A DNA stretch of 64,000 nt from Coprinellus micaceus. Taxonomy: Eukaryota > Basidiomycota > Agaricomycetes > Agaricales > Psathyrellaceae. Positions 1 through 64,000 of this stretch are shown piece after piece (the first letter of the stretch is position 1; each line of letters opens with the position of its first letter). The notes beneath the pieces are model-generated. The model had not been told where the DNA came from. It saw nothing but the letters and a program-made list of their open reading frames with translations, and did no database searches. The DNA lies in the NCBI GenBank assembly GCA_951394405.1, contig OX596341.1:2294001-2358000 (forward strand), given 5' to 3'. The position numbers were made by a program, and so were the translations under genes.

Positions 1-2783
1 GGCTCTTCGTACCCGTTGATTCCCTCCGACTTTGAGCATACTAGGACTTTAGATGCATTCAATGCATACTACGTAAATAAGTACATTGATCACCACGCAA
101 ATGAAATTGCTTTCTGAATATCTCGCTGCATTCTCTACTATATATGAATAACCTTCGGCTTCGACGTGGTCTATGAACTCGATGTGAATAGGGTGGGCGA
201 TGTGGCAGGTGTGACATGCCCGTGGCGACTTGGCCCACGATTCTCGACCATGGCACGGCGATCACGTCCAAGCCACGGGCGCCACAGGTCGAGCATCTTG
301 CTGATGTGGCCACTGAGTCGGGGTATGTTCAGTGTTCCAGGGACCTTGGCGAACGGACGGTGGCGAGGGTGCGATTCACAGGTAAAAAACAACGCCAAAC
401 GTGGCATCGCGCCCGACGTCCGTGGCGCAGAATATTTTTATGCCACACGGAAGGAACAACATTCCATAAGATATCTCGCACCGATGCTGGCGAGGGGCAT
501 CAGCTACTCCCAAAATCAAAGTGCGTCGTTCGGTGGAATTTGCAGCCCAGAGTCAAAAGCGAATTCGTCCCTTGCGCGCTACTGATGTCGACACGAACCC
601 GGAGAAAGACGTCTATCGACCACCATTATGAAGGAAAATCTCACGGCGACTGAGCGAGCTACGAGCTACGGTTGTCCACTCATCGCCGCAGGATGGAAAG
701 CTGAACATAACTGAATCGAAACAAAACGACTTGGTGTTGGACCGACGGGTTTCCTAGCGCGCCCTCCCTGTAATCAAGCAAGAGTCGCCCCTACACCATG
801 ACGGTTGTATGACGAAGCCCGTCGTATATTTGTCTCACATGCTATGGAACTGTCAACTGGATCCTCAGAAACCGACAAGCTGTTACCATTTAGAAGAGCT
901 TCGGTGAGGCCGGGATCCCCTTATACTGTCTCTTCGCCGTGCTGGCACACATCAGAGCGCTCCCGATGGTTGTCAATATGGATGGCCACCTTATTTTCCT
1001 GATCCGTCTGGACTCTTTCCGCCTTCGTTATTGGGGTGGGCGATCCTCCTCGTGACGCTTCCACCGCGTCACCCAGGATCTGGACTTCCAGTAGGTTAGG
1101 CAATACGCACGCATCCAGGATCTTCACTGCGCTTCCTGCTTCTTGGTCTCCGTCTTCCCACCCAATTTCAATTTCGATGATACTTGCTCCCGGGTCTCTG
1201 GGAATTCGAACGTCCAACGGCGGAGTATCCGATTTTGAATTTCGTCGCATCGCGACTTTGGGACCGACGATCCTTGGGACTGACGGCATTTCGCGAATGG
1301 ATCAAACAACTTGGCCTTCCTCAGTTCGTCATTTCCACTATGACCTACGGGCATGGCGTAGGACCATGTCATACCTCCCTTCTTCTGCGGGCAACTCGAC
1401 GGAAATTCGTTTCGCAACGCCAAGCGTTTACGAGAGGCTCGCAGCGAAGGGTCCTGGTCTTCTGTCCGGCGCTTCGATATTTTGTCACCAGGCCCGGAGT
1501 CAAGGAAAGAGCTCTTTGCCTCAAATATCTCAAAGGCTCAGGACATCTCAAGTAACACACTCTCGGGGTATCGCCGCGTGAATTAAGGCTTTAAGGACAA
1601 GGGATGACATACATTTTGAACCAGTGACCGTGTTCATGCGCTCCGCTCTTCTATCATCACCCCTACTCCCCCGTCGAATCGATCCCTCCACCCCAACAAA
1701 GGAACTGACTCCAGTCACAACCTTGCAACACACCCAGTGTGACCTCACCCTGACGCAGGCCCACCCTACAATGCCACAAGCACTCGACGTCCGATTTTAT
1801 TGAACTCCAAATGGCTCTAAAGCCCATTGCCGCAAGCGCGCTGAGTGTACCACAGACCCCGTGCAGTAGGATAAAGGCTAGCTCCCTACCATCGTAGCCC
1901 TGTTCGGGCTCTTGCGAGTCGTCGTCCAGGATGTAAACATCCCCGTTGGCGTTACCTGCACCCTCGTTTCTGTTATTGGGGCTCTGGGCGGCTCTTGATC
2001 AGTGACTCTACTCCAAAGCCTCGGGATGTGTAAACTTAACGACTTGCCCAGTTCCGCTCAGCCCGTTTTCTGCACCAATAACGGCTTCAAGAAATAAATC
2101 AGGGTAGGGTCTACTACTTCGCCCATTGATCATCCCTTTAAGAGATGGTGTTACCGCAATTGGATGCACGTCCATCGATGTGAATGCCTGAAGACGCTCT
2201 TCCACCAGGGGCTAATAGGTGAACAGCCCGGATCTGAACTCGATACATATCGGTGGGGTCCACCGACTACTCCAGAAATCTGCCTTCTTCCTGGTGCCTC
2301 CCTTCATGGATACACGCCTTTTGTGTTTTATTGACTTGCCCCGGCGTTCAAGATATTTTTCTCTTGAAGGGGAGGTTGTCTCAGAAATGGGGAGTGGGTT
2401 ACCTTTTTTTTTATCACAAAATCCGTCCTTCGCCTTTCAAGCACGAACCGCGATAGTGGACAGGACTAGAACTGGAATGGAAGTCAATTTCAACAGGTCG
2501 GAGGTCTAAGGTAATTATGTCATTCAGAGCAACCACGTGGGATGACCGAAAGGGTTCGTTCCCAATTGGGGATGCTGACTCATGGCGCAAACAGTCACTG
2601 GGCGCCTTTCATTGTCTCTTGACCTCGAACCACCACCATCCCTTTCATCGTTGCCAGATTGCACCGACAACCAGCTTTTTATTCTCCATTCTCATCCTCC
2701 GCTCCGTTTCAGTGAGTTACACCCGATCTAACAACCTAAGCCAATCTCTGATCTTGTATTAGAGATATCGGACCATCGGCCAG
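1..2783. other. Gene-empty left end
   Basis: No reading frame here has a recognisable domain, protein-like composition or a consistent exon-intron series on either strand. The longest frames (for example 1036-1581) are low-quality open stretches. I see no tRNA, rRNA or clear terminal repeat. It may be intergenic DNA or the decayed remnant of something older. Confidence 0.6.
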
Positions 2784-4293
2784 ATGAATTCAGTCTCGGC
2801 AAGCGCCTCCCTTCAAAAAGATATCCCGAGCATGGCCGCCCCGACCCCAGATGAGGCGCAGATACTCGAAATAGCAATGGCCAACTTGAAGGAGCCCGGG
2901 GAAAAGCCCAAAGAGTACTGGGCTTTCGTAAGTAGCCCTTTGACGTTTGGCAGCATGGGTTGGCATGATACTGACTATACCTCTCTAGGGAGAACGATAC
3001 TGGTTCACTGCAGCTCGCCCCGACCTCAGTCTAGACAACGAGAGGCACTACAAGTCTGACGAACCTGACCTCGTTGAAGGACGTCGGGAGGCGCTGATTG
3101 ACTGCAAGATCAAAGTCCGGGACTTCGCCTTTGCCCCCAACAAACCAAAGGCACGGTCCTGCAGGTGCAGGCTCACTGCAATGAGGAGGGCAGAATGGAA
3201 CAAGGTCCTGAAGTTCCACGGCTTACCGGAGATGGAGGTCCACATTCCTCAGCAAATTGTCGCAGGGGCTCAGTCTCAAGAGGACGCGCCTACCGAGCCC
3301 AACTCCCCTGCTGCCACTGAGTCTAACTCTCCTGCTGCCACAGAACCTCATTCTCCTGCTCGTACTGAGCCCCCTTCACCTACTCGGACTGTGGGTCCTT
3401 CCGCCTTCAGGGCTCAGGGTCTGAGCCGTCAACCTGACGCAGTCAATTTGGCCAATGCCCTCGCCGCCGCCGCAACCGATCTGACTCTCAGGGGTGACAC
3501 TGCCCCCGCCCACGATGTAGAGGCCGCGAACGAGGTGCCTACAAGGGCACCTTCGCCTATGCCAACCCAGCCGACTATCCCTATTGTCCTTCGTCGCGAA
3601 ACCGCCGTGACCATATCTCCTTTTTTTGACGACGATACGGAGAGCAACCTCTTGACTGCAACAGAGGAAGCAGTTGCCTTTGTCGCTGCTCATGTAGATG
3701 CAGCGACCGAGCGTTCCAGAGAGTACAGGTCTCCAGTACATCCCGCTACCGTGGCTCATCCAATTCGAACCTTCGGGTCGGCCTCGGGAGTTCCACACAC
3801 TCCTTTCAGCGCTGGCCAGTCCTTGTCGCGTACGATCTTCGGCGGCGACTCCCCCCTTACCCCTGGTTCCGGAACTCCCAACAGGTCGATCGTCTTTTCC
3901 GGGGAGTCCTTAAAGCGCAAGAGGTCAGGCGCGAGCATTGGCAGGATTGCTTCCCACAATAGCCTGCTTCGCAAGCTCTCTGTCGAAAAGGTTAGGGATG
4001 AGGCCCCTCGCCCTAAGAAGAGGGCTCGCAAGACGGTTGAAAAGGTCGCGCCTCCCACTACGACCAGGTCCACCAGGTCCTCTTCAAAGAAGACTCAGGT
4101 CGCCAATACCACTACCGCTACATCCACGCCTCCTCACACGGGCGCAGCCAGGGTACGGCCCACCAGGAGCGTTCGCCTTGATCGGGCTGCTGCTGCCGCC
4201 TTAGCTCCTCCTTCCAAGGTCAAGCAAGCTGTCCTTGGAAAACTCACTAAGGCGAAGGCTAAACCTACCAGCAAGCGCCAGGGCCGGCCGTAG
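2784..4293 (+). CDS. Hypothetical Ser/Pro/Ala-rich, probably nuclear protein
   Basis: Two exons, 2784-2927 and 2989-4293, joined by a 61-nt GTAAGT...CTCTAG intron in phase 0, give a 481-residue protein. I do not recognise a family. The first 110 residues are the most protein-like part, with an aromatic and charged stretch starting GERYWF just after the splice. Residues about 140-170 carry three to four copies of a degenerate ten-residue TEPNSPAA-type repeat. The C-terminal third is rich in Lys, Arg, Ser and Thr and includes PRPKKRARK, a likely nuclear localisation signal. Composition suggests a disordered nuclear or chromatin-associated protein; this is inference. An upstream in-frame ATG was not found, so the start is the first Met before the conserved-looking block. 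Confidence 0.65.
3288..3392 (+). repeat. Degenerate 30-bp coding repeat
   Basis: Within the preceding gene, successive units encode variants of TEPNSPAA (TEPNSPAA, TESNSPAA, TEPHSPAR, TEPPSPTR). The DNA units are about 30 bp and still similar, which points to replication-slippage expansion. Confidence 0.7.
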
Positions 4294-4802
4294 ATCAAGC
4301 TCAACATCCACCGGAATTGTACACAGTCACGACACCGACGATTCATCCATCTGTACCCTAACCGCATCCCCTTTTGCACGGACCATTTCACGCTGTTCAC
4401 GACTTAATGTCGGCATGTTGCATACATATCCATATCTGTGCGTCTCACTCTAGATTCGTCTTCAACCCATACCTCGCCGTCGTCCCGATTTAAGGCACCC
4501 ATCGCCAGTCTTACGCCGCTCCGTACACCCAGGGGCCAGACCCTACATTGCTATTGCTATATGATGATCACCCGCCCAGTTCGTCCTCAATTCCCGCTTC
4601 CTCGCACGATGTGCCTTATTGCTCTCCTTTTCACCTAACTTATCGCTTTGTCTGTTCTCCAACCATCGTTTTGTACTGGACTGTAACCAACCCTTTGCCC
4701 GATTACTATCCACCCATGCACTCCCCATGTATGCTAAAACATCTGTTGTATTCGTTACTTTACATACCGGGACACACGCTTCAAGCTCAAGGCCGTGAAT
4801 GC
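4294..4802. other. 3' intergenic region between convergent genes
   Basis: This 509-bp stretch separates the stop codons of two convergent genes. It is pyrimidine-rich and should hold both 3' UTRs. I see no further gene in it. Confidence 0.6.
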
Positions 4803-5663
4803 CTAATCGCTGGTCATGGGCCTCCTGAGTCCGCTAGGTGTTGGTGGTGGAATAGGAGGGTAATACGGGGGTGGTAGCAAACTGCTGGGATAATTCGCAT
4901 TCGAGCTTGGACCGGTACCGGCGGCAAGGAGCGCATGGCACTCTCCCAATTTGTCGCTGAGCTCCGCAATCGTCTGCTCGTACTGTTCCACACTCTTCGT
5001 ACTCCGCTCATACCCCTCGACCAACTGGCAGAGAGACTCGATTTGCCATTCTTTCGAGGCACACTTCTCCTCCAATGCCACGATTTGTAACTCCTTCGAG
5101 GTGCATCTCTCCGCCAGCATCTGAACTTGCTGCTCCTTCAACCTGTACTTTTTCTCCAACCTCGTCGTATTGGCTTCCAGGTCGGCGGCAAGCTTCATCT
5201 CTTCCATCAAGGCCTGGCGCAGAGATTTGCTCGTGCCTTGAAGGGCAGCTTTCTCACTGGACCAGGCGGCTTGGCTTTCGAGGTTCAAACTCGTTAAGGC
5301 TTGAATCTGGGTGTCCTTCAGATCCGAGTGGTCTCGGTTACTATCCAGCTGCCTTTTCAGAAACAGGACTTCCGTCCTCAGCCCTCTAACCTCCGCAACA
5401 AGTGCATTGATTTGCAGCGCCGCCTCCGCGACAGGCCCGGCCGTCTCCCGGGCCAACAGCATCGCTCGAGGGCGCTCGAGATAGCTCTGAAGCTCGGGCA
5501 AACACCGCAGCGCTCCTGGAAGGACGCAGATGCAGAGCGCGATAGCGAGGACGAAGAGAACAGCTTGATTCGGTGGGGTGGCCGAGATCTGATGCCAACC
5601 ATAGGCCACGAGCGAATGAGATCCAAGAAGGATGAGGACCCCCACACCCGCCAAAGTGAGCAT
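4803..5663 (-). CDS. Membrane-anchored coiled-coil protein, copy 1
   Basis: An intronless frame from an ATG at 5663 encodes 286 residues. It begins with two hydrophobic segments (about residues 3-20 and 28-50), so it is probably anchored by a hairpin of two membrane helices. A long heptad-type coiled coil follows, with repeated Cys-Thr/Ala-Ser-Lys-Glu units, and then a Pro-rich tail ending near RRPMTSD. The C-terminal 70 residues align by eye with the next gene upstream (shared pattern EYEQxIAELxDxLxECxxLLAAG), so the two are tandem paralogues. The frame stays open to 5915. A possible donor and acceptor just upstream of 5663 suggest that extension is leader or intron. The family is not recognised. 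Confidence 0.6.
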   Translation of the reverse strand: MLTLAGVGVLILLGSHSLVAYGWHQISATPPNQAVLFVLAIALCICVLPGALRCLPELQSYLERPRAMLLARETAGPVAEAALQINALVAEVRGLRTEVLFLKRQLDSNRDHSDLKDTQIQALTSLNLESQAAWSSEKAALQGTSKSLRQALMEEMKLAADLEANTTRLEKKYRLKEQQVQMLAERCTSKELQIVALEEKCASKEWQIESLCQLVEGYERSTKSVEQYEQTIAELSDKLGECHALLAAGTGPSSNANYPSSLLPPPYYPPIPPPTPSGLRRPMTSD

Positions 5664-6030
5664 TGGGTCCTGTTGGAGGGGTACTTCGGTTTTAGGCGCT
5701 GCTTTCGATGAATATATGCTGCTTACCACCGCTTTATCGGGGTCCGATGGGTGGGTAGTGTAGGTGCTTCCCAGGGGGTCTTGTGGATCGGCCGTTAAGG
5801 TGGTTCGAAGGAGGTGTAAAGGGCAACAAGTGCCAGTGACACTTCTGGGATGCCCCGGACAAGTACGTAATGGCTTGATGTCCCTTTCGAGCGAGCGAGA
5901 TAGGAAAGGACACAAATCCGGTGACCTGCGGAGAACAGCATTTGGGCGCTTAACTGCATCAAAACACCACTTGTCGCGGACAGAAGATCAGTAGGCGCCA
6001 TGGTATTCCTTCGTCTCCACACCGCGTGTG
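5664..6030. other. Spacer between tandem coiled-coil genes
   Basis: This 367-bp stretch holds the 5' leader and promoter of the downstream copy and the 3' UTR of the upstream copy. A GTAAGC donor near 5730 and an acceptor just before the ATG at 5663 would fit a 5' UTR intron like that of the sister gene. No separate gene is seen. Confidence 0.5.
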
Positions 6031-7050
6031 CTATATGTACCTAGGGTAGTTAGGGTTGCTCGGTAGAGTCACAGGCCTCCGCGGAGAACCGTGGCAGGGC
6101 GATAAGGTACGCGGGCAGTACGGAGGCAAAGCTTTCTCGAAAGCGCTATTTGGTGAGCCAGCGGCCAGCAGCCCGTAGCATTCGGCAAGCCTGTCGTTCA
6201 ACTCAGCAATTTTCTGCTCATACTCGACAACAGCCTCCGTCTTAGACTGCTTCTCCGCCATCGCCTTGTTCAGGTCACGGACTCGCCTCTCTTTCAGAGC
6301 GCAGCTCGTCTTCAGCTCAGCTATCTCCCGCTCTTTCAGGCTACACCGCTCCTCTAGCGCCTGGGTCTGTAGGTCCTTCGAAGCGCATGCCTCCTCTAGC
6401 TCTTGGACTAACTGCCCCTTCAACGCGCATTCCTCCTCCAGCTGCCCCAAAGATAGTCTCCAGTCGGTGGGCGTGGCCCCACCCTCGACCCGAGTCAGCC
6501 GGTCACAATCCTCCTCTCGTGCCTTCATCGCTTGCGCCGCTCTTCGGAGTTGCCGATCCTTCGCAGTGCATTGGCCTTCCAGACGCACCAGCTCCCCTTT
6601 CAACCATTCTATCTCATGGGACTGACTGGCCAGCGTTCTCTCTGCCTGTACCATGGCCCAATTCTTCGCCTCGCACTCGGAGTTCTTGTTGGACACCTCT
6701 TTCCTGAGTCGATCGATCTGATCCAGCGCCATTGTATGTCGTCTTGAGTTGCATTCGTTCTCCATTTCCTCCAGCTGGCCTCTGAGCTGCGCCTGCTCTC
6801 GGGCTCGCTCGTCGTTCGAAAATTTGGCTACTTTTTTTGCCTCCTCCAATCGCTGCTCGAGCAGCTCGTTCCTTCCTGCGAGGTCCATGCACTGGGCACG
6901 ACAATCCTCGTTTTCCCGTGTCAACGATAGGATTTGTGCATCCCGGATTCTGGACTCTTCCTCGAGCGACCCCCGAATAGCATGCGCCCGTGCCCACGAG
7001 TACAGGGCCCAAATTGAGATAGAAATGCAGACAAAATTCCAGCCAGACAT
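6031..7050 (-). CDS. Membrane-anchored coiled-coil protein, copy 2
   Basis: An ATG at 7050 opens a 339-residue frame. One hydrophobic helix lies at about residues 3-20. About 270 residues of uninterrupted Glu/Lys/Arg/Leu/Gln coiled coil follow, and the tail is Pro-rich. Repeated units such as ALEERCSLKEREI and ELEEACASKDLQT show internal duplication of the heptads. The C-terminus is similar to the neighbouring copy at 4803-5663. I chose this start because the upstream extension of the frame crosses a good intron (7100-7173, GTAAGG...CTAG) whose joining would break the frame. That intron is therefore placed in the 5' UTR. Likely a cytoplasmic scaffold tethered to a membrane; the family is unknown. 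Confidence 0.65.
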   Translation of the reverse strand: MSGWNFVCISISIWALYSWARAHAIRGSLEEESRIRDAQILSLTRENEDCRAQCMDLAGRNELLEQRLEEAKKVAKFSNDERAREQAQLRGQLEEMENECNSRRHTMALDQIDRLRKEVSNKNSECEAKNWAMVQAERTLASQSHEIEWLKGELVRLEGQCTAKDRQLRRAAQAMKAREEDCDRLTRVEGGATPTDWRLSLGQLEEECALKGQLVQELEEACASKDLQTQALEERCSLKEREIAELKTSCALKERRVRDLNKAMAEKQSKTEAVVEYEQKIAELNDRLAECYGLLAAGSPNSAFEKALPPYCPRTLSPCHGSPRRPVTLPSNPNYPRYI

Positions 7051-7579
7051 GCCAAGGTGAACGATAGCAATGGAGGAGACGGACCGCGAGGGGTGAGACC
7101 TAGTCGAGCAAAAATTGGTTAGATTATGATAAGGGGAATTCGAGTAAGGGCCCAGTGTAACCACCAACCTTACGGGGAGTTCTGTGTACTGCGTATGTCG
7201 GGAGAGGGACGCGCATCATGCGTTATATACAGTCTGGAAAGGCCCAGTTCCTGAATTTATGTCAACTGGTGCCTCTTGCATTGACTCGGGGACATATCAA
7301 GAATGCATGTCTTTTCATTTGTCATGTTGCCATTGACACAGATTCGATGCAAGCTGTGTGCATATCAAAGCAACCGCCCGTATCTCGGTCTGCCTTTCCG
7401 GTGTTATCTTCCGCGTGAATGATGAATGATGAAGGGCGGATTTTTTGGAACTTGGAAGTGAATACAGGCTGGGGAGGTCGGGGTTGGTTAAATACCCGGA
7501 AACCGACTCCGGCACTCGACAGGTACCTAACCTAAAATACAAGATGGGGGTAGGGAGCTCATTAGTCCCACATGGGTTT
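7051..7579. other. Intergenic, upstream of coiled-coil copy 2
   Basis: It contains the 5' UTR intron (7100-7173) and TATA box of the minus-strand gene at 6031-7050, then about 300 bp of 3' flank of the minus-strand DUF202 gene. I see no additional gene. Confidence 0.5.
7223..7229 (-). promoter_or_regulatory. TATA box of coiled-coil gene copy 2
   Basis: TATATAA on the minus strand lies about 175 bp upstream of the ATG at 7050. A start site about 30 bp downstream would precede the 7100-7173 intron, which supports a spliced 5' UTR. Confidence 0.45.
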
Positions 7580-8119
7580 CTACGATTCTGGGTAGTTGTG
7601 GGTCAAAATCAAGACCAACAGTGCAATCTCAACCGCGCCCACTACAACCGCAACCTGCAGAACACTCCACCCGGCCGTTACGAACGGCCGACCAAAGATC
7701 CTCCCATTATCCTGACCAACGCTCTCGATAGCGCTGTCAAGGAACGCAGCCTCTTTGTGTCTGTCTGCGAAGTCGTGGTTGGACTGGCGTGCGCGGAAGA
7801 AGGATATGATGAAGAGGAGACCGCCCAGGATCGCAAAGAGGAGTCCGACTGAGGGTGATGGTCTAGGTGAGCTAGAAGCTGAAGGGAGACGTTTGGAGAA
7901 CGCACTTCGATGAAAAGCCTTATCGAATAGCCGGAGGATGGTGAGCGAATATCCTAGTGCTCCCAGTGCGGTACGACTGTAAGCTCCATGGAATGTGCGC
8001 TGTCTCGCGCGAAGCTCTACAAGCTCATTGATATCGGATGCAACAAAAGAGTTGCGTCGATGACCTCTACCGCCCCAAGTCTCAGTACGCCACCGATTCC
8101 CACAGAGCTGAAGACGCAC
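7580..8119 (-). CDS. DUF202-domain membrane protein (5' end unresolved)
   Basis: The frame carries the conserved DUF202 opening ELVELRARQRTFHGAYSRTALG, then a hydrophobic segment (GYSLTILRLFD), a second (VGLLFAILGGLLFIISFF) and a third at the C-terminus (VLQVAVVVGAVEIALLVLIL). Three membrane spans match the DUF202/YidH-type family. Fungal members are small multi-spanning proteins, some placed in the vacuole or other endomembranes, with no established activity. The stop is at 7580. The 8119 boundary is only the end of the open frame (a GTG codon) and not a credible start. The true N-terminal exon probably lies upstream on the minus strand between 8120 and 8330, but I could not find a clean splice pair. 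Confidence 0.6.
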   Translation of the reverse strand: MRLQLCGNRWRTETWGGRGHRRNSFVASDINELVELRARQRTFHGAYSRTALGALGYSLTILRLFDKAFHRSAFSKRLPSASSSPRPSPSVGLLFAILGGLLFIISFFRARQSNHDFADRHKEAAFLDSAIESVGQDNGRIFGRPFVTAGWSVLQVAVVVGAVEIALLVLILTHNYPES

Positions 8120-8745
8120 CTATAGGTATGTGCCTCCCTTCCTCGATTTATGAGTCTCGACATTCACGTTGCCCGTCCTTCAGTGGTCGTTACAAGAGGT
8201 TATGGCCGTTGCGGGTATTGGTATCAAAGGTAGAGCATAAGGTGTCAGGATGGCGACGCTGAACAATGGGCCAACGCCGCTGAGAATGAGGCAATCGTCA
8301 AGTGGGGTCATCATCGGACTGAAGGAAAAGGGAAAAGGCCCCTGAATGGCTGACCTGCGTTGACTAATCCATCAATTGATCCGGACCCCTTCCTCGTGAC
8401 CCCGTTCTGCTGTGGGCTGTCGGGACTGGCCAATGGCCCCAGTGCGTGGAGGTGACCTTGGTTGGCCTGGGTTGCTCTCGTCCGGGGGCGAAGGAAGATA
8501 CACTGACTTGGTAAAGTTCCCGGAGATTGGGCCACCTGACTCGTGGACTATTCAGAACGCATGAATGTGTACGATAGGTTGGCTGGACTAAATGAGTGAA
8601 CATGAGCGGAGCAGGGTGGTCAGTGTGTGTACCTACAACATTAATAGTGGATAGCGTATAAATTACTCTATATGGAAGGGCCTTACGCCGAACCACTCTA
8701 TCGTCATGCGATCTTTTGGACAACACCGACAGCAGTGTCAACATG
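8120..8745. other. Intergenic between DUF202 and OXA1 genes
   Basis: This 626-bp stretch probably holds the unresolved first exon and promoter of the DUF202 gene and the 3' UTR of the OXA1-type gene. An ATGATG at about 8311-8313 (minus strand) opens a short hydrophobic frame that could be that first exon, but its splice site is unclear. Confidence 0.4.
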
Positions 8746-9970
8746 CTATCTGCGTTTGACAGACTGAGCATCCCTCTGAGCCTCAAGCCACTTCTCCCGT
8801 GCAAACTTGATTGACTCCATCATCGAAGGAATCTTGCTCTGCTGCGATGCAGGCAAGACGGGGATGTTGAGCATCTTCCTGAGTGACTCGCTGCGCAGAG
8901 CCAGGCTCTGGGCCGCGGTCAAAGTGGTGGTGGTGATGAGACCGACGAAAAGGCCGGCAGGGAATGATGACATGAAGAAGGCACCGAGGACGGAAAGCAC
9001 CCTAAAGACGTTCATGATGTGGCCACTCATGGGCGAACTGCTGGTATCAACGTCGCGTCCGCCGACGGTGATTTGTAAGTTGACCATGGCGGCGAAGATG
9101 GCGGGGAGGATATAGTAGGGGTCCATGACGGTCAGATCGTTAGCCCAGAACCAGCTTCCGACACCACCATCCTTGAGCTGCTCAACAGGTTGAGTGCAAA
9201 TACGCTTGAGCGCAAAGAACAGACCAATGGTAATGGGAAGCTGAGCAAAGTTGGGTATTAACATGCCGGTGATGGGGTTGACGTTGGCCTCGCCGTAGAG
9301 TTTCTTCATCTCGAGACCTGCACGCTGCATCGCAACGATATCCTGTTTCGAGCGAGCTTCCGTAATTCGTTCCTGGATCTTGAGAACCTTGCCTTGAATG
9401 GGACGAAGGCGGCCGGACGTGCGGACGGCGTGCAGGGCGAAGGGGACACAGACAAAGCGCCAGATGGCGGACCCTGCAACAATGGTCCAGAACCAGGGCA
9501 AGCCAGTGCTGACCTGGATGACCTCGTACGACCAGGCGATGATGCCAATGGGTGACCAGCTCGTCAGGCCAAGGCTAGCAAGGTCGCCGTATGCCAGTGG
9601 AGGGATGTTCTGAGCAATGACATCGGTTATTGACGATGCGGCGAGGGGGTCGGAGGTAGCAGCGTCGAGGGGAAAGCTCTCGGATTCGGGAAGGAAGTTG
9701 GTGGTACTGGATACGGGCAAAGGTTCGTCGGGAACCTTCGACGCATACGCCCTACGCGACGACGGGAATAGTGACGGGGAGGCAGCGATCTTGGACCTCA
9801 AAAGAGTGGTTGTGGGGCGCGTAGAGAATGACCTCGCGACAAAACATGTCCTTTTGAAGATTCAATACCAAATTCGATTGCATTTGGACCCGAAAGACAT
9901 ACCGCTGAGGAGTAGACCGGAGAGCGAGTCCTGCAAGCCCTACACGAAGGCCAAGGGAAGTAAAGGCCAT
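8746..9970 (-). CDS. OXA1: OXA1/YidC-type mitochondrial inner-membrane insertase
   Basis: Exons 9970-9903 and 9796-8746 (intron 9797-9902, GTATGT...TTGAG) encode 372 residues. The spliced N-terminus MAFTSLGLRVGLAGLALRS is Arg/Ser/Leu-rich and lacks acidic residues, as expected of a mitochondrial targeting peptide. The core is the YidC/Oxa1/Alb3 membrane-insertase domain (about residues 110-320), with the typical first span LPWFWTIVAGSAIWRF and the segment NPITGMLIPNFAQLPITIGLFF. A basic C-terminal tail follows the last span, as in Oxa1, where it contacts the mitoribosome. The family inserts mitochondrially and nuclear-encoded proteins into the inner membrane from the matrix side. Cox18 is the alternative; length and tail favour Oxa1. 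Confidence 0.85.
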
Positions 9971-10429
9971 TTTGGATCGACACGCTCTTTGTCGTAGCTT
10001 GTTGCCTGCCCAACGTCTGGAAGATGCGCCCTCGCTGGCACTGACGATGACGGGAGTGCTGCAGCACCGTTGTCCGGGGTTCGGCGGCAGAAAATGCAAT
10101 AGCTCTCCCATGCTTTTGATGGCCGGGTACAAGCGCGACGCGACTCACAATCGCATTTTGCACTTGTACCTCCACCATGATGACCTCCCCCCGCTTATAT
10201 GCGCTTCCATTTAGTCTTAATTCACAGCTTGTATTGGGGTAACCGATTCAGTCATGGCGGGATCGCATTTCCCACATAACTTCAAGGTATTCGAGCTGAC
10301 TATGAAAGCGACGCCAAAAGGGTATGTGTTGCTCACGCCTTTCACCGTTTGCAGCTTTCACAGCACTCAAGCTGGACATATGCTTTCTTTCGATAACGCA
10401 TCCCCTCAAAGAACCTTACTAGCCTCAGC
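9971..10429. other. Shared promoter region, OXA1 / NACHT genes
   Basis: The ATG codons of two divergent genes lie at 9970 (minus) and 10430 (plus), so this 459-bp interval should contain both promoters. A short frame near 10254-10502 is open but its splicing into the NACHT gene is not supported. Confidence 0.5.
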
Positions 10430-13090
10430 ATGGCACAATACCTTCAGGGCGCCAACCGTTTTCATATTACGAATATGTCGATCAACCAGCCGGCGCTCAT
10501 GACATCGAATGGTAAGCCCCCTTTCATCCCTCGTTGAAAAGGTGCTCAGGAAGACGTTTTCAGCGATTGAAAAGCTCGCTGAGTGCGCTTCCGCAGGCGC
10601 AAGTTTCGACTCCAAGCAGCGATATCCCGCTCCACAGTGTTATCCTGGAACACAAGGCAATATCTTGGAAGATATCAGAACGTGGTTCTCGCGGACGCCA
10701 ATGGAACAGCCAATACTCTGGCTGTATGGCCCAACAGGCATGGGGAAAACCACCATCGCACAAACAGTCGCCCAAGAGATTGAACAGCAAGCCCAGCTGG
10801 CAGCAACATTCTTCTTCTCCCGATCATCCCCCGACCGCAGCGATTCATCCGGGTTCGTTGCAACCATCGCCTTGCAGATGGCTCTCAAGATACCCGGGCT
10901 ACAGTCCCTCATCGAACAAGCTATACACAAGGACCCCACAATCTTCTTTAAGGCTCCGCCTGTTCAACTCGAGAGATTGGTTATCGAACCCTGCAAATCA
11001 GTTCAGGATTTTGGAGCCGAGCGGTGGCTTCTCATCGTGGATGGACTCGATGAATGCCTTGGCCCTCCAGGATCCGATCGCGAGCAAGAGCAAGAGCTCA
11101 TTTTAAATCTCCTACACCCCTTACTCTCCGCTTCCTTTCCATTTCGCCTGCTTCTTTGCAGTCGAGCTGAAGAATGGCTCAAGGTTGCGTTTGACGAGGA
11201 GCCCTTCTTGGCCATGTCGAGGCGGCTACCCTTGTTCCTCACGAGCAAGCTGAATGAAGACATATGGCACTACGTCGACAAGGGGTTCGAGCGCATTCTC
11301 CATGATCGACACCACGCCAAGTCAATGAAGTCTGTGCAGAAGCCGTGGCCATCAATGAACATTCGCCATCGCCTCGTAGAAAAAGCCTGCGGGCAATTCA
11401 TCTATGTTACAACCGCCATTGGATTCATCGGCAATCACTGGATGACACCACCTGAACAACTCAAGAAACTCATGGCGTCGATATCTCGACCAGGACAAGG
11501 GCCGCATATATTCTCCGACCTCGAAGCGCTTTACACGGATATCCTGAAAGCCTGCCCGAATAAGGATGCTATGGTTCAGTCTATGGGGGATTTGATGTGT
11601 GTTTACATCATGGGGGGCTGCGACCTATTGGCACTCCTGGACGGTATGTTCGGCAGGTCCACCGGAGAGACTTACCAAGGTCTTCGAGGTGTACATTCGG
11701 TCGTCGATGTCGAGAACTTCGCCGCGACCAAGAAGGCTGTATTCCATTCGTCGTTTCAAGATTTTATCACCTCCCCAACCAGGGCTGGCGACTTTGTCAT
11801 AGATGCTCCCTTAGTGCACACCCGGTTTCTATGCAAGTGTCTGGACATCCTCGAGCTTCGGAGGTATGACAGCGGTACGTTCCTCCTAATTAGTTCTGCG
11901 ACCACAGCACAAAACATTAAATTCTAATACTCGCCAGCCTTGTACAAATACGCCTTTAACGCATGGCGGTCTCATCACCTTCCGGCCGCTCGCATCACCG
12001 AGGAACTTGGCAACCGCATTTTGGCGTTCGACTTCGAGTCGTGGTTCATCGACAGTTGTGGTACAACTTCGGGGGCGCCTGCTCACTGGTTTCCCAGACT
12101 AGGGAACTGGGTGTGGGACCATGGGTTATTCCAGCAATTCCAACTCGACGCGATACCACAGGTTTCCGAGTCTCTCCGACAGAAGGCTCTTCAGTGTGCA
12201 TGCCACCTGCGGTCATCATACGACCGAGCCATGGTATGGTTCCTGGACAATGACGAGTCCCATCGTCATGGTCGTTTCAGGCGTCTACTTGAAGCATGCT
12301 TCTCCCCCTTGGTGGAAGATGGGAAAGCGGATTGCGATCGCTTATCGGTGGTTATCCCAGGCTCGGGTGAGCATGAGCTAGATTACCCTCTGCTAGCGGT
12401 CCGTGGAGAACCCTCAATTGTCGATTTTTTCGCCCAAGACCTCGTTCGCTCCTGGGGCCTGTATGCCGCACCGATATCAATTTCTGCAGGCCAACTCGCA
12501 CAAATCATTGACGACAACCCGGATATAATGGCACGGGAAGAGGAAATATGGCCTAGAACGCCCAGGATTAACAAAGTGCTCGATGTGACGGACCTAGCGT
12601 GTGGCATACAACTCCACATATTCCCCCCGCCGTTGCTTGCTTTCCTAGCAGACAAAAGCAGGTCTAAGCACCATTGCTTTGTCTCACAGGCGGGGGTTCG
12701 GTCGGTCCTGCGAAGGATGCTGGAGGACCTGTCTGGGTTGTCGCTGATGGAGGAGTATGCATGCACTTTACCTCAAGTCGGGAACAACTCTCGGGCATTG
12801 GAGTTGCCGTTCTCGCCGTGGTATGTCCATCGCACTGCCATTTATAATTCCACTGAATTTCGTCCCACCTTCCCCCTCGCCAAATCAGGTTCAAAGTTCT
12901 GTGCTTATTCATTGAATTGGCCTGGGAAGCCTCATGGGTTATCGGGAATTTGCTCAAAGTCCATGGCCCCAAGGTCCTCGGCGCCTTGGATGCACTTGGT
13001 TACTCTCACATGCAAAAGAGGTTCAAGCGGGCTGCCGCGAGACATTTGCCACAGGCGAGTTCTGTCTTGTGCATACAAGCCGCCACCTAA
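10430..13090 (+). CDS. NACHT-domain P-loop NTPase (STAND/NLR-like)
   Basis: Exons 10430-10511, 10564-11874, 11938-12820 and 12889-13090 give an 825-residue protein. The first exon uses ATG at 10430; a downstream ATG at 10509 is not the start because GTAAGC directly after it is the donor. Residues 49-60 (YPAPQCYPGTQ) are the linker typical of Agaricomycete NACHT proteins. Walker A is GPTGMGKT (83-90) and Walker B LLIVDGLDEC (183-192). The NACHT core and helical region extend to about residue 330. The C-terminal 430 residues show no WD40, ankyrin or TPR repeats. Related fungal proteins are NLR-like switches implicated in nonself recognition and programmed cell death, but the role of this one is unknown. 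The N-terminal effector part is only about 45 residues. Confidence 0.85.
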
Positions 13091-13970
13091 AGCTGACTTC
13101 TATGCTTCACACAGGGCTGGGTGATCCATCACAAACACCTCTAATGGTTCTCGAAGTGGCCTTAGACTGATCGGACACCAGAAGGCCGTTCATTCTGTGC
13201 CATATACCTCATTTCGAACGATCCACGGCTCTCATCTACGATGTTATGGGCATTCGCCGACTCCAGGAGCTCGGCACCACGTTGAAGACCAGGGGCCGCC
13301 TTTCAAAGGACGCATATGGGCAGATGTCGTGCCGCTGCTATTCCAGGAACCGCACCACGCTTGTGCAGCCCTCCGATGCGAAGGAACGGACCACACGTTG
13401 GAACTGCAACGTCTTTCCTGTCTCGAAGAGGGGTCGCGACGGGTCCCGATGCTGACACTCACCAGTGTTCGCCGGCCCTGGGTACTCCGCATACCGCCGG
13501 GCGCCTGCGAAAGCAAGCGAAATGATTATCGGACAGAGTGACGCATTCTGGCGTTGGACGAGGGGTTATGATTGTGTAGATGACGTCCTTGCATACGATA
13601 GCGGGGAGAGGGAGACGGGTAAACGAGAGGTTGAGAAATACACATGGGTGGGGATGAACATGGGAGAAGCTAGAAAACTAATAAACGGCAAACTAAAATG
13701 TCCAGCTACAAGCGGCAAAACAAGAAATGCAGGTGGCCTTCAGCTCTGCATGTGCAAGGTCGCGCAGGTAATCACGGCAAGGCCTTCGAAGAAATATACA
13801 TGTAGAGGAAAGATAATTGAAAGAGAGAAATCCGAAATCCGACCAAGATAGCGATCCAAGATGTGAGAGCAGTGTAAAGAGATGAGAAAGGTAATTAAGG
13901 ATGAAAACAAGGGGGTCAGGGTCTAGGCACTAGAATGAGAAGACGAGCGCATTCTGGTGTACGGCCATTC
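13091..13970. other. Intergenic between convergent NACHT and G-alpha genes
   Basis: An 880-bp region between two stop codons. Short frames (for example 13465-13851) are not protein-like. I expect two 3' UTRs and nothing else I can support. Confidence 0.55.
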
Positions 13971-16677
13971 TCACATGAGATCGGCGCGGCGGAGGTGTTC
14001 ACGCAAGATAGACTCCTCGACTGTAGCAAGTGAGGCGCGCCAAGGTGCCAGGGCGCACAGAAGCACATGCGTGAAGCGTTCGAGAAGCACGGGGACGTGA
14101 ACGATATCCGTGTGCGATGCGACCGCGGTACCCAGGGAATGGCAGGGGTTTAAGTGGGAGGTTGATTGAGCCCGGGGAAGGGGATGAGGACCGATTGTTG
14201 TCAGTGTCGTCAAAGGGCCACGGGAAGACGGAAGAGCAAAAGCGGTCAAGGAGCCACGAGTAATAGAAGAGGTTTAGTCAGTGAAAGCAGAGAAAATAAG
14301 TTAAAATAGACGCACCTGCTCCAAGGGTAATCGCAGTGGACCTCGTGTCCTGTGGGAAGATAGAGGATGTATCAGTCCATGATACTTGAACGGCAAGAAT
14401 GGGCGGGGAGAAGATCAGCGGTACGTTGAAAGTATACATCGCGAAGGCCACCTTCGTTGATAGATAAATGCGGCAGGTTCAAAGCAATAAGGTGGTGGGT
14501 AGAAAGGTGTGGCGTGAGCCAGGCACCACCGAGAAATAGAAGAGAAGATCTTCGAGGTTGTATGATCCAGAGACGGGAGGAAGGGGGAAACACGCACAAT
14601 GACCGCGGTGAGATGCACATAGAAGGGTCGCTGCATGGGGGAGTTTCTCCGAGCAATCTCTTTGAAGTGCTGTTTAAAGTCTATTGCGTGCGCGTGAAAG
14701 GAATAGCCGATAATCGTAAGTCAGAGACACGTAGAGCTTCTCGATGGTGTGGAGAGTACGTACATGCGGTTGCGTTGTCAAAATCGTTTCTGCGGTCGGA
14801 GTAGCTGGGTATCGAGTCGCGAATTCGGTTACCTCGTTGAAGCTTGGCACGTAGCAGGTCGCACTTGTTCAGGACTATATGCGCCAAGAAAAGGATGATT
14901 AGCGCAGGTATGGAGGGGAGAATACGCAGAGGACGTACACAGGATAAGCTGTGCCTTTACAAGAAGCTTGCATTGGCAGACTGATGCCCATAGCAGATAA
15001 CTGTCTTCCAGCCTGTTTACTTTCCGGTCTTCTGCGAGCTTCTCATCGAAGGGAGATACTGCGACAGGGGTGAGTACAACGGACAACGACCTTTGGCAAA
15101 GCATCACATACTTGGTCTAGGAGAGTAACGACATATCAGTCGATGTGTGCATATATGCGGGGCTGGGTAGTAGGACTCACGCGAGGAAGATGATTGCGTC
15201 AACTATGACACGGGTATTAGCGGACGAGTCTCGCCGATGATAGCCCACTCACCATCGTCAAAGTAAGGGTACCATGCCGCTCGCTGATCGATACGAAATT
15301 TCAGTCTCGTGAGGGCGACGTAGACCGACAATACGCACACTGCTCCGGGTTCCACCAACGTCATATATCCGCCATTCTTGACCAACGGTCCGTCCTATAT
15401 GCGGATGAGCGCGGGTATATCGTGCATTTCGAACGAAACTACAGTACCATGATCGAAGATGAACTTGTATTCCTGAACACCCAGTGTTCGCAGTCGGGCC
15501 TTGACAACGTCCTCGTCAGTTGGCTGGTAGGTTCTTGAAGCTATTCTCTCGGAGTCGTTTAGGAAGCTGTGTGAGGACGTATGAGGTACGAGAAAGACAA
15601 GAGGAGTCAGAATATAACGCACAACCCTGGCATGTCCTCGAGCCTGATTTTCCGTCGAGCCAATACCTCCTGCACTGTCGAGTCTTCCCACAACGTCTTG
15701 ATGTCGTCTTTCAGCGTTCCTAGCGTTTCCCCGATGTCGTCCTCCCATTCCCGCGACCCAGATGTTGGGGAGGTTGCCACGGGGCTGTCGCCACCGTCGC
15801 CTTCCGTCACGTCCCCTTTCGACCCGCTGGCCTGGCCCCTGCTCTTACTACTCTTGAATTTGCCCAAAGCCGTCTTCCAGCCGTTGGAAGAGTTAATCGA
15901 GAACTCGTTGATGCGATTCTTGGTACGGGAACTTGAAGAGTGGGTGCCCTCCTCAACGTCCTGAAATGGCGCAGCACTGGTTTCCGTCGTCGACCACATT
16001 TCGAGGCTGGCAGAACCCAGCCGTCGTTCGAGGTCGAGCTGGAGCTCAATGAGCTTGACGAGGCTTGTACGTAGTTGTCGGTGCTCATCCTTAAACTTGA
16101 GACGAGGAAGGGTTCGTGCTGCCCGAGATAGGTCTTCTTGAGAGTCGTCGTGGTTCACTACTGGGTAGTCGGACATTTCTGCCGTGAGGTGCTCAACGAC
16201 TAGGTTCACGTTCCGCACGAGATTGAGGAAGATGACCGGACGCCATGCTGCGCGTTCTTCTGCCCATTCTCGTCTTGCGTATGTCAACTGGAAGTCTATG
16301 AAGGGCATGCTTGAGCTTCCAATTCAAACGTAGTTGGATATGTACCCACTCTTCAACGTCGCGGTCTTCCCACTTTCACTCTGACCTGTCGTGTGTGGAT
16401 ATGTCAACGTCATACAAACATATGAAGACCCCCTGGTAACAAACATACCCAAGAGCAATAGCTTTACCGGTCTCTTCTTCTTCCTGTCATTCTCCCTCTC
16501 TCTTCGCAGTCTCTCGTCGATCTCATCACTGATCCTCTTTGCCTCTGCCTCTGCCGCCTCCCTGATCTGCCGCCGTTCAGGAGTTTCGTCGTGTGGCGGT
16601 GCGGTAATCGCTGCGAGGGGGTCATCATCCAAGACTAAAGCACCGGAGCTGGAGGGATCTGAAACACAGCATGCCAT
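13971..16677 (-). CDS. Atypical heterotrimeric G-protein alpha subunit
   Basis: Thirteen exons close the frame at 522 residues: 16677-16449, 16385-16350, 16295-15623, 15566-15448, 15394-15339, 15283-15253, 15202-15181, 15116-15112, 15058-14939, 14874-14764, 14680-14598, 14349-14316, 14020-13971. G1 is GQSESGKT (77-84), the switch I Arg and Thr are R337 and T340, G3 is DVGGTRS (364-370), G4 NKCD (433-436), G5 TAVID (492-496). The protein starts MACC, so it lacks Gly2 for myristoylation but has two Cys for possible palmitoylation. A Ser/Gly/Asp-rich insert of roughly 100 residues (about 165-270) sits in the helical domain. The catalytic Gln of switch II is replaced by Thr368. Exon 8 is only 5 nt. 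The last intron (295 nt) is unusually long. Basidiomycetes carry many divergent G-alpha genes; the partner receptor is unknown. Confidence 0.85.
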
Positions 16678-19600
16678 GTCGGCAAGATATGGGAGGAGGA
16701 GGAGGACGGGGAGAGTGACAGAGGGAGGTTGAGTGGACGCAAGAAAAGTATACGGCCAGGGAGCTTCGTCGGCTACAGACCACGTTCAAAAGGTGTCGTG
16801 AAGCTGTGGATGATCGCTAGGTACGATACGATTTCATGTCAAAGAATTTTACCAAAACTACAGCGCATTTGGCACAGAGCTTATGTCCACGCCGGAGCCA
16901 ATCCCCACTTGATTCCACCCCTTGCCGTACAAATGTGGATGCCTCGTTCCCACCTAAATCGCTTGGGCAACGGGATCTTCCACCTCATGGCCCCGCTAGG
17001 CGCTGGCCGGCACGGCCATGAACGGAGCAAGGAAGTTTCCAACAGAGACTTCTTCTCGTCCCGCTTGCACTGTGATATCCGGCCGCCCTCTTCCAGTGCT
17101 CCCCAGAGATAACAATGGTCCGGTACGGTCCTCTGGAGTTTGCCGCGTATGTGCCCCCCAAGAGGCTATTCATTTCTCCCAAAAATTGCCCGGTAAGGGC
17201 GACGGGGCGGTCTCCAAGGGGAATAATTATTTACGTGCGCCACCGGCGCTTAACTGCTCTCGGGTACGGACGCGCGGAACTCTGGCGGAAGCAACCGTTT
17301 CCCAGTGGGCCACGTTATTTCTGGCATTCCTCGGAGACCACCCTGACACGTCTCCAGTCCAAGTATGGAGTCCCCCACTTGAATTAGACTCGATATTTTC
17401 AAGGTTCAGAGCGGCTATTCAGGGCATGTCACGACTGTGACGAGGCTTACGGTAAGATGATTCAGATGACATGCCAACAGAAGCTTCCGTCGCTCTTTTG
17501 TCAACCCCAAGGAAGACAGGGTTTCCTCAGATAACGAGAAGGAGAGCCCCTCCATTCTGACAAGCAGAGACGTCGTCTCAGTTTCTTGAGCGGCCTACTT
17601 ACCAGGCAAGCCCAGAATTTCGAATGCGGCCCACCCAAATCCCTAGGCACCCAAGTCTTCCATACACTCCCCAGGCCAAGGCCAGTGGTGCAACAAGAGC
17701 GGGCTACAGGGGTCTCCGATGTCCACGACTCCAGGTAACATTCCCGGGAGGAGTTCATTTCACGGCTGTCACAAACCCGAATGTATTGTGAACGACATCG
17801 CCACCATCACCAAGTGGAAAATCATTGGCCTCGTTGCAGGGTGGCGGCTGGGGGGGCTCGTATTTTACGCTCTTGGTATGGCGGACGACTTCCTCAAATG
17901 CTCCGTCGTGACTCATATCAAGGCACCACGACACTCCAGCGGTTCCTCGCTACCCTTGTGATGAGCGCCCAGAGCCCCGAAAGCTGTACATTCGCGGGCT
18001 TCCTCCGATGAACATCCAGACACCCCCCCGGGCAGATCGTATCGATACGACCCTTCCTCAAGGTCCTCAGCGGTGGATTCTATCCCCCAGCCTGTCAGAA
18101 CGCCTGGTCTTGTGAGTGACGTCAAAGATGTCGATCGTAGAGCACCCGACGTTTGGTTTGTTGGCCAGGCTTTCCCGTACTGCACCTACCCTCCGAGCCG
18201 AACGCATAGAAGAGTCAAAACCGTCCGCAAACGCATGGGCATCGATCGGTGACAGGAGGCGCCGAGTAGCTGCGGCTGCCCAAGCACAACGAAGTGGATT
18301 TGTTACCCTTACTCATCTGTGCGTAAGTAAACAAGGTCAGGGTTTCCGCGGATACGACACAAAACGGACGCGGCCGGAAGCCTGTTGAGAGGCGAACTAG
18401 ACGGTGTACATCCGGTTCACCTTGTTAGACTTATGGCTGCTAAAACGCAAGTACGGGCAATAGATATGCCGATGGGGCAACTGGGCAGGAAGCTTTTTTT
18501 TTCGTAAACGCGATCTCCGCGTTTCTGTAAGACCTGCCTTCATACCCGTGCCATTGGCTTCTGGTGACGGCCTCGTACGACGGAAAGATTGAAGATACGC
18601 ACCTCATTAATCTTACTCCGTGACTCCTCCTTCAACTGACCCCGATAAAGCTCTAATAGCGTTCACAACAGTTCCGAGTCAACACCTCCGATGATGAGCG
18701 TCAGTGACACGTTTGCTTTGTCTAGGCTCAGAAGCCCTATATTTAGCGCCCAAACGCATTCAGCCCGCAAACCTTCGTTTCGAGCGTCTTTCGCGCTGAT
18801 GCCGGGCGCACAGGGCGCCTATGAGCGCTAAGCGATGATTGGAGGTATCGCATACCGGCGCTCGCATCGCGAGCCAACGAGAGGGCCACAATTCGCCCCT
18901 TCGGGGAGGGGAGTTGCCGGCGGTGTGGGTCCTTGTGTAACCGCTTTTGGAGCGGGCTCGAGCACCGAGTTCAGCCACTGCGCACCGCGCCCAGGCCAGT
19001 GGACGATCCGCGCTTCGGCCGCAACTCCGCTTCGCTTTCAGACCCAACCGTGAAAGGGACGTCATCGAGACGAAGGGTCTAGTCGTCTGGAATTGAGAGT
19101 TAATTCGAGTAGGATGAGTCGTAAAGAAGGAATAAGATTACCGAGTACGAAGGTGGGGCAGACTGGGTCGAGGTCTTGGTGATTTTATTGCAGGCGGGGC
19201 GGAGCCAGGCCACCAGCTCGTTCTGGCCTGAATGAGAAATGAGATCCGGAAGGGAGGATGAAAAAGGACTCCGATAGTCGTTTAGTCGAGGCGAGAAATT
19301 ACTTTCAACAGCCTCAATTGGTAGGACCCTGGGCCCCACATGCACAGGCGGGAACCGCTTCCGAGGGTATGAGAAAGTCCAAGCGCACGAGCCCAAAACG
19401 AGGACTGCAGCTGCCCTCTAGCCTTGTGGCTTGGAATGTAGGGTCTAGAAGCTGAATGTCGGAGAGGCTAAGGGAGATCCGTTGTACGTGCAGGGATATA
19501 CTTCATCCAAGGGTACATTGCACCGCCGTGGGTGAAGCATGTTTCATTCGAAGGTGTTCTCGAGATAACGAGCGAACATCCAGACGGTTGATGATAAACA

Positions 19601-21152
19601 TACCGTGATATACCCTCGAATGCCATAGGTCGTGGGCTTTCAGCCGAGACTATATGTTGATACAGACCCGCCGTTGTGGTCCATCCAAGCCACATTTTGC
19701 CCTAAAAGGCCCTTCATATTCGTCATAACCCTACAACGTTGCATTGGGCATTCCCCCGAGAGGTATGAATGGAGAAAGCGAGGCGAAAACATACGAGCGT
19801 GGGGTGGCCTTGTATGTTCTTGGTTTAATGACCTGGGCGTGCCTTCTCGCCCGGGTTTTGTTCGACATGCTGCGTTCCATTGGCCGGATTGAAAGGATTC
19901 GGGACACAAGCTAGGGTCGACAGGCCATAGAATCTTGGGATCCCGAGTTCTGACCTAGAGGAACTAGAGAATCCTAGATTTCATGATGCAATATGGGTAG
20001 GCAGGCTTTGAAGCAACCCTGACTAACCCAGCCGCAGCATTGCCCGGCGAGGCCGTATTCTGGAATCCCAGGGCTGCCGCCATGAGAGTAGGTTGTATCC
20101 TGCTCTGTGTCCGGGCTACCTAAATGCATTTATCACCATTATGTGGAGCGAGGTGTAAAGATGTTACTCACCGCTGGTTTCTGGCCGCGGGTGGTCCCCT
20201 TGGCCTCACCAGTCCAGGTTCCTGAAGGGGTCGCCCCCAATGACACAAAAATAGTGGTTCGAGGATATATCAAAACGACAGTTCCAACCATCGGGGAGGG
20301 TCCCACGTCATTCCGCTAGGTCTGCACATGGTCTAGGCCGGATTTGACTCAACGTGAACGCCCCAGAGGGATCATGACATGCTTCACCAAGGGATAGATG
20401 AACCTTACTTGCGCCTGACGCAATCGTCTCCGATTGAATCGACAATTCTCCGACAGACTGCGTGGGGCGTGAGAGGTGTTCACAGCCATAGCCCCAGAGG
20501 CGCGAGTCGAGTCTTTCGCACATATCAATTCCTGTCTGGCATACAAGGAAGGTCAGAACCGCGATACGCAGGGTGAAATATGGTGACACACCTCTCAACC
20601 GCAATTGCCGTCCAGCACCAATCATCGGCCTCCGCTTAATTGGCTCTGAATGCCGTACACCTCTATACATCCCTAGTAGCAGAACACCCAAAGGCTTCTG
20701 ACGCCTTGACGTCGAAGAAGCTTCGAAAACTAGAAAGCTCCACACCAAAGGGGCGCGGAGTGGCGGAAGTCATACTACTCACGTCAGATGTTGGTGCGTC
20801 AAGAAAACAGGCCAGTATCGGGTGCAGGCAGAGTCGAACGTTCGTACAACAATTGATTGATCATGGAGAGGGGAAACATAGACTGAAGAAAATGATAAAG
20901 TAAGGGGGGCAAAAGGGGGCGAGGATAGGGCGCTTACGGGGTACATCGTTGATAAAAACAGAAAAATCTCGGAGAAGGACGCGCGAAGCAACATGGAGAC
21001 GGAATGGGACGACGGCTAGAGGTACTAATACACTGGTTCAATGATCCAGACTGAAGAATAATCGACGAAAAGGCGAGAGGGGGTGCAGGGGAAGAGTGCC
21101 ATAAGGAAGGGCAAAAAGTTCGTAAAGGAAACGGAAGGGAAATAAAAAGAAA
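16678..21152. other. 4.5-kb gene-empty block
   Basis: Both strands contain only short frames with unbiased composition. I could not assemble any exon series with a recognisable domain, and I see no clear terminal repeats, tRNA or rRNA. Possible contents are promoters of the flanking genes, degraded transposon sequence or a non-coding transcript. Confidence 0.55.
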
Positions 21153-22511
21153 TTAATCCGTCCTCTGACGCTTGCCATCTCGGTCAGCATCGTCGACAGT
21201 GGTCTCCGCACCGTCTTCACTTCGTCGCTTGGCCGCGGTAGTATCGTCCTTCGCAAGTCCCTGACCTCGAACGAGCTCCAACTCTCGCTCGAGACGAATG
21301 CGCATCTGGCGCTCCTCGTCCCACAACTTCTTCACCTCCTCGAGCTGAGTCTGCAGGTCACCCATGGCTTGGTCCATGAGGAGCTTCTCCAGTGTCCACT
21401 TCTCGATATTCCGGGCCTCGTTCTCCTTGAGGTGGTGGATATACTGGACAGCGCGGGCGAGGATGGCACCCTTGGCCTTCTCACCAGTCCCGTTCGGTAC
21501 AATCCGACCAAGCTCGTTGATGCCCTCGTTGATGTTCCCTCGTCGGCGACGTTCGACTTCTTTCTAAAGGAGAATGAGCAAGAATCTCAACGTCAGATGA
21601 CTAGCAGAACGCACGTGGTTATCCTTCCTCTGCCTTTGCCATTCTTCAGAGCCAATGGCTGGGTTGCGCCCTCGGCGGGATGTGCTGGCAGAGGCACTTC
21701 CGGGGGTTGCTCCGTTTGAAGAATTTGCAGATGGTGAGCCTGCCCCGTCCTGTGTGGAGACAGGGGCAGCGGCGGAAACGGGAGCTTCAGAGCCATCGGT
21801 AGGGGGCCGTGGTTGGGCAGGCTGTTGCTGCATCGCGACAGCGCTCAGCTGGCCAAGATTAGGGGGCCCGCGGGGGTGGGAAGATGGGCCGGGGTCGTTA
21901 ATTCCCGGGGCACCAGGAGGGTACTGGACAGGGATGCCCGCTTGACTAGGGAAGGGGTTCTGGGAAAGGTTGGAGAGGGTCTGTGCGGCGTCCTGCTTCT
22001 GGTTCGGGTTATCGATGCCCTGGATGAACAGAAACGATTAGCCGACAATCGCGGCAAGAGGAGGAAAGAAAGATGAGGAAGTTGAAATAGGCGCGGGTGA
22101 TCTCTCTCGTGACCGCTCGCGCCCTGCTCGTGCTCCAGGGAACGCGCTAATTAGCAGTCACGTGGAGTAGATAGTAACTCGTTCCTCGAAAGTCTAAACC
22201 ATGTCTAGCGGCAAGCAATAGCTTATGAGAATGCATAGAGGTTCAAAAACGCCTCGGGAGAACACCCCACACAAACCGACGCCACTCAAAGACATGTTTA
22301 ACCAGCATACTATACACACCTGTGTGAACGCGCCAGGGAGAGATCTCAGGATCTTGAGGAGCTGTGCCGGCTCGATATTGAATGGCATTCCATTGGCGTA
22401 TTCTGCGGGGACCGCACCAACAGGCACGGCGACGGGCGGCTGATTAGGTTGAGCAGCGGTAGCAGGGGCAGCTGGCTGGGCGACAGGTTGATCTGGTGCG
22501 GCTGACGACAT
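21153..22511 (-). CDS. CBF1: CBF1-like bHLH-zipper transcription factor
   Basis: Exons 22511-22320, 22019-21615 and 21563-21153 give 335 residues. A Gln/Pro/Ala-rich N-terminus precedes the basic region RQRKDNHKEVERRRR (about 193-207). H199, E203 and R207 fit the 5-9-13 pattern for contacting CACGTG boxes. The HLH follows (GNINEGINELGRIVP ... ILARAVQYIHHLK), then a leucine-rich coiled coil and a basic tail GKRQRTD. The basic region and loop match the Cbf1/USF group. In ascomycete yeasts Cbf1 binds RTCACRTG at methionine-biosynthesis promoters and centromeres; in this organism the targets are unknown. Intron 1 is long (300 nt) and contains a GTCACGTG site. Confidence 0.85.
22159..22164. promoter_or_regulatory. 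CACGTG E-box in intron 1 of the CBF1-like gene
   Basis: The site reads GTCACGTG with flanks, matching the known yeast Cbf1 consensus RTCACRTG. It lies in the first intron of the gene encoding the presumed binder. A second CACGTG at 21612-21617 spans the exon 2 donor and is probably dictated by the His codon plus the GTGCGT splice site. Confidence 0.45.
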
Positions 22512-23282
22512 TGCTTATCCTCTGGGTCGTATATAGTCTTTTCAAAGCTTGATTGGGGTATATCCTTGGTTTCTGCCTGGCAACAGTGGCTTCAGGCAAT
22601 GTGCGCTTACTGAGCTCGCTTCCAGAGATAACGAGTACGACAAAGCTGGGGGCAAGTCTGTGTTGGCCCCAAGGGATTCCAATGCTTTCCTCCGTTGCTG
22701 AAGCCTGTTCGATGTGGCTCTCGACTCGGACGATGCAGCAGGCGGTGCGGCGAGATCAGTGGGCAGGGGTAGAGAGGGGTGGTGATATGGGGGGGCGTGA
22801 AGGTCACGGTCAACCGTGATCTTGAAACCCCATGACCTGCCAGGTCATGAATTTGAGACATTCCCACGCACGGGCCGTGTGGACACATGACCCTGGTCCG
22901 CCAATTCCGATTGGCTGAGGAGAGGCTGCGGGCGAACCCTCCTTCCCTTCGGTGACAGAGGGGCACATCCACTGCTTCGTTGGAAGGTGATTGAGCCGGA
23001 GACTATCACAATTGAGCATCTGTCGCCCTTACCTGGAAGGACGTGACCAGAGTCTTCCGGTAGGTCCCGGGTGACTTGGTACCCTTGGGGACGGTACGAG
23101 CCTTCTAGTCAAGGCCAGGGGGCATCCCTAGCACATAGTAGAAACGATGGAGGAGGTGGGCGTGGTAGTCGAGGGGTGTCACCATTCCGTGCATGTCCAA
23201 CATCGGGAGACGAGCAAAATTACAACATCGACCCCCCCTGATCGTGGGTATCTAACCAGCTGACTCGCAAGCCGGATGGGGC
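22512..23282. other. Upstream region of CBF1-like gene
   Basis: About 770 bp between the CBF1-like start and the transposon target site. It contains two adjacent palindromes (22804-22819 and 22831-22849) and no supported gene. Confidence 0.5.
22804..22849. repeat. Two neighbouring palindromes
   Basis: TCACGGTCAACCGTGA (22804-22819) has 7-bp arms around CA. CATGACCTGCCAGGTCATG (22831-22849) has perfect 9-bp arms around one base. They lie about 300 bp upstream of the CBF1-like ATG. They could bind dimeric regulators or form hairpins. Confidence 0.6.
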
Positions 23283-23290
23283 GCTCACAC
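23283..23290 (+). repeat. Left target-site duplication GCTCACAC
   Basis: Perfect 8-bp match to 29578-29585. The match stops exactly at the terminal repeat on one side and at differing flank bases on the other. Confidence 0.85.
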
Positions 23291-23405
23291 TTGTCTCGTA
23301 CCCATCCGTTTCGGGGTGACCACCTACGGCGACGCGGAAAATCCACTGTCACTCCCACCAACGTCTGGGGCATTTGGCCCCTGTGACACTAGGTCGATGT
23401 CACAG
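23291..23405 (+). repeat. Left terminal inverted repeat (115 bp)
   Basis: The outer 21 bp match the right repeat at 20 positions and the inner 47 bp (23359-23405) at 43 positions. The 47 bp between them have diverged without length change. TGTCAC motifs occur at 23347, 23398 and just inside at 23413, and may be transposase binding sites. Confidence 0.85.
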
Positions 23406-23680
23406 CGCCAAATGTCACGCTATTCCGCGAAGCCAATGTTCGAATCCCCGCCCCGTCAATCGCATTTCGCCCCTCGCAATGGTAAATAACGGTCCTAAAT
23501 CCAATAGATTGGACCTGTATGTTCGCTCGTAATGTAGAAATAACTATCTAATTTTTGAGGCTCACCGGGAGGACATCGAGTTGGCGGGTGAGACATGTCT
23601 AGGGAGCAGGGGTGGTACAGGCTACCAAGTCCTGCTGGCCTCCAGGTCTCAGTTAAAGCTATCCTTGCCCCAGTGCCACC

Positions 23681-26610
23681 ATGGAATACGACGAGACTGC
23701 CGCCTACATCTTTTCGGATCCCGAGCCCCTTGCGCTGGATGAGGGGGACTCTGATATTCAAGCGAGCATCACCAGCTCGGACCACGAGCTCAGTGGTGGC
23801 TCCGTGCGTACCCCGGCTGCTTCCAGCGACCCGGGCGACCTTCAAAATGACGATGAAGAAGACGAGGAGGATATCTACCATCCCTTGTACCCGGATGTCG
23901 AGGAGGGGTCACAGGCCGGGTCTGAGGCCGAGGCTTCAGATATCTCGGAGGATGATGAACCTCCCAACTTTCCGCCTCTCGACGAGGACGTTCCGGAGGA
24001 GGAGCTGACGGCGAACAAATTCCGTGAAGCAACGCAGACAAGGAGACGCTCCCTTAACGACGAGTTCACTGTCACTGCCGTGAGGGAGGTGTGCAAGAGG
24101 ATGGGTGAGTGCGGTATTGACCTCGCCATATTCCTTGATGCCCTCAGCTGGGGGACGGACGGTTGCATCAAAGATGCGAAAATCAAGTACCAACGAACAA
24201 CTCTAATGCAGAGTGTCGAGCTCCCAAGCATCTTGAAGAGGTGGAACAAGCCACCACGGTCGTCCGCTTCAATGAAGCGCCCAGCCGGAGCTACAAGGGC
24301 GACAGACATGTTCGCAGTGGACACCGCCGGCCTTATCATCCTCCGGGAGCTCAAGGCACTCGCTCCACTCTTACGATTGCCTGCTGGAAGGGACGTGGTA
24401 TCGAAGGAGCTTACAAGTGCTGACATCCCATGGATGGTCAAGATCATGAAGGAGAAAGCACCATCATTTTGGAACTTGGTCGAGAGGATCCTCACTGAAG
24501 ACACACGAGCGGAGAAGAAGGACCCTGAGAAGGCACGCTTCGTTAAATTAATTCGTGCCCAAGAATGCATCGTACTCACCTTATTCTACAGGTCATCATT
24601 GCTATAATCTCGACCGCAGCCTACCACCGATCCCACCACTCCAATCTCCTTCCAAAACTCCTCGCGATTTATCTGAAGTTTAGAGGTGTGTCAGCGAAGG
24701 GCTTTGACATGCTTCACATCCTGGGGCTCACCATGAGTCATAAATGGGCTTGCGACGCCGTCGAACGGATGTCTACTCAAGCCATGCAGGAGGTCAGCCA
24801 GATGTTGGAGGAGTATCCATGGGTGCTGTCCTACGACAACGTAAACATACCCTTCCGCGTCTTCTCCCAACGTATCGACAACCAGAGCCAGCTCGGACAT
24901 GGCACTGCAGCGACTGTGTACTTCAAGCAAGACGCTGCCAAGCTATCCGAAGCCCTAAACGACCTGCTCAAGAAACAGCGTGCAGAAGGGATCAAGAAAC
25001 CACTGACCGCCCTTGAGATCATGGAGCTCGATCGTAAAGCAGCCCCCAAGGTCGAGCAGCGGATGGTGGACGTCGTCCTTCAGATGCTCCTCGATACTCC
25101 GGAGTTTGACTTCAAGACGTACAAGGACCGCGACTCTGAGATCCTTCATCCATCACCCCCAATCGACGCCCTCCCAACCGGTCCTGAGCACAAGACCCTC
25201 CAATACCTTCTTGGCACGGTCGACATCCCCGAGGTCAGCTACGAAGACAATAGTCGCCTGATGTCGGAATGGTTCCGCCAGCTAGGGTTTAACACGGAGG
25301 CGGAGCAGGTTAAACTTGCGATGAAGAAGGTAATTACCTGGGTTGGAGACCAGCTCACGGTTGACCGTCTGCGGCGTCTGTTCACGTTCCGTGCCGATGA
25401 CGACAACTCGCTGGACCGGATGGACAACGGTGTCTTCATCTTTGGGTGGCTCCACTTGCAGATGGCCTTTGCGAACTCGATACACAAGCAGTATTGGGGA
25501 ACGGCACAGGGGCGTCTGCTAGCACAGGCAGCTGAGTTGCTGGGAAAGAAGAAATTGGCAAAATCGCGTACCCAGGGCCCGTTCCATCATGACATCGTTG
25601 AGACGATTTACGAGGTCACCGAGGCTCACATCCTTGAGGACTGGCTGCGTGTTGGTGGTGTAAGCACTGTCGCAGAGCTTCGAGAGGCATCAGCGGCAAC
25701 ATTGAAGGACCAGGCACGTACCCTGGTGAAGACGGGTGCCTCAACCGAGGCTCTGGACAAGATGGACAGCGAGGGGAACATCGATGAAGTCCGCAGGCAT
25801 CTGGTGATGTATACGCGAGACACGCTCCATTACATTGTTCTCGACAAGGCTATCAAGACGGGGGATGTCGGTCTGATGGAAACACTCCTCCCCTACCTCC
25901 TGTTCCGATTTGTGGGTGGTGGGAACCCGAAGTACGCCAACGAGGTGCTGGAGTTGTTGCAGGGACTTGAGCGAGAGTGGCCTGAGGAGTTGAAGTGAGC
26001 ACTCCCATCTAGTATAACAGAAACGACCCTTACTTGTAGACACAGGGACTTCGTAAGGCACCACTGTTGGCTCGTCAACTTCTCCGGAAAGCCTGGAGTG
26101 TGGTGCCCTATTGACAAGGCCCAAGAGATGAACATCAAGGATATAAAGGTCACCTATCGTTCCGAGGGTCCGAACATCAAGTGGGAGTATCTCAAGAAAC
26201 TCCACCCCGCCATCCCCACCATTCGGACGGTCATCGACTTTCTCGAGCATCAATTCGGAACACTAGTACGAGGCAAGAGGCATGCAGTGCCAAGCAGGGA
26301 GAAGGATATCTTAAAGCTACGAAAAAGTTACGCAGCCTCGAACGCCCACGAAAATCGTCCCCACCGCAAGATCCCAAACGAACGTGACAAGGCAGAGGAC
26401 GTCGTGAGTGACGGAGCTCAGAAGGTCATGTTCTCTGACACACTACTTAACTGGGATAAGGGGAGGGCGTTCGAGCGGTCACAGAGGGAGGATTGGGGTT
26501 CCGAAGGAGGGAGTTCAGATGACTGGAGTGGAGCTGGCGGATCCAATGGTCCCTCAAGCACGGGTGAGGGCTCGAGAGATGCTGACGGCGGTCCTATGGC
26601 CACGGACTGA
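23681..26610 (+). CDS. DUF6589 protein, candidate transposase
   Basis: Exons 23681-24541, 24592-25994 and 26040-26610 give 944 residues. The introns are 50 nt (GTTAAA, branch TACTCAC) and 45 nt (GTGAGC). The first about 115 residues are acidic. The DUF6589 core runs from about residue 130 to 830. Conserved-looking blocks are SYDNVNIPF (D369), WVGDQLTVDR (D540), FGWLHLQMAF (H575), RDFVRHHCWLVNFSG (757-771) and PIDKAQEMNIKDIKV (778-792, E784). D369, D540 and E784 are spaced and placed like a DDE triad in an RNase H fold; this is inference. The tail is Gly/Ser-rich and its last 193 bp overlap the RecQ gene on the other strand. DUF6589 genes are numerous in Agaricomycetes. Here the gene sits inside terminal repeats, which supports a mobility role. 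Confidence 0.85.
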
Positions 26611-29313
26611 GACGGTGGCGGGAGTCGTAGAACAAGGGTTGGTAGAGGGGTGGCCGTGGTATGTCCTTTAGGTTTCTTGGGCTTGGGCTTAGGAACGGGT
26701 CTTCGTTTTGGCACTGTTGGGGTTGGCGATCTTGCGGGAGAGGAGTGGGAGGGGTCCATGAATGCGAGCGTTGTTTTTTCTTTTGCTTTTTCAGCGGCGT
26801 TACGTCTGGGTCGCTTGGATATATGGGAGGAGGTTGACGGTGTCTCCGGTGGTCGGATGTTTTCCTTTGCACGCTTCGAGGATTGTCGGGATGCAGGGGT
26901 TGGGGTGGCAGCTACTACAGGTTCCCTTGGTAGTGTTACAGCAAACTAGATTGAGAGTTAGCATAGAAGGTGTAGTTGAGATAAACTTAAGACTTACATT
27001 ATATTGGAACACCATCGGTGCACCTGTTGGAGGCGGCAGAGCCGGACTCGACGAGTCAAAGCTTCTAAAACCCTTTCGTTCGGCTTCCCTCTCCTTGAGC
27101 CAGGCCTCTGCCTCACGCATATCCCGTTTCCTCTGTGCCTCTAAGTCCTTCAGGCGTTTAGCCTCAGCCCTCTGCAGTCGTTCACGCTCCTTCTCCGCAG
27201 CTGCTGCATCACTTGCCGCTTTCTTCTGCTGTTTCACCCTCTCTTTCTCCCTATCCAGAGCCTGCACAACTTCAAACGCACGCTCAAACAGCATCTCCTG
27301 GTCTCCAACATCGTCCCCACTTGCTGTCGGCTTCCACCGTCCCAATCCCCACGGCATGTGAGCACACTCCTCGAGGTCCTCCAAGGACGTGATGTCACGA
27401 GTGTTGGCGAGTGAGTTGAGGAGTCGGTCTGGGAATATGACTGCGGCGATGAACGAGGATGGAGTGAAGTATCGAGCCTTCGTCGCAAATCGCCAGGTGA
27501 TGAGGTTTGCCTTGGCTTCCTTCAGATCATCCGTGTAGCGCTTCTTGCGCTTCGGTTTTGGAGGTACTGCTGGGGCCGTCAAGTCTTCGGGCACCTGCTG
27601 GACAGGAGGGGGGAGCATCGGCCGCTTGCCGTTGGGATTAGGGGATCCAGGAGCACTACCAGGGGGTGTTTCGGTTTCTTGAGCATCGGGGGACGGAGCA
27701 CGTGACATTGGTGCTGGTAGAGGTGGATCTTCGGGCGGCCCAGAGACACATATATCACAGCAATCGCCTGTTGGGTCTGTCGTGTGTTAGAACCGAGCGT
27801 GCATGGCAGTACATCATGACGAACCTTCTATCCTTGCCGGGTTACCAAAGTACCCATCAACAACATCTCGGCGGCACCCTTTGGCCTCAATCCAGAGACG
27901 AAGGGCGGGCTCAACCTTCTTCCGATACTCCACATCCTCATCTCTGGAGCTTCCCTCATCCTCTCCTTGATCTTCTCCCTCACCCCCTTCGCCCTCGGCA
28001 CTACCCCGCTTCACCTTCTCAAATACGGACGGCTCGACCAGCAGAATTGCCCGCGCCTGGATCCCCTTGTCTCGCCCTGCTCTCCCTGCCCGTTGGATCC
28101 ATACGGAGAGGGAAGAGGGAACACCGAGCTGGATGACCTGCTCAATGTCGGGGATGTCCGCACCCTAGCAGTCGTCAATTAGAGTGACCCAGCGCAACAA
28201 CAAAGTGTACTTACCATTCCAGCCGCCTCCGTTGCGATGAGAACCAACGTCTCTCCATCTCGTAACTGCCTCATTACTCGTCGTTTCGCCCGTGGTGTTC
28301 GCTGCGCATGGAGGACATCAACGTATCCTTTGAGGTGTTCGGGGAGTTGCTCCTTGATATGCTTGGCGAGAGCCTGTGCCGACGTGACACTGTTGACAAA
28401 GACAATGGACTTGCGAAGGTGCTCTCGGGCCAATGGGGTCTTGTTGGTGTTCGATAGCAGCGGGAGTATTGCATCGAAATCCGTTGGCGATTTGACGTGC
28501 TGGATGGACACCGTGATATTTGGCCGGTCGTTACCGCGATTGAGGAAGAATGCCTTATCGAGCTCGATGCCGAGGTGGTTTTGAACATCGCGCAGGGCGG
28601 GTGGGGTGAGCGTAGCTGTCGTAGCGAGGAAGGGGACGTGGGTGGGGAGGAAGGCACGCAAACGTTCGAGTTCGCCGTAGGTCTTGCGGAAGTCGCCGCC
28701 CCACTGCGAAATGCAGTGCGCCTCGTCAATAACCACCATCGTGATGTCCTCCGCCACGAGCGCGTTGCTGAGATAGGTTCGAAATGCTGGGTGTTGAAGG
28801 CACATCTCAGGCGAGGTGAAGATGGCCTGAATCTTGCCGTCTTCCAGCTTCTGCTTCCAAGGTTAATGTCCGGTGGTTGAGGATTAAGGAAATGTGACGT
28901 ACCCTCTGGAGCTTTGGCTTCCAGGTATCACCATTCACAGCAGCAGATCGAATACCGAGAGCTCGAAATCTTGCTACTTGGTCTGCTTGAAGGACCTTGA
29001 GGGGCGAAAGGATCAAGGCCTTGGCCTTCTTGTTCCTCATCAGGGGCAGCGCATAGGGGAACGTCTTTCCAGTGCCCGTGCCCGAAATTACAATAGAGTT
29101 CAGCCTCAGGCAGAGCGCCTCTGCCACATCCAGCTGCCAGTCCTGAGCGGGAGAGCCAAACTTCTCGAGAAATGCATCCTTCATCACCTGACGATCCGCC
29201 GCCGAATCGTACCCATCCTGCTCCTTCCTCTCCTCTCGGGCGGCTTGAAGGTTGTTGTAGCTCGTTTCATACTGTCGTAGGTGAGTGCTGGCGGCAACTT
29301 GTGTATTGGACAT
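26418..29313 (-). CDS. RecQ-type DEAH-box DNA helicase carried by the transposon
   Basis: Exons 29313-28903, 28853-28215, 28164-27825, 27776-26998 and 26945-26418 give 898 residues. Motifs: Walker A GTGTGKT (78-84), DEAH (180-183), RecQ aromatic-rich loop ISQWGGDFR (185-193), TTATLTPP (motif III), and QRAGRAGRD (374-382, motif VI). A RecQ-Zn signature follows: CRR, YFG and a CCDIC cluster split by intron 3. The C-terminal 430 residues have a coiled coil rich in Glu/Lys/Arg and a long basic Pro-rich tail with KRPRR-type signals, so the protein is probably nuclear. RecQ enzymes unwind DNA 3'-5' and process forks and recombination intermediates. Here it may act on transposition intermediates or repair of the donor site. 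The loop has Gly where cellular RecQ proteins usually have His (WGHDFR). Confidence 0.88.
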
Positions 29314-29462
29314 GGGCGGTAGGGACAGAACATGTTTGTTAGGAGTAGATATATGAGATTTAAATCAGCGATTGTTGAACGAGGTCACGGCGGTGGTGGT
29401 GGTAAACGAAGAGGCGCGACGCGTGTGTCACGTTTCTGAGCGCTGAGCGTGACTGTGACTAC

Positions 29463-29577
29463 CTGTGACATCGACGTAGTGTTACGGGGGCGAAATGCCC
29501 CAGACGTTGATGGTGTGACAGCGTCCTGGACGCGCCTCCTTGGAGGGCACATCCTAAAACGGACGGGTACGAGACAA
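29463..29577 (-). repeat. Right terminal inverted repeat (115 bp)
   Basis: Reverse complement of the left repeat with the same length and the same conserved outer and inner blocks. GTGACA motifs occur at 29465 and 29515, and TGTCAC at 29426 just inside the repeat. Confidence 0.85.
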
Positions 29578-29585
29578 GCTCACAC
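29578..29585 (+). repeat. Right target-site duplication GCTCACAC
   Basis: Second copy of the 8-bp direct repeat, abutting the right terminal inverted repeat. Confidence 0.85.
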
Positions 29586-29730
29586 CAAAATAGGCGCCGG
29601 AGCACGAAGATAATATTGGTGGATATGGTAAAAACAGGGAAGGAAATCTCAGGTCCGTTCAGTAAAGGAATGTGGCGCCGATGGGCGGCGAGGACGAGTC
29701 ACGCTGGATCGCGAGTGCACCCAGGTGACT

Positions 29731-31926
29731 CTAGTGGCACGACTCGAGGATCGTTGCTGCAGCTTTCTCAGCGATGAGGTAGACGGGACCCTGCGTGTGC
29801 GCATTGGGGATAGTGGGCTATAGGACATACAATCAGCGCAGTATACATGGATCCGAGCGGTGTTGCTCACCCAAATAGAGGCATCAACAACCCTCACGCC
29901 CTCAGCTCCTTTCAACTTCAAATCAGGGTCCACAACGCCCCACCCCTTGCCCTTCGCCGTCATCGACGCCGTCCCAACAGGATGGAACACCGTCGTCGAT
30001 TGCACCCTCACGTACGCATCGATATCCGCATCAGACGTCGATGCCAACCCTCCGAACGGCCGGTCAATATACCCCTTCCACGCAGTAGCGCTGGCGAAGC
30101 GCTTCACAGCTCTCACCGCCTCGCGAAGGGCAAAGATATCAAACTCGGTTGTGAGCATCTTAGGATCGATGATGGGCGCTTCGAATGGATCGGCCGAAGA
30201 GAGTTTGACGAAGCCACGCGAGGTGGGCGAGATCAGAGCGGAGATGAAGGTGATGAAATTACCGGCTGGAGGGAGGGGGACGCCCGGGTTCAGCCAGAAG
30301 TTCTACAGCGATCACTGTCAGAATCAGAAGTATGGGAGAAGCGCAACCTTACCAGCGCGATGATCTCCCAGTGCGAAGCCTTCGGGCCAGTCGCAGGGTC
30401 TTTCGTCGTCTTGAAGATCGGGGCATCGTTTGGCAGCCTCAGGAATCCCAAGTTATTTGTAACCCCGTTGGCCATGAGGCCTGTGCGGTTGTTCATCCAT
30501 TGCTCGACGGCAACGTTGGCCTTGGCGGGGACTCTGAAGATTTGGTCGAAGCTCTCGCTGCCTTTCACTTGGAAGATGTTGGGAAGGAGGATGTGGTCGG
30601 AGAGGTTTCGTCCAACGGACGGGTTGTCAAGGATAACAGGGATGCCAAGGGCTTGCAAATCCTGCTTCGGTCCGATGCCAGACAGCAAGAGGATTTGAGG
30701 GGTGTTGATAGCGCCTGCGGAAAGAACGATCTCTTTCTTTGCGCGCACCGTGGTGACTGGGGCTAGAGGATGTTGACTCAGAATCGAAGTAGCATAGATC
30801 GACGAGCTCACATACCCCCTGGTCCCGTAGCGAACTGGAGCGAGCGGAATACAGGAACCGTGTACCCCTTCGGCAACTTAGTCGTCCCCGTCTGCACGAG
30901 CTTCGTCACATGGGCATTTGTGAGAACGTCCACATTTCCTCGCTTAACCGCCTCAGCGAGATAGGTCGTCGAAGAACTACTCCGCTCGCCCCCTCCGATT
31001 GAGTTCTGTGTCCAGCCAATCCCAAGCACATCGCCTCCACCCATATCTGGGTTGAAGGGGAACTCGGCTGAAAGCTCCTTCGTCGTGTCAATGACGCGCT
31101 TGTCGATGCCTTGGGGATTTCCGGGAAGGCTGACGGAGAGCGTGCCTTTGGTGCCATGGTTTTCCGGGATGAACTCACCCTCGGTGCGGTGGTCGTCGGC
31201 AGGAGGTACAATCTTCTCGTGCTACGACGTCGGCGCGTTAGAGCAGGGTTAGGTTGGACGCCCGAGGGAACGTACCACTTGGATGAATTTGCGGATTTTG
31301 TTCCAGCTCCAGCTGGAATCTCCAGTGTCCCTGGCGAGCTTATCATAATCCTCAGACGACCCGAATTGATGCACCATATAGTCTTTATGGGTGCGCACTC
31401 AGTACAGTTTCGCCTTTGATCAAATGACCGAACTCGACTTACTGACTGATGAGCAGCCACCTAGCAGCTTGCCTCGGGGGTAGGGGAAGCTCCTGCTGTT
31501 CAGCCCAGTTTGGGCTGCGACGGTGTAGTTCCAGTCGAAGGGCGTTCCCGGTGTCAATGTTGGACCTAGGAAAGGGACCTGTGCGGCAAGTACACCTTGA
31601 TCACTATCGAGAGAAATCGTCGGTTAGTCTCTCAGGATATGTGACGTCAGAAGTGAACTAATACCTGACCCCAGCCTCGAGGACAAGGACCTTGATGTTG
31701 GGCTTCATGGAAAGGCGATTAGCGACCACATTGCCGGCGGTTCCAGCTGCAGAACTTCGTGAGCCAGGCGTCGTGCAACTGAACGGGAGATGCTCGTACC
31801 GCCAACGACGATATAGTCGTATGTTAGGTCCTTCCTGAGCTGCGAAGGGTCGGTAAGGAGTCCTCCGAGCGTCGGTGCAGCTAGGAAGAACGCGATAATC
31901 GTCCAGACCCCAAGGGAGATAGGCAT
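29731..31926 (-). CDS. Secreted GMC oxidoreductase (aryl-alcohol oxidase-like, AA3)
   Basis: Eight exons (31926-31800, 31746-31665, 31603-31443, 31397-31276, 31215-30816, 30762-30353, 30302-29871, 29817-29731) encode 606 residues. Residues 1-20 are a signal peptide (hydrophobic core WTIIAFFLAAP). The FAD-binding ADP motif is VVGAGTAGNVVANRL, completed only after splicing exon 1 to 2. RGKLLGGCSSV and the GMC signature SAGAINTPQILLLSGIG follow. The catalytic pair is H541 (FHPVGTASM) and H585 (NAHTQGPVYLIAE). Such enzymes oxidise aromatic or aliphatic alcohols or sugars and feed hydrogen peroxide to peroxidases in wood and litter decay. The substrate cannot be read from sequence; a sugar dehydrogenase is the alternative. 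The stop lies only 154 bp from the transposon end. Confidence 0.88.
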
Positions 31927-33358
31927 TATGCCGAATCGAGATGGTGGAAGGGGCTTAGGGAAGCAAGGGCGGAGGGTGGAGTGAGAACATGAGCAATTGG
32001 AAATGGGTGTGTATAAATGGTGAAAGAAAGAAGCCTTGACATGTCAAGGTTGCACTTCGTAGAAGTAACCCGTCGTAAACAAGTCGTACACCCTGTTGAC
32101 ACTTCTCGCAGGAGGGGATCGACGTGCAGTTGATGCCATCCGTTCTAGAGTAGAAGTTGATCGTGCCCTGGCTTACGACCCAGGCGTATACCTCCTTTGT
32201 TTGCGCCTTCGCATTGGAGAAGACGATGCTGTTTCCTGAGGAGTTTGATTTGAAGAGCGCAGAAGCGTAGGTGAGTACCTGGTGGGCGCGACTAGGGAGT
32301 ACACAGAGACAATCGTCAGCTAAACGTTCGATAATCGGTTATAAAGTGGGCCTGGAATCTCACCTACGACAAGACATGCGAATATCGGTATGATTGGAGA
32401 AATAAACGGTAGACCAAGTGACTAGATGCCTACAGTCTACTTACTGTGCACACAGAATGACAACAATCGAGGAGCATGCGGTGGAGAAGGGGCGCAACCT
32501 TCTGCGCTGCTTCTGCATACCGGAGCCCGCCTTGGACTGGTGAATAGTCGGGGTCTGGACGTATTTCTGTAGTAACTATCAGGGTTATTATCCGCCTTAC
32601 CTTCTCTTCTGACGAGAGCAACAGTCTCACCGGGTGGGCTGAACCCCTTGCCACAGCGACCCAGTCACAGGCTCAGCGTTCACCACTCATGGATTGAATG
32701 GAGACCCTTGCGCCAAAATGCGGAATAATGAGTGAATCGGTTCTTAGGATCTTCTGAGACTGGACCGCGTCGCATTCTCCAGTGGGGAGAGTGATGGTTC
32801 AGAACAAGTCGCGTAAGCGCTCATCGCGCGACGTTGGTGGGATCGCAATGTTCGGGAATTGCCGAATCCGTCCTTGCCTCCCTCCTCATCCTTCTCGTCC
32901 AGGCTCAAAGACTTTGCAGCGGAGCGAATGCATTCTGGGTCGATTCGAGCACGATGAGCAGAGATGTCTGTTCCGTTCTCAGCGTAGCGATGATGGATAG
33001 CTGATGCCGACGATGCCTCGTAGCACAACCACGACCCAAGGTTCAACAATGCAACTGCTGGGCCTTCAAGAATCGAGCGGGCGGGTTCATTTGGTGGGAT
33101 TCGGCGGACGTTATCTTCAACTCCGAGGACAGATGTACCGTCTAGGACAGCAAGCACTGGAGGAGAGCAAGGGCAGGGCGGTGGTAGGGCGCCATCGAGG
33201 ACAGCAACAGTGAGTGGTTGCGTTCAATTGGGCTGGAGTTGTAGGAACACGCGTAGCCAGCGGGATTGACTCGATACTAGCTTTTGCGCGAATTCCAGCT
33301 GCAGGAACAACGAAGGAGGCGAGAGAATGAACTAGCTCGACCCCCAGTTGCTCAGACG
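31927..33358. other. Divergent intergenic region, GMC / Su(z)12-like
   Basis: A 1.4-kb interval between two divergent start codons. The open frames at 32744-33157 (minus) and 33004-33213 (plus) overlap each other and have no recognisable features. No gene is supported. Confidence 0.5.
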
Positions 33359-35979
33359 ATGGCTCAGGTCGTCCTACTACTGGGTAAGTCCCGTGGGCTT
33401 ACGATCGATAAAGGAAGGGCTAATGTTCTCCGGTAGGTGCAAGCTCTGGCGTGGCTATAGGCCCTGAACGGGGGGACCCTGAGAAGCCTGTAGTTCATAG
33501 GGCGAAGAAGTCTGCACAGAATCCCTCAAAATCTGGGCCAGGCACCTCACACCCAGCACTATTTGGTTCCAACAGGAAGCGCACCAGCCCAGTCACCATG
33601 GTCCACAAGTCTACAGAACCTCTCATTTTTCCTTGGCCCCAAGATCAGGACGAGCTTAGAGAAAATAGGGTTCGGGCCAACAAGCGCGCGAGAGAGGCAG
33701 GTACATTCGCGGACGACGATGTGCCTGCTCCTCGAAGGTTTGGGAGGATCGCGACGACGCACCAACCCCCCTTTCGCATGCGCGGGGCGAACGAGCAGCC
33801 TGCAAAGCGGGCACGGACACCGAAAGTCAACATTGACCGGGAACTGGCGCTAAGAGTTGACAACGAGGTGGTCGACAAAGGACCGGGACCGCTTTCAGGG
33901 TCGGCCTCTGGCGAAGGCTCTCAGTCTGACATGGATGTGGACGAAGAGCCCCTCCCAGCACGCCCTCCCGGACCTGTCCTGACAACGGCACGTAAGACAT
34001 TCTCCCATGCAGCTCCTCAGGTCGCACGCAAAGCTGTGCGAAGGCCCCCCAGGCCGTCTCCGAGTCCATCTCCAGAGCCCTCTTATCTAGCACGACGTAC
34101 AAACACTGTCACCAAGAAAGTGGGGCGAAGCGCGTAGGTATCGGCTGGAAACATCCAATCCATGAACCAGGCGCTGACCAATCGCATAGGGGGGTGTTCA
34201 AGGCCGCACGGAAAGTAGATTTCATTCCCACTGATAGCGAGAGTGAAAACGAGGATAACAGCGACGACGACAAAAGTGACGCATCGTACAGGAGCCGCCG
34301 ATCGACCCATCAACCTGCCGAAGACTCGGAAGAGGAGTATGAACTCGATGTCAAGTTAGAGGAGGACGAATATGCGGGCCTCCGGCCTTTTGGTCCACCG
34401 GAATTGATCAGGTTGGATTCTCCTCCCCCAATTACCATCCCACTCCCCCAAATCGACTCCGAGTATACTGTAAATCCGTTCCCGCCACGCCTTGCTGCCG
34501 CGTTGTCCTCACTCGCCCCAGCGGTAGCCTCTCTGCACCTTCATGAAACGCGCCAACTTCCTTTCCTCGTCCGCAACCTCCGAAGAGGGTTTCTTCTTAG
34601 GTGCGAATCATTAGGAATGTCGCTGAAGAAGAGCGCAGAGAACATATCGTTGAGAGTGAAGTACCAACATGTCGACGATATCGAACATCAGGTCCTGTCG
34701 AGGAAGTGGAAGTGTCCGGTTTGTTCACTCCATGGGGAGCTCCCCAACCAGGGTGTGTTGGCCAGCCACTTGGATTGGGATCACGCTGAACTCTTCGTTG
34801 AGTGGCAACAACCCATGTCGAATTCTGTAGGTGTCGTCCTTCTGTTCAATCCATTCCATGATGCTCAACGCTGTGCAGTGGACCGTGAATATCTTGGTGC
34901 CTGAAGCCCTCCCGGTCCCTGATTTGCCTCACGAGGACCGCCGTCAAGAAGCAGACGAGGCCGCAGGCTCAGTGATCCCACAACGAGACGCAACCATGGA
35001 TGTGGACGTGCCTACGGATCCACTTCCCGCAGTCCCGGCCAAGAGACGGGAAACTCTCTTCCCTTTCGTCGCTCTTTCTCCTCCAGCATCGCCTCGCCCT
35101 TCGGCTTCGGCTTCCGCAGCAGCAGAGAGGCCACCACCCGTTTCAGCTACCCCTGAAACAAGTGCCTCCCCTGCTCCCTCTTCTTTCATTTCCCCGACTC
35201 CCTTCGGTGACATCAAAGGCAAAGGCAAACAGCGAATTTACTTTCAACCAACACCTAGTACCACGACGCCGTCGGCTCGGGGGCAATCGACGACGGCTAC
35301 AGGAACGTCGACTACAGGTCGTAGCTCCACTTCAGCTGGGACTGCCCGAATGCCATCCACCGCGTTCGTTGGACCCGATGGGAAGCGCTATCCTACCCCA
35401 CCACCGCCAGACGATCCTCTGGGGCCATCGGCGAGGAAACCGTATCTTCCCGCGAAACCTCTATATGACGGTGGGCAGACAGTATACTATTCCTGTCGTC
35501 CTGGGGGTGAGACTCTCTATGACTTATTGAACACCTTGCCGATGGAGCCATATGGCATACTGGACTGGGCAGTCCTGGATAGGGAGGAAGAGATTTTCGA
35601 GAGTGATGAGGTCAAGGATGAGTATAAGGTCATGCACGCCCTGTGGGCGAGGTGGATATTTCTAAACCGGTTCGTGGCATTATTCGCGTTTCTAACAGGG
35701 AGGAGCTAACAAAATGTTACAGGTCCTGCTTCTTATCCAATTATTACAAGGGAGCTGTCTCATTCATCGACGCGTACTGGAAGATGATACATAGGGCAGC
35801 AGGATGGGATGCATTGCGGTACTGGCTTCTGGTGGGTTCCCCCGTCACTTCAAGTGCATTTTGTGTTCACTGAGGTTCCGTAGATCTTACTTGCAAATAG
35901 GTTCTTGACTGCAAAGGAAGTCGCGAAACTCTTGAAACGTTATGAGGCACACACTGGAATGGACCACTGGAAGGAGTGA
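33359..35979 (+). CDS. SUZ12: Su(z)12-like VEFS-box protein (Polycomb PRC2 subunit)
   Basis: Exons 33359-33383, 33437-34133, 34190-34826, 34879-35669, 35723-35831 and 35884-35979 give 784 residues. A C2H2 zinc finger lies at C416, C419, H434 and H439 (WKCPVCSLHGELPNQG). The C-terminal region from about residue 660 resembles the VEFS box: WAVLDREEEIFESDEVKDEY, then KVMHALWARWI, a tail FIDAYWKMIHRAAGW, and an end in LLKRYEAHTGMDHW. Zinc finger plus VEFS box is the Su(z)12 arrangement. In PRC2, Su(z)12 binds the methyltransferase EZH2/E(z) and is needed for H3K27 methylation. Between the two domains is a 250-residue Ser/Thr/Pro-rich linker. The first 8-residue exon is uncertain; an internal Met at 33598 is an alternative start. 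Confidence 0.75.
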
Positions 35980-36133
35980 ATTCCAACACAATCATGAATG
36001 GGTTTGATCCACTGTACAGATTACATGCGGCATAAGGGAGGTGACATTAAAACATTATCTATCATGGTTCCTCTGTGGGTTCTAGGTCCATGTCAATGGT
36101 TGAAAGTCGTATCAACTTGTCGTCGAAGCAGTT

Positions 36134-37404
36134 TTACAGGAAGAAAAATGCAGAAGCGCTCGCAATGAAAGCACCAGTGAGGGCGTTGAAGAGCCCAGAC
36201 TGACCCAAACCAATGGCAGAGTTTCCGTTTGAGGAGCCCGATGAAGTGGTCGAGGATGGGATGCTGGTCACGGTGGTCTGGGCGCGAGTTGCGGTGGTGG
36301 GGGTGGAACTGGTCGAGGGTGTCGCGCCTTCAGGGGGTGACAGAACCTGATGTGGTGCCACGGTTCGGTCAGCTCAGCGCCGCCGGAAAAAGATAGGCTA
36401 CTCACCCCGCCTAAGACATGTGCAACTCCGTTGGACATAATGACGTTTCCTTGCAGCACAGCGACATCGTTGATGAACAACTGGTTGTCCCGCTTTCGGA
36501 CGGTGACAGGGATACCCAACAGGGTCTGGTATTGCTGCCCATCTTCCAGAGCGGTAGAGTACGCGACGTCCCCAACGATACTGTGGTACTTGAGAGCGTC
36601 GGTGAGTTGGGGGACGGTCATGGCCTTGACATCGATACCGGCAGCCTCGAATGCGGCGTCGGTGGGCGCAAAGCAGGTGAACTTGGGGACGGTGTCGACG
36701 AAGTCGGTGAGGTTGGCGCCCTGGAGGGCATCGAGCAGAGTGGAGAGCCTGGCGGTCTCAGCGGTCTGGGTGCAGGTTCGAGGGAAGTTGAGGACCCTAC
36801 CGGCGGATGAAGGGAGTCAATGTTAGCTCCATGCCTCGTGCAACACGTTCCTGTCGTGTGGCAGGACCGAAACTCACCTATCGACAATGTGCAGGAATCC
36901 ATTATCGAAAGCGACGTCGGGGGTGGTGACGTTTGAAGGGGTTCCAACCCCAGAATAGATCTTGAGTCCGCTGGGGGCCGTTTCCTGACCCGTGCTCCCA
37001 AACGCACTAGCAAACACGACGTTTGCCTTGCCCTCGAGATTGGCAAAGGTTTCGCTGAGCAAGGACGTGTCCGCGAGCGCTCCGCCCTGCCTGTCGAGAT
37101 CCGTGCTCCGCAAGGATAGAGGGAGGATGTGATAGGAGATGAGTTCCCTTGCTGAGGCCTCAGTGACGCTCGAGAGGTCGGTCCCCGTCTCTTGCAGGTA
37201 CTGGGAGATGGCGGCGTTGGTCGGCGCAAGAATAGTACCTCCCGTTGAATTCAGCTGCCCCAGCACTGAGGGGAATCGAGTGGCAATCGTGTTGAGGGTA
37301 GAGAGTTCCCGTTGCTCTGCAATGGCCTCCGTGACAGAGATTGCCAGCGAGAGGAGGGGCGAGGCGGTTAGGACGACGGCAACATGGTTGAAGATGCGGA
37401 CCAT
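36134..37404 (-). CDS. Secreted two-domain fasciclin (FAS1) protein, GPI-type
   Basis: Exons 37404-36878, 36796-36406 and 36346-36134 give 376 residues. A signal peptide (VAVVLTASPLLSLAIS) starts the protein. Two FAS1 domains follow, about 23-176 (TILAPTNAAI ... LISYHILPLSL ... FDNGFLHIVDRVL) and about 177-306 (FTCFAPTDAAF ... LKYHSIVGDVAYSTAL ... NGVAHVLGGVL). A Ser/Thr-rich stalk and a hydrophobic end (LFNALTGAFIASASAFFFL) form a likely GPI-anchor signal. FAS1 proteins mediate cell-surface adhesion and matrix contacts in fungi. The introns lie after each domain's last strand, fitting domain duplication. Confidence 0.88.
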
Positions 37405-38778
37405 GGCAAGGGACGAAGGAAATGCGATGGGTTGGGGAAGAGAAGACTGAATTCAGATCCTTATTTCTCGAAGCGGCCTTGTTTATATACCTTGGACAGA
37501 CGCCGCTCACCGTTAGCGCCTTTCCAGGGTATGGCATTTCACCATTGTGACGGTATTCAATTCATTTGTCGGATGCCAAATGTCCGGGATGCGTTCTTAT
37601 CGGGGATCCCATGCTACACTTGGTCTATGGCGATGTCGCGTCCCTGAGACACGGTGCAATGCGGTGCATGATGGATGAAACAAGCGCCCATGTCCGCTCA
37701 CAACAAGTCCCCGGAGCCGCCAGGGGTTCCTTGTCGATTTACTTCTCGCAACGTTAGGCGGCCCTTCTTTGCACAACAGATGGGGGGTCTCTACGGGGCC
37801 ATTGACCCAGCACATATCGATTTGCGGCGGGCCGCAGTGACGACGTTCAGTTTCTCGTGGCTGCCGCTGCACCTCTCGATCGCAGCTCGTGTGGGGGAGT
37901 TTGATGATGGCGAATTCGTATGCCAAGCTCGACAAGAACTCTTGTATTCGATGTGGATGCTAGAAGGAATGAAGGGTTACGTCGGAGAAGCAATAATTTA
38001 ATACGCAGAGAAAAACGTGGCTGAAGGCTATGTGGACCTGTAGGCCTGCCTGATGCCGCCAGTGCCGTGCAAATCTGAGGTTCTGAACATTCGGAAGACA
38101 AGGACAAGCCATTAGGCAACATACCCGCCCCTCCCTGAACGGATCTTCTGGCATAAAATACACCTGCACTCAAGGGTGCATCCCTTGAAGATTATGATGC
38201 CCAAGACGGGAGAAGGGCCCTCGCCTTCTTTATCGGACTAGAAGCGGCGGGGACCTGTCGGACCTTTTGATGGCACATTGACGCAGGGCGGCTTCTGTGG
38301 GCGCTTAATTGATGGGGGCCGCGCATTGTCACCGTAATTTGACGGACAGAGATCTGATAATATCCTTGAAACGTTCTATGGCAATCACTAACTTCCACTT
38401 CACGACTCCAAGTCAATAGAATCGTCACCAGGGGGGTCCGAGGGGTCCCATGTCAGACAAGATTGCGCGGGATGGGGTCACGGTGAGCGCCCGTCGTCGG
38501 CCTTCTGCCCGAGAACCTCCATCACTAGAATCTTCGCATACGCAGGGTGCAGACCGCGTGTCCTTGCGGATTTTTGAGTTTTCATAAGAAGTCCAAGCGG
38601 GAAAGTCCTAAACAGTGTTACCCTCATTCAGCTTCTATCCGCAGTTCTGAGAGGTGGAGGCGTACCCCAAAGCATCTCCCGCATAAAAAGGGTGTCGCCT
38701 GGCCAATAGCCCCCCTAGTCTCTGTCTCCCCACTGGCCTTACCCCAGATTCTTCTCCGTCGTTTCATTCGCTTACAAA
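37405..38778. other. Divergent intergenic region, fasciclin / GTPase A
   Basis: 1.37 kb containing the fasciclin TATA box and, near 38683, a CATAAAAAG box about 95 bp upstream of GTPase A. No coding exon could be supported. Confidence 0.5.
37482..37489 (-). promoter_or_regulatory. TATA box of the fasciclin gene
   Basis: TATATAAA on the minus strand lies 78 bp upstream of the ATG at 37404, a typical distance. Confidence 0.55.
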
Positions 38779-39729
38779 ATGCAGCTCACCGGGTACGCTG
38801 AAGCCTGTTCTTGATAACGGGCCTCCACTAACTCACTGTGGTACCAGACAAACGACTGATATGCCGCCGAGTACTCGCCATAATGTCATCGTCATTGGAG
38901 AGACGGGAGCTGGGAAGAGCTCCGTTATCAACATACTCCGAGGTTCCAATGTAGCAGCCGTTTCATCCGGGGCATCGGGGTGCACACTGTCTTCCACCGG
39001 GTACGAAGGCACCATTGGAAGCCACCTCTTTACCTTCTGGGACACCGCAGGCCTCAACGAAGGTGACCTCGGGAAGGTTCCCGACATGCAGGCTGTCATC
39101 GGCCTATACCAGCTCTTGCAGAAGCTCAAAGGGGGCGTGAGCCTCCTGGTCTTTGTATGAAGGCGCCGAGGATTACCGAGGCGGGGCGCAAGAACTGGGA
39201 CCTGTTCCGGAACCTGCTGTGCCACGGGAAGGTTCCTGCGGTCATCGCTGTCGCCCACCTCGACCAGGAGGACATGGGCTCTTGGTGGTCCAACGACAAG
39301 GCGATGTTCATCCAGAACGGAATACGACCTAGCGACGGCGTGTATCGCCAGTATCCCGGTAACCTTGAAGGCTCGGAGGACTCCACGACGAAGTCCGACG
39401 TTGGGGCAGCATGCATCACTGCGACGAAGGGAAAGTTGCGCAAGAATGGCCAGTACGGCTTGGAGGAGGAGTATGAGGAGTCCCGCTGGAAGATCAGGAA
39501 GCTCGTTTTTGAGTCGCACCTCCCCAAGCCTTGGAAGGCTGAGCCGGTGAAGTGGTTCCAGGAGGTGGTGAAGGAGGTGAGATCGGGGCATTGGCTGTGC
39601 CCAGACGTTAGGCAGGTCACTGACTACTTGCCGGGGCAGGGCGTATATGGGTTGATGGAGAGGTGGGGGATGAAAAGCGAGCAGGAGGCAATGAAGGTTG
39701 CCAAGGCCATCGAGGAAAGTGTTGAGTAG
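38779..39729 (+). pseudogene. G-domain P-loop GTPase A, frameshifted
   Basis: A 14-nt first exon (38779-38792) is spliced to 38848. The frame reads GETGAGKSS (G1), WDTAGLNEGD (G3) and GGVSLLVF, then meets TGA at 39158-39160. The other copies in the cluster read FCM or VYC at this point. Aligned with GTPases D and E, one nucleotide is missing in the stretch at about 39154. The remaining two thirds continue open in the +1 frame from 39157 to 39729 with the family blocks (KNWDLFRNLL, AVAHLDQED, CITATKGK, ESHLPKPWK). The stop and a new ATG overlap as ATGA. It is a recent pseudogene, a sequencing error, or a gene whose halves are read separately. No substitution is needed elsewhere to keep either half open. 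Confidence 0.75.
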
Positions 39730-40213
39730 ACGATTCCGGGCCTCGCTCCTAGTTGTACCGTAGTGGCTTCGGAAAATTTATGCCGTGTAGGAGACTGATT
39801 TAGCAGAGACCGAGTCAAAGGCAAAATGTTGCAGTCAAGGAGGTCGTGGATCTCTTTTTACGGAGGGTTCGTGGCTGAGCGTTGATTGATCAGAGTGGGA
39901 CGCGCGGCGGGAACTGAGTCAAGTGCTCATCGGCCCTCCCCTTCGGAGAACAATATCCTAGATGTACTTGATCAGAAACTAAAGAAATGTAATCATAATA
40001 GACTGCCTAGACGGTATCCGGAACATTTCTGGGAGGCGGTCCTACATGTACAATGTTGAAAGGGAAGAAATCATGCGGGCGCCTAAAAATGTCGGGGACG
40101 AGAAAAGGCTCGATAAAAGCATCATAAAGATATATGGGCTGATGAGAAGAATGTGGCTGTCTATCGATGAGCCTCGGTTATTCGACGCCAAGTAAAACGT
40201 ACGTAAAACTCAT
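39730..40213. other. Spacer between convergent GTPases A and B
   Basis: 484 bp of 3' flank shared by two convergent genes. No gene seen. Confidence 0.55.
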
Positions 40214-41165
40214 TCATGGTGTATGAGGAATAGCATCTTGGAGAATCTTTATAATTTCCTTCGCCGCCTCAAATGTCAGGCCCCATCTCTCCATTATGAT
40301 CATCGCGCCCCGTCCTGGGATCTTAACTTTCTCAGGATGAGGGCACAACCAATTCCCCACCATCCGGGTGGAGTCCTGGAACCATGACACCTGCTCGACC
40401 CTCCATGGTATCGGAAGATGCGACTCGTATATGAGTTTCTTGAGTTTCCAGATCGACAGGTCGTACTCTTCCTGCAACATGTATCCGCCCCTGCGTAGCA
40501 ATTTCCCTTTTGTCGCGGTGATACAAGCAACCCCGACGTCCGACCCCGGCTGTTCCAGTTGTCCGTCGGCCTCCTCCACCCACGGGCCCATCTCGTCATA
40601 CTTCCTGTAGGTGTCGGGAGTAGGCACGACGCCGTGGTCCGCAAACACCCGCAGATTGTCTGCCCACCACACGTCCGTGTCTACTTGGTCGAGATGGGTG
40701 ACGGCGATGGCTACAGGAACCTGATTTTGGCAGATGATTTCTTTAAACAACTGCCAGTTTTTCTGAACGGCGGCCCATGTACTCTTCGGCTTGATCATAC
40801 AGAACACCAATAGACTCACCCCGCCCTCGAGGTTTTGCAAGAGGTGATAGAGCGCTCCGACTGCCTTCCAATCGGGCACCTTTCCCACGTCCGTCTCGTT
40901 CAGCCCGGCGGTGTCCCAGAATGTGTACTGCTGGTCGCAAATCGTGCCCGCGTAGCCAGTGGAAGAGAGAGTACAGCCAGAAGCCTTTGAAGAGACGGGG
41001 ACTTCGTCTGAGCCCCGCAGCATATTGATGATCGAGCTCTTCCCGGCACCCGTCTCGCCAAAGAGGACGATATTATGGCGGACGGTGACTGGGTCGGTAC
41101 TTTGGTACTGAACGTCAGCCTCGCTCCGGACAGCTTAAATGTATCGGGTTCGGTACGCACTGCAT
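40214..41165 (-). CDS. G-domain P-loop GTPase B (AIG1/MMR_HSR1-like)
   Basis: A 9-nt first exon (41165-41157, encoding MQC) and a second exon (41107-40214) give 300 residues. G1 is GETGAGKSS, G3 WDTAGLNETD, G4-like AVTHLDQVD, and CITATKGK may serve as the G5 loop. The C-terminal 90 residues (YESHLPIPWRVEQVSWF ... MERWG) are shared with the cluster but are not a known domain. No membrane segment is present. Related proteins are listed as P-loop NTPase or G-domain proteins and are multiplied in Agaricomycetes; function is unknown. It is transcribed toward GTPase A. Confidence 0.78.
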
Positions 41166-41510
41166 GTTGATAGCGGTGAGGACGACGAAGATCACTGGGG
41201 CGAAGTTCGGCTGCGGACGAGCTTGGACCCAGACTCTGAGTGGATTTCCCTCAAACCTGCGTCTCTTTTATCCAGGAAGGTGGGAGGACCCCCGGGAAGT
41301 GGAGGCGCTGATATAACCTGGGCTTGACAGAGAAGAATCGACTATTTTGGCGGACCGGACGGAGTTTGGGTGCTTTGACACCAAGTTAGGTGCCGACCGG
41401 TCGCCAACTACCCTTTCAGGCCCAAACACCGCTTTGGTGGGCGAGATCGAAGTACTCCAAGGTTCCCGGGGGTCTTGAGATGGGTCGAGGGCAAGCGAAG
41501 TGTTTATGGT

Positions 41511-41534
41511 TGTGTGTGTGTGTGTGTGTGTGTG
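41511..41534. repeat. (TG)12 microsatellite
   Basis: Twelve uninterrupted TG units, a likely length-variable site. Confidence 0.9.
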
Positions 41535-41542
41535 GATGTCTA

Positions 41543-41620
41543 AGCTGCGGTTCGAAGATGGCTTAGTTTCACGAGGCAAGGTTCCTGGGCGCCTATTAAA
41601 ACACGTACCCCTGTGGTTCG
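41543..41620 (+). repeat. Imperfect direct repeat, copy 1
   Basis: Shares GCTGCGG.TCGAAGA, TTAGTT.CACGAGGCAAG and ACACGTACCC in the same order and spacing with 41893-41972. Confidence 0.65.
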
Positions 41621-41892
41621 CAGTGTGAACCTCTCCAAAGTATTTGCGTCAGTTATGAATACCCGTTAATTTGAACGGTGGAGTCTAGACTGTCAACATG
41701 TTAGTAGAGTATGTTAGATGCTGCCAGTGCTGAGTGGCACATAGGCCCGGACTCAGTTGGTGGGCGACGATGTGACTGGGTCGTTGTTGGGTGTGGCTTG
41801 GGTGTGGCAATCCTTCACCATACAAAGTTGAGGGCACTGAGTGGAGTTAATGCGGGAAGATGATTGGAGACCATGCGCAGTTCACAAAGCAG

Positions 41893-41972
41893 GGCTGCGG
41901 ATCGAAGACACGTTAGTTCCACGAGGCAAGAGTACTCGAGCGTCTAGTTGGACACGTACCCGTTGTGAATGG
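41893..41972 (+). repeat. Imperfect direct repeat, copy 2
   Basis: Second copy of the roughly 75-bp repeat, about 350 bp downstream of the first. Confidence 0.65.
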
Positions 41973-42336
41973 TCGCGAAGGGCTGTCCGTGTCGATTCGA
42001 TGTGAGTATCCGTGAGGTTGGTACTTGTGGTCCGAACTGGGAAGGTGCAAGCATGTCGAGACGGTGCAGCACGACGTCGGTGACCTACCGTCAACGGTGG
42101 CATCCCTGCTGGACAAAGTCTGGGGAGAAGCAAAGGGCTGGCCTCCTCCCCGAGGTTCTCGTGGGCGTCCGAACAATTCATTGACGGTTCAGTTCGAAAC
42201 AAGGGAAACCGAGTCGTCATAGACGCAAAGAAAGCGAGGAGCATTACGAAAACAAGAGATGAATACAACACTATTCAGTCAGTGCACGAGTCCCAAGATC
42301 CTTGAATTCCGAGTCATCCAAGCGCTTCTCAGAGAT

Positions 42337-43233
42337 TTAGTCCAAGCGTTTGTCCGAGACGTTGCCCGTCTTTTGGTTGAGCTCGGTCGCCAGTCTGTCG
42401 TACTCCTTCGCGTTCTGGGCAGCCTGGAGCTTCAGAGTCGCAAAGTCGCGCTCCTGAGCCTCGAGCTCCTTGACGCGCTTCTTGAGGGCGGCGACGTCTT
42501 CAGATCCGGAGGCTTTGGACTGCGGAAGAGAGTCAAGGTTTAGTTAGCTTTAGATACAAAGATAAAATGGGATGCAAGACGCACAGACTGCTTGAGCTTG
42601 GAGTACTCTTCTTGGGTGTGAATCAGGTCGAGGGAGATGTAGAATGTCCTGGTCAGGACAAGAGAGAGGAAGAGGGTGAATCCAGTCAGGTAGACGTTGC
42701 GTTGTGCGCTAATGCGGGGCTTGGGTTAGCCTTTAATCGAAAGAACAATGAAAGACACGCACTAGAACTTTCGTGCTGCGAGATTGGTATCCGTTCTCAC
42801 GTCCTGGATCACATTGCCCCTACCCTGCTTCGCAAGGTCGGCCTCTGCGCCTACTCGGTACATTCGCTGCACGGCATCGAGGAAGAGGATTGCTACGAAT
42901 CTGTTGTGGGACGAGCTATGTCGTTAGAATCTGCTCTTCCTGTCAAGGTGGATCGACGCACATGAATGAAATCTTGAGACCATAGGCGAGTTTCGCGATG
43001 AGGGGCGAGGTTGAGAAGAAGTTGAAGACTTTCTTCTTGATTGTGAATGGCAGAGGAGCGACTAGAGCGCAGAACGTGCCCATCTACTCGTCGTCATTAG
43101 TTGTGGGGAGATGTCTCCGAACTGGGGAACTTGCCTCTCCGGCGAGGAGGAGGAATGTCAGAGTATAGCTATTCAATCTATCAGTTTCTCGTCGACATTA
43201 CACTCGCTCAAAGAATACCGACTAGACAGTCAT
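42337..43233 (-). CDS. YET3: BAP31/Yet3-family ER membrane protein
   Basis: Six exons (43233-43223, 43168-43135, 43083-42962, 42900-42763, 42708-42585, 42519-42337) give 203 residues. It starts MTVYYTLTFLLLAGE, as BAP31 proteins do. Three membrane spans follow, with the diagnostic IAKLAYGLKISFIFVAILFLDAVQRMYRV and the loop ending AARKFYAQRNVYLTGFTLFL. The C-terminal half is a cytosolic coiled coil. BAP31/Yet proteins sit in the ER and help sort or control the quality of membrane proteins. There is no KKXX signal at the C-terminus (ends KRLD). Intron 2 starts with GC (GAG/GCAAGT), a GC-AG intron. Confidence 0.9.
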
Positions 43234-43480
43234 TCTGAGGGGTCTTGAGCGTCGCGACGCGTTGAGGAGGAGGAAGATGAGTGCTCCAACCAACTCCGAA
43301 CGCATTTATCGCCTGCACTGGTTCGGCTCACATGACGTCAATGACACGACTCGCTGACCCTAACCCGAGCTACGAACCAGGCCAGCCGAGCCAGCGTGAC
43401 GCAAGCTCGCGTTACGCGTCATATTTAAGCATTTATTGCTTCCAAATTCCAATTTGACTCCCTCTTTCATCCCGACGACC

Positions 43481-45662
43481 ATGGCCCCACTAGCAGTACA
43501 CATTAAGCACGCTGGAAAGACCCACGACGTCGAGCTCGACCCCGATCTTCCGCCAACGGTCTTCAAGAATGCGGTCTACCAGGTGACGGGTGTGCCGTTG
43601 GACAGGATGAAGGTGATGGTAAAAGGCGGGGTGTTGAAGGTGTGTAAGCGAAAGATCGTGGTAGCTTGGATGCGTACTGAATGTTGGGAGGCAGGATGAC
43701 TCCAACTGGAAAAAGATCGCGCCCAAGGCTGTGAGTTGCATGCGATATCGCTGCTTGAAAGGCGTCGTGTTGAACCAGCATAGGGGCAGACGTTCATGGT
43801 GATCGGTGCAGCTGGAGAGTTGCCAAAAGCGCCAGAGAAGCCAATTGTATTCTTGGAAGGTGAAAATTCCACTTATTCATCTTCTATGCAACACTAATAA
43901 TTCTTTTTTTGTTTTGTTTTGCAGATATGGACGATTCTGAGCTCGCAGAGGCGGTACGCAGGCACTGTGTTTTCGCTCAGGACGCCACCCTGATTTGTCT
44001 GGATAGCTGGCCAAACCAGTTGGTCTTCGAAACTTGGGCAACACTTGCTACATGAACGCCACCGTGCAGGCCCTCCGTGCTGTTCCCGAACTTCAAGTCG
44101 CGTTGAGCGCGTTAGTGTGGCGTTTCAGACTTGTTAGAGGTCAGGATGCTGACAAGCTACCCTAGGCCTGCTCTCCAATCGACCACGCCCCTGCCAGGAT
44201 CTCTGCGAGATCTATACCACAATATGTCCAGGACGACGGACAACGTCACCCCCGTTGGCTTCCTTCAAGTTCTCAGACAGGTAGACCTCATTCCCTTTTG
44301 ACCCATCACTTTCTCGAACGTTCCTGACAGAAGCATAGGTTAACCCCCAATTTGGGGAAATGGACCGCAGCGAAAAGCGGGCAGGAATGGGCATGATCGC
44401 GGGCTATGCGCAACAAGGTTAGCTCTTTTACGTGTAACGAACGCCTTGGGTACTCATCCAAGCTTTTCATTATGTAGATGCCGAAGAATGCTATTCATCG
44501 ATCATCCAGTCTCTTCGCAACGTCCCTGGGATAGGAGCGGACGGCAAGCCCATATCAGTGGGTGCGCAAGCGACCATTAACGAGGCACGTTTCGTCGAGC
44601 AGTACATGATGGGCACTATGCGAAGAGTGCTGTCCTGCGATGAGGCCCCGGAAGAAGCCCACGCGGTCAGTGAAGAGGCGGTTCTCAAGGTGGAGTGCAA
44701 CATTAGCGCTGCCACGAACTTCATGGCCCAGGGTATTCTCAGCGTAAGTGGCGTACCGCGTGTCGACGAATAGGCTTTTGACTGCTCGTACAGTCTCTGG
44801 ATACCAAAATCGACAAGACTTCGTCAACTCTTGGGAGGCAGGCTGCGTACAGCCAAAAGTCGAGACTGGCCCGGTTGCCTTCGTACCTGAGCGTGCATAT
44901 GGTCCGCTTCGATTGGCGAGCTGACATTGGAAAGAAGGCGAAGATCATGGTATGCCCGAGTTTGGACATTCAATGCTCGATCGCAACCCAAACTTACACC
45001 TCTCGCTATAGCGACGCGTGAAGTTCCCTCTCGAATACGACGCGGTAGACATCGCGACGGACGAATTGAAGGAGAAGCTCCTCCCCGTCTCCCGCAAACT
45101 CAAAGACATCGAGCGCGAACGAGGCGAACGCCGCAAGACCCGCAAGAAGACTAAGGCCGCTGCCGCCCCTGCCCCTCCCCCCGCCGCCTCCACCAGCACC
45201 GGCGACGTTGAAATGGCCGACGCTGCCCCCGCCACGGCCGCTGCTGGCGGCGAGCTCGAGCCAGAGGAAGTGTACAGGGAGAAGGAAGCCAAGGAGCTCG
45301 AGTCCCTCATCCACCCAGACCTGAAGAAGGATTTGGGCGCCAGCAATTCTGGACTCTACGACCTCGTGGCTATCATCACGCACAAGGGTGCCTTCGCCGA
45401 CGGCGGACATTACATCGGCTTTGTGAAGAAGAGTGTGTTCCACCCCATCAAGGGTAGTGCTGCTGCTGCTCAGGCGAAGGAGCAGGCGGAGAAGAGCGGT
45501 GCAGTTCCTGTGGCGGAGATTGAGGAGGACGATGAGGATTGGTATAAGTTCGATGATGATAAGGTGTCGACGTTCCCTGTGGAGAAGGTCCCGACGCTCG
45601 AGGGTGGAGGCGAGGATTCGTCGGCGTATGTGCTGTTGTACAAGGCGAAACCGTTGCTGTGA
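43481..45662 (+). CDS. UBP6: Ubiquitin carboxyl-terminal hydrolase Ubp6/USP14
   Basis: Ten exons (43481-43639, 43695-43730, 43784-43859, 43925-43953, 44007-44110, 44166-44280, 44339-44417, 44478-44743, 44794-44949, 45012-45662) give 556 residues. Residues 1-75 are a ubiquitin-like domain that in Ubp6 docks on the proteasome. The USP Cys box is GLRNLGNTCYMNATVQ with catalytic C114. QQDAEECY is the QQD box. The His box is DGGHYIGF, followed by WYKFDDDKVS. A Lys- and Ala/Pro-rich insert (about residues 395-440) is typical of fungal copies. Ubp6 removes ubiquitin from substrates at the proteasome and tunes its activity. It shares a 247-bp promoter region with the divergent BAP31 gene. Confidence 0.93.
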
Positions 45663-45771
45663 TTTTTGCAGTAGTTTCTTGGTCCGTCCTCTCGCGCCGT
45701 TTTTCAGTCGAACGGTTCAAGTCTGAAAGGTTGAAGTTATAGATTGTATATCAATGTACATTTTCCGATGA

Positions 45772-47409
45772 CTACGCATGGTCAGACGTTTCCTGATGGA
45801 AAGCTACGGGTTCATTGCCGTTGTCGAGATAGTAAGGAAACTTGGGCCCTTTTGGTGGAGGGTGGAATCTGGCTGTGCTTTGGTCGGCTTGCGTCTTGAT
45901 CTGGGTGAGCGCTGGAGCCGCAGTCTGGCTGGCTTCCAAGGCCCGCTTCAGCACTTGTGGAAGACGAGGTCCATGGATAGGTTGAGGCTGGTGGTGGATG
46001 GCAACGTTCCCGATGGGGTGGATCCCAGGGGCCGAGGTGGTACTGACATGCGAGGCCAACATCGAATGCTGGCCCCGTATGTCAACAAAGTGCGGAGGGT
46101 GAGGTCCAGCGTTGTTGTATACGGGACCTATGGTAGCTCCCCCAGCGTAGGTGGCCGCAGGGACCCCAGCATCACCGAACCGCATAGGACCCTGGGCCCC
46201 CATGCCAGCTGAGTACGGAAAAGGAGGCCCAGCGTGGCTGTACGCGGGATAGATAGCAGCATCGCCGGAGTGGGTGGCCGCAGGTACTTCAGTATCGCAG
46301 ACCAGGGGCTGTGGGGGATAAGGCCCGACGGTACTGTACAACACCTCGGCCTTATCGTCCTTGATCTGACCCCAACTACTGCTCATATCCGGGACCAGCT
46401 TTGCCACCTTTTTGCGGGCTCCATTCACCTTGTGCATCGCAGACGTCCAGGGAGCCCATGACGGTCCTTTGAAACCCATGACCTGGACATTAGTTGGTGT
46501 GGCATAGTTGAGAATGGCCCCTTGAAGGTGCCCGAACGACTCTTCGTACTCGTCATCGAAGACATGTCCTCCTCCCTTGATCGCTTTCCCCCTCGTCGAC
46601 GTGATGCAAGCGTGGCCTGTGAACTCGATCCCCCGCCTTCGGAACTCCTGCTCGTTGCGGACCCACCAATCCTCCATGAATTCCTCATTCTCTAGTCCGG
46701 TCACCACTAGCACAATCGGCACCCTCCCCCCACAGGTCTTCTCGAAGAATAACTCGTAGTGCGACTTGATGATGGTACGGAACCTCCTTGCGCGAATGCA
46801 ATATACCAACAGGCTCACGCCTCCCCCTTCCATGCCACGCAGAAGGCTGACGAGGTTGTCCTCTGCTTGCCCTGCGGTCACATTCCCGAATTCCCCTTCG
46901 ACGAGCCCGGCAGTGTCCCAGAGCATCAAAACTTCGTCGAAGAGGCGGCAAGGGTATTTGGTGCTGACGAGCGTACAGCCGAGGGCAGCGTTGGATACGA
47001 CAGCACCTGCATCGTCGAATTGTTCCTCGGATTTCTCGCGTAGCATGTTTATTATGGCGCTCTTGCCAACTCCTGTTTCGCCGAAGAAGATGATGTTTCG
47101 CGGAGGCTGGGATGGGGGTGTTTCGACATTGGTCTGGGAGTCAGGTGAGGGGTCGGGGTGAGGAGGGGTTTGTTCTCTGGGTAGCCTGTGTTCTGGACTT
47201 ATGGGAGGGACTTCCTGTTCAAGGACCGCATGAAGGCCAGACCCCTCTTTCGCTGTTGCTACGGGCGCTGCTGACTCCCGATCTCCCAGGTTATTGGTTG
47301 GGGTTTCGGGTTCTTCTTTGCAGAGAATATACGTGACTTCATCGATGGAGGGGGCTGGTGAGTGATCTCGCTCGGGGCCCGGTTCGATTAGATCTCGAGG
47401 GTCTGTCAT
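45772..47409 (-). CDS. G-domain P-loop GTPase C, long divergent member
   Basis: An intronless frame from ATG 47409 gives 545 residues. About 110 residues of acidic, Pro-rich sequence precede the G domain. G1 is GETGVGKSA and G3 WDTAGLVEGE. The G4 position reads VVTGLENEE, with Glu where the other copies have Asp. CITSTRGK matches the cluster's G5-like loop. The C-terminal 200 residues are Gly/Pro/Ala/His-rich with repeats (PAATHSGDAAIYPAY, PAATYAGGATIGPVY) and look disordered. The frame is open to 47472, but GTGAGT...GTAAAG just upstream looks like a 5' UTR intron, so I start at the first Met after it. Nucleotide preference may differ from the others because of the G4 change. Confidence 0.75.
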   Translation of the reverse strand: MTDPRDLIEPGPERDHSPAPSIDEVTYILCKEEPETPTNNLGDRESAAPVATAKEGSGLHAVLEQEVPPISPEHRLPREQTPPHPDPSPDSQTNVETPPSQPPRNIIFFGETGVGKSAIINMLREKSEEQFDDAGAVVSNAALGCTLVSTKYPCRLFDEVLMLWDTAGLVEGEFGNVTAGQAEDNLVSLLRGMEGGGVSLLVYCIRARRFRTIIKSHYELFFEKTCGGRVPIVLVVTGLENEEFMEDWWVRNEQEFRRRGIEFTGHACITSTRGKAIKGGGHVFDDEYEESFGHLQGAILNYATPTNVQVMGFKGPSWAPWTSAMHKVNGARKKVAKLVPDMSSSWGQIKDDKAEVLYSTVGPYPPQPLVCDTEVPAATHSGDAAIYPAYSHAGPPFPYSAGMGAQGPMRFGDAGVPAATYAGGATIGPVYNNAGPHPPHFVDIRGQHSMLASHVSTTSAPGIHPIGNVAIHHQPQPIHGPRLPQVLKRALEASQTAAPALTQIKTQADQSTARFHPPPKGPKFPYYLDNGNEPVAFHQETSDHA

Positions 47410-47897
47410 GACTTTACGTAGTCCGTGAGTACGATGGTTAGAGAAGGGATTGCATCGGTACTCACTCTTCACTTCGATTCCTAGGGACGTCTTTGTGGGT
47501 CAAAGATGAGGACAAGGTTGGGGGCTTCCACGATTGGTATATAACGACAATGACCCAAGGCACTGGATAATGGGCGTCTGAGGTGGTCAGCAGGGCAAAA
47601 CTCAGATATGTCCTTGCCTCATTTTGATGAGCCTTCTCCCGACACCGTTCTGTTCTACGTTGTCAACGATGAAGGGGCATGTGTGACGTGCTCCTTACAT
47701 GAAACTGGGGTCCAAGCCGCAAATTGGTCGCCTCGTTGCTCTTATCTGGGCGCCTATCTGTGACAGCAGGCCTCGTGGATTGAGCCTGGACTTCATTTCC
47801 ACTGGGAATCGAAACGACCCCCTTTTAATACAGGAGCTCCGTCCCCAGTGGCGACATCCACGCTCGTCAAGCTCGTACTATCACACTACCCCATCTT
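47410..47897. other. Divergent promoter region, GTPases C and D
   Basis: 488 bp. The part from about 47725 to 47850 resembles 49250-49350 upstream of GTPase E (shared TGCTCTTATCT.GGCGCCTATC and CCTCGTGG), so the promoter was duplicated with the gene. Confidence 0.55.
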
Positions 47898-48877
47898 ATG
47901 CAGTAAGCTTTCTGTAATCTTCCCTTTGCAACTGGGCTGACTCGCATATGTCAAGGACCGAACCGCCTCAGTTGCGTCACAACGTCGTCCTATTCGGAGA
48001 GACGGGGGTGGGGAAGAGCTCTATAGTCAACATGCTTCGGGGCTCAGAGGAAGCGAGGGTCTCACCCAACGCCCTTGGGTGCACGCTCGCATCCACAGGG
48101 TACGAGGGCACAATCGGTGACAAGAGGTACACCTTCTGGGATACGATCGGTCTCAATGAAGGGGAGCAGGGGAAGGTGCCAAACATGGCGGCTGTCACCA
48201 CGCTATACCGGCTCCTGCGCAGCCTCTCCAGCAAAGGGGGAGTAAGCCTTCTTGTGTTTTGCATGCGCTCCCCTCGAATCACCGACGCCGGACACAAGAA
48301 TTGGATTCTATTCAGGGAGATTATATGCCAGGAGCAGGTCCCAGCCGTCATAGCGGTCACCCATCTCGACTCGCAGGAAGCAATGGACGGATGGTGGTCG
48401 ACGAACGAGCTGGCCTTCGTCGAACAGTACGGCATCCGCCCTTCTAAGGAAGTCCATCGTGCGTTCTCTGGAGGGGAAGACATCCACTCCGACGCTGGCG
48501 TCGCTTGCATTACCGCTACGAAGGGCAAGTTCAAGAGAGGGCACTACGTCAACGAGGAGGAGTATGAGGAGTCTTGCTTGAAGATTCGGAAGCTCGTCTT
48601 TGAATCGCATCGCCCAGACTCATGGAATGTGAACGCTGTGTCATGGTTCAACAAGGTCGTTGAAGAGGTGGATCGAAGGTTCTTGTGCTGGGAATGGAAG
48701 GGGGAACGAGTGAGATTGGAGGCGGGGCAGGGGATACAAGACCTCGTGTCGAAGTGGGGGGTTTCGGAGGTCCAGGCAAAGGAGGTCGCCGAACAGCTTG
48801 AAGCCCAGGGCCGGAAAGGGCTGTTGGAACAGGCAAAAGCGATCGGTCAAATGCTCCAACGCTTGATGGGAGGGTAG
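47898..48877 (+). CDS. G-domain P-loop GTPase D
   Basis: Exon 1 is only ATGCA (47898-47902). A 53-nt intron joins it to 47956-48877, giving 308 residues. G1 is GETGVGKSS, G3 WDTIGLNEGE, G4-like AVTHLDSQE, and CITATKGK follows. The C-terminal region again has ESHRPDSWNVNAVSWF and an SKWGVSEVQAKEVAEQLE helix. The intron ends with an in-frame ATG (47948), so an unspliced transcript would still encode nearly the same protein. Closest relative in the window is GTPase E. Confidence 0.8.
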
Positions 48878-49414
48878 AAGCCTAGAAGGAGGCGAAGCGT
48901 AATGCCCAAACCCTCGGCGGAACTCGAAGGGTGCGGGAGTGCGCTCGAGCGGTTATATTGTAAATCGAATGCAATGGTCCTCAGACCACTACTAGCACCT
49001 CCCATCGGTCAGCGCATGCGCTTCAGGGCATTCAGGCGATCAGACCACGATGAGGCTTGGAGGTCGAACCCTTCATCTTCGGGAGTCGATACAACAGCCA
49101 TACCCGCTCGTGTGCGTGGTGCACAGCCCGGTTGGTTACCTCGTTTCTAATGGCCTTCTCCCGAAACCATTCTTCTCTATGTATTGTGTAATGACCTTGA
49201 CTCTCGCGGAGCATCCTAATTGACATAATCCGGAGACCATGTCAACTACCGTTCGCCTCATTGCTCTTATCTAGGCGCCTATCTGCTGCGGTCACCTCGT
49301 GGGGCGAACACGCGTTTCATTTCAATGAGGGGAACGTGAAGTACCCATTTCATAAAGGAGCCCCTTATCCGATGCGCTCATGCCCGTCAACGTCGCCCCA
49401 TCGCACCACCCCGT
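48878..49414. other. Spacer and duplicated promoter, GTPases D and E
   Basis: 537 bp; the right half resembles the upstream region of GTPase D. No additional gene. Confidence 0.55.
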
Positions 49415-50340
49415 ATGCAGTACGTCCCCTTTACCTTTTCCGTTGCGATTGGGCTGACCAGCACTTGCCAAGAACCAAGCCGCCCCAGATTCACCACAAC
49501 ATCATCCTCTTCGGGGAGACGGGGGTAGGCAAGAGCTCCATCGTCAATATGCTACGAGGCTCAGATGGAGCGACGACATCAGGAAACGCCCTTGGATGCA
49601 CGTTGACGTCCAACGGGTACGCGGGCACCATCTGCGACCAGAAATACACCTTCTGGGATACCGTAGGTCTCAACGAAGGGGAGCAGGGTAACATGCCGGA
49701 CATAACGGCCGTCACCACACTCTATCACCTCCTGCGCAGATTGTCGGCCGAAGGAGGAGTGAGCCTCCTGGTGTTCTGCATGCGAGCCCCTCGAATCACC
49801 GACGCTGGACACAAGAACTGGGTTCTGTTCAGAGAGATCGTGTGCCAACAGAAGGTTCCCGCCGTCATTGCGGTCACATACCTGGAGCAGGAGGATATGG
49901 ATGTGTGGTGGGCGAACAACGAGTTGTCATTTAGCAGGCGCTACAGCATCAACCCCAGCGAGGAAGTACATCGGGCATTTCCTGGTGGAGAGGGCGTGCA
50001 CTCAGACGCTGGTGTCGCCTGCATCACGTCTACGAAGGGAAAGTACAAGAAGGGAGGCTACACGTATGAGGATGAATATCAAGAGTCCCGCACGAAGGTA
50101 CGGAGGCTCGTATACGAAGCCCACCTCCCCGTGCCATGGAAGGTCGACGCCGTGCCATGGTTCAAGAGGGTCATCGAGGAAATCGACGCAGGATGGTGGT
50201 GCTGGAAGAGGAAAAAGCAGAAGGTTAGGCTAGATTCGGGGAAGGGGATATACGATATCATGTCAAGATGGGGAATCGAAGAAGAAGAGGCCAGGGAGAT
50301 TGCGCAAATGCTCGAAGAGGGAGTCCAAGCGGATGGATAG
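49415..50340 (+). CDS. G-domain P-loop GTPase E
   Basis: Exon 1 is ATGCA (49415-49419), spliced over 53 nt to 49473-50340, giving 290 residues. G1 is GETGVGKSS, G3 WDTVGLNEGE. The G4-like stretch is AVTYLEQED, with Glu in place of the Asp of GTPase D. CITSTKGK and the shared C-terminal blocks (YEAHLPVPWKVDAVPWF, MSRWGIEEEEAREIAQMLE) follow. The upstream frame is open to 49261, but the ATGCA-exon structure shared with GTPase D argues for the start given. Tandem duplicate of D. Confidence 0.8.
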
Positions 50341-52399
50341 GACAGCTTTCTTATAATGCAATACGGACTTTGAATTAACCAACACAAGGAGGTGTGTTGA
50401 AACTGATGTTCAGGGTATAGTGTGCGCCTCAGTGTTGCCGGTGTGACTTGTGGTGACGTGGGTCCATCACGCTCGTCTATTTAAGCGCCAAGGCCACCGG
50501 CATCTTTCGAACGCTTGTTAAGACCTGGGCTTGGGATTTATCCACCTGCTATCCTTGGTACTAGATACACCTAAGGTTGGGAACGTGGACCACCTGGCGC
50601 GTTGCCCTGAACATAAAGTAAGGGCCCAACGCCAAATCCCGATGATCTACTCACATGCCTCCCCAGCCGCTTCGACTTCGAGATCCGAGTTCCTTGGACG
50701 TTCTCCGGTTCAAAATAAAACTTCTGGGAGATTTCGGCTTTCAAAAAAGGTGTTACCAGTGATGGAATTGGCCAGGCAAACTGGTGCGAAGCCCCGGGGT
50801 GAGGTCGAACAGGTGAAAACTTGCTCGTAGAGCGGGGATTAGGTCAGACGGCGCACGGCGGGGCAGGCTCACGGTACACTTGCGGGTAGCGCAGGCCCGC
50901 AGGGTGGTCATAGCATTCAGGGAGCTGTTCAAGGTGCTTACACCCTTGGCAGGGTGTTTAGAACAAGATCAAAACCCCGATAACCACTACAATATAGCGC
51001 CTCCGTGCAGCGCCTCGGCACGTCCAAAAAGGGAGCAAGGAGCTGCCCGGAGGGTAGTGAACGACGATGGTCGACATGAGGCAACCTGGATGCTGGATGA
51101 TGAAGTGAGGTCTCACCGTAGTTGGGGCCAGCGGGAACAATCCGCACTGATCGCAGGCTAGTGGCGTCCAAATAAGCGCTCGCGAATGAAGCACTGTCTC
51201 CTGTACTGGCTTGGAGATCACTTAGGACACGATAAGTCACTTCGCGAGCGCCATTTGGGGGCACAAATTACGTTCGGCTCAAAGCCATTCTCCACGGAAT
51301 GCCGTCCCGGGGACGCACTGCCTTAATGGAGCTCTACCCCAGGCTTGTCGAATGAGGCTAGTCCTTTGCACCCAAAAGGCGCCCAGAGATAAAAGGCGGG
51401 ATACAGAACGAGCTGTGGCAAGTCTGGAAGAAAGTTAGGTTCTGTCAGAAAAGCATGTTCCAGAGGGAGAAGCAATAGAGTCTTACATGTACAAAGAGAC
51501 ACGCCGCACAGGCATCGCCTTGAGCCAAGGCCCTGGACCTTCATACAGAAGCTTAAGGACATTTCACAGAAACTCAAATGGCAGCCGGCGGTTGGATGGG
51601 GTTTAGCTCGCACCTGACGTTCATGGAGATCTGGGTTTGGCGTTCATTTCCCGGTTGACGGCGGCACGCCACCGTCCTGGAAAAGCTTCTACGAAGGCCA
51701 AAGACAAACACCCAACCCCAGCTGACCACTGCCTGCTGGGGATGAACACACCTTTGGCCAGGCCTGATTCAGTCAAGGCTTAAGCGAAGGGTGATAGAGG
51801 GTCGAGGCCTTTCCCCATTAAATCGCTTCAGACGTCGCTACAAAAAAGGAAGAGTGAAACGCGAAAGCTGGTAAGTGGATGTACGCGCACAGGGCCAAAG
51901 AACGAGCGGAAATGAGAACATCTTCAATTCAGCGGATATACCCTGGGCGAATATAATAATCTCACGGGTTCAATCAACAAATCTTCATTAGACTCAGACG
52001 AGTTCGAACGGAGAACTGAAAGTGAAGAGTAATAAATCAATAGCGGCGAACACAACATCTTGTCACACGAAAACTTCGAGATATTACCAAATGACCTCCT
52101 TGCTTCAACTGAATGTGTTGTGGATCCGTCCTGAAGGGGTTGCACGACTAATAAATAGAAAGGCGAGTTGCGGACTTCCGTTCGATGTTGTAAGGCCTAG
52201 GGCAGGACGCACGACGGGGACGGGGGACCTCTATCATTGATCCTGTGTCATGGTCGAACGGGGAAAGGCGCGAAGGGATGCTTGATCGGCGAGCTGGGGG
52301 TGACGGTAGTGGCGCCAGGACCTTCGACTCGAATTAGGGAGAACGGGAAGGTCGCTTGTGGACTACCATTAGCGAGTGGATTCTGGAATCATGCGAAGC
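50341..52399. other. 2-kb gene-empty region
   Basis: No coherent exon series, domain or structured RNA is visible on either strand. It holds the 3' flanks of GTPase E and of the minus-strand coiled-coil gene. Confidence 0.5.
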
Positions 52400-54323
52400 T
52401 CATTGCGGTGGTGTATTCAATGACATGGAGCGGGAACGTTCGGCTAACAAAGCGGCGTATGGATTGCCTGTCCAGGACGAGATATCAGCCTCGTTCACCG
52501 GCCTATCGGGAAACCACTTACGAGTACCCCAAGGTCGAGGCGATGACGGCTGGGGGTTTGGCTCTGGATCGGTGGTGCCACTGGCTTCATTTGTACCCGG
52601 TGAGGGCATGGCGGAAGTTCCGGCCGTTCCTGTTTGGGGCACAGGGAACAGAGGAGGGTTCTGTCCTGCTTTGTCGAGCGATTCGCGCGACCAGAACGCG
52701 GGAGGTGGCCCTGGCGGAGGGGCATATGTGGGCCCGGAAGAAGGGGACAGCGCTGGAGGCGCAGCAGCAGTCGCCTGAGTTACCCTGTCGTAACTAGGTG
52801 GCCTAGTGGCAGTCGATGCAACACTCTCGAAAAGAGCCTTTCTGAGATAAAATAGTTCCTTCCTCTTGTCCTCCAATCGCTGATGGACTTGACTGATATT
52901 TCTTCCCGCAACGTCAGCGCGTTGCAACGCGGCGTCCCTTTCTTGCTTGAGCTAATTGAATTGGGAAAAAGCCAAATGCCTATCAGTCGTTTTGGCTTTG
53001 TGAACGTTAGGAAAGGAAACCTACTCGGTTGAGGGACAACAACACTTGTGCCGCCGACCGCTTGATTTTGTCTGAGATAAAGTTCAGATCCGGAGGTGGG
53101 AACATTGCGGGAAGCCTCTTACCATGGAAAGCCATATCTGAGAAGATATTGTCGAAAAACACGTCGGACATGAGGGACCTGTGTGTATAACAGCATTAAT
53201 GGATTAGAACTCAGTGAGGGAATCCCAGGATACCAACCCCTGTGCAATCTGAACCCTGCCAACGGGTTGCACCACAGGATTGACCCTGTGAGCTTGCTCC
53301 GCGAAGCTTTCGGCCTGGGATGCTTGGGCGGTCGCGTTCGTCAACGCGTTCCGCTCCATCATATCTGCCATGCTAGGTTCTCCCATTAGTACACTTCGAC
53401 TATATGCGATGGTGTTGCGCGTACGTTCCACCACCCCACATATCTAGAACGTGCGTGAGGGGAGGGTCAAAGCAGACGTGCATTGGTACGCACCATATCG
53501 AGAATAGCTTAGCGCCTCTTTCACGCTCGCGAGACAACGTTCCATAGACTGCACAGAACGCGAGAGGAGCTCAGCAGCTAGCGATTCCGTGTTAACAGAG
53601 GACTGGGCGCGTTCATGTTGCTTGTGCGCCTCGTTAACTTCGTATTCTAGCTTGTCTTCCTCCGGGAACGCTGATATGTCCGCTCCAGGTTAGGCGGGTC
53701 CGAGGTGAATGCGCGAATGCCTTACATTCAGATGGCCCCTCGAATACGCGATTGTATAGAGATTGAATTTCTCGCTCTACGTTCTCTTTCGTTTTCCCTT
53801 TGTGAACGAGTTCCTCTTCCTGGAAACTGATGAGTTAGAGGCGATAACGGGGACAAATGTATGCGTACTGTTGATCGGGCTTCGGCGAGGAGTTGCTGAA
53901 GCATGGCATTGTTGTCCCTCTCTGCCATTTCGTTATGCAATGCCTCGACGTATTCCCTGGAATCGACGAGGTGAGTAGCATATAGCGAGCTCAGAGCATC
54001 TGTACCCACTTCTCCTCCTTCTCCTGCTCAGCCTCATACTTCTCCTTCTTCCCACTCAACTTCGCCGCCAGCCGTCTCGTCGTAGAATCGCGCAACCGCT
54101 CATGGTCCTTCCTCTCCTTCTTCGTCGCCTTCGACAGCTCTTCCACTTTCTTATCGCTCGCAGCCAGCTGGCATTCCAGATCTCGTATATACTCCCGATG
54201 CTGCCTCAGCGCGGTGGGAGTGTAGTCCAGATCCGAGAGCGTCCTGAGCAACTTTGCGTGGTAGTCCGCGTGCTGGACGATATCTTCCGTCGTCGTCACT
54301 GGGTTTGCTGCCATTGCTGCCAT
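52400..54323 (-). CDS. Hypothetical coiled-coil protein, nine exons
   Basis: Exons 54323-54010, 53956-53869, 53819-53726, 53670-53494, 53443-53401, 53372-53238, 53178-53123, 53071-53025 and 52951-52400 close at 501 residues. The first 140 residues are a highly charged coiled coil (about residues 40-130 rich in Lys, Glu, Arg). The middle 180 residues are helical, including MADMMERNALTNATAQASQA. A second coiled coil (QRADVAGRNISQVHQRLEDK) precedes a 140-residue Pro-rich tail. I do not recognise a family. Two donors are unusual (GTGGGT after exon 1, GTCGAA after exon 5), so those joints are less certain. Cytosolic scaffold is a guess. Confidence 0.65.
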
Positions 54324-54728
54324 GTTCAACTGTGTACTGGGGGAAGAGGGTGCGAAGGATGATGGTGTGGGGTCAAGAGCGATGGAGCCAGATGTAGATG
54401 ATCATTTTCAATACGCTGTCGTTCAACACATATGGACTGGTCCTAGTCACTGAGGCTGTGTGTGTGCCTCCGTGATAACAGCCCAATACGGCTCGACTCG
54501 GGGGGAAAGGGCGTCGATACCGGTGTCATACAGCGCCGAAGTGACCAGTTGAGCGGTGTAGTTGGGTAAGAACGAGCGCAACGCGTGTGTGCCTCAGCAG
54601 TTCGACGGGCGATGACGTTTTCTGATCGTTGCACGTTACGTATGGGTATATGGGTAGAGATAGGGGCAAGAGTGGGAGATCCAAGCAATTAGTAGGTACA
54701 AGTACATTGGTATATAGATAGCTTTCGG
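54324..54728. other. Intergenic between two minus-strand genes
   Basis: 405 bp: promoter of the coiled-coil gene and 3' UTR of the F-box gene. No gene seen. Confidence 0.55.
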
Positions 54729-56451
54729 TCATCGACGACGGCCCATTGCAAAGCAGCCTTCGTAACCGTGGTGAAATACAGAACTAAGGGTATCCCTCCA
54801 TCGCCCGACGAAATTGCCATTGGCATTACCCACGAGATAGCCTCGATACAGCCACTTGCCTCGGTCATCATCAACCTGAGAAACGGAGAGTCAGAGCAGT
54901 GCAAGAGAGCGAAGGTTCGGAAGGAAGGACCCACATAGTCCTTTGACAAACTGATGAACCCATCGCACGGACGCACCCTCCCCGTTAGGCTAAACTGTCC
55001 CCAAGCTGAGTGCCCTTCCCCGGTGATGATGACGTCGACCACCTTGCCCCGTTTCGAGCCAGGTTTGTGGTAGAGAACAGACACTGCGGTTTGCGGGTCT
55101 CGAGCAACAAGGCCTTCGGGGGTTTCAGTCATCTTCGCGTTTTCCGGGAGAAACGAGCGGAGCGGGTCGCCGATATTGAGGGGTTCGACATCGACGCCGT
55201 CGTCTCGGACCCGATGCCATTCGCGCAGTTTCCAGGTCTGCTGGTGACGCCCAATAATACTGTTCTGGATCTGCTGGGGAGAAGCCCCGCCCAGCATCGC
55301 AGCATAGGCGGTGAACTCGGTATACGTGAAGAATCCTTCCCACACCCCGTCGATGCTGTCAAGGGAGAGATGGAGAGATGAGCCCTGGGGCGGTGGCGAA
55401 AAGCTATAGAGAAACTGGTCCTCACCTGCCCAGATTGAAGCAGTCTCCGACTTGGTTATGCTGAGTTCCAGAGGATACAGCACGCCCCCATTCAGCGCCC
55501 CACTCGTCCACTGACTCTGCTGCAGGTATGCTGGGGTCGGATGGTGTTATGGGGACTGTCTTGCGCTTGTTAACCAAGGCCAAAAAAGAGAGTATTGCAG
55601 GTACTGCCATGGGTGGAGGTGTCAGAGGCATGGGTTGGGAATACCATGTCACGACGGTCGAGGGTTGTCTGGGTTGTGAAGGGGAGTATTCGAACCACGG
55701 GATATTCGTGAGGTCGTACTAATAAAGGTGAGTTTTTTTAATTAGGGTAACCGAATAGGTGGACCCACCAGGTGAGCCGAGAATGCCAGAGTCTTGAGAA
55801 CAGTGAGTGGAATCTCCAACCCGCTCATCTTGTTTCCATACTGATCTGCACCAGGCTGTCAAGGACCTTCTGAGGCACCTGGAAGCAGAACTCACCTGGA
55901 CGCATGAAGAACCAGAATAGCCACATAGCAAGAGCAGCTCTCGTGGTCGGTAGAGGGTATCCTCCATTCAAAAGTTGTTGTCGGGTGAGGGAAGCGCCCT
56001 TATCGTGGAGGAGGTAATCCTTGATCCACTGGCCAACGTCCGCGTAGGCCAGCAGTTGCTGCTTGTTCTTGCCCTCGTCCTCCAGCATCATGAGGTAGGC
56101 CGTGGCGAGGATGTCGTCGGTGCAGTTGTCGGGAGACGAGGGGTCCGACAAGCAGTCCTTTTTGGACCATATCCGCCGCAGTACTGTAAACCGTCGCTTG
56201 AGTTCCTCTGTCATTGCCACAGACGACACTCTTTCCTCCCCCAATCTCCTCTTGGCAGTCTTTACGTCGAACTTGTGGGCGAATATGAGAGCGTAGAAGT
56301 GAGGGTTCTCCAAAGGCGATAACCAGTTATAGATTTGGCGGTTTGTGAGTAGAAAGGGGACCAAGGCTGAGGGTGGACCGCATAGCTGCTCCGTCGCAAG
56401 ATAGAAGCCAACATGTTCGAGGATTTCCTGTGGTATAGAGTCGAAGGCCAT
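54729..56451 (-). CDS. F-box-like protein, mushroom-expanded family (1)
   Basis: Exons 56451-55852, 55792-55769, 55718-55452, 55384-54935 and 54875-54729 give 495 residues. An F-box-like start (SIPQEILEHVGFYLAT ... VPFLLTNRQIYNWLSP) is followed by FAHKFDVKTAKRRLG and LRRIWSKKD. The C-terminal half has the conserved family blocks IDGVWEGFFTYTEFTAYAAM, ITGEGHSAWGQFSLTGRVRP and CDGFISLSKDYV. After the last splice come RGKWLYRGYLVGN and the end HGYEGCFAMGRRR. F-box proteins recruit targets to SCF ubiquitin ligases; the target is unknown. Exon 2 has 24 nt and the donor of exon 3 (GTCGGA at 55451, or GTATCC at 55478) is not settled. Confidence 0.75.
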
Positions 56452-56791
56452 GGTGGTCCGAGTGGAATCTGGGGAAAGACAAGATCACGGCGACAGTTAT
56501 GACATATGACGCCGCCGGATCCGGCTATAGCCAATCCCAGGAATCCCGTTTCATTGGGTTTTCAGGTGGATTGAGACCCCAGAGCTCCCCAGAGTCACAC
56601 ATAGATGTAGAAGAGGTTGAAACGAAGGCAAGACCGTGGTGGGTGGACTCGGAGAAAGGCAAGGTTGAACCTGAGATAGGGGCTTCTACCCAATTGGGGG
56701 TACACGTGATCGCAAAGATTATCGCAATCGGTAAATTTGAGGAGCCCGTCGAGATCTACCTTTCATCTCGACCACCATCTCATCGTCCAAA
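56452..56791. other. Divergent promoter region, F-box (1) / eEF1B
   Basis: 340 bp between two divergent ATG codons. No additional exon supported. Confidence 0.6.
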
Positions 56792-57617
56792 ATGTCTGCC
56801 AACCTCACCAAGCTCGAGCAGCACCTTGCTACCCGCTCCTACGTCGAGGGGTCAGTCTGTGCCTGGGAGCACGTTCAGATCGAGCACCTTTACTGATATG
56901 GAATGCCTCCGACGACAGTTACACCCCCTCCCAGGCTGACGTCGTCGTTTTCAAGGCCCTTTCCGCCGCTCCCGACGCCGCTGCCAACCCTGCTGTCGCT
57001 AGGTGGTACAAGCACATCCAGTCCTACGCTGCTGAGCATGCCGATCTCCCTGGATCCAGCGCTGCCGGCGAGGCCTTCCTCGGTGGTGAGGCTGCCGCCC
57101 CCGATGCTGCTGCTGAGGATGACGATGAAGTCGACCTCTTCGGCTCTGACGATGAGGAGGCCGATGCTGAGGCCGAGAGGGTTAAGGCTGAGCGCGTCGC
57201 TGCCTACAACGCCAAGAAGGCCAACAAGCCCAAAACCATCGCTAAGGTACGATATCACTCGCATTAGAATATGACTCGAAACTTACAACCACTTGTACAG
57301 TCCGTCGTCACTCTTGAGGTGAAGCCCTGGGACGATGAGACCGACATGGCTGCTCTCGAGGAGGCTGTCCGTAGCATCGAGCAGGACGGTCTCGTCTGGG
57401 GTTCTTCCAAGCTCGTCGCCATCGGCTACGGTATCAAGAAGCTCCAGATCACCATCGTTATCGAGGACGAGAAGGTCTCTCTCGACGAGCTTCAGGAGAA
57501 GGTCGCCGAGTTCGAGGACTACGTCCAGAGCTCCGATATTGCTGCCATGCAGAGTGAGTCTTTTGCATCTCCCTTGCATCTTTTATCAGCATCTGACGGC
57601 CTGTTTCAGAGTTGTAA
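56792..57617 (+). CDS. EFB1: Translation elongation factor eEF1B-alpha (EF-1 beta)
   Basis: Exons 56792-56850, 56919-57246, 57301-57553 and 57610-57617 give 215 residues. An N-terminal GST-C-like part ([28 protein letters not shown]) leads into the acidic linker [16 protein letters not shown]. The C-terminal GEF domain is [14 protein letters not shown] ... [20 protein letters not shown] ... [19 protein letters not shown]. The last exon adds only two residues and the stop, restoring the conserved end AAMQKL. This factor recharges eEF1A with GTP during elongation. Donor 1 is GTCAGT. Codon use is strongly biased to C-ending codons, as in highly expressed genes. Confidence 0.95.
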
Positions 57618-58251
57618 ACGAGATTTTCGCAAAGTCTCCAATAAATACCTCCATTTGTAAAATACTTGCTATCAACACGCAGCCTGGGTCGCCGGGATGA
57701 GAAAGTAGGAGAGCCGTCTGGGATATGCGTGAGCAGCCGTTATTCGAAACAGGGTGTAAGAAGTGATCTTGCAGCGCTTGCCTCAATACTCCGATTCTCG
57801 CGTTTGCTTTGCGCGCAGCGGAAACCCGGTCGGATTCCCGTCCCTGACTATCCCAGATCCTGGTCCTGAATGGGTTCCGCAACTTGATGGAAACGAGGAG
57901 TGACGGAGGAATCCAGCTGTTACCCGAATCTCGGACTTAGTGAGGGTGCAGACACGTCTATTTTAGGCGCCTCATTGGACGACTTAATGTCCTATACTAG
58001 CGGTAACGCTCTGTTCCCGAAAAGTCTATGCTATTAACTAACAATCTCTGAATCTTGATACCAGATCCCTACGACTTCGATTCCGTCAATGTCCTTCAAG
58101 GGAGTTTGATTCAATGCGGTCTGTCCGTTCGGGCCAGTTTCAATACAGGCAACGGGGATCAAACCCATCGGTATACCCCTGGAGTTCGCTCGTAGCGCTG
58201 GGCCCATGATTTAAGAGGCGAGGCGGTTGAGCTTTGCCTTCTTACATCGCA
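57618..58251. other. Intergenic between eEF1B and F-box (2)
   Basis: 634 bp: 3' flank of eEF1B and promoter of the F-box gene. Nothing else supported. Confidence 0.55.
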
Positions 58252-60994
58252 ATGTCTTCCCTCCTCCACAGGATCCCGTTCGACGTACTTCTCGATATCA
58301 CTCTCCTCAGCGCTTCGGATGCAGTCTGTCGCCCACCCACAGAATTGCTGGCGATGCGCTTGGCGTGCAGGACCCTGTACCGGTGCCTCGACGTCACAAA
58401 CAGCGCACAACTCTATGCTCGTCTTTTCCAACGTCACTTTGACCTCTCGCCTCTACTCCTCCACTCTACCACGACCAACGTCAACGATTCCACCCTCGCG
58501 GAGGAGTATGTCCTGAGACAGCGGTTCCTGGCGCGTTCGCGGACTTCCTCGTGGTGTGATGCGTGTCTGGCTTCGGATATGTGGACTGCGTTGCGCATGT
58601 TGGCGGAGAACGAGGGTAGGAATGCGAAGCAGCTCGTCGCTGCCAACTTCCCGCGCGAGCTACTGAAACTAGCGCGCGTCCATCTGCGACCCAACCATAA
58701 CTGCGCGACGTGCGGAGACGAGGCGCTGAAGCACGTCCTCATCTGGCTCCTCAGCCTAACGCTATCCAAATGTGCGTGTACTTTCCACTCCATTCCGCGC
58801 TATGTATCTGATGGCCCACCCTCCTGTGACAGCGGCTATCGCGAGGATGACTCCAGATATACGAGACGAAACGTGCAAATGGCTTCGTTCCTACGCCTCC
58901 AGCGCCAAGGTACGCTCTTTTACAGGCTATAGCTTCCCGAAACATTCGCAACTGATGCTTCCTTCCTTCTCACACAGCACCCTCCGTCTGGTGGCGCCGC
59001 CCTCACGACCGCGTTACTGGATCTTCGATGCAAAGCACCTTCCTGTGGCGGTATAATCACTTCCTCAAACGGCGAGGCCCCAAGTACACATCAGGACCAT
59101 CATCAGGAACAGACGACCCCAACCCTCTACGCCCGCCGCGACATCCCAGTGGAATGCCTGAACCCCGTCGCGTTCGCAGCCGTGAATATCATTATGGCGA
59201 CCAAAGAGAGCTCGCACCTTCTTATCCCCCCACACCTTCCAGAAACGCGCGCCATTGCGACGCTTCGCAATGCGAGCGGACCAACGATGGAAGATTTCCG
59301 TCAATTTCAGTCCTATCAAACGCCGTTGTTTGCGGATTATTGTTACTACGATGCGGGGAACCAGAGCCAAGGCCAAGTACCGCTGCGATCATCACCACAT
59401 GGTGGAGTCTCATACAACTACGACGATTCGAGTAAAAGCGAAGCTTATGATGTTCGACCTCCGTCGCACCGCATCGCTCCTCAAGCCAAGTTCGCCGTCA
59501 TGCACGGTCACGGTTCCGCACGTCTGGGTCGGGGCAGCAGGTCGCATGACCCTGAATTCGCGCGCGTCTATGGGTTCTCAGACCCAGCAGTCCCCGCGCC
59601 AAAGACGTTCTCAGGCTTATGGCAAGGATCCTACATGGTGCGTACCACACACTTCATTTCACCACACTTCCCTGTCACCCCGTTCGATTATTAGTTCGCC
59701 GGTGTCTACTCGCAGTCAGGCTAACTCTATTCTTATTTTTCTTCTTGGTACCTGCGCACCTACCTATAGACGCTGGCGGTGAACGAAGCGGGGGTGGAAG
59801 TTTATTCGAATCGAAGGCCGCTTCAAGCTGTCTTCACGGAGTACCACTGCTTCGCCCCGAATACTCCGCTTCCGTCGACGCACGATGCGAGCGAGCTGGC
59901 GTCCCTCCCCGTGCGGCCATGGGAAATGGACGGCCACCATCCGGTAAGCATCCACACATCCATCTCGTATCGTTTTTCCGCAGCTTCTTTCGCCCCTTCC
60001 TTCATTTCCCTGCACGTCATCTCCAACCCAACGAGTCGAGTACTTCTATCCATATATGTCCCCCTCAGTCTTTCTTTTCCCCTTTCTCTCGCGTTTCCCC
60101 CGTTCATTTCCACTTGGTTGGGTGCTGGGACACCGGTCTCATGACCCACACACATGCGGCTTTCGAAGGCTGAGCCTGAGGCTAACCGACGACAGGCACA
60201 GAACCGCCGATATGAAGTGCTCGATGGCCCCGGAACAATGTCCTTGGAGCGGGGAAGTACACAAGAATCGCATGACATCGTTTCTCAATTCACCGAGGAG
60301 GGCAGTCGCTCGCAGGATCCAACCCCCAGTTCGTCGACAGGCGTGGAAAGTCCACACCACCACCACCACGAGACAGAACCGAGGGAGATTGTCGACACCA
60401 TTCTATTCGGAGAGGTGAGTTCTGTTTAACCTTTTTTTCTTTCGCCTCCCGCGATCGTGGATGCGGAAGTGAATTGAACGAAGGGGACCCGATTGCTAAC
60501 TTTAGTTTTGTGTTGTTCGCTGCCTCATTGTATGTAATGACAGACGACACCTGACCACGACGAGGCATGGAAAGGGTTCCGTTATGTGGGGAGAATCTAT
60601 GGAGACGGGAGGGTTTACCTCAAGCGGGAGCCGGTCAGTCATCCTTTTCTTTTCTTTCGTTCTTTCTTGCCTTAACCGCTGACTTACTTGGATGCCTATC
60701 GCCCCTTTCCCTTCGCTTCCCTATCTCTATTCAATCTACTCTATTCGAAAACCAATCCCAATACTCTGAACGCCGACCCCCGGCTCCCGATGCACGCAGA
60801 AGTACGAATCGGAGGATTACCTGGGCACCTGGGTCTTTGAAGGGAAGCTCAGGTTCGGGACGGTGATCGTGGGGTTCTGGAGATCCCAGCACTCGACGGA
60901 CGAGGCGCAGGAGGGGGCGAGGGGGATTTTTAGTTTGACTAGGGCTGCCGCCCCGATGGCTGGTACTATCGGTACCCCTCGGGCTAGACTTTGA
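58252..60994 (+). CDS. F-box-like protein, mushroom-expanded family (2), large
   Basis: Exons 58252-58771, 58833-58909, 58978-59637, 59770-59943, 60196-60414, 60544-60633 and 60800-60994 give 644 residues. The start is SSLLHRIPFDVLLDITLLSA ... LACRTLYRCLDVTNSAQLYA with FQRHFDLSPL, an F-box-like fold. WCDACLASDMWTALRMLAE, FSGLWQGSYM, a long acidic and His-rich linker (five His in a row near residue 535) and KGFRYVGRIYGDGRVYLKRE follow. The last exon has YLGTWVFEGKLRFGTVIVGFW. GLWQGSY and LGTWVFEG correspond to the two halves of the C-terminal domain of family member (1). It is probably a substrate receptor for an SCF ligase; the target is unknown. The two genes of this family flank eEF1B. Confidence 0.8.
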
Positions 60995-63900
60995 GCTCTA
61001 GAGGGTAGGAAGGCGCATGGATGGATGGATGGATATGGACGCATAGGAGATAGGTGGTCGTGGACACTGGTTTATTTGTAGCACCCTTCGCATCCCGTTG
61101 TTGTTTAATCTTAGCTTCTTGTCTCTCCCGCATTACTCTGTACAATATACTACTCCTACTACTATCTACGCACACACGCATGTATTCGAATATAGCATTA
61201 CTACACACGGCACTTACTTACGACCCTCGGTTACTAGATCTGGAGGTGCGATGTCATCGCGGTGAACGAAACTTGCCCGTCTATCTATTGAATTGAAGCA
61301 CGCCATAGTGGCCTTCGCCCAACGTCAATTGCCTAACGCTCAAAAAGTCCAAGCCAAAGGAGCTGATACTCTACGCAACCCTGTAGTTTGGCGGTAAGCA
61401 CCCCCAGTCTATAAGTACACCACCGTTAGTCAGTCAGTCATTATGAAACTCTGATTCCATAGATGATCGACGGAGGCTCAAGCGCTCATCTCGAAACCGA
61501 TTGGAGATGCGATGGGGCGTCAGTACTAGTCAGAGGAGGCGCCAAGCCAGTTACCACTAAGTATACGTACGTAGGCTTTAATTGGAGGTCGCGGGTCCAG
61601 CGAAACTTGGATACTGGAATCATCACCGTCGACCCAACGCACACAGAAGTTCGTAAGTCTTCCTAGTTCCGAGTGCCCTTGCAGCCCGATCACCGAGCGA
61701 TATCTGTGTGGGTGTGGATGGATGCCGTGGAGTCGGATGTAACGTGGCTCTAGACAGGTCTTGCCATGACCACAGGGGGAGATCATATGAACACGGTAAC
61801 TTGGCCGTATACGTCTACTCACTTTCATAGAAGTAAGTGGTTCGTGCCATGCCGCCATGATCAATCACGTACTACGCATGTACATACGTCAAGAACGATG
61901 TCATTTTGGAAAGCCGCAGTGGGTAGTAACGTTTGAGTGAGCGCCCAGCTATCGGTTCGATGAGTGTTAGCTGGAATTGAGGTGAGGGAGAGCGATGATC
62001 GAACGAAAGCGAAGCTAAGCTCTGACGCACTTCTGCAATGTTTCAATCGTTGCGTCTATGTATAGACGTGGGCTAGGTATACATAGCCCTTTAGCTTTGG
62101 TTCTCCTCGGGGGTCCCAACGGCGATTCGGAGGGAGGTACGTACCCACTCCTGCCCCGACTCGGACTCGGATTTTTGGTGCTGAGATGGGCGGTGACGAG
62201 ATTGCGGGATTATCTAGGCTCGATTAAGAGGGCACGGTTATTAGGATGGACGCCGGGTCACTTCCGCATTGCCTCTGTACGTATACCCAAGATGTATACT
62301 CACCGTCACCCACCGTGGCGGTTCTCATATGAATATATGAATGACTTACGGTGCGTGTGCGTGTGCATGTGCATGAGAAGGAAATCGTCGAGAATGGTTA
62401 TATGCCTTGCTGTAAGTTGGACGCGAAGACGGGGAGAGGAGAGCGGTGGCGGTGGGGTTTAACCCTTTCTTCTCTGAAACGTCACGGCGCCACGCGCGAT
62501 TATTACTTGGCTACTAGCCCACGTTCGATCCTGTTCGGTCTGGGGGAAAGGGGCTTGGTGTATATCGAGCGTCGCGCTGTGGCGGAGGCAGGGTAGGATG
62601 GGGACCCCCCCCCTATACTTATGCCGACTGAGGTCTGGTCCTAAATGGTCAAAAATTCATAGCGACCCCCCTCGTACCTTTTTTCGTCGCATTTTGACCG
62701 CACCTAGGTAGGCCTCTTTTTCGGCGCTTGACGGATCGGGGCCCTGGAAGCCCGTGTTTCGTCGCATTCGACCACCCAAACATCGCTGACATCGAGCTCC
62801 AGAACCCGAGCGAAACCGAGGGACTATGCAGGGAATTGGCGCGGCAGTGTGGTTTGGAGGCCGTAGATGTCAATGCACCTATCCCTTCGTAGATATCGTA
62901 TCTCCAGACCGCAAGTACTTCTGGCCATTTGGCAAGTTCAGAAGTTGGGATGGTGAAGCTGGTCGGTGGTAGCCTCGGTGGGGGCCCTCTGGGTCATGAT
63001 CACCGTGACTCAGGCAAGGGTCGCGCCACGGTTTGCGTCGCACTGGGACGAGTCGAATTCGGGCGTATGGGGATCGGATAGGGCCCAATTTCCGTCACAC
63101 CGACTGGCGAGGAGGCTATAGGAAATTAGGAATCGAGGTGAGCAATTTAGGGTGCCGTGCGTTGAGTAGGTGCTGCGGAAAGGCTGATATCGAGTATGAG
63201 ATAGGACTTTGTCTCCGTAGCTTAGCTGTTTTCATGAGGGCGAACGAGATTGTGACCAGGCAGAAGTGAAGATGCCCCGATGTCCTCGCAAAGAGGTACG
63301 AGTACGCCGCGGTGTGTGACGTGTTGGAAGAACGCTGAGAAGGAATGAGGGTGTGGCTTGCCCATGAGAAAGAACAGCCGGATGGTGGCGGCAAGGATCT
63401 AGGGGTTTCCGGCATCCTTCTGCGTTCACCAGCACAGTGGATCGTGGTCGTTCGACGCAAGCAGCTGGGATAGATACTAGATGGGCAGATGCAGTTTTTG
63501 AGCACGGAAATTAAAATAAGCCTCGAGTGCAGGGTCCGGTTGTAACGTTATGCGCACACCAGAAATTTTGGGAGAGGCCGGATATTGGGGTCGTCAGAGC
63601 CTCAGGGGGTACCGTGTTCGAGAAGGTGGATGTAGCAGCAGCCTCGGTCCGAGTTGGCAAGACGATGAGTACTACCAAAGTGGAGGACCCGATATTTTGC
63701 CTGTACGAGTGATAAATGGTTCGCAGGCCGAGTAATGTCCTCGTTGGGCGTCAGGGAGAAGGACGCGGGGTGCAACGGGATACTTGTAGAAGCCAGGGAT
63801 GAACCCCATTTCACCGAGCGGTGGTGACAGAGATCTTGGATTTGTTCGACACCTTTGTTGGTGGTGTGGAACTGACTCCGCCCGCAAAGGACTGTTTGTG

Positions 63901-64000
63901 TGTTTGTGTTTGATGCTGGGGCTGCAACTAAACTCTTGGATGATGGCTTCTCGCTGGTGCCCTCGTTCTTTCTTCCACCCTCCCAACGATTCTCTCTGTC
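60995..64000. other. Gene-empty right end
   Basis: Three kilobases with only short, non-protein-like frames. A (GATG)-type run occurs near 61015-61035 and a run of nine C at about 62604. No tRNA, rRNA, terminal repeat or exon series is supported. A gene starting beyond the window cannot be excluded. Confidence 0.5.

Follow-up and report, generated by a model that had tools for sequence, protein, structure and literature searches.

The 64,000-nucleotide stretch of Coprinellus micaceus DNA analysed here (the window) harbors an element at 23291-29577, located between two copies of GCTCACAC, which carries a DUF6589 gene on the plus strand and a RecQ-type helicase gene on the minus strand. The splice sites of both genes are predictions from the sequence, and the introns are predicted rather than observed. 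The features are:

23283..23290, plus strand: left target-site duplication GCTCACAC, identical to 29578-29585
23291..23405, plus strand: left terminal inverted repeat, beginning TTGTCTCGTACCC (blastn inverted match; the same end occurs elsewhere in the genome)
23681..24541, plus strand: DUF6589 predicted exon 1, which covers the acidic N-terminus and the helical N-terminal part (open frame; matches positions 7-160 of a profile of DUF6589 relatives)
24592..25994, plus strand: DUF6589 predicted exon 2, which carries the bulk of the RNase H-like core and of the helical insertion (Pfam PF20231, E 1.1e-89)
26040..26610, plus strand: DUF6589 predicted exon 3, which contains the helix bearing the third acidic residue and ends with the stop codon 26608-26610 (Pfam PF20231, E 3.5e-24)
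26418..26945, minus strand: RecQ helicase predicted exon 5, low-complexity C-terminus, stop codon 26418-26420
26998..27776, minus strand: RecQ helicase predicted exon 4, with the remaining part of the Cys4 zinc-binding stretch and a charged tail
27825..28164, minus strand: RecQ helicase predicted exon 3, QRAGRAGRD
28215..28853, minus strand: RecQ helicase predicted exon 2, DEAH box and CISQWGGDFR
28903..29313, minus strand: RecQ helicase predicted exon 1, start codon at 29313 and Walker A motif GTGTGKT
29463..29577, minus strand: right terminal inverted repeat (blastn inverted match to the left repeat)
29578..29585, plus strand: right target-site duplication GCTCACAC, identical to 23283-23290

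The 8-bp target duplication is perfect, as a preliminary description of this DNA had claimed, and the 115-bp terminal inverted repeats that it had reported are present, though imperfect, with 78.8% identity over 118 columns in a blastn match that adds one base per outer end; 19/20 positions are identical in the outer 20 bp, and identity is 90% in an inner block of 51 bp. In the 64-kb window, this is the sole place where an 8-bp duplication brackets inverted 20-mers that agree in 16/20 or more positions and lie no more than 12 kb apart, and such a pair was present in 0/20 simulated windows (first-order Markov), the best of which reached 12-15 of 20. Immediately next to the right end of the element are reading frames of the GMC oxidoreductase type, with both the N-terminal and the C-terminal Pfam domain (29649-30877, minus strand); the nearer one ends 64 bp from the right duplication.

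The further claim that the element encloses exactly two intact genes has held, given that both frames are open in the predicted models (with GT-AG introns predicted at 45-52 bp), and no third gene was found inside the ends. The three predicted exons of the DUF6589 gene encode 944 amino acids, and residues 422-836 match positions 3-410 of the 410 positions of PF20231 (E 1.6e-118). The helicase gene extends from 29313 down to 26418, and its five predicted exons encode 898 amino acids. Its identification as RecQ-type was likewise borne out: among solved structures, RecQ proteins are its nearest relatives (E 5e-38, the query being the first 708 of 898 residues), and the protein possesses an SF2 core with DEAH, the CISQWGxDFR loop, and a Cys4 zinc site, the cysteines of which are 91-100% conserved in 60 relatives; the match to the Pfam model RecQ_Zn_bind is weak (E 0.044, under the cut-off of the model). 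In these gene models, the convergent coding regions run into each other for about 190 bp at their ends (26418-26610), and the true C-terminus of one of the proteins may lie earlier than modelled.

Two predicted models of the DUF6589 protein have an RNase H core on which the D, D, and E residues follow one another in canonical order, and DDE-type enzymes head both structure-comparison lists, with the proviso that the absence of a family from these lists does not exclude that family. The proposed catalytic residues are:

24835..24837, plus strand: codon of Asp369 (motif YDN), proposed first catalytic residue (D in 126/129 non-gap rows of the alignment; on strand 249-259 of the model)
25348..25350, plus strand: codon of Asp540 (motif GDQLT), proposed second catalytic residue (D in 128/128 non-gap rows; just after strand 385-389 of the model)
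26125..26127, plus strand: codon of Glu784 (motif QEMNIK), proposed third catalytic residue (E in 121/122 non-gap rows; in helix 627-645 of the model)

The predicted structure and the conservation suggest that DUF6589 would be catalytic. When DUF6589 was compared with solved structures by sequence, as a single query and as a profile, nothing meaningful was obtained, and a Pfam scan of 50 relatives (E <= 1) returned PF20231 in 50/50 and otherwise scattered weak matches. The alignment also contains a fully invariant histidine column, at His425, just after the fifth strand and in a G-x-x-H setting.

The preliminary description had anticipated other loci with the same ends, and these exist. In the 50.3 Mb of genome searched, where the window belongs to contig C8 and loci are named by contig, the left end matches at least 16 places (a lower bound), representing 13 elements. 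The expectation that copies carry both genes was realized for the window's element, C9a, and C1b, the other elements being short or deleted: C12 is a 1,702-bp internal-deletion copy that is 92-98% like C9a, C10 measures 812 bp, and eight further copies are short, with both ends in 7/8. The C12 copy (C12:58411-60112) has kept a helicase fragment and both ends and is flanked by an exact 8-bp duplication. Exact duplications flank 10/13 elements of the family, and all ten are 8 bp in length: GCTCACAC, AGTCCAAT, GGCTCGGT, GTGAAGAC, CCCATATC, GGAGTCAG, GCATCTGC, GTATACCC and, judged by eye, AGCAAACC and GCATCCAT. The short copies with exact duplications are miniature elements of 89-132 bp. At the short copy C9:2261147, the duplication matches in 6/8 bases (by eye), the right end of C1b falls in a run of N, and one place on C7 has one end only.

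The PF20231 profile matches the genome 25 times, distributed over 15 loci. In the sister families, meaning those other than the window's family, the ends begin mostly with TAGAC or TAGG, and the duplications are 9 bp at C4a, C8b, C9b, C6, C11b, C11a, and C7 (the ends of which are CAGGCTCC), and 10 bp at C4b. Of the 15 two-gene loci, 10 are flanked by exact duplications (8 bp at two of them, 9 bp at seven, and 10 bp at one). The possibility, raised in the preliminary description, that the two genes lie without terminal repeats may apply to a few of the other 5/15, for which no sound pair of ends was established, namely C1b (gap), C11c (weak, 8 bp), and C11d, C1a, and C12b, where ends were looked for and none were found. 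It should be noted that the ends of C11a, C11b, and C11c come from scans of 7-8.5 million position pairs each and are less secure than the others; for C11a, an alternative 8-bp duplication is possible, and the 9-bp reading with TAGG ends is preferred. The C11b copy (C11:412915-419871) is the sole two-gene copy with helicase and DUF6589 genes arranged head-to-head, still between 9-bp duplications. The C4a and C4b copies (C4:3522880-3528760 and C4:4207390-4213270) differ at only 8/5,885 positions (99.86% identity), and thus their family has moved recently; with one 9-bp and one 10-bp duplication, this pair indicates that the stagger may be variable within one family.

Empty sites had been predicted as well, and paralogous ones were recovered for C9a and for the sister-family copy C8b. 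The C9a copy sits in a multicopy repeat, and its joined flanks match about 30/41 listed places across the junction, covering at least positions 32-240 of the query; four aligned empty places contain a single AGTCCAAT (two places) or a single AGTCCAAC (two places). The C8b copy is located in another repeat, where 40/40 scored matches cross the junction and three aligned empty places contain a single 9-bp target, one of them with one difference. For the window insertion itself, and for C10, no paralogous empty site was found in the genome, and the joined flanks of C7 gave one match of 73% identity that crosses the junction by only a few bases.

The pairing of the two genes is the rule and not a peculiarity of the window, in accordance with the preliminary description: the profile scan places a RecQ-like helicase gene on the opposite strand at 15/15 DUF6589 loci, tail-to-tail at 14 and head-to-head at one (C11b). 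Of 16 helicase matches in the genome, 13 are at two-gene loci and one is in the C12 deletion copy, while two lie elsewhere and are probably host RecQ genes. Protein distances of DUF6589 and helicase agree over 14 loci (C4b was left out as a near-copy of C4a), with a Mantel r of 0.91 that was reached in 0/20,000 shuffles, and both trees contain the groups window+C1b+C9a, the TAGAC clade, C1a+C11a, and C11c+C11d. Between C1b and C9a, dN/dS comes to about 0.04 in DUF6589 segments and 0.10 in a helicase segment, which points to purifying selection on both genes; at other locus pairs, synonymous sites are near or beyond saturation.

The pairing extends to other fungi. Among the matches listed (the best 120 of 4,261 for the helicase, and the best 120 of 349 and the best 120 of 164 for DUF6589), 42/120 helicase relatives share a contig with one of 120 DUF6589 relatives, sharing being scored by equal species and equal contig size rather than by gene distance, with no size common to two species. 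The 78/120 listed helicases that do not share comprise 41 from species without a listed DUF6589 match and 37 from species with one (one of these rows stems from a metagenome). Shared contigs among the matches listed include two of only 6,315 and 8,377 bases, and locus tags of helicase and DUF6589 genes are consecutive in three cases (NMY22_g2724/g2725, NLJ89_g10340/g10341, and ONZ51_g5810/g5811). The closest named protein relatives among the matches listed are from Ephemerocybe, Coprinellus, Coprinopsis, and Candolleomyces. In the best 120 of 349 and of 164 DUF6589 matches, many rows are nameless and all named relatives are hypothetical, uncharacterised, or unnamed proteins from genera that we take to be Agaricomycetes. 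The DUF6589 profile matched 0/14 control genomes, and tblastn against plasmids gave no match. The suggestion that the element explains the abundance of DUF6589 is supported, as mushrooms would owe their many DUF6589 genes to the proliferation of elements of this kind.

Taken together, the locus is very probably an autonomous class II transposon, in which DUF6589 would be the DDE transposase and the RecQ helicase the element's own accessory factor. The interpretation of the two-gene unit as a transposon, put forward in the preliminary description, is supported by the same ends and 8-bp duplications elsewhere and by the empty sites of a sister copy. As expected for a DDE class II element, terminal repeats and duplications are present at several loci, and an RNase H fold with D, D, and E appears in the predicted structure. 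The DNA itself displays the ends, the duplications, the dispersed copies, the empty paralogous sites of a sister copy, the linkage and congruent divergence of the genes, and purifying selection. DUF6589 would bind both terminal inverted repeats, excise the element via an RNase H-type active site formed by Asp369, Asp540, and Glu784, and insert it at a target whose strands are cut 8 bp apart, a stagger that repair would convert into the 8-bp duplication. The RecQ helicase would most likely act 3' to 5' on transposition intermediates, either by opening the long terminal repeats or by processing the gap and the donor break; a role in DNA intermediates is proposed because of the constant pairing, the congruent distances, and the selection. 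Short gene-less copies would presumably be mobilised in trans. Movement by cut-and-paste rather than replication, mobilisation of the short copies in trans, the step of the helicase, and present-day activity are inferences.

Alternatively, the helicase might be a passenger or a captured host gene without a part in transposition. RecQ is a common host gene, and the miniature copies lack a helicase, which therefore must be supplied in trans or is not needed. However, the helicase is present at all 15 loci of these diverged clades, with congruent distances and trees, and across such divergence a mere passenger should have disappeared or been exchanged; it is under purifying selection and shares contigs with DUF6589 in many other species among the matches listed. 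The head-to-head copy, a result that goes against the present reading, indicates that the arrangement is not fixed, but the pairing is, and a passenger is improbable. It is very unlikely that DUF6589 is not the transposase and that another enzyme moves the element with both genes as cargo. The DUF6589 sequence matches no named transposase family and the Foldseek E-values of its model are weak, which counts against its assignment as a transposase, but D-D-E is placed on an RNase H core in two models, DDE-type enzymes top both structure lists, and no third gene was found inside the ends. Hardly any weight can be given to a static host gene pair between inverted repeats, which is contradicted by dispersed copies with target duplications and by empty sites, or to a rolling-circle element of the Helitron type. 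Helicases do occur in Helitrons, but Helitrons make no target duplications, and the helicase of the element is RecQ and not PIF1-like.

If DUF6589 proteins are named as transposases of a RecQ-bearing transposon, annotators could mask them, and the assignment would help to explain the surplus of RecQ-like genes in mushroom genomes. The group is also a tractable set for asking why some DDE transposons carry a helicase. Its miniature copies of less than 140 bp are ready-made substrates, and the presence of clades with different duplication lengths in one genome would make it possible to map the stagger to the transposase.

In the open-licence literature searched, which is no proof of absence in print, no mention of DUF6589 was found, PF20231 occurred solely in an unrelated optics paper, and no paper on a DUF6589-helicase pairing was found besides those on AcademH and KolobokH. 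KolobokH (PMC9587614) shares with the window's element that it is a fungal DDE transposon encoding a RecQ helicase, but this helicase is reported to lie downstream of the transposase domain, whereas the window's helicase is a separate gene on the other strand. Kolobok duplications are TTAA (4 bp). Kolobok was rejected: TTAA is absent, and the duplications are 8, 9, or 10 bp of varied sequence. Solved hAT and P-element folds (Hermes and Drosophila P) are the closest to the DUF6589 models and share the helical insertion before the catalytic glutamate; hAT and P elements generate 8-bp duplications, which hAT has in common with the window's family, and they differ from the window's element in its own RecQ helicase and its 115-bp terminal repeats. 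MuDR/MULE elements have long terminal repeats and 8- to 10-bp duplications, like the elements described here, and are likewise distinguished by the window element's own RecQ helicase. Among the matches of 50 DUF6589 proteins (E <= 1, remoter homology being beyond the reach of HMMER), no hAT, P-element, THAP, MULE transposase, or Zisupton/KDZ transposase domain was present.

By description, the element also resembles AcademH, a lineage of the Academ superfamily that was reportedly described by Kojima in 2020. Of the earlier proposal of a possibly undescribed transposon group, the transposon has stood, and its novelty is not secured in view of this resemblance. We consider it somewhat more probable than the opposite that the whole group, including the sister families, is the AcademH lineage, in which case only the DUF6589 label would be new; this would be compatible with the transposase mechanism proposed above. 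Academ proteins presumably carry a Cys8 zinc finger, whereas no cysteine column of DUF6589 is conserved above 58% in 130 sequences. In the available excerpts, AcademH is a source of transposon helicases and is low-copy in Basidiomycota, Ascomycota, and Mucoromycota (PMC10799480), its target duplications are 9 or 10 bp (PMC10045372), and Academ is counted as one of the superfamilies whose transposase is of the DDD/E type. Like AcademH as described there, the element is a DNA transposon, low-copy in a basidiomycete, with a helicase gene beside the transposase candidate. The eight two-gene sister copies fit the 9 or 10 bp given in these excerpts, while the window's family differs, with 8 bp in 10/10 exact cases, which counts against AcademH. 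A bolder and tentative alternative, to which we assign a lower probability, is that DUF6589 represents a separate, unnamed DDE lineage at the superfamily level and not Academ, that the self-encoded RecQ is dedicated to transposition and has been passed on together with the transposase across deep divergence, and that duplication length (8 versus 9-10 bp) follows the transposase clade. Going by the descriptions of AcademH, the element works in the same way and may be a variant of it with an 8-bp stagger or a separate lineage.
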